Positions 1 through 23,125 of a DNA stretch of 23,125 nt are shown piece after piece. The stretch spans positions 1-23,125 of IMG/VR virus record IMGVR_UViG_3300049484_000268. One strand, given 5' to 3'. The translations under genes and the position numbers were made by a program. The first letter of the stretch is position 1, and every line of letters starts with the position of its first letter. This stretch comes from a virus. The notes under the pieces were generated by a model that was not told the DNA's origin, did no database searches, and saw only the letters and a list, made by a program, of their open reading frames with translations.

Positions 1-523
1 CCTTTAAACATATATCAGAATAGTCATTGCTCTGTGTTGCAACTAATGGATTAGTGATATAACAGTTAAATCTTTCCTGCACCTGTTTAGCATAAAATAT
101 ATCAATATTTTTTCCAGATGGCATATGGCACATCTTTGTAATAAAGTTAACAACCCTTCTGGACCCATATATAATAGCATGAGTAGTCCATGCCCTTTTA
201 AGCTCATATAAATTTTCTGAATATTTCCTTAACGGTTGTCGCAAAGTAGCACCCAACCATAAAGCATCCCAATAAGACGGTAGTTGTTTCATGGCATTCT
301 CTACTACATCCCATGATTCCAACATCGTACAGTCATCTTCAAAAACTATGAATGGGAACTCTTTTTGTCTTGACAATATCTGCAGATGTGACTGAGTGCA
401 ACCATCCTCTCCACATGAGGCAACCACCCCAGGAAAACGCTCCACCTCAAAGGGAAACTTGTTCCCTTTAAACCTTTCCAACCTATCAGGTCTGCTGTCA
501 AGATTAATCACATATGCTTTCAA
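1..523 (-). CDS. Glycosyltransferase family 25 (LPS-type), 3' end cut by window edge
   Basis: Translating the minus strand from a TTG at 523 gives an uninterrupted frame of 174 codons to the window edge, so the C-terminus is missing. It opens with KAYVINLDSRPDR, the usual GT25 opening (V-I-N-L-x-x-R-x-D-R). It has a hydrophobic strand ending in an acidic motif, F-E-D-D, at residues 61-64, as expected for metal and nucleotide-sugar binding in this family. A late segment, NPLVATQSNDYSDI, also fits the conserved end of the catalytic domain. GT25 enzymes transfer sugars, typically galactose, in lipopolysaccharide or protein glycan synthesis; the sugar and acceptor here are unknown. No ATG start fits: the nearby ATG at 513 is out of frame and meets a stop at once. 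The TTG overlaps the TGA of the upstream gene (TTGA), suggesting translational coupling. It is the last visible gene of the glycan cluster. Confidence 0.85.
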   Translation of the reverse strand, partial: MKAYVINLDSRPDRLERFKGNKFPFEVERFPGVVASCGEDGCTQSHLQILSRQKEFPFIVFEDDCTMLESWDVVENAMKQLPSYWDALWLGATLRQPLRKYSENLYELKRAWTTHAIIYGSRRVVNFITKMCHMPSGKNIDIFYAKQVQERFNCYITNPLVATQSNDYSDICLK

Positions 524-1032
524 ACTGTTGCTATTAGTATATCGTTTTTAACAAGTCCCTTATCGTAAACTATATTATATTTTGGATTCATGGATCTTAT
601 AACCTTCTCCAAATCCTCAACTCCATATTTTAAATCTTTCCATTCTGCATCATGTGTACGCAGTAACCTCATATCGTCAATAAGAATAGTATGGTCTTTT
701 ATATGATGATTCTTTATTGCCAACAACTCCTCCATCAATGGCACAGGATTAGGACCGCATGCTGATATGTCACCACACCAATGTCCATCGAGCCAAAAGG
801 TGCATTTCTCATTGATGTTTTCAAGTATTTTAGGTAGCATCTCAGTAGAATCACCAAAGATGACCTCTGCCTTTGGAAACCGTATCTTACATAATGTGTG
901 ATAATATTCTGAAAGCTCTATAGAGATAACCCTTTTAAATCCTGCATCCAAAGCAGCCTGAATGCCTTCTCCCACATAAGAACCTGTCTCTATGAACACC
1001 GGATTAAGATATGGTTTAAAGTTATGTTTCAT
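520..1032 (-). CDS. Class I SAM-dependent methyltransferase-like protein
   Basis: The protein is 170 residues from the ATG at 1032; a TTG one codon upstream (1035) is possible but less likely. The N-terminal ETGSYVGEG looks like a Rossmann-fold motif I (E-x-G-x-x-x-G) and is followed by an acidic strand end, ISIELS, typical of motif II in class I methyltransferases. Further on are GDSTEML, WLDGHW and ILIDDMR, the last resembling the D-D metal or substrate motif of small-molecule O-methyltransferases such as TylF-like enzymes. The ATG overlaps the stop of the FkbM gene as TGATG. Its place among glycosyltransferases suggests methylation of a sugar, but the substrate is inferred. It could also be a non-methylating relative, since the family is poorly characterised. 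Confidence 0.75.
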   Translation of the reverse strand: MKHNFKPYLNPVFIETGSYVGEGIQAALDAGFKRVISIELSEYYHTLCKIRFPKAEVIFGDSTEMLPKILENINEKCTFWLDGHWCGDISACGPNPVPLMEELLAIKNHHIKDHTILIDDMRLLRTHDAEWKDLKYGVEDLEKVIRSMNPKYNIVYDKGLVKNDILIATV

Positions 1033-1652
1033 CAATACTTCTTATAAAATGCATCGCCCCATTCGCTCTTGGTCATCTTTGTCATCAGCCTTATAAATCC
1101 ATGATGTTTTAAATACTCATCAATCTCCGATAACTTGCAACATCCTACATACAATTCACCCGTATTTACTTCCGTATAAATGTAATCTATATTTGACAGG
1201 TATTTACCAAAACTTTTTATCACATTAAGCTCCACTCCCTGCACATCAATATTCAGGAAATTATACAAGTTTATATTCTCCAATTCATCAAAGATATAAT
1301 CCATCCTAACTAACTCAATTTCCTGTTGCCCAATGTACTTAACCTTTCCATAATATTTTTTATGTAATCCTAATTCAAGTATTGAGGAACTTTCTCCTCT
1401 ATTGCTTGAGATATTAAGCATAGCTGTTTTCAAAGTATCGTGAACTCCGAGGTTATAATAACGATGATGCTTATACATGCTGATATTCTCTCTTAATATC
1501 TCAAAGACTTTAGTATTGGGTTCAAACCATAATACATTTTCAAATCCGTTCTGAGCATACCATAGTCTCTCCTGCCCTTCATTTGCTCCTATATGAATTG
1601 CCCCTTTACGAGTTGTGATATACTTATCAAGATCAGTAAACAACATAATCAT
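1032..1652 (-). CDS. FkbM family methyltransferase
   Basis: The SAM-binding motif is GAIHIGANEG near the N-terminus, followed by LWFEPN, in which the acidic residue contacts SAM. FLNIDVQGVELNVIKSF is the FkbM signature (D-x-Q-G-x-E), and IDYIYTEVN follows. FkbM proteins O-methylate small molecules and sugars and often occur in surface-polysaccharide loci. The frame is open back to 1748, but the extra N-terminal residues lie wholly inside the fucosyltransferase gene and do not resemble the family. ATGs at 1652 and 1646 both start just before the conserved domain, giving about 206 residues and a 14-20 base overlap with the upstream stop. I choose 1652. The gene is likely translationally coupled and acts on the glycan made by its neighbours, though the substrate is inferred. 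Confidence 0.88.
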   Translation of the reverse strand: MIMLFTDLDKYITTRKGAIHIGANEGQERLWYAQNGFENVLWFEPNTKVFEILRENISMYKHHRYYNLGVHDTLKTAMLNISSNRGESSSILELGLHKKYYGKVKYIGQQEIELVRMDYIFDELENINLYNFLNIDVQGVELNVIKSFGKYLSNIDYIYTEVNTGELYVGCCKLSEIDEYLKHHGFIRLMTKMTKSEWGDAFYKKY

Positions 1653-2433
1653 CCACTTTAATCCATTCTTCTGGGTAGTGCAAATGGGCACTATTTTCCT
1701 CTCCAAGCCAATGATCAGGACAAACAACAATCTTTTCTGGATTATCATTCAATAGTCCTGCCCACCAACTGAATGTACTGTTTGTTGTAAGCTGATGTTT
1801 ACATAAACGCATCAATTCAAACTCAAGATAATCTTCTGATTGTACGAATGTTATATCCCTATCAAAATAATCTCTTGTAAATCTCTCCTTGCACCAGGGG
1901 ATGTCATCGCTGAAAATAAATAAAGACCCTTTAACCCTACTGACAATATCAACATAATATTTGAATGGGAGAGTATTAAAATGACCTTTGCGATGTAATA
2001 GGTAATCTCCCCTGCGTACATGTACAGCTACAGATTCACAACCCTCAATCAACTCCCTATATTTATGAAATTCAGCAGTCTTCACTGTATCTTTGAGTTT
2101 AAACTCTTCTTTAAGAATTGGAAGAATATCTTTAAAGTAATCAAGATATTGCCAGTATCCCACAAAGTTAAATCCATCTTTCTTTAACAATGACATATCA
2201 AAACCTACTTTATATTCTTCAATAGTATGCTGATCTTTAAATCTATTTGCAGGGACATCAGTATTAAACATATTTAACCTGTAAGGTCTGGGATAAACAG
2301 GATGTTTGCTTGTCCTTGTCTCCATCCATGAAAGATCATATGTCACCCTGATACCATTCTCTTTCTGTGCCCTTCCAAATGCATATTGGAAAAACTGGTT
2401 GCCTATGCCTCCCATTAACTTTATAACATTCAT
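1633..2433 (-). CDS. Alpha-1,2-fucosyltransferase-like glycosyltransferase, family GT11
   Basis: The 266-residue protein has the GT11 hallmarks. GGIGNQFFQYAFG lies at the N-terminus. HVRRGDY is the HxRRxDY motif that binds GDP-fucose. FIFSDDIPWCKE follows, and the C-terminal NSTFSWWAGLL matches motif III of the family. Length is normal for bacterial members. These enzymes move L-fucose from GDP-fucose to the 2-position of a galactose or similar acceptor in the cytoplasm. The ATG at 2433 overlaps the previous stop as ATGA. No GDP-fucose synthesis genes are visible, so the donor would come from the host or from outside this window. A fucosyltransferase on a phage suggests decoration of virion proteins or modification of host surface glycan; that role is inferred. 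Confidence 0.9.
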   Translation of the reverse strand: MNVIKLMGGIGNQFFQYAFGRAQKENGIRVTYDLSWMETRTSKHPVYPRPYRLNMFNTDVPANRFKDQHTIEEYKVGFDMSLLKKDGFNFVGYWQYLDYFKDILPILKEEFKLKDTVKTAEFHKYRELIEGCESVAVHVRRGDYLLHRKGHFNTLPFKYYVDIVSRVKGSLFIFSDDIPWCKERFTRDYFDRDITFVQSEDYLEFELMRLCKHQLTTNSTFSWWAGLLNDNPEKIVVCPDHWLGEENSAHLHYPEEWIKVDDYVVY

Positions 2434-3131
2434 AACAGATCTTTTAAAGCAACCTTTGGAAACACATCTATGACACTGTCAGGACTCACATTGATGATCT
2501 CTATCCCTCTCCTCTTCGCATCCTTAGCTATCTCAGGAAATCCTGTAAGATGCCTGTTGAATGTATTCTGCATCTTCACCAACCTGCTTTTCTCCACTAC
2601 CATACCCCTACCGTACAAATCATGCCAGTGAGTAGTATTATTGCCATTCATCTTCATATCGAACCCAAGAAGAAATATCCTCTTTGCTCCTGCATTGGCT
2701 GCCACACTTATTGCAGCAGATCCGCTGTTGCAGTTCCAACTGACCGTTGCAGGGTTATTACTTATACCCTTTGGATGAGACGTATCTCTGTCAATATTCT
2801 TGACCCAAGGATATTTCTCATGCGTAGGATAACAAGAAACCTTTAATCCCTTAAACTTGGAAAGGTTTACCTCATGCTTAACAAACCAAGAATGATCCCC
2901 AAAGAATACCATATCTATCCAGTCACCAATAAGATATGCCACATTAATACCGATGACATGTTTCTTGTGAAGGAAAGACATATAAGGAGAATAGACATTT
3001 GGCGAGGAGGTCCCTTCAAAGACCTGTTTAACCAGGTCATCCGGTATCTCAAACTGATGAGTAACGGACGGACCTCCTCCGAGAATCCAAACATCTCCAC
3101 CCTCCCACATCAGGGGAACACGCCAACTCAT
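2430..3131 (-). CDS. DUF115/MptE-like protein, probable glycan-modifying enzyme
   Basis: The 233-residue protein starts with a Rossmann-like loop, VWILGGGPSV. It then shows GINVAYLIGDWIDMVFFGD, in which the protein reads out an expected nucleotide-binding or substrate pocket. NSGSAAISVAANAGAKRIFLLGFDM follows, typical of the DUF115 (6-hydroxymethylpterin pyrophosphokinase MptE-like) and related sialyltransferase-like fold. Relatives in phages and in flagellin or capsule glycosylation loci are usually annotated as glycosyltransferase-like, without a proven reaction. The ATG at 3131 overlaps the upstream stop as ATGA, and its own stop overlaps the start of the GT11 gene, so it opens the tightly coupled glycan cluster. 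I am fairly sure of the fold group and unsure of the reaction. Confidence 0.78.
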   Translation of the reverse strand: MSWRVPLMWEGGDVWILGGGPSVTHQFEIPDDLVKQVFEGTSSPNVYSPYMSFLHKKHVIGINVAYLIGDWIDMVFFGDHSWFVKHEVNLSKFKGLKVSCYPTHEKYPWVKNIDRDTSHPKGISNNPATVSWNCNSGSAAISVAANAGAKRIFLLGFDMKMNGNNTTHWHDLYGRGMVVEKSRLVKMQNTFNRHLTGFPEIAKDAKRRGIEIINVSPDSVIDVFPKVALKDLL

Positions 3132-3457
3132 TTTGCAAGGTCTTCAATAAGTTTCTCTGCAATGGCTTTCGAAAGAGCTTTCTCATTAACAACCTTTCCA
3201 TTGCCATCGACAACGTCAAAGAATGTCTTGCTCTTCCCTCTCGGCTGAACCTTATACTCTATAGGAGCAGGTTCTACTACGGGTGTAACACCTTCTTTTA
3301 TTGATTCAAGAGGGACGATGACATCCCTGAAGCTCTTAGGAATCTGATAAGGATATGCCTTGAACTTATCGCCAGGTTTGATTACACTCCCAAGCAGGTT
3401 CAAAGTACCTCCACCTATCTTCTTCCACCAAATCTTTTCTACATTCGTTCTTTCCAT
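3128..3457 (-). CDS. Conserved small phage protein of unknown function, head-module downstream gene
   Basis: The 109-residue protein is not a named family to me. It begins MERTNVEKIWWKKIGGGTLN, has basic and aromatic patches (IKPGDKFKAYPYQIPKSFRDVIVPLE), a proline-rich linker around VVEPAPIEYKVQPRGKSKTFF, and an amphipathic C-terminal helix (KALSKAIAEKLIEDLAK). There is no signal peptide or membrane segment. It lies 42 bases after the major capsid gene and ends in an ATGA overlap with the first glycan gene. That position, between capsid and the next block, is typical of head-completion or connector-like proteins, but nothing in the sequence proves this. No convincing SD precedes its ATG. Confidence 0.75.
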   Translation of the reverse strand: MERTNVEKIWWKKIGGGTLNLLGSVIKPGDKFKAYPYQIPKSFRDVIVPLESIKEGVTPVVEPAPIEYKVQPRGKSKTFFDVVDGNGKVVNEKALSKAIAEKLIEDLAK

Positions 3458-3475
3458 GATTTATGTTTTAAAATT

Positions 3476-3492
3476 AACACTTGATTAGTGTT
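3476..3492 (-). terminator. Weak hairpin in the gap after the capsid gene
   Basis: AACACT and AGTGTT form a perfect 6-bp inverted repeat around a 5-base loop in the 42-base gap between the capsid stop and the next start. In the transcript direction it is followed by an AATTTTAAAA stretch, not a clean U-run. It may act as a partial terminator or RNA-processing/stability site that keeps capsid expression above the glycan genes. The stem is short and A/T-rich, so it may be chance. Confidence 0.3.
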
Positions 3493-3499
3493 TTCATTA

Positions 3500-4633
3500 C
3501 TACAAAGTTGCATGTACTATACCACACTTGCCGTTCTGATCAGAGCGAATCTGAGGAACTTCAATGGTCATCACCTTGTATTTGGTAATCATGTTGCCTT
3601 CTGTCTGCCACTCAACATTGGTAAGACCCATACCTCTTACGATACGGATAACATCAGATGTCATCTGCACCAGAAGCACGTTGTTTGCAGTCAGTCTATC
3701 AACAATCTTAATACCAGTAATACCGTTCAGTTTCATGATCCTCTCACGGATGGTTGTTCCAGGAGTAGTCCTGTTATAATCCTTATCCAGAAGAGTTTCA
3801 TAAGCTGTAGGAATGTACAGCATCCAAGGACCATAGTGATAAGCAGCTATAGAAGCAGCCTTCATCTTTGAAATGTCCTCAAGAATCCTGTCACCTCCGG
3901 TAGCACCATCAGAATCAAAGTCCATGTCATCCCAATGGGCTGACAAAGCAACCTGATTCCTGTCTGGGAAGTTAACATAACTGTAAATCTTGTTCCTGCT
4001 TCTGCTATCAGTTTCACCGTAAGCATAAGTGGTATCAGTAAACAATAAGTCTTCTTTCCATTCCATGATTCTCCGGGCAGCTCTTTCAGCCATTGTAGTG
4101 TCAAGTCCGTTACCCATGTTGCGGGATGTAGCAAGTGCTCTTGCGTTTATCTCATAGTCAACATGAATTATCGGAATAGGCAGGTAGTTGTGCTGATAAA
4201 CAATACGGTCATTCTTACCCCTGGTAACACCGTCCATTGTCATTACAGCTTCCTGACCTTCACTGACATCATGCCATTCCAGTACAGTAGTACCAAGTGC
4301 ATTGTTAAGATTGTATGTAAGACCTCTCGATATTACATCATCCCAACCGCCAAGTCTCTGACGTGAAACTTCCATGATAGCCTCATCCAAAGCTTTCCAC
4401 TCATCCCTGCGGAGAGTACCAGCATTGGTGTTGATAGGAACAGTATTCCAACTGGTAGCAACTTTAGGGTTGCCGCCACGGTACACTGTCATATAAGCTC
4501 CCCAATTACCGTTTTTATCCTGAGCCATGAAAGGACGCATCCTCCCTAAGTCCAGTTTGCCATTGTTCTGCATTGCATGAGCAACATCGCCATAGGCTTG
4601 TCCATTCGCAATCAAATCCACATTTAATTCCAT
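3500..4633 (-). CDS. Major capsid protein, encapsulin-like HK97 fold
   Basis: From the ATG at 4633 the protein is 377 residues. A TTG at 4660 would add nine residues that overlap the upstream gene and is less likely. Three blocks can be aligned by eye to Thermotoga maritima encapsulin (Linocin_M18 family): a helix W-K-A-L-D-E-A-I followed by RQRLGGWDDVISRG; then LPIPIIHVDYEINARALATSR with a following helix ending MEWKEDLLF; then LEDISKMKAASIAAYHYGPW with a strand MLYIPTAYETLL. These correspond to the encapsulin helix, the P-domain/spine region and the A-domain of the HK97 fold. Position after protease-scaffold and decoration genes is that of a phage capsid gene. It assembles the procapsid shell. 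Why not a true encapsulin: it sits in a complete head module with terminase and portal. Family assignment is by my reading only. Confidence 0.85.
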   Translation of the reverse strand: MELNVDLIANGQAYGDVAHAMQNNGKLDLGRMRPFMAQDKNGNWGAYMTVYRGGNPKVATSWNTVPINTNAGTLRRDEWKALDEAIMEVSRQRLGGWDDVISRGLTYNLNNALGTTVLEWHDVSEGQEAVMTMDGVTRGKNDRIVYQHNYLPIPIIHVDYEINARALATSRNMGNGLDTTMAERAARRIMEWKEDLLFTDTTYAYGETDSRSRNKIYSYVNFPDRNQVALSAHWDDMDFDSDGATGGDRILEDISKMKAASIAAYHYGPWMLYIPTAYETLLDKDYNRTTPGTTIRERIMKLNGITGIKIVDRLTANNVLLVQMTSDVIRIVRGMGLTNVEWQTEGNMITKYKVMTIEVPQIRSDQNGKCGIVHATL

Positions 4634-4652
4634 TTCTTTTTCGTTTTTAGCG

Positions 4653-5153
4653 TTAGACAATCTTTATCTTGACAAGTTGCTCAGTAGGACGAGCCTCAGA
4701 TTCATCGGTAGAAAGCGATGTAGTATCCAGAGCGACAAGCACAACACCAACGATATGCTTATCATAGAGAGATTTTGCAGATTGTGAATCAGCAGATTCC
4801 CAACTCTCAGCAGCCCTTGCCACTTTACGAAGCTGTCCAAGACCATTAGACTCTACAAAGTCACCTACGGCAACTGATTCTTCGTCTGCAAGCCTTGCAT
4901 AAACTTCCTCACCAGGTACGGCACACCATACCTGTACTTTATCACCAGTAGCATAAGCATCAGCTATGCTCTTCCCCTGAAGTTCATCTTCGAGGGCAAA
5001 CCATGTAGCAGCAGTTTTTCCTGCCCCAGCATGCTTACGCACAGTACTGGCTGCAGATAACTCTACCAAGTTCCCCGGAAGAATAGCTCCTGAAGCTGTG
5101 TACTCTTCGATAATATCGAGGTACTTTTTCAGTTTAATCGTGTTCTTAGCCAT
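4653..5153 (-). CDS. Probable head decoration or capsid-stabilising protein
   Basis: The 166-residue protein is rich in short beta-strand-like segments. It has ASGAILPGNLVELSA near the start, then ALEDELQGKSIADAYATGDKVQVW, a form seen in small trimeric decoration proteins such as the DUF2190 group (P-G-x-L-V-E-L and G-D-x-V). There is no membrane or signal segment. It is placed between the protease-scaffold gene and the capsid gene, the usual place for decoration proteins, which bind the mature shell from outside. Its ATG has a strong SD (AAGGAGG, 7-base spacer), consistent with a high-copy structural protein. The family link is tentative; a head-fibre base or minor structural protein is an alternative. 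Confidence 0.7.
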   Translation of the reverse strand: MAKNTIKLKKYLDIIEEYTASGAILPGNLVELSAASTVRKHAGAGKTAATWFALEDELQGKSIADAYATGDKVQVWCAVPGEEVYARLADEESVAVGDFVESNGLGQLRKVARAAESWESADSQSAKSLYDKHIVGVVLVALDTTSLSTDESEARPTEQLVKIKIV

Positions 5154-5160
5154 TTCTTTT

Positions 5161-5167
5161 CCTCCTT
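5161..5167 (-). promoter_or_regulatory. Strong Shine-Dalgarno site of the decoration gene
   Basis: The minus strand reads AAGGAGG seven bases before the ATG at 5153, overlapping the stop codon region of the preceding gene. It fixes the start and suggests high translation. Confidence 0.8.
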
Positions 5168-5630
5168 ATTTAGCTATTTCTAATTCGAGTCCGGTAGGAA
5201 GCATGGGAGCAATCCCAGTATTGACATTCAGAGGAACGCCAGCACCATTGAGTGAATAATCCGCAACTTCAACCTTCTTAGTTGATCCATGAAGTCTTTT
5301 CAGAACATCATCATTCATCGCATTGAGCAATTCATCAGGCCATGTTTCCACCGAAGTGTTAGCCTGAATCTCCTTAACCATCAGATCACGTTTAGCTTTC
5401 TGCTCGGCTTTATAAGTAGCAAGTGCTGCTTTGTCCTCATCAGAAAGAACATTGACCTGAACCTCTTTTTCAATTACCTTCTCTACGACTTTTTCTATAG
5501 GAACGAGCTTGTCGAGCTGGTCTTCTTTCAAAGTCTGAAGGAATTCCCTGTCTGTCTCAGTCCATCTACCCTGACTGTTTGCAATCAGTGATTCGATTTT
5601 CTGTTTGCAGGGGGCACATTCATTTGCCAT
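5166..5630 (-). CDS. Nested in-frame scaffold protein (C-terminal 154 residues of the protease gene)
   Basis: Inside the protease frame, the ATG at 5630 encodes Met384 and starts MANECAPCKQKIESL. It is preceded by a near-perfect SD (AAGGAGG, 5-base spacer), which an internal methionine would not need. The product would be 154 residues: a Cys-rich start, a long charged helix with KVVEKVIEKEVQVN, and a basic C-terminal helix. This matches the arrangement in phage lambda, where the scaffold Nu3 starts inside the protease gene C in the same frame. It would supply excess scaffold for procapsid assembly. The SD and start are seen; the scaffold function is inferred by position and analogy. Confidence 0.7.
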   Translation of the reverse strand: MANECAPCKQKIESLIANSQGRWTETDREFLQTLKEDQLDKLVPIEKVVEKVIEKEVQVNVLSDEDKAALATYKAEQKAKRDLMVKEIQANTSVETWPDELLNAMNDDVLKRLHGSTKKVEVADYSLNGAGVPLNVNTGIAPMLPTGLELEIAK

Positions 5631-6779
5631 GTTGTCCTCCTTTTTTAAATTAATATTAAATTTATTTCTAGTCAAACCACGATTGACTACATACTCCACT
5701 TTTTTGTGGACCTCCACAGGAGTTCCTGTAAGCTCAACTTTCCCACTTTTGAACTCGTAACCCTGCTTATACATTTTGTTATCGTTCTTCATCCCACTCT
5801 CGGAATAAATAAGATAATCATCATAACAATCTTCAAGATAAAACCACTTACCCTCACTGCCCATATTGTTGAGAGTTTGGCAAATAGCATTCATCAATAC
5901 ATTATAACCTACCTCATCGGCATCATCTTCTACCTCAGTAGTGTCTTCAGGATCTTCATACTTGCTTATGCGTGTAAGACCAAAGCCTTTCAACACAAGC
6001 AATTTTGCCATTACATTTGCTTCCATATCATCATTATTTTCGTTTGCTCCAAGTCCACAGCCATCAGCACAACTGCATGCCCCTACCGCATTAGGAAGGA
6101 TGGCAAGATGATCGGGACGATGGTTATGCGCTATCTGCACATAATCCTTACCGTTCCACGTGCCATCTGCATCTTCGTTATCAGTAAATACCCCAACACT
6201 AACCTCAATAGCCTTGCGGTCATTGATTTCTTCAAGAGTTCCTGGGGATATCTCATTAAGCTTATCCTCATCAAGCCATACCTCAGACTTTAGTTTGTTA
6301 CCTGAGAGTGCAGTATTGTAAACCCTTCCAACAGTTCTGCTGTCAATGATCTCAGGAGAGTTTGCCGATACTGCATTGCCATCTTTCTCAGGATGATCTA
6401 TCACTACCGGGATGCCATTCCATGCATCAGGGACTCTGCCAAACTCATCAGCCAGATGCAGTAGCGGTCCTTGATTCCCATGAAGTACTCCCTCTACTAT
6501 CATCACAACAGGCACGATGAGATGAGGTTTCTCCTGATGGACTGCAAGTTTCACCTCGTAGTCTATCGTAGGTTTGTTCTTATAGATGGAGTAACTGCTG
6601 TTAGCATTCACCACTCCGTTAGCTTGTCTTATAGCTGATGCGGCAGCCTCTTCTTCTGACTTGCCCTTTTTCATCTCAGCTTTAAGAACAGAATTTGCGA
6701 TGCGCCTCCACTGAGCAGATTTTTTTGGATTCAACCCTTTTTTGTGTTTGGCAACATCTTCGTCAGTTTTCCATGGCAT
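5166..6779 (-). CDS. DUF2213-type prohead protease fused in frame to a scaffold domain
   Basis: The 537-residue protein has three parts. Residues 1-60 are a helical basic N-terminus (MPWKTDEDVAKHKKGLNPKK, then a segment rich in K and E) resembling small ChaB-like domains. About residues 70-250 are a DUF2213 protease-like domain: VIDHPEKDG, an IEVSVGVF strand whose Ser is the likely nucleophile, and NHRPDHLAILPNAVGACSCADGCG. The His in DHP could be its partner; both roles are inferred from family pattern. The region around 265-375 is a further conserved tail with MAKLLVLKGFG and KWFYLEDCYDDYLIYSESG. Residues 384-537 are charged and helical, typical of a scaffold. The protease trims the scaffold and itself before DNA packaging. 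A strong SD precedes the ATG at 6779. The gene lies between the minor head protein and decoration/capsid genes, as expected. Confidence 0.85.
   Translation of the reverse strand: MPWKTDEDVAKHKKGLNPKKSAQWRRIANSVLKAEMKKGKSEEEAAASAIRQANGVVNANSSYSIYKNKPTIDYEVKLAVHQEKPHLIVPVVMIVEGVLHGNQGPLLHLADEFGRVPDAWNGIPVVIDHPEKDGNAVSANSPEIIDSRTVGRVYNTALSGNKLKSEVWLDEDKLNEISPGTLEEINDRKAIEVSVGVFTDNEDADGTWNGKDYVQIAHNHRPDHLAILPNAVGACSCADGCGLGANENNDDMEANVMAKLLVLKGFGLTRISKYEDPEDTTEVEDDADEVGYNVLMNAICQTLNNMGSEGKWFYLEDCYDDYLIYSESGMKNDNKMYKQGYEFKSGKVELTGTPVEVHKKVEYVVNRGLTRNKFNINLKKEDNMANECAPCKQKIESLIANSQGRWTETDREFLQTLKEDQLDKLVPIEKVVEKVIEKEVQVNVLSDEDKAALATYKAEQKAKRDLMVKEIQANTSVETWPDELLNAMNDDVLKRLHGSTKKVEVADYSLNGAGVPLNVNTGIAPMLPTGLELEIAK
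5636..5642 (-). promoter_or_regulatory. Internal Shine-Dalgarno site for the nested scaffold
   Basis: The minus strand reads AAGGAGG five bases before the in-frame ATG at 5630, inside the protease gene. It is one of the best SD sites in the window and decides the nested start. Confidence 0.7.
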
Positions 6780-6787
6780 AATTATGT

Positions 6788-6793
6788 CCTCCT
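6788..6793 (-). promoter_or_regulatory. Strong Shine-Dalgarno site of the protease gene
   Basis: AGGAGG lies eight bases before the ATG at 6779 and overlaps the TAG stop of the minor head protein gene, supporting that ATG as the start. Confidence 0.75.
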
Positions 6794-7745
6794 ATTTATA
6801 TTGTTGTAACTCTTCTATATACGGAAGTGCCATACAACGGCACATCGGATGTAACGGTATCATAGGTTCAATCTCATCAAGCGTAAATATCTGTCCGTTA
6901 AGAGCATCGCATTTTGAACATACCCTGTCATCACCTGCTGTATGCCACTCACCCTTAACGATTATATCAAACAATCCCCAATTCCGATATTCCTGTATGG
7001 TAGCAAGATGATGTGCCCTGATCGTTTCTGTTCTGGCAATCATCTCTGCCCTTCGTTTTGGAGAGATATACCTACCCAATGAATCTGTAAGTCCTAATTC
7101 TCCAATTTTCTCACCATTGATTGCTGCAACAAGTTTTCTTGCCAACAGTATAGGTCCATCTCCATCAGCCATCCCCTGAGCAAGGATCCTACTCATTATC
7201 GACTCCATAGCATCAGTAACACCTTTAAGATCAGAAAATGTTCTTGTAAACATAAGTCCTACCCTGTCAATATGAAAAGGAAGACTCATACTTGCCATGA
7301 TGCCTCCTGTCTCCTCAATGGTTGGGATCTTCATGCCTGCCTGTATCATCTCATATCTTGCTCTTGCAACACCCCTGCGATATGAGTCAAAAATATACTT
7401 GTTAGTCCATACAGCCTCTACACCAGTGCCTATCTGAGCCATATCCTGAACAGTAATGATACCTGCCTTAACCTGTTGATCTAACCATTCCATGAATGCC
7501 GTAACCTTTTTGTCGCTCCTTGCATAGTCGAAAGAATCCTTTGCCGCAGGATTCATCTGCAAAGTAAGTATATGTGTTTTATTTAAACCAAAGCAATCGT
7601 TGACAACTACAGATTTTTTTACGACATTTATCAACTCACCAAATCGTCTGTTCATATCCCTGACGAAAAGGTTACGTAGTACCGTAGTATGCGTAGGATC
7701 ATAATTCCTCTTCTGCACCTCTGTATATGTAGCTACCTCTGTCAT
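6792..7745 (-). CDS. Minor head protein, phage Mu gpF-like
   Basis: The 317-residue protein has the C-terminal signature of the Mu gpF/SPP1 gp7 family. ARTETIRAHH comes first. EWHTAGDDRVCSKCDALNGQIF follows, in which paired cysteines sit in the C-x-x-C pattern, and then PLHPMCRCMALP. The N-terminal two thirds is helical, which suits a protein that binds the portal from inside. Such proteins help assemble the head and are sometimes ejected with the DNA. The ATG at 7745 overlaps the portal stop as ATGA, and the protease gene follows. Length is in the family range. I see no added domain. Confidence 0.9.
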   Translation of the reverse strand: MTEVATYTEVQKRNYDPTHTTVLRNLFVRDMNRRFGELINVVKKSVVVNDCFGLNKTHILTLQMNPAAKDSFDYARSDKKVTAFMEWLDQQVKAGIITVQDMAQIGTGVEAVWTNKYIFDSYRRGVARARYEMIQAGMKIPTIEETGGIMASMSLPFHIDRVGLMFTRTFSDLKGVTDAMESIMSRILAQGMADGDGPILLARKLVAAINGEKIGELGLTDSLGRYISPKRRAEMIARTETIRAHHLATIQEYRNWGLFDIIVKGEWHTAGDDRVCSKCDALNGQIFTLDEIEPMIPLHPMCRCMALPYIEELQQYK

Positions 7746-9217
7746 GCTGGTATCTTTGTCTCACCTTTTTTAAACGGCACTTTCTCTCCTGCAGGCTTTC
7801 CTACTTTTACCACAGGCTCAGGAGGATTTACTGCATCTATTATGGCCTGGTTAAGTTCCTCTTCCGTTATCGCCTCATTACGCATCTCTTCAATGAGTGT
7901 CACCTGCTCAGGATCGAATCCCATGCAAAACTCATTGAATGCTTTAGGTGGCATCACCTCCATAGCTATAGGATTGGATGTGTATTCCCTCAAAGCTGTT
8001 GCCCTGCCCTTGCCTATCTCCACTTTCGATTTCTCACTCTGGGAATAAAGTTCTGACCATCTTACAGTATAATCTTCTGAAGGTTTGGGAAGAATCTTCA
8101 GTTCTATCATCCTATTTACGAATAAGCGGATTATATGAGGCTCTGCATGGTCTTCCCTGCGTGCCTGCACATATTCCTTCCACTCAGATGTGTCCTGGGT
8201 ACTTGCAAGTTCCCCTCTCTCACTACCTGTCAATATCCTCTTAGGGATACCTGTTACTGCAGATATCATCTGTATTGCCACATCCACATGGTTTGAAGGA
8301 TCTGCTATCTGTTGTGCAAGAGCTTTGAGATCTATACCCTCATTGATAAGTATCCTGCGTAAATCGTTTTCATACTCATCAACCTGATCTTTAAGAGCCT
8401 CTTTTGCTGCAGCAGTCATAGTATAGTCAGGATCAAGTTTACCTGAGTATCCAGGTCTTGCACCTCTCCAGAACATCTCAGCATCGCCACCAATGATCTT
8501 CTCAAGGTCATAAAGCCTGTTAAATACCGCCTCAAGCCTCGGAGTACCGAAGACCTCAGACTCTAAAGGATCATCAAGGATGTGTATTACCCTTGTATAA
8601 TGCACTCTTACAACAGTATTCTTCTGAGTCGCTACATCAACGATCTGAAGAGTATATATCCTTGGAAGTCCATAACGTATATTGTTAGGATCGTCTTCAA
8701 ACTCTATCCCGGTAGGAATAGCAGTATTTTCTCCAAATGCCCTCAGATATAATAGCTGTCTCTTGCCTGAAGATACTGGTTTCATAAAATCTTCCGTAGT
8801 CCTTACATCATCAAGACCAAGCAAAAGCAGTCCATATCTTCCAATACCTGTAAGCTTGTCCACCTGGGAGAACTTAGTCTTTATTCCCAACTCTTTATTA
8901 AGTTGTATCCATGCCTTTTCAAACTCCGTCTCATCAGCTTTTGTAGACTCTATAAGCTGAAGTGGTCCTTGCCATGTGGATTTGACGGGTCTGTCAATGA
9001 TAGCTTTTGCTATGTCCTGCCTAAGATATCGTTGATAGTAATCATTGTAGACAAGCGGATCCTTATACCCTAATGCCTGATATATGTCTCTTGCTCCATT
9101 ATATTGTAATCCCATCTGTTGTGCAAGCATCATCCTTCCTACTACAGCACTAAGTACTTGCAAATCTGCAATTCGCTTTTCAGTAGGTTCTCCATTGGGT
9201 TTACTCATTCTTTCCAT
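7742..9217 (-). CDS. Portal protein, DUF1073-like
   Basis: The 491-residue protein has the layout of a phage portal. The N-terminal part includes LRQDIAKAIIDRPVKSTWQGPL and GIGRYGLLLLGLDD, the region that forms the wing. A conserved motif, IPKRILTGSERGELASTQD, with the following EWKEYVQARRE, matches the DUF1073 portal group (the family also known as Acb1-like N-terminal domain). The C-terminus is helical and charged, with a short proline- and lysine-rich tail. The portal forms the dodecameric vertex through which DNA is packaged by the terminase. The ATG at 9217 is preceded by a short AGGA; another ATG lies three codons in. It sits before the Mu F-like gene, as is usual, but about 10 kb from the large terminase. 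Confidence 0.9.
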   Translation of the reverse strand: MERMSKPNGEPTEKRIADLQVLSAVVGRMMLAQQMGLQYNGARDIYQALGYKDPLVYNDYYQRYLRQDIAKAIIDRPVKSTWQGPLQLIESTKADETEFEKAWIQLNKELGIKTKFSQVDKLTGIGRYGLLLLGLDDVRTTEDFMKPVSSGKRQLLYLRAFGENTAIPTGIEFEDDPNNIRYGLPRIYTLQIVDVATQKNTVVRVHYTRVIHILDDPLESEVFGTPRLEAVFNRLYDLEKIIGGDAEMFWRGARPGYSGKLDPDYTMTAAAKEALKDQVDEYENDLRRILINEGIDLKALAQQIADPSNHVDVAIQMISAVTGIPKRILTGSERGELASTQDTSEWKEYVQARREDHAEPHIIRLFVNRMIELKILPKPSEDYTVRWSELYSQSEKSKVEIGKGRATALREYTSNPIAMEVMPPKAFNEFCMGFDPEQVTLIEEMRNEAITEEELNQAIIDAVNPPEPVVKVGKPAGEKVPFKKGETKIPA

Positions 9218-9222
9218 TGTTC

Positions 9223-9660
9223 CTAATTATTAAATAAAAACACCTTACCTTTTCCTGCATCCCTTGAATCAAGATGCACCCAACTAACATTCTTCTCAAG
9301 CCTTATAGGATATGGCAACTTAACCTGATTTCCCACCAACCATAACCTAACCTTTGCCGCAGTCATACTCTCCACATCAAAATCCACTCCCTGACCGGTC
9401 ATGTGAGGAGAAACATAAAGCCTGCTTTCCTTTATAGCATCCTGCACCAAAGCACATTGCAGGCAGCGGAATCCTCTTTGTGTAAACAACCCGTCAATAT
9501 CCCAGTTATTCACATATATGGCTCCAAGCTGATCCCTTAGTAAATCAATGGTCATAAGCATCTTATCATCAAAGAACTGCCATGCTGTTTCACCAAACCT
9601 GTTATATACATGAGGACAGACAAGTTCCTTTAAACTGAAATGTCGGGGTTTGTACATCAT
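9223..9660 (-). CDS. M15-type peptidoglycan peptidase, probable endolysin
   Basis: The 145-residue protein carries the M15/Hedgehog-type zinc-peptidase pattern: SPHMTGQGVDFDV (His86 and Asp93 as likely zinc ligands) and SWVHLDSRD (His129 as third ligand). The N-terminal HFSLKELVCPHVY and TQRGFRCLQC segments, with a Cys-x-x-Cys, are common to single-domain phage lysins of this kind. There is no signal peptide or cell-wall-binding domain, so it would need a holin to reach the peptidoglycan, where it cleaves peptide stems. ATGs at 9660 and 9657 are equivalent. It follows two membrane/coiled-coil proteins with ATGA coupling, which supports a lysis role. A structural virion peptidase is a weaker alternative, given the adjacent portal gene. 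Confidence 0.82.
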   Translation of the reverse strand: MMYKPRHFSLKELVCPHVYNRFGETAWQFFDDKMLMTIDLLRDQLGAIYVNNWDIDGLFTQRGFRCLQCALVQDAIKESRLYVSPHMTGQGVDFDVESMTAAKVRLWLVGNQVKLPYPIRLEKNVSWVHLDSRDAGKGKVFLFNN

Positions 9661-10376
9661 GATATAAATCCTATTAATTTACCTGTTTCATGCAGATGCT
9701 TAACGATCTGTATAATCGTGAAAGCCAATAAAGCTCCTCCTATTAATATAGCTCCAAGGGTCCACCAAAACATCCTCATCGGAGATGTTCTTTTTTTAAT
9801 CAATTCAAAGGCAGGCTTGTACCCTTCAATACGTTTAAATCGTGCCTCCAGTACTTCAGGAAGGTTTGTCCAGTCCTGTATATGACCGGTATTTAATTCA
9901 ATGGCCTTTATCCTTTCCTCAAGATCCTTCCTGTTTTTTATCCATGCCTCTATACGCTCAATCCTGTCAGCATCTGTTTCCTGTTTATCCTCCAACCGTT
10001 CCTGCCTGTCCTTGATATTAGATATGTCCGATTTCATAATTGATATATCCGATTTCACATCCTTTAAATCACTAGCTATCCCCTCCACGGCTTTCATCAC
10101 CTCAATAAAACCATCTGATATCTTCCTGTTCTGAGCAATAACAATCTCCGATACATCTTTACATATCTGATTATCATTCTCTTTAAGAGACACTTCCAAA
10201 CTTTTTTTCACATCAGCTAGCAGAGCATCATCCCTTGTAGTCATTAACTTAACAAGGAATTGATGATCCCCAGGAGTGAAAGTCATATCCTGAATAGACC
10301 TTTCGGACATTCCTATATCCAAAAGCTGATTTACAAAATCAGGGTCTTTTACCTTTATTTCTTTTCTTTCGGCCAT
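9657..10376 (-). CDS. Coiled-coil protein with C-terminal membrane anchor, possible lysis accessory protein
   Basis: The 239-residue protein has a helical N-terminal half, a long charged coiled coil around residues 95-160 (repeated SDIS/KSDIS-type heptads and RIERIEAWIKNRK), and a single hydrophobic segment at about 202-224 (MFWWTLGAILIGGALLAF). Such a tail-anchored rod is not a standard family that I recognise. The stop overlaps the ATG of the M15 peptidase as ATGA, so it may be the holin-like, spanin-like or membrane partner of the lysin. Against a spanin, it lacks an N-terminal signal. There is a 58-base gap upstream, so it may be less tightly coupled to the 130-residue gene before it. Confidence 0.72.
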   Translation of the reverse strand: MAERKEIKVKDPDFVNQLLDIGMSERSIQDMTFTPGDHQFLVKLMTTRDDALLADVKKSLEVSLKENDNQICKDVSEIVIAQNRKISDGFIEVMKAVEGIASDLKDVKSDISIMKSDISNIKDRQERLEDKQETDADRIERIEAWIKNRKDLEERIKAIELNTGHIQDWTNLPEVLEARFKRIEGYKPAFELIKKRTSPMRMFWWTLGAILIGGALLAFTIIQIVKHLHETGKLIGFIS

Positions 10377-10434
10377 ATCCTTTCGTGTATAATGTTAAAT
10401 TCAATACTATCCATTGGTGGTAAATTTCTGAACA

Positions 10435-10827
10435 TTAATTTTTTTTTATTTCAGTGTTGATATTCTGCACTATCCTTAATATAGCATCAAGTTTCTCATT
10501 GGCCGAAATAGTGGTGTCCTTTCGTATATGAGTAACCAATCCCCCACCAAGAATACTTACACCCTGACTTAATCCATCTATCTTTGAAGACAATACAATG
10601 TTTGAACTGTCAGTAGAATGTCGTACTGCCCTTATCTCATGTTTTACTTCCTGGAACATCTGAATAACCTCTACCTGCGAAGCTGTAGCATCTAACTTAT
10701 CATTCTTATTATCAATAATGGTAAATCCAGCCCACAGTGATCCTGCCAATACAATAGTTGATCCTGCAAGAGTTACTACCCTTTCAACGTATGTTAATTT
10801 ACCCCAAAATGTTTGGTTACTCTTCAT
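10435..10827 (-). CDS. Small N-terminal membrane protein with coiled-coil tail
   Basis: The 130-residue protein has one N-terminal hydrophobic segment at about residues 15-38 (VVTLAGSTIVLAGSLWAGF) followed by a soluble helical tail with heptad-like spacing (QVEVIQMFQEVKHEIRAVRHS). This is a typical layout of small phage membrane proteins in lysis cassettes, such as holin-like or inner-spanin-like proteins, but no specific family is recognised. Its ATG overlaps the preceding gene by 11 bases. It lies upstream of a second membrane/coiled-coil gene and an M15 peptidase. Function is inferred from position. Confidence 0.68.
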   Translation of the reverse strand: MKSNQTFWGKLTYVERVVTLAGSTIVLAGSLWAGFTIIDNKNDKLDATASQVEVIQMFQEVKHEIRAVRHSTDSSNIVLSSKIDGLSQGVSILGGGLVTHIRKDTTISANEKLDAILRIVQNINTEIKKN

Positions 10828-11113
10828 TATCCCAAATTGTTACTCCTACAGTTTCACCCCTAGCTGCCCGTCCATCGCTGAATACCACATAAGCCCAAAA
10901 CTTCCATGCCCCTTTCTCATCAAGTAAAGTGCTATCCGAATCAAGATCATGGTATATAGTGCCATCCACATAATCCTGTACAGAGGCATCCAATTCCCCT
11001 AACTCACCATCAGGTTTGCGATAATGTATCTGCAGGGTTCTAGCAGCGGTTATATTAACACTGGTAGTCAATATAATCCGAAGACAGGTTTGATCAACAA
11101 ATACTTTACTCAT
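10817..11113 (-). CDS. Small tail-fibre-associated beta-strand protein
   Basis: The 98-residue protein looks all-beta: IILTTSVNITAARTLQIHYRKPDG, then GAWKFWAYVVFSDGRAARGETVGVTIW. This is the pattern of small phage proteins found next to receptor-binding proteins and resembling the N-terminal domain of BppU-like baseplate proteins (K-P-D-G, later D-G-x-x-x-x-G-E-x-x-x-x-x-V). It may be a fibre adaptor or stabiliser. Its ATG overlaps the end of the giant fibre gene by 8 bases, suggesting coupled translation. There is no signal or membrane segment. I am confident of the gene and less so of the role. Confidence 0.75.
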   Translation of the reverse strand: MSKVFVDQTCLRIILTTSVNITAARTLQIHYRKPDGELGELDASVQDYVDGTIYHDLDSDSTLLDEKGAWKFWAYVVFSDGRAARGETVGVTIWDNEE

Positions 11114-14100
11114 ATACTATGCTGTTTTTAGTAAATGTTTCTTTTATCTTGCTACGTAAATCGAGTTCATCAGTTATGGCAGAATTCTGATTCACCACCG
11201 TCATGACATGGCTTCTGGTATCTACCTCTATAGTGACGGGAGATTCCTTGTTAATAGAAAGAGTGATATAACTCCTGCCTCTTATCTCTTCATATCTTAA
11301 ACGGGTAAGACCTATACCGAATATCTCGGTTACTCCATCGGTAAGACCCTGTAATTGCCCTATACCGATCAGTCTGGCCAACTCTGAAGCTATGCCGTAT
11401 GATCTTCCCCTGATCTGCCCAAACCTGCCTAAATAAGCCTCCGTACTGGTTTCACTATCGGATTCCCCTATCAACTGACCTATACCTCTTGCAACTCCCT
11501 CAATAGTAGAAGTGGTGACTATCTCTCCATACAAATCACCCTTGCCACCAAGTATTCCTCCCATTAAAGCATAAGACGGGGTTTCTCCAATTATCTTTCC
11601 TTTCCCTACCAATATCCCAAATACAGTAGCCTCTCCATTACTCCATCCCGGAGTCTCAGCTTCACCAAGAATAATAATGGACACCCGGCAGACTCCATTC
11701 GATTGCCCTGCCAACCTGCCTTTAGCCACCAAAGTGATATGAACAGAAGCTATACTGTTAACCAGGCCTCTTAACCTACCCTTGCCTACATAAAGCCCGT
11801 TATCGGATGATACCCCATTAGTCTGTCCTATTAACTTGCCTTTGGCTACCAATACAGCATTAACCGTTGCTATACCAATGATTTCCCCATCTATCGGATT
11901 GGCTGCAGGGGTAGCATCTCTTAATCTGCCATATAAAGAAGCCTCTGTAGTCAGGAAGGCAATCAATTTACCCTGTGCTAAAAGAACACCATTATTTGAA
12001 GATATTCCATCAACCTCACCAATAATTGGAACATAAAGTATTCCCCGACATATCAATGATGCACTTCCGGAAGTCTCTCCAACTAATTTGCCTTTAGCTA
12101 TCAGAGTAGCAGATACATCAGAATCTGCAAATACTTTTCCTACTATAGTCGGCAGGTAAGTCAGACCATAAATAGAGGAATCAGCATTAACCTGCCCTAT
12201 TAACTTACCTTCAGCATATATGGTGGCACCACACAAGGAGTTTGCCTCCACTGAACCGACCAAATGAGCCTTGCCTGATAAAATACCCATATCAGTTGCT
12301 GCAGAGGAAACCACCCCTTGCAGAATCCCCTTACCTGCAATTACCCCGTTATTGGATGCTACTCCATATATTGCCCCAACCAATATTCCCTTACCTGCCA
12401 ATACTCCGTTATTGGAAGCTACACCATTTATTATACCGGCAATGCTTACTCTCCAACTTATTGAAACATTAACAGAAGCCACCCCATTGATAATACCAAT
12501 GAGTTTGCCTTTGGCAACCAGGGTAGAGGAAATAGAGGCAATACCAGTAGTAATAGAATTTAGATTTGCTTTTCCTGATAAAACACCTGACCCGGTGGCT
12601 GATGTGGTGATTGCCCCTATTAACTTTCCTTTTCCCTTAAATACCCCATTATTAGATGCTATCCCTGAGGTAGATCCTATCAACTGACCCTCGCCTAATA
12701 TTATTATACCTACGCTACATACTCCATTGGTCTGACCCTTCAATTCCCCCTTACCTGCCAGTAATCCTTCTACAAGAGCCTCTCCTGTAGATACCATCTG
12801 AATTATCTGAATACCACTCAGGATACCTCCATACACACTATTCTTGGTGGTGATGATCTCTCCCGAACTCTTGGTAACCAGAGTCTCAGTTCCTGCCTTG
12901 TTGGTAAGTGGTTGGTATTTAGAAAGGGTGGCTACTCCATGAGTAGAACCAAATAACATATGATTAACAAGTCTGCCACTGGCCTTACCTTTGATAGTTC
13001 CTTTAATACTGGCACGAAGATATCCTACAGCTTCACAATAGGCTTCAGCTAATACCTCACCTATTATATTAAATGTACCGAGGGTATAAGCAGTTCCTTC
13101 TACAAGGGATTCTCCATGAATAGCATTGGTGGATTCTTTAGCAGAAAGATTATCCATCCAAGAACCAGATCCATTATATTCAGAACCATATATATTCAGT
13201 GTGGTAACTCCTGCCTCAATATCCTTTACATAAACTCCGTCTTCAACAGGATACCAGTTATCTGCTCCCCAACCAGAAGAAATATCTATTACCCCTGTTT
13301 CAGATAAACTATACTCCCCTGTAATCCTATACCTCTTACCAACTTCAAATATGGCAGGACTAAAAACATACCCTCCATTATTATTAATAATATTAGCCTT
13401 GCCACTACTAATCTCCCAGTTGGAATCTATATCACCCCACCATGAATCATCATCAAAAATACCATTAACTATGAGCTCGTTTCCTAATGATGATAAAGCT
13501 CCTTTACCTTCTAATACTCCATTATCAGAAGCCGGAGCATTAACCTCTCCCTGCAACTTACCGTCAGCATACAGAGGAGCAGTATTGGAAGCTATGCCAT
13601 TGATAGGACCTATTAACTTTCCTTTACCCTTTAAAGCAGGAGTGTTGGTAGCTACTCCGGTGACAGAACCAATCAATTTGCCCTTGGCAGCCAATACACC
13701 TACCAAAGCAGCCCCTGCCCTTACAGTGAAAGGATGGGCAAAACCATTACCTGAATTATATAAAGAAATGAAATCAGCAGCTAAAAGAGCAATTCCCTTC
13801 CAATAACCCACCTCATCCATACGACCAACAAATCCAGCAGTACCAGAATCTCCAAGATGCATAGTCGTATTATTCTTGGCATTAACCGTTTGACCGGATA
13901 AACTACCAGCATCCGATCCATTACGATAAAACTTAATATCCCCCGTCACTCCATTAATAGAAACTCCTACATGATACCAAGTATTTAAATCATAAGTTAG
14001 GAAAGTAGGAGATTCATGACCACCCGTATCAAGAAAACCTAAAGTAAAAGAGACGGCATCTGATTTCCTATATAAGTAAAACGCAGGACCACTTCCCACT

Positions 14101-15263
14101 CCTAAAATAACCTCATATTGACCAGCTCCCGGATCAGCAGTAAGGTATATCCAAGCAGAATATGATAAAACTCCCCCAGCATCTACAGTCCAGTCATCAC
14201 TATCAGGAAACTCAACCTGATCAGTATCATCAAACCCGATGGAAGAATTAATTTTACCGCCCTGCGAATAAGCGATGCCGGTTTCTGTTGTGCTGTTATG
14301 TACATTTCCGGAAGCATCAGCAATATGTCCGGAACTTTCATCACATTTATAATAGGCTTTTAATCCATTAAGTAAACTGCCAGCCGTGGTTCCTGCTACC
14401 CCAATCAACGTGCCATGACCATGTACGGCAGGAGTGTTGGAAGCTATGCCATTGGTCTGACCGGCAATGGCTGACGGCTTAAATCTTCCGGTAGCCATAA
14501 ATGAAGCTACCCCTGTAGTAACTCCATTAAACAAAGATCCTTTACCTTTTAATGCGGGAACGAAAGATGCATTTCCTGTAGCACTGGCTATCAGTCCTGA
14601 CCAAGTAATCTTAATCTGACCATTATTGCCCTTTCCGGAAGCCTTCATGGTAGTTCCTAAGTTACCACCTGCAGCTCCACCACCTCCACCAGGAACACTA
14701 CCGTCAGTACCTGCCGAGTTGCTCTGACCACCCGTTCCTCCTGCGCCACCGCCATTAGCTCCACTACCACCGCTGGCAGGATTGCCGTTTGCTCCATTCT
14801 CTCCCTTTCCTGAAGAACCAGCACCAGCACCTCCTCCTCCACCAACCATAGCAGCATTGGCAGCTCCATTACCACCATTGTACCCTACCCCTCCTCCAGG
14901 AATAACACAAGAGGTATTTAATCCAGCAGAACCACCTGCTCCTGTGTTTAATCCCCTTCCTCCGAAGTGGGCACGAATCTCATTATTATTAAACTGGGAG
15001 TTCTGACCATTTGCCCCGTTGGCATTATTAGCCGGAGCCGCACCACCGCCTCCAACCGCTATGGTATAAGTAGTACCTAAAGCCACCGTAACATTCGCCC
15101 TGACATATGCCCCACCGCCACCGCCACCGGCAGCATGAGCAGAGGTAGTACGACCATAGTGACCTCCTGAGCCACCGCCACCCCATACCTCTACCTGTAT
15201 GGAACCACTGACAGGAGCGAGCCATGATGTATTTGCCGTACTATTGAATGTTATGCTTCCCAT
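11106..15263 (-). CDS. Giant repeat-rich tail fibre/adhesin with glycine-rich, LamG-like and jelly-roll-like domains
   Basis: The 1385-residue protein begins with a glycine-rich region (about residues 1-223) with many G-G-G-G runs. LamG/concanavalin-like features occupy about 299-508 (LKAYYKCDESSGHIADASGN, LSYSAWIYL, WYHVGVSINGVTGDIKFYRNG, MDEVGYWKGIAL). A jelly-roll-like segment lies at about 595-715 (LIVNGIFDDDSWWG then YRITGEYSL), like carbohydrate-binding modules. The rest is 20-residue repeats with a core such as GVASNNGVLAGKGKLIG, in two blocks flanking the globular domains and a long C-terminal run. A short unrelated tail follows (residues 1318-1385). There is no signal peptide. The likely role is receptor or glycan binding as a long fibre. 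A GGTGA-like site precedes the ATG at 15263. Its stop overlaps the next gene. A cell-surface adhesin is less likely in this phage context. Confidence 0.85.
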   Translation of the reverse strand: MGSITFNSTANTSWLAPVSGSIQVEVWGGGGSGGHYGRTTSAHAAGGGGGGAYVRANVTVALGTTYTIAVGGGGAAPANNANGANGQNSQFNNNEIRAHFGGRGLNTGAGGSAGLNTSCVIPGGGVGYNGGNGAANAAMVGGGGGAGAGSSGKGENGANGNPASGGSGANGGGAGGTGGQSNSAGTDGSVPGGGGGAAGGNLGTTMKASGKGNNGQIKITWSGLIASATGNASFVPALKGKGSLFNGVTTGVASFMATGRFKPSAIAGQTNGIASNTPAVHGHGTLIGVAGTTAGSLLNGLKAYYKCDESSGHIADASGNVHNSTTETGIAYSQGGKINSSIGFDDTDQVEFPDSDDWTVDAGGVLSYSAWIYLTADPGAGQYEVILGVGSGPAFYLYRKSDAVSFTLGFLDTGGHESPTFLTYDLNTWYHVGVSINGVTGDIKFYRNGSDAGSLSGQTVNAKNNTTMHLGDSGTAGFVGRMDEVGYWKGIALLAADFISLYNSGNGFAHPFTVRAGAALVGVLAAKGKLIGSVTGVATNTPALKGKGKLIGPINGIASNTAPLYADGKLQGEVNAPASDNGVLEGKGALSSLGNELIVNGIFDDDSWWGDIDSNWEISSGKANIINNNGGYVFSPAIFEVGKRYRITGEYSLSETGVIDISSGWGADNWYPVEDGVYVKDIEAGVTTLNIYGSEYNGSGSWMDNLSAKESTNAIHGESLVEGTAYTLGTFNIIGEVLAEAYCEAVGYLRASIKGTIKGKASGRLVNHMLFGSTHGVATLSKYQPLTNKAGTETLVTKSSGEIITTKNSVYGGILSGIQIIQMVSTGEALVEGLLAGKGELKGQTNGVCSVGIIILGEGQLIGSTSGIASNNGVFKGKGKLIGAITTSATGSGVLSGKANLNSITTGIASISSTLVAKGKLIGIINGVASVNVSISWRVSIAGIINGVASNNGVLAGKGILVGAIYGVASNNGVIAGKGILQGVVSSAATDMGILSGKAHLVGSVEANSLCGATIYAEGKLIGQVNADSSIYGLTYLPTIVGKVFADSDVSATLIAKGKLVGETSGSASLICRGILYVPIIGEVDGISSNNGVLLAQGKLIAFLTTEASLYGRLRDATPAANPIDGEIIGIATVNAVLVAKGKLIGQTNGVSSDNGLYVGKGRLRGLVNSIASVHITLVAKGRLAGQSNGVCRVSIIILGEAETPGWSNGEATVFGILVGKGKIIGETPSYALMGGILGGKGDLYGEIVTTSTIEGVARGIGQLIGESDSETSTEAYLGRFGQIRGRSYGIASELARLIGIGQLQGLTDGVTEIFGIGLTRLRYEEIRGRSYITLSINKESPVTIEVDTRSHVMTVVNQNSAITDELDLRSKIKETFTKNSIVYE
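11312..12776 (-). repeat. Main block of about 24 tandem 20-residue (60-bp) repeats
   Basis: Residues of the giant fibre in this stretch follow a 20-residue period with a core G-V-A-S-N-N-G-V-L-A-G-K-G-x-L-x-G and a variable spacer. Copies diverge, so the DNA repeat is imperfect. Smaller groups occur at about 14369-14591 and 13481-13721. The strand-turn pattern suggests a long beta-solenoid or beta-prism stalk; the fold is inferred. Confidence 0.8.
13481..13721 (-). repeat. Second block of 20-residue repeats between LamG-like and jelly-roll-like domains
   Basis: Residues around 515-595 contain at least three 20-residue units (GVATNTPALKGKGKLIGPIN, GIASNTAPLYADGKLQGEVN and a related third), in register with the main block. 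They separate the LamG-like from the jelly-roll-like segment. Confidence 0.75.
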
Positions 15264-15266
15264 ATA

Positions 15267-17477
15267 TTAATCACCTATCCCTATAGTATTTTCTGCATAA
15301 ACCATCTCATAATGATCAGTATCGTAATTCAAATAAGATTGCACTATCTTAATACCAGTATTAGAAACCCTTTGATGAGTTACAGTTCTTCCGTCAATTA
15401 TTATATCGACTTCAGAATCTGTAAAATCCACATTCATACAACCATCCTTAAAATCATTAAAAGCGGCATAATCAGGGAGAATTAAATTATAACAACCTGA
15501 ACCAAAGGTCATGCTACTACAATATGAACCAAAAGTCATGTTATTACAATTTGATCCAAAGGTCATGGCACTAGCTATAACAAAGGTCATGGCATTACAA
15601 TTTGAACCAAAGGTCATGTCATAACAATTTGAACCAAAGGTCATGTAACCGCAACCTGAATCAAAGGTCAGGTAATAACAATTTGAACCAAAGGTCATGG
15701 CATTGCAACTTGCACCAAAGGTCATGGTATAACAACCTGAACCAAAGGTTATGTTACCACAACCTGCACCAAAGGTCATGGTATAACAACCTGAACCAAA
15801 GGTCATGTTACCACAACCTGCACCAAAGGTCATGGTATAACAACCTGAACCAAAGGTCATGTTACCACAACCTGCACCAAAGGTCATGGTATAACAACCT
15901 GAACCAAAGGTCATGTTAGTACAACCTATATAAAAGGTCAGGGCATTACAATTTGAACCAAAGGTCATGTAACCGCAACCTGAATCAAAGGTCAGGTAAT
16001 AACAATTTGAACCAAAGGTCATGGCATAACAACCTGAACCAAAGGTCATGTTAGTACAACCTATATAAAAGGTCAGGAATGGAACCTTTTGTAAACAAAC
16101 CCGTCCATCTGAAATATCAATATTATAACAGGACTCCCCAAATACAGTAACATCCAAAAAATCTTCGATGTCAGGATTGAGATTAACAGTACCGTTAGGT
16201 AGATAATTAGGATGATAACTTAAATACGAACTATTATATGTGTTATACAAGGCTTTCCACCTGTTAGATGTATCAGGAGTCTCCGTCACAGAACGACTTG
16301 CCACAGTACTCACCACTCCGGTCAAATTCCAACCAAGCCCCTCTGCCTGAGCAATAGTAGGGGCATTAAACGGAGTAGCAGCCACACTTGCCGTAAATAC
16401 AAGCAACCCAGTATCAGCGGTAAGGGTGATCCCTATTGCTGAATAATCAGCAGCATAAGCCGTAACAAAATCACTGGCGGTGGTAGTTAAATCCGAGTTA
16501 AATACCACATTCCTGTTAAAAGCCCCATCTATATTAATAACAGCCTCCCCTACAGTTCCTTTTAAAGTTATAGTCGATACCTGACAGGTATCCTCAATAG
16601 ACGCTATTGCCTTATAAATAACATATTCACAACTTACAAAATCACCTGAGTTATATTCCTTTTCCTCCCATGCGGGTTGGTCAATGGTATATTTCCTATA
16701 AGTAAATACCCTCCAATCAAGAGGAGCCTTCAGGCAATTTACAGTATCTTCCCGATAAGTGATAAGTCCTTTATAACCTGGAACTTCTTCAAAAGTAAAA
16801 TAATCCCTAAATGGAATTAATCCCGTAATAGGCAGAGTTCCCACTCTATACGAAATCTTATCTGTTGGATAAACCATTGACTGAGCCTCCAACTCCAATT
16901 GATCAACATCTAAAGCAGTGACAAGGAGTGGTTCTACGTCTCCGGTAACCACTATCTTGTCTCCTCCAAAGGCCGATACGGTATCCACGGCTCCTGGGCT
17001 TTCAATAAAAGTATTATACAATTCCTGGGGAACCCCCTCTGCATCCACTAACTCTGAATATACTCCAGAGGTAGCTCCCCTAAATATAATAACTTCAGTA
17101 GCCCAAGCCGGAATGGCATCACAATTAAACATAACACTTGTGGTGGAATCTCCTTCCTGATAACTACTTTCTACCGAAAAAGCACTCCTCCTCTCTTTAT
17201 AAGCACTATCATTAAAATAACAAGCCTTATAATACCATGTCACAGGATTATCTCCTACCGCATCAGGAGTAACTGATATATTGCCAGGAGCCGGAACGGT
17301 GTCATAGGTAGGAGCATAGATATAATTTATTCCCCCATCATAATCATAATTAACCATCCAATGAACAGTACGGTAGTCGGTAATAAGATACTGTAATCCC
17401 GGCTCAAGTTGGGAGCCTGTTATTAAAGCTATCAGTTCATCATAAGTCACCTCGGTTATAATAGGATGATTTGCCAT
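15267..17477 (-). CDS. Tail-fibre protein with 22-unit Cys/Phe beta-solenoid repeat
   Basis: The 736-residue protein starts with YDELIALITGSQLEPGLQYL and ITDYRTVH, the type of N-terminal attachment sequence I associate with tail fibres of Bacteroidota phages. A middle segment, PLLVTALDVDQLELEAQSM, is also typical of that group. An insert near TITLKGTVGEAVINIDGAF looks like a further beta domain. Residues 468-664 are 22 units of a 9-residue repeat (M-T-F-G-S-G-C-Y-T type) in which F and C alternate at 4/5 spacing, resembling pentapeptide-like beta-solenoids. A 70-residue C-terminal cap (FKDGCMNVDFTDSEVDIIIDG) follows. The regular Cys ladder could form disulphides or a metal-binding face only outside the reducing cytoplasm; that is inference. 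No SD is seen before the ATG. It may be the receptor-binding fibre. Confidence 0.85.
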   Translation of the reverse strand: MANHPIITEVTYDELIALITGSQLEPGLQYLITDYRTVHWMVNYDYDGGINYIYAPTYDTVPAPGNISVTPDAVGDNPVTWYYKACYFNDSAYKERRSAFSVESSYQEGDSTTSVMFNCDAIPAWATEVIIFRGATSGVYSELVDAEGVPQELYNTFIESPGAVDTVSAFGGDKIVVTGDVEPLLVTALDVDQLELEAQSMVYPTDKISYRVGTLPITGLIPFRDYFTFEEVPGYKGLITYREDTVNCLKAPLDWRVFTYRKYTIDQPAWEEKEYNSGDFVSCEYVIYKAIASIEDTCQVSTITLKGTVGEAVINIDGAFNRNVVFNSDLTTTASDFVTAYAADYSAIGITLTADTGLLVFTASVAATPFNAPTIAQAEGLGWNLTGVVSTVASRSVTETPDTSNRWKALYNTYNSSYLSYHPNYLPNGTVNLNPDIEDFLDVTVFGESCYNIDISDGRVCLQKVPFLTFYIGCTNMTFGSGCYAMTFGSNCYYLTFDSGCGYMTFGSNCNALTFYIGCTNMTFGSGCYTMTFGAGCGNMTFGSGCYTMTFGAGCGNMTFGSGCYTMTFGAGCGNITFGSGCYTMTFGASCNAMTFGSNCYYLTFDSGCGYMTFGSNCYDMTFGSNCNAMTFVIASAMTFGSNCNNMTFGSYCSSMTFGSGCYNLILPDYAAFNDFKDGCMNVDFTDSEVDIIIDGRTVTHQRVSNTGIKIVQSYLNYDTDHYEMVYAENTIGIGD
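15486..16076 (-). repeat. 27-bp tandem repeat encoding 22 units of 9 residues
   Basis: Twenty-one units are 27 bp, with a core like GAACCAAAGGTCATG on the plus strand, and one unit (15570-15595) is 24 bp. On the minus strand they encode M-T-F-G-S-G-C-Y-T variants. The total of 591 bases equals 21 x 27 + 24, so the frame is kept. Confidence 0.9.
15713..15917 (-). repeat. 54-bp higher-order repeat, three full copies plus a partial one
   Basis: Units starting at 15713, 15767, 15821 and 15875 are nearly identical 54-bp pairs of the 27-bp repeat (the alternating Y-T and G-N endings). Near identity here against more variation outside suggests recent expansion. Confidence 0.85.
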
Positions 17478-17488
17478 TGTTTTACATT

Positions 17489-18250
17489 TTAAACGTTGCC
17501 ATAATTCCTTACATACTCAGGTATCCTCCATGTCCTTTCCAATACCTCCTTGATGCCGGGATTCTTCTTTACCGTATAATCCGGAAGAGTTTCTTCCCAT
17601 CCGTTGATCTTCTGTTCCTCAGTTATATTATATAGGTGGAAATGAAAACCGCTGTCAGCGAAATTCAAATCCTTCTGTAATTGCAATACCGTGTTAGCCT
17701 TTATTCCATACTTGGCTATATTATACGACAGAGCATAATCATCAATCAGGTGATCCCTCTTGGTGACTCCTCTGGCTTCTTCTGCCGTAGGAAAGATATT
17801 CTCCACGGCTTCCCCGAACGATATATCAAGTGGATGCCAGACATCTATGCACCAATCGGAAGCTATTGTAAACCAGTTACATGAACCCCAATTACGACCA
17901 TCCCTACGGAAGTAATTATTATACCGCCAACGGATATTGGCAAAATCCCTTCCGTTGTGCAGCATCGTATCCTTATTTATATACACAGTCCAGTCAAGGG
18001 TATCGGGATGAATAACCGCATCGGAGTCGATATAAATATTCCAGTCATTGCCCATTTGCTGTCCAAGTTCATAAATCTGCAATTTCTCATATGTCACCGG
18101 CCAGTCAGGAAACTTCCGCTCGGTAATGATATGGAAATCGGCTCCTATTTTGTTAGCATAGAATTTTAGTAAAGGGTAGGTCAGTTTGGTTATCTCAGGA
18201 CAGTAATTGTCAATATTGAGAGTAAACAGGGTTTTCTTAATGCCTTTCAT
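17489..18250 (-). CDS. GT-A-type nucleotide-sugar transferase-like protein
   Basis: The 253-residue protein has a GT-A-like nucleotide-sugar domain. KTLFTLNIDNYCPEITKLTY begins it. YEKLQIYELGQQMGNDWNIYIDSDAVIHPD contains a D-S-D motif of the DxD type that binds a metal and the donor. GSCNWFTIASDWCIDVWHPL follows, then RDHLIDDYALSYNI. This recalls GT8/nucleotide-diphospho-sugar transferases, though the exact family is unclear. It sits between a methyltransferase and the fibre genes, two bases downstream of the methyltransferase stop, so the pair may act on the same glycan, possibly attached to the fibres. The sugar is unknown. No SD is seen. Confidence 0.8.
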   Translation of the reverse strand: MKGIKKTLFTLNIDNYCPEITKLTYPLLKFYANKIGADFHIITERKFPDWPVTYEKLQIYELGQQMGNDWNIYIDSDAVIHPDTLDWTVYINKDTMLHNGRDFANIRWRYNNYFRRDGRNWGSCNWFTIASDWCIDVWHPLDISFGEAVENIFPTAEEARGVTKRDHLIDDYALSYNIAKYGIKANTVLQLQKDLNFADSGFHFHLYNITEEQKINGWEETLPDYTVKKNPGIKEVLERTWRIPEYVRNYGNV

Positions 18251-18252
18251 GA

Positions 18253-18897
18253 TTAGATAGGTTTTTTGGTTAGGGTGAATTTTACATTAGCAATGACATT
18301 GCTTAAATGACGAAACGAGAATCGCTTCTCGTCCCCTGATTTATTATCCATATCAGGATAAAGTTCATAGCCGTCAAGGGCTACCTGCAAGTCAGTATGG
18401 ATAGGATAATGAGTGAGTTTACTACGCTCCCTCCACCCCTTGTCGAAGTACATGAAGGTCTGCTCCGTTATCCCCCTTCGGTGTGTTGGGTCCTGCCATG
18501 CTATCCCGGTATTGTAATGTGGGCAGGTGATATGAATCTTGCCTCCTACCTTTAAGATGCGGTAGACTTCCGTCATGAAACGAATTAACCCATCCGTAGG
18601 AGGGGCAGTGCCTTCTTTTAATGTCTTCAGCCATAGGGAGACCATAAATTTAAATTCGTCAAAATCACTGGCATTGTCTATTATACCCAGAAGATCATTC
18701 AGGGAGTAGTCAAACGACAGATGCTCTATAAAGTGATTACAGATCACATCTTCAGCACTGTCGGAAGCTATATCCCAAGGAAAGAGTTCAAGATTCATCT
18801 GAGCATCCACGTTTTCGGTTTTAACTAAGTCAATTCCAAAATACCCTTCAATACGAATCTGACCGCATGCCAGATTCAGCTTTGGTTGGTTTATCAT
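18253..18897 (-). CDS. SAM-dependent methyltransferase, class I (Methyltransf_11-like)
   Basis: The 214-residue protein opens with LNLACG and VEGYFGIDL-type residues (motif I and strand 2). It then has an HFIEHL motif and VYRILKVGGKIHITCPHY, the usual motif III of Methyltransf_11-type enzymes. Between the last two is a longer helical insert (FKFMVSLWLKTLKEGTAPPTDG). The sequence IAWQDPTHRRGIT follows; its P-T-H-R pattern is common in sugar-methylating relatives. A role on a sugar or glycan is suggested by the adjacent glycosyltransferase two bases downstream. The ATG is at 18897, with no SD. Confidence 0.82.
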   Translation of the reverse strand: MINQPKLNLACGQIRIEGYFGIDLVKTENVDAQMNLELFPWDIASDSAEDVICNHFIEHLSFDYSLNDLLGIIDNASDFDEFKFMVSLWLKTLKEGTAPPTDGLIRFMTEVYRILKVGGKIHITCPHYNTGIAWQDPTHRRGITEQTFMYFDKGWRERSKLTHYPIHTDLQVALDGYELYPDMDNKSGDEKRFSFRHLSNVIANVKFTLTKKPI

Positions 18898-18919
18898 TTT
18901 GATTAAATGATTAACTTAA

Positions 18920-19369
18920 TTAATCCTCGTAGACATCAAGGTCACCGGCAGCAAACTCAGGAGTAATACCCGGAGATATTGCGAGGTTTGCCGAGAGATC
19001 GCCCCAGTAGATAGCATCGTCAACTCCACCCGCGCCTGCCTTATTGATAGAAAAAGCACAGGCGGTATTGTTGCCATTAGTGTCGGCTCCAAAGGTAATA
19101 GCTGATGTATTATAAGCATTGTTATTGCTTACTGTCCATCCACCTGCCCCTGAAGCTCTTGCTACTGCCACCCTTGCATATCCGGTATAAGTACACTCAG
19201 TACCCTGAGCACTGTCGGACGGAGCTGCCGTATAAAGGGCAATATAGAAGTTGCCTGCGGTTGAGGACTGCCTCAGACCGGTGGCATCTCCTATTGCTGC
19301 CAAGTTAGCATTCTGGAACAGAAGTTGCAGAATGCTTGTTTCAAAACCATCTTTTTTACTTCCTGCCAT
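18920..19369 (-). CDS. Phage structural-type protein of unknown role (149 residues)
   Basis: The protein begins MAGSKKDGFETSILQLLFQN, then GDATGLRQSSTAGNFYIALYT and CTYTGYARVAVARASGAGGW, ending GITPEFAAGDLDVYED. I recognise this pattern from many phages of different hosts (short-chain protein with an A-L-Y/H-T-A and Y-x-G-Y-x-R core), probably a virion or tail-associated protein. No specific function is proven. It is all-beta in appearance, with no signal peptide. It lies 22 bases upstream of the methyltransferase and has no SD. Confidence 0.75.
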   Translation of the reverse strand: MAGSKKDGFETSILQLLFQNANLAAIGDATGLRQSSTAGNFYIALYTAAPSDSAQGTECTYTGYARVAVARASGAGGWTVSNNNAYNTSAITFGADTNGNNTACAFSINKAGAGGVDDAIYWGDLSANLAISPGITPEFAAGDLDVYED

Positions 19370-19418
19370 TGTCGTAATTTTAAATTGTTAATAAATCATG
19401 ATCTATTCTAGTTGCAAA

Positions 19419-19460
19419 CTATTTCTTTTTGCCTCCCTTACCACATTTCTTTGCTTTCAT
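19419..19460 (-). CDS. Possible 13-residue lysine-rich micropeptide
   Basis: In the 95-base gap between two larger genes, ATG at 19460 opens MKAKKCGKGGKKK and stops at TAG. Seven of 13 residues are lysine and one is cysteine. No SD precedes it, and nothing proves translation. Short lysine-rich micro-ORFs do occur in phages, but this may be chance. Confidence 0.25.
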   Translation of the reverse strand: MKAKKCGKGGKKK

Positions 19461-19464
19461 AGTC

Positions 19465-19716
19465 TTATAGTTTTAAAAAATCTACAAATAATCCTAACGA
19501 TCCACCTATACAGGCAGCCAAGAAATCAGCAGGGTCAAAGACCGACTTATTCATCCATAGGTCTATGACCAACTCCTTAAACAGTCCTGCGAACACCGCA
19601 ACGAAGAATCCCATATATATAAGGTCAGGATGATCGCAGCGAAGAGGAATTATATTTACCACCGTAGCGATAAAGAATCCTGCCAGAAAATGAGCAATCT
19701 TGTCAATCTGTATCAT
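19465..19716 (-). CDS. Small membrane protein, YfiM/VanZ-like, possible holin
   Basis: The 83-residue protein has two or three hydrophobic helices. DKIAHFLAGFFIATVV is followed by a polar turn, YMGFFVAVFAGLFKELVID, and then DFLAACIGGSLGLFVDFL. The motif D-K-x-x-H-F-x-A-G and a later G-x-x-K-E resemble the YfiM/DUF2279 and VanZ-like membrane families. Small membrane proteins of this kind in phage packaging/lysis blocks are often called holins. Its ATG overlaps the stop of the 34-residue gene as ATGA, so the two probably act together. Holin function is inferred only. Confidence 0.72.
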   Translation of the reverse strand: MIQIDKIAHFLAGFFIATVVNIIPLRCDHPDLIYMGFFVAVFAGLFKELVIDLWMNKSVFDPADFLAACIGGSLGLFVDFLKL

Positions 19717-19817
19717 TTCTTACCGTTTTTAACTTCTACAAATAACCTATATACCGCCCATATGAGGGCAACAGCCACTGCAGTTAAAAAGATCACTATA
19801 CCTATTTTTACTATCAT
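19713..19817 (-). CDS. 34-residue single-pass membrane protein
   Basis: The product is 34 residues: a short polar start (MIVK), a hydrophobic helix (IGIVIFLTAVAVALIWAV) and a charged tail (RLFVEVKNGKK). It is flanked by ATGA overlaps at both ends: its ATG overlaps the large-terminase stop, and its stop overlaps the ATG of the 83-residue membrane protein. A strong GGGAGG SD lies five bases upstream. Tight coupling and the SD make it a real gene in my view despite its size. It could be an antiholin, a small lysis factor or a membrane partner; the function is unknown. Confidence 0.75.
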   Translation of the reverse strand: MIVKIGIVIFLTAVAVALIWAVYRLFVEVKNGKK

Positions 19818-22366
19818 GTTATCCTCCCTGCGAGTTTTTTACTTATAAGTCTATTAAATGCACCACTACTTGCATCAACAATATCTTTATTAGTGGAAAA
19901 AGGAAAGAATCTGTGTTCCTCGATAAAGTCATGGTTCCACATAGCATTAAGAATCATAAAAGCTCCATTATTCACCTGAACAGAATAAGGATCGGCACGA
20001 GAAGCTTTATCTCCAGTAGGTCTCTCTGCCCTGCATGTAAACCCTGCAAGATTCCTGATTGTGCCCTGAGCCGATTCGAGCCCTCCCGAATTATGAACTA
20101 CAATATCATTAACTAAAAAGCTTTCTCCTTCAGAAACAGTAAGACATCTACAAGGTAATTTACCTATTTTCTCAATAGACATAATCTCATCAGGCAAATA
20201 ATCCTGATTAAAATTTATTTGTTTAAACTCTGCAATTTTTAATGATTTCACCCCATATACCGGAATCATCTTAGCAAATCTACCCATAGATCCATCCGAT
20301 CTTCGCATTATTAACCTATAACCTGTATGTCTTTTTATCTGATAAGATTCTTTCCATGTTCGCTTTCTTAGCATAGTATAAATCCCAAAACGAAGCAGTA
20401 AACTCTGAACTTGCTTTAATAATTCTATGTTAGTGCTATAATAGTCGATATACGGATGCTGTGAAGTAGCAGAGGCACTTCCATCACAAGCAAAATATGC
20501 ACCAAGAAAATTAGCCACACATTCATCTCCCGCTTTTATAACCCAATCAGGGACTGTTTTCGTAAGAGTATTTTTACCTGCCATACCTCTTGCTTTTAAC
20601 CAATCTCTTGAGCCATCAGAGAGATAATATGTCCATCCTTTAGAGCCACCTAAATGCACATGGAATCCAAGAGATTCAGCACAATAAATAATATCAAGCC
20701 CTTCTGATCTATCTGAAGAAACAATACTGGCATTGCAACTCTTCTCAGAACCTCTTGTAAACGTGCAACAGCCATCACCAACAAAATAACCAGCCATCCT
20801 GCATTCTTCGATAGTAGGGTCTTTTTGGATTCCTACATTAACATGTGATCTTAAAGCTAAAACATCTCCTACCTTCAATCTTTCTGCAGTAATCCATCCT
20901 TCAGGAGTAAAAAAAGAATGCTCCAATGATGAATGAATTATCCTTCCTGAATCAGTTGTAATCTTTAATGACTCTAATTCACCCTGTATATGAACCTGCT
21001 TTACTATAACTGGATCACCAAATCCATTAATAATTAAATCTCCCTTTTTAATATCTTTTAACCTTAATTGAGTCCCATCCCGCATTTGTATCAATTCTTC
21101 CTCCCATATCGGACCAGGCTCTTGTTCTATCCATATCTCCACCCCAGTACCATCTGCCTCTGCGGTTTGCCTTATTATCCTTTCTCTCTCATTACTCCCC
21201 CACTGACCGCGTTTCATATCTTCTATCACCCATCGGTTATACGTAAGACGAGTCATCTTTACTCCCACCGTATAAGCTCCTCCGCCCGAAGTGCCTGCCT
21301 TGTCCCAATAGCGAACTGTAGAAACCACCTGATTTAATGACGGAAGGGTATTGATCATTATAAATGAATCCACGTGAAACATACCTCCGCCCGGAGGTAC
21401 TGGGTTCTGTCCCACCTGTCCTGCGTAGCCGTACTGTCCCAGCTTTGACTTGAGATCCGTAAGAGTCTTCCATGATATACGTTTAGTATCTAATAACTCA
21501 TCAGTATAAAACTCTACAAGTTCTGGCGGTTTAACAAACTCCCTGAAATTACGAATCTCTCCAGGAAGGCATATATGTCTGACATTAACCTCTTCCTTAC
21601 TCAGCCAGTGTCCCGAAGGATCGTTTTGTGCAAGTCTCTGCATTATTAATATGACAGGGGTGACATCTTTATCCCTCTTGCGAAGAGGAAGTGTCTGTTC
21701 CATAAAGTGATTGGCATTGGCAAGCTCTACATCAGATGCTGCCTGATTAGGATTTAGAGGGTCATCTACAATAAGCAAATCCCCATGGAATCCTGTTACC
21801 GAACCTGTGAGCGATGTACTAAGCCTGCCACCACCTGTAAGCTGACTGCCCCGTCTGTGCGGCCCTCCCATCCCTACAACTTTCTTGGCAATCTTAAAGT
21901 TGGACTTAACATCCTTATCCTCCTTTATTATAATGTCAGGGTACATCTCCTGAAAGAGCTGACTCCTTAATATATCCCTGCAATACTCTGCACTCTCTAA
22001 AGACAGCTTATCAGAATACGACATGGCAATGACAAGCATCCAATGCCACTTCGTCCAGCACCATATTGGAAACATTATACTGACCAAAGCAGTTTTTGTT
22101 GACCCTGGTGGCACATTAATAATAAGATCATAATCACGAGGCTCCCTACGGCTGACCTTCTCAGCTACTTTCTCAAGTTCTCCACAGAGATATTTAATGT
22201 GCCAATTAGGAGAAAAAGGCTGAGAAGAATATACGGGCCAGAAGTATTCAAGGAAATGATAGAGGGAGCGGTTGTTAAGTTCCCTTGCTATGTTCAAGGG
22301 AGAAGGGATAGCCTCTTGCAGGTGTTCCGGCAGAGGTTTTAGCAAGGTATCACTTATCTCCGTCAT
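19814..22366 (-). CDS. Terminase large subunit, interrupted by an intein
   Basis: The 850-residue reading frame encodes a 509-residue terminase plus a 341-residue intein. The ATPase part has a Walker A-like loop, NVPPGSTKT (84-92), and a Walker B, LLIVDDP (197-203). The nuclease part has YWDKAG (Asp355, motif I), then IEQEPG ending at residue 418 and SGGLES resuming at 760, and DIVDASSGAF (motif III). The intein interrupts the second nuclease motif, so unspliced protein should be nuclease-dead. The enzyme cuts and pumps DNA into procapsids through the portal. The ATG at 22366 overlaps the small subunit by 17 bases. There is no strong SD. Sizes after splicing are normal for the family. Confidence 0.93.
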   Translation of the reverse strand: MTEISDTLLKPLPEHLQEAIPSPLNIARELNNRSLYHFLEYFWPVYSSQPFSPNWHIKYLCGELEKVAEKVSRREPRDYDLIINVPPGSTKTALVSIMFPIWCWTKWHWMLVIAMSYSDKLSLESAEYCRDILRSQLFQEMYPDIIIKEDKDVKSNFKIAKKVVGMGGPHRRGSQLTGGGRLSTSLTGSVTGFHGDLLIVDDPLNPNQAASDVELANANHFMEQTLPLRKRDKDVTPVILIMQRLAQNDPSGHWLSKEEVNVRHICLPGEIRNFREFVKPPELVEFYTDELLDTKRISWKTLTDLKSKLGQYGYAGQVGQNPVPPGGGMFHVDSFIMINTLPSLNQVVSTVRYWDKAGTSGGGAYTVGVKMTRLTYNRWVIEDMKRGQWGSNERERIIRQTAEADGTGVEIWIEQEPGPIWEEELIQMRDGTQLRLKDIKKGDLIINGFGDPVIVKQVHIQGELESLKITTDSGRIIHSSLEHSFFTPEGWITAERLKVGDVLALRSHVNVGIQKDPTIEECRMAGYFVGDGCCTFTRGSEKSCNASIVSSDRSEGLDIIYCAESLGFHVHLGGSKGWTYYLSDGSRDWLKARGMAGKNTLTKTVPDWVIKAGDECVANFLGAYFACDGSASATSQHPYIDYYSTNIELLKQVQSLLLRFGIYTMLRKRTWKESYQIKRHTGYRLIMRRSDGSMGRFAKMIPVYGVKSLKIAEFKQINFNQDYLPDEIMSIEKIGKLPCRCLTVSEGESFLVNDIVVHNSGGLESAQGTIRNLAGFTCRAERPTGDKASRADPYSVQVNNGAFMILNAMWNHDFIEEHRFFPFSTNKDIVDASSGAFNRLISKKLAGRIT
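19823..19828 (-). promoter_or_regulatory. Strong Shine-Dalgarno site of the 34-residue gene
   Basis: GGGAGG lies five bases before the ATG at 19817 and inside the end of the large-terminase gene. It is the main evidence that the tiny gene is translated. Confidence 0.7.
20090..21112 (-). mobile_element. Intein with LAGLIDADG homing endonuclease in the large terminase, non-canonical Pro1
   Basis: The insert spans residues 419-759 between EPG and SGG, where uninterrupted terminases read EPGSGG. Splicing blocks are visible: the start PIWEEELIQMRDG aligns with block A but has Pro in place of Cys/Ser at position 1. Block B has His65 (SSLEHSFF). Block F reads CRCLTV with Cys323. The end is IVVHN followed by Ser (+1). 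The endonuclease has two LAGLIDADG-type motifs, MAGYFVGDG at intein residues 106-114 and FLGAYFACDG at 202-211, each with its acidic residue. It may therefore be an active mobile intein that homes into intein-less terminase genes. The missing Cys1/Ser1 points to a non-standard splicing start. It also lacks the Trp and Thr of the class 3 pattern (Phe67 and Val339 there). Confidence 0.88.
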
Positions 22367-22895
22367 CCGGTTCTATAGTGTCAGTAAGCTTTAAGGGTTG
22401 TCTTTTTATTATCTCTTCAAGTTTCAAAAGATCTTCAGTGGTGTACATCTTCATGCTGATGTTCATGTTCTGCGTATGCGTCACCTCAACCTTGTTTGTC
22501 TCACTCCACAAGTCACGTTGACGAACAGAAAGCCATTTGAACGCACTCCAAGGATCTGGTGGACGATATCTCTTCACCGTAGTCTTCACCCACACCTTGT
22601 CTTTACGGTCAAAGACAGCAACTTCTTCCTCGTAAAAATATCCTGTTGCACACTTATAAGCAGCTTTAAGCACTTCGGTATCCGCTCCCAGCTTCCCATC
22701 AAGAAGTGCCTGACGAAACTCAGGACGGTTCTTTTTCCAATGCACTATCGTAGGATGACTCACCTCCATCACCTTTGCCATCTGCTCTTCAGTAGCCCCC
22801 ATCAGTGCAAGGAGAAAGGCTGCCTCGATCTTACCCGATGTCCAGTGGGTAAAATGAGTGCTAGGGGTGTCTTTGCTTCTTTTTGCCCTCTCCAT
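22350..22895 (-). CDS. Terminase small subunit
   Basis: The 181-residue protein has an N-terminal helix-turn-helix-like stretch, ATEEQMAKVMEVSHPTIVHWKK, typical of small terminase DNA-binding domains. RPEFRQALLDGKLGADTEVLKAAYKCATGYFYEE follows, a pattern seen in many phage small terminases. The C-terminal part is acidic. It recognises the packaging site and loads the large subunit. It is the first gene after the long AT-rich leader, and its stop overlaps the large-subunit start by 17 bases. The ATG at 22895 has no SD. Confidence 0.85.
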   Translation of the reverse strand: MERAKRSKDTPSTHFTHWTSGKIEAAFLLALMGATEEQMAKVMEVSHPTIVHWKKNRPEFRQALLDGKLGADTEVLKAAYKCATGYFYEEEVAVFDRKDKVWVKTTVKRYRPPDPWSAFKWLSVRQRDLWSETNKVEVTHTQNMNISMKMYTTEDLLKLEEIIKRQPLKLTDTIEPDDGDK

Positions 22896-22944
22896 TTGAG
22901 AAAATTTCTGCCAATATATAAAATAATTCTTACTTAAACGGCAA

Positions 22945-22950
22945 ATTATA
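22945..22950 (-). promoter_or_regulatory. Candidate -10 element upstream of the terminase genes
   Basis: On the minus strand TATAAT lies about 50 bases before the small-terminase ATG, a reasonable place for a promoter of the operon. No good -35 is seen at 17 bases. The flanking TAATTTG is one base short of the Bacteroides -7 consensus TAnnTTTG. AT-rich sequence makes chance matches likely. Confidence 0.3.
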
Positions 22951-23079
22951 CAAAAAGTTACATATATACATAGGTATATAATAACATATATAGATATGTC
23001 GATGTGTCTATATGATTGAAGAATAGAACTCTTAACGCTTATTTAGAATAAAAATAAATTACGGTACAAAGTGAAATTA

Positions 23080-23095
23080 ACGAAATATTTTTCGT
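23080..23095. promoter_or_regulatory. Perfect inverted repeat in the leader region, possible operator
   Basis: ACGAAA and TTTCGT form a 6-bp inverted repeat around TATT. It abuts a plus-strand TATAAT (23095-23100). It could be a repressor site or a hairpin, but the sequence is AT-rich and this is weak evidence. Confidence 0.3.
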
Positions 23096-23125
23096 ATAAT
23101 GCTAAAATATGAAAAGAATAAGAGA

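Follow-up and report, generated by a model that had tools for sequence, protein, structure and literature searches.

How might an intein with no nucleophile at its first residue, and with only part of the class 3 signature, leave its host protein? The question is raised by a terminase gene in the window, that is, the whole stretch of 23,125 nucleotides analysed here, which is an IMG/VR virus contig (IMGVR_UViG_3300049484_000268).

The intein and its insertion site

The minus strand of the window holds a packaging and head module, with genes for both terminase subunits (the large one being TerL), a portal, a protein of head morphogenesis, a maturation-protease-like protein and a virion structural (capsid-like) protein. 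The intein takes up residues 419-759 of the TerL precursor and has a G+C content of 35% versus 44% in the exteins, and the predicted joined exteins comprise 509 amino acids (aa). The features of this region were as follows (all on the minus strand):

22350..22895, minus: terminase small subunit (PHROG 309, 1.9e-30)
19814..22366, minus: terminase large subunit gene, 850-aa precursor, one open frame (PHROG terminase large subunit, 2.9e-73)
21113..22366, minus: N-extein, 418 aa, C-terminal end ...IWIEQEPG (extein alignment)
20090..21112, minus: intein, 341 aa, Pro1 to Asn341 (sequence, Pfam, predicted fold)
19817..20089, minus: C-extein, 91 aa, first residues SGGLESAQ (extein alignment)
20216..20824, minus: LAGLIDADG homing endonuclease domain, approximate, intein residues 97-299 (Pfam and I-DmoI-type structural matches, model 107-309)
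20774..20776, minus: Asp113, first LAGLIDADG acid (motif alignment)
20483..20485, minus: Asp210, second LAGLIDADG acid (motif alignment)

The head genes are flanked by several glycosyltransferase- or methyltransferase-like ORFs, as judged from their translations (window positions 2-3131 and 17489-18897, minus strand). Two further minus-strand ORFs without a PHROG match are repetitive: in one of 736 aa (15267-17477) a short repeat with Cys (MTFGSGCYTMTFGAGCGN...) recurs many times, and one of 1385 aa (11106-15263) contains long irregular repeats of the GKLIGxxxGxAS type.

A first-pass annotation, made from the sequence alone, had placed an intein at 20090-21112 between EPG and SGG, within the nuclease motif of the terminase, and had suggested a search for intein-less relatives. 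Eight homologous intein-less loci were found, six of them distinct (L002-L009), and since these align without gaps across the exact junction, reading EQEPG/SGG or SSG (the slash marks the splice or insertion point), both junctions are right. The intein thus splits the RNase-H-like nuclease domain of TerL at EQEPG/SGG: in two intein-less homologues the Terminase_6C domain covers the insertion site, which therefore lies within the nuclease domain as had been claimed. In a survey of mycobacteriophages TerL inteins were found only in the ATPase domain (PMC5050341), a distribution that the window intein extends to the nuclease domain. Pro at position 1, likewise proposed earlier, was corroborated by a residue-for-residue alignment of block A, in which relatives of 27-60% identity carry Pro (once Asp) at this position. 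An alignment that would place a Cys or Ser nucleophile at a different first residue was looked for and not seen, and a misplaced intein N-terminus was ruled out, Pro1 being fixed by block A and the exteins.

The insert has the other attributes of an intein: it is in frame and missing from homologues, contains blocks A, B, F and G, ends in HN followed by Ser+1, and has a Hint fold. Pfam matches were obtained for LAGLIDADG_3 (6e-18) and Intein_splicing (5.6e-10), and the endonuclease domain has two LAGLIDADG motifs with the catalytic acids Asp113 and Asp210, both of which the first-pass annotation had recorded as kept. An AlphaFold2 model, built from an input alignment of 26 sequences, showed a complete intein and endonuclease fold with a mean pLDDT of 90.8. 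The best structural match of the model by VIA-align was the TliVMA intein (Z 31); Ssp DnaB (Z 21.5) and gp41-1 (Z 20.4) also matched, versus Z 18.5 and 18.3 for the class 3 DnaB1 inteins of Mch and Msm, respectively.

Splicing residues and the PFCV family

The splicing residues were located by sequence and by alignment to a family of related inteins, for which we use the name PFCV: position 1 is Pro (rarely Asp or Glu), B:12 is Phe or some other residue but never Trp, F:4 is Cys, and G:5 is Val or Ile. In the window intein (all on the minus strand) they are:

21110..21112, minus: Pro1, non-nucleophilic first residue (Pro in 51 of 55 family members)
20918..20920, minus: His65, block B:10 (invariant, 55 of 55 family members)
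20912..20914, minus: Phe67, block B:12, Trp in canonical class 3 (sequence, family alignment)
20150..20152, minus: Cys321, first Cys of a CxC pair (family position: Cys 46, Thr 3, Met 1)
20144..20146, minus: Cys323, block F:4, predicted first nucleophile (sequence, family alignment, spacing)
20123..20125, minus: Glu330, usual place of the block F His (His in 27 of 50 family members)
20096..20098, minus: Val339, block G:5, Thr in canonical class 3 (sequence, family alignment)
20090..20095, minus: His340-Asn341, blocks G:6-G:7, predicted Asn cyclisation (sequence)
20087..20089, minus: Ser+1, predicted second branch point (sequence, extein alignment)

Phe67, Cys323, Val339, Asn341 and the final HN-Ser were thus located where the first-pass annotation had put them. 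Class 1 inteins have Cys, Ser or Thr at residue 1, where Pro is found here, and the KlbA-type class 2 combination of Ala1, Asp F:4, Ser G:6 and Cys+1 is replaced by Pro1, Cys323, His340 and Ser+1. Of the WCT signature of class 3 (PMC5222942), Trp B:12 is Phe67 and Thr G:5 is Val339. Under a working definition of class 3 (no Cys1, and Cys at F:4; PMC7891396), Pro1 and Cys323 place the intein in that class. The earlier reading, neither class 1 nor full class 3, therefore stands as regards the WCT triplet, but not insofar as it made the intein an orphan between classes.

Family members were collected in two scans that were merged and thinned to 55 non-redundant members. The first was based on a seven-sequence alignment, with seeds that lay off residue 1 and F:4 but touched B:12 and G:5. 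It returned Cys at F:4 in every Pro1 or Asp1 intein, and Asp, Asn or Gly at this position in seven distinct Cys1 inteins. As a check on seed bias, members found only by the block B seed (n=22) all had Val or Ile at G:5, and those found only by the block G seed (n=2) both had Phe at B:12. The second scan was seeded only on CxCLTV...F...HN, and was thus unbiased for residue 1, B:12 and G:5, but biased for Cys F:4 and its spacing. Where N-termini were readable it gave Pro1 in 41 cases, Glu1 in one, and Cys, Ser or Thr in none, with Val at G:5 in all; B:12 was mainly Phe, and in some cases Ile, Leu, Val or His.

Across the merged family, the four first residues other than Pro were Asp (3) and Glu (1). 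B:12 was Phe in 48 and Trp in none of the 55 members, G:5 was Val or Ile throughout, and the +1 residue was Ser or Thr. Cys F:4 was present in all 50 aligned members and, by eye, in five mini-inteins; Gln43 was found in 53 of 55. Most family inteins come after a PPxxxK motif, which corresponds to the TerL P-loop in the annotated Caulobacter phages, and both endonuclease acids were retained in 39 of 55. The possibility of a unique oddity or a sequencing error was ruled out by the 55 members.

Five members share the terminase site of the window: the window intein itself, L010/L023, L248, L204 and L260. The closest relative, L010, is 60% identical with the same key residues, and L248 keeps the splicing residues with Val at B:12. 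L204 and L260 have lost the endonuclease and keep Pro1, Cys F:4, Val G:5 and HN/S, a pattern that fits selection acting on splicing independently of homing. Mini-inteins without endonuclease were L204 (153 aa), L260 (134 aa), L210 (134 aa), L216 (152 aa) and L093 (157 aa). The small size of the 134-aa members makes them candidates for splicing assays, structure determination and tool development. In L093 the penultimate His is replaced by Lys (VVKN/S), and the Pro1 mini-intein of L216 (L216:794-1528) lies outside both the P-loop and the TerL nuclease sites (ALGYSM/P...HN/T). Two inteins interrupt the TerL of L010: one, with Cys1, follows MQRLHQ, and the other, with Pro1, occupies the nuclease site (L010:1201-2478 and L010:3001-4023).

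A block-G-seeded scan of cellular genomes gave 80 loci, of which one was recognised as a family member, in Pseudaminobacter soli (Asp1, KCLTV); the remaining loci with a block F listed were mostly of the YDLT/FDLT kind. The P. soli locus (L120, NZ_JABVCF010000004.1) is identical in its splicing-block tree columns to the viral contig L051 and is probably a prophage.

These data bear on whether the window intein has decayed, or only cleaves, with the phage terminase being inactive or supplied in trans. Three positions of the sequence, B:12, G:5 and that of the block F His, depart from consensus, and a decayed class 3-like intein is on record, Arsp-FB24 (PMC3196547). That intein, however, had lost the B:10 His and the F:4 Cys, both of which the window intein keeps. 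Moreover, the whole gene is open, L010 and L248 retain the splicing residues at the same site, which had been a point to check in homologues carrying the insert, and TerL is normally essential. The intein dN/dS (Nei-Gojobori) was 0.02-0.29 among family pairs with enough changes, dS being high in several of them; a near-identical pair gave 0.32 on few changes, one pair was identical and two were saturated. For the window versus L023 it was 0.21 (dS about 1.6). Decay of the window intein appears unlikely because of this conservation, the mini-inteins and the dN/dS values, and an inactive or trans-supplied terminase is accordingly given little credence.

Predicted splicing route

The window intein is a homing intein of phage that most likely splices by class 3 chemistry; it belongs to the widespread PFCV clade of phage inteins, most of which lie in TerL-like P-loop contexts. 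Class 3 chemistry is the best reading of the sequence because the first step of that chemistry is defined by Cys F:4, a residue that also stands in for the absent nucleophile at position 1; family-wide retention of this Cys supports the earlier suggestion that Cys323 may attack first. We infer the following order. Cys323, activated by His65, would attack the Gly418-Pro1 peptide bond, whereby the N-extein would move onto Cys323 as a thioester. The N-extein would then pass to Ser+1, Asn341 would cyclise, aided by His340, and an O-to-N acyl shift would join the 509-aa terminase. The LAGLIDADG domain, for its part, would promote the spread of the intein by cleaving terL alleles that lack it.

The assignment of F:4 to Cys323 rather than Cys321 follows from its distance of 18 residues to the terminal Asn and from members that lack Cys321 and keep Cys323. 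It is conceivable that Cys321 is itself the first nucleophile, or an acyl relay to Cys323, and that a disulfide within CxC pauses splicing under oxidation: Cys321 is present in 46 of the 50 aligned members, window included, and CxC is found too in the canonical class 3 RaK2 TerL intein. Yet Asp1 members have Thr, and one Pro1 member Met, at position 321, all with Cys323, and it is 323 that occupies the place of the class 1 F:4 Asp, which makes such a role for Cys321 very improbable. A class 2-like route, in which Ser+1 attacks the N-terminal junction directly with Cys323 only assisting, is likewise very improbable. Class 2 inteins also lack a residue 1 nucleophile, but the known examples, KlbA orthologues, begin with Ala1, are followed by Cys+1, have Ser at G:6 and depend on Asp F:4 (PMC4031507), whereas here Ser or Thr stands at +1, His at G:6 and, across all aligned members, Cys at F:4.

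Published mutants speak on both sides of the class 3 route. In class 3 inteins splicing is blocked by mutation of Cys F:4, while Thr G:5 and Trp B:12 are needed less strictly (PMC5222942, PMC7891396); AceL NrdHF, an MCT-type intein with Met at B:12, follows the class 3 route and slows only about tenfold when its Thr is mutated to Ala (PMC7891396). Against the route, three class 3 inteins no longer spliced once their Trp B:12 had been changed to Ala (PMC5222942), and the window intein has Glu330 in place of the block F His, although the class 3 AceL NrdHF intein likewise lacks this His. In addition, the class 1 intein gp41-1, when engineered to carry Ala1, Trp B:12, Cys F:4 and Thr G:5, failed to cleave at its N-terminus (PMC7664689), and Cys F:4 in a class 1 scaffold is therefore insufficient alone. 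Together with the dead Trp B:12 mutants, this means that the family must hold other compensating residues, for which Gln43 is a candidate.

Relationship to class 1 and class 3 inteins

In a search with the seven-member family profile the best matches were the class 1 inteins Npu DnaB (1e-12), Ssp DnaB (4e-12) and gp41-1 (2e-11), with class 3 MchDnaB1 at 0.04. A canonical class 3 intein found MchDnaB1 at 8e-24, but as a single-sequence search, such that only the order of hits is comparable between the two. The spacing from F:4 to the terminal Asn was 18 residues in 32 of 32 family members and 30 of 35 Cys1 inteins, versus 20-21 in 11 of 11 canonical class 3 inteins (RecB of ET08 and ten further phage inteins, which served as class 3 references). 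Among the 35 Cys1 inteins compared, Val was usual at G:5, Phe was commonest at B:12, and none had Cys at F:4.

Trees were built from the splicing blocks with the four trait columns left out. A smaller tree, in which one canonical class 3 row fell among others and one long-branch Cys1 intein was drawn in, put the family beside the Cys1 inteins, the alternative arrangement not being rejected (p-AU 0.36). With the Cys1 sample enlarged to 35 and the long-branch row left out, three groups were resolved in an unrooted tree, namely the family (93/89), canonical class 3 (99/99) and Cys1 inteins (91/82); here the family lay beside canonical class 3 at 91/82, with weak support for a sister relation. By these comparisons, the PFCV inteins are a distinct group that unites the class 3 nucleophile arrangement with a class 1-like splicing scaffold, and form a coherent, phage-centred clade that is possibly sister to class 3.

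Among the nearest known systems is the phiCbK-type TerL intein of the Caulobacter phages phiCbK, CcrRogue and CcrColossus (PMC3556154); the phiCbK genome paper of 2012 described a TerL intein, P131-N471, and cited the Bethlehem DnaB intein for Pro1. It shares with the window intein Pro1, Phe B:12, Cys-x-Cys with Cys F:4, Val G:5, HN/S, a TerL host and, in phiCbK, the length of 341 aa. Unlike the window intein, it sits in the ATPase P-loop (PPGHAK/S) of another TerL, is about 29% identical and has lost the LAGLIDADG acids. Canonical WCT class 3 inteins (Msm and Mch DnaB1, mycobacteriophage TerL, RecB of ET08) likewise have no required residue 1 nucleophile, Cys F:4, His B:10, HN, usually Ser or Thr at +1, a phage-centred distribution and a Hint fold; the window intein differs in its lack of Trp B:12 and Thr G:5 and in the shorter F:4-Asn spacing. 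The AceL NrdHF split intein (PMC7891396), with a proven class 3 mechanism, resembles the window intein in having no residue 1 nucleophile, Cys F:4, a non-Trp B:12 and no block F His, and differs in Ala1, its split form, Thr G:5, the absence of a penultimate His and of LAGLIDADG, and another host protein. The class 1 DnaB (Npu, Ssp) and gp41-1 inteins are the nearest solved splicing domains by sequence (structural Z 20-22), but have Cys1.

In a survey of 1701 class 3 inteins, Trp deviated in 6.1% and Thr in 4.6% (PMC7891396), and some phiCbK-type inteins may be among these deviants. No description of the PFCV group as such was found in the literature searched, which was mostly open-access. A Pro1 start and Trp or Thr deviations were already known; what is new, as far as this literature goes, is the coherent phage-centred clade. 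Class 3 has been viewed as descending from a phage class 1 intein deprived of its first nucleophile and rescued through mutations acquired later (PMC3196547), or as having a protease-like origin of its own; the latter view draws partly on a class 1 intein that, given WCT residues, spliced poorly and showed no N-terminal cleavage (PMC7664689). A large natural group with a class 3 nucleophile and class 1-like B:12, G:5 and spacing makes the origin of class 3 testable. PFCV could, as a tentative reading that we hold at somewhat less than even chance, be a second way found in nature of starting splicing from block F, or a surviving early branch of class 3; in either case Cys F:4 would act with a non-nucleophilic first residue in an active site that otherwise resembles class 1 and has neither the Trp and Thr nor the longer block F-G stretch of class 3. 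If so, it would represent the intermediate type postulated between phage class 1 and class 3, and the WCT triplet would be dispensable given compensating residues, for example the near-invariant Gln43. A further departure from WCT was observed in a DarB-like gene of Vibrio phage D265 (L115), which carries a class 3-like intein with Cys F:4, Thr G:5 and Asn at B:12.
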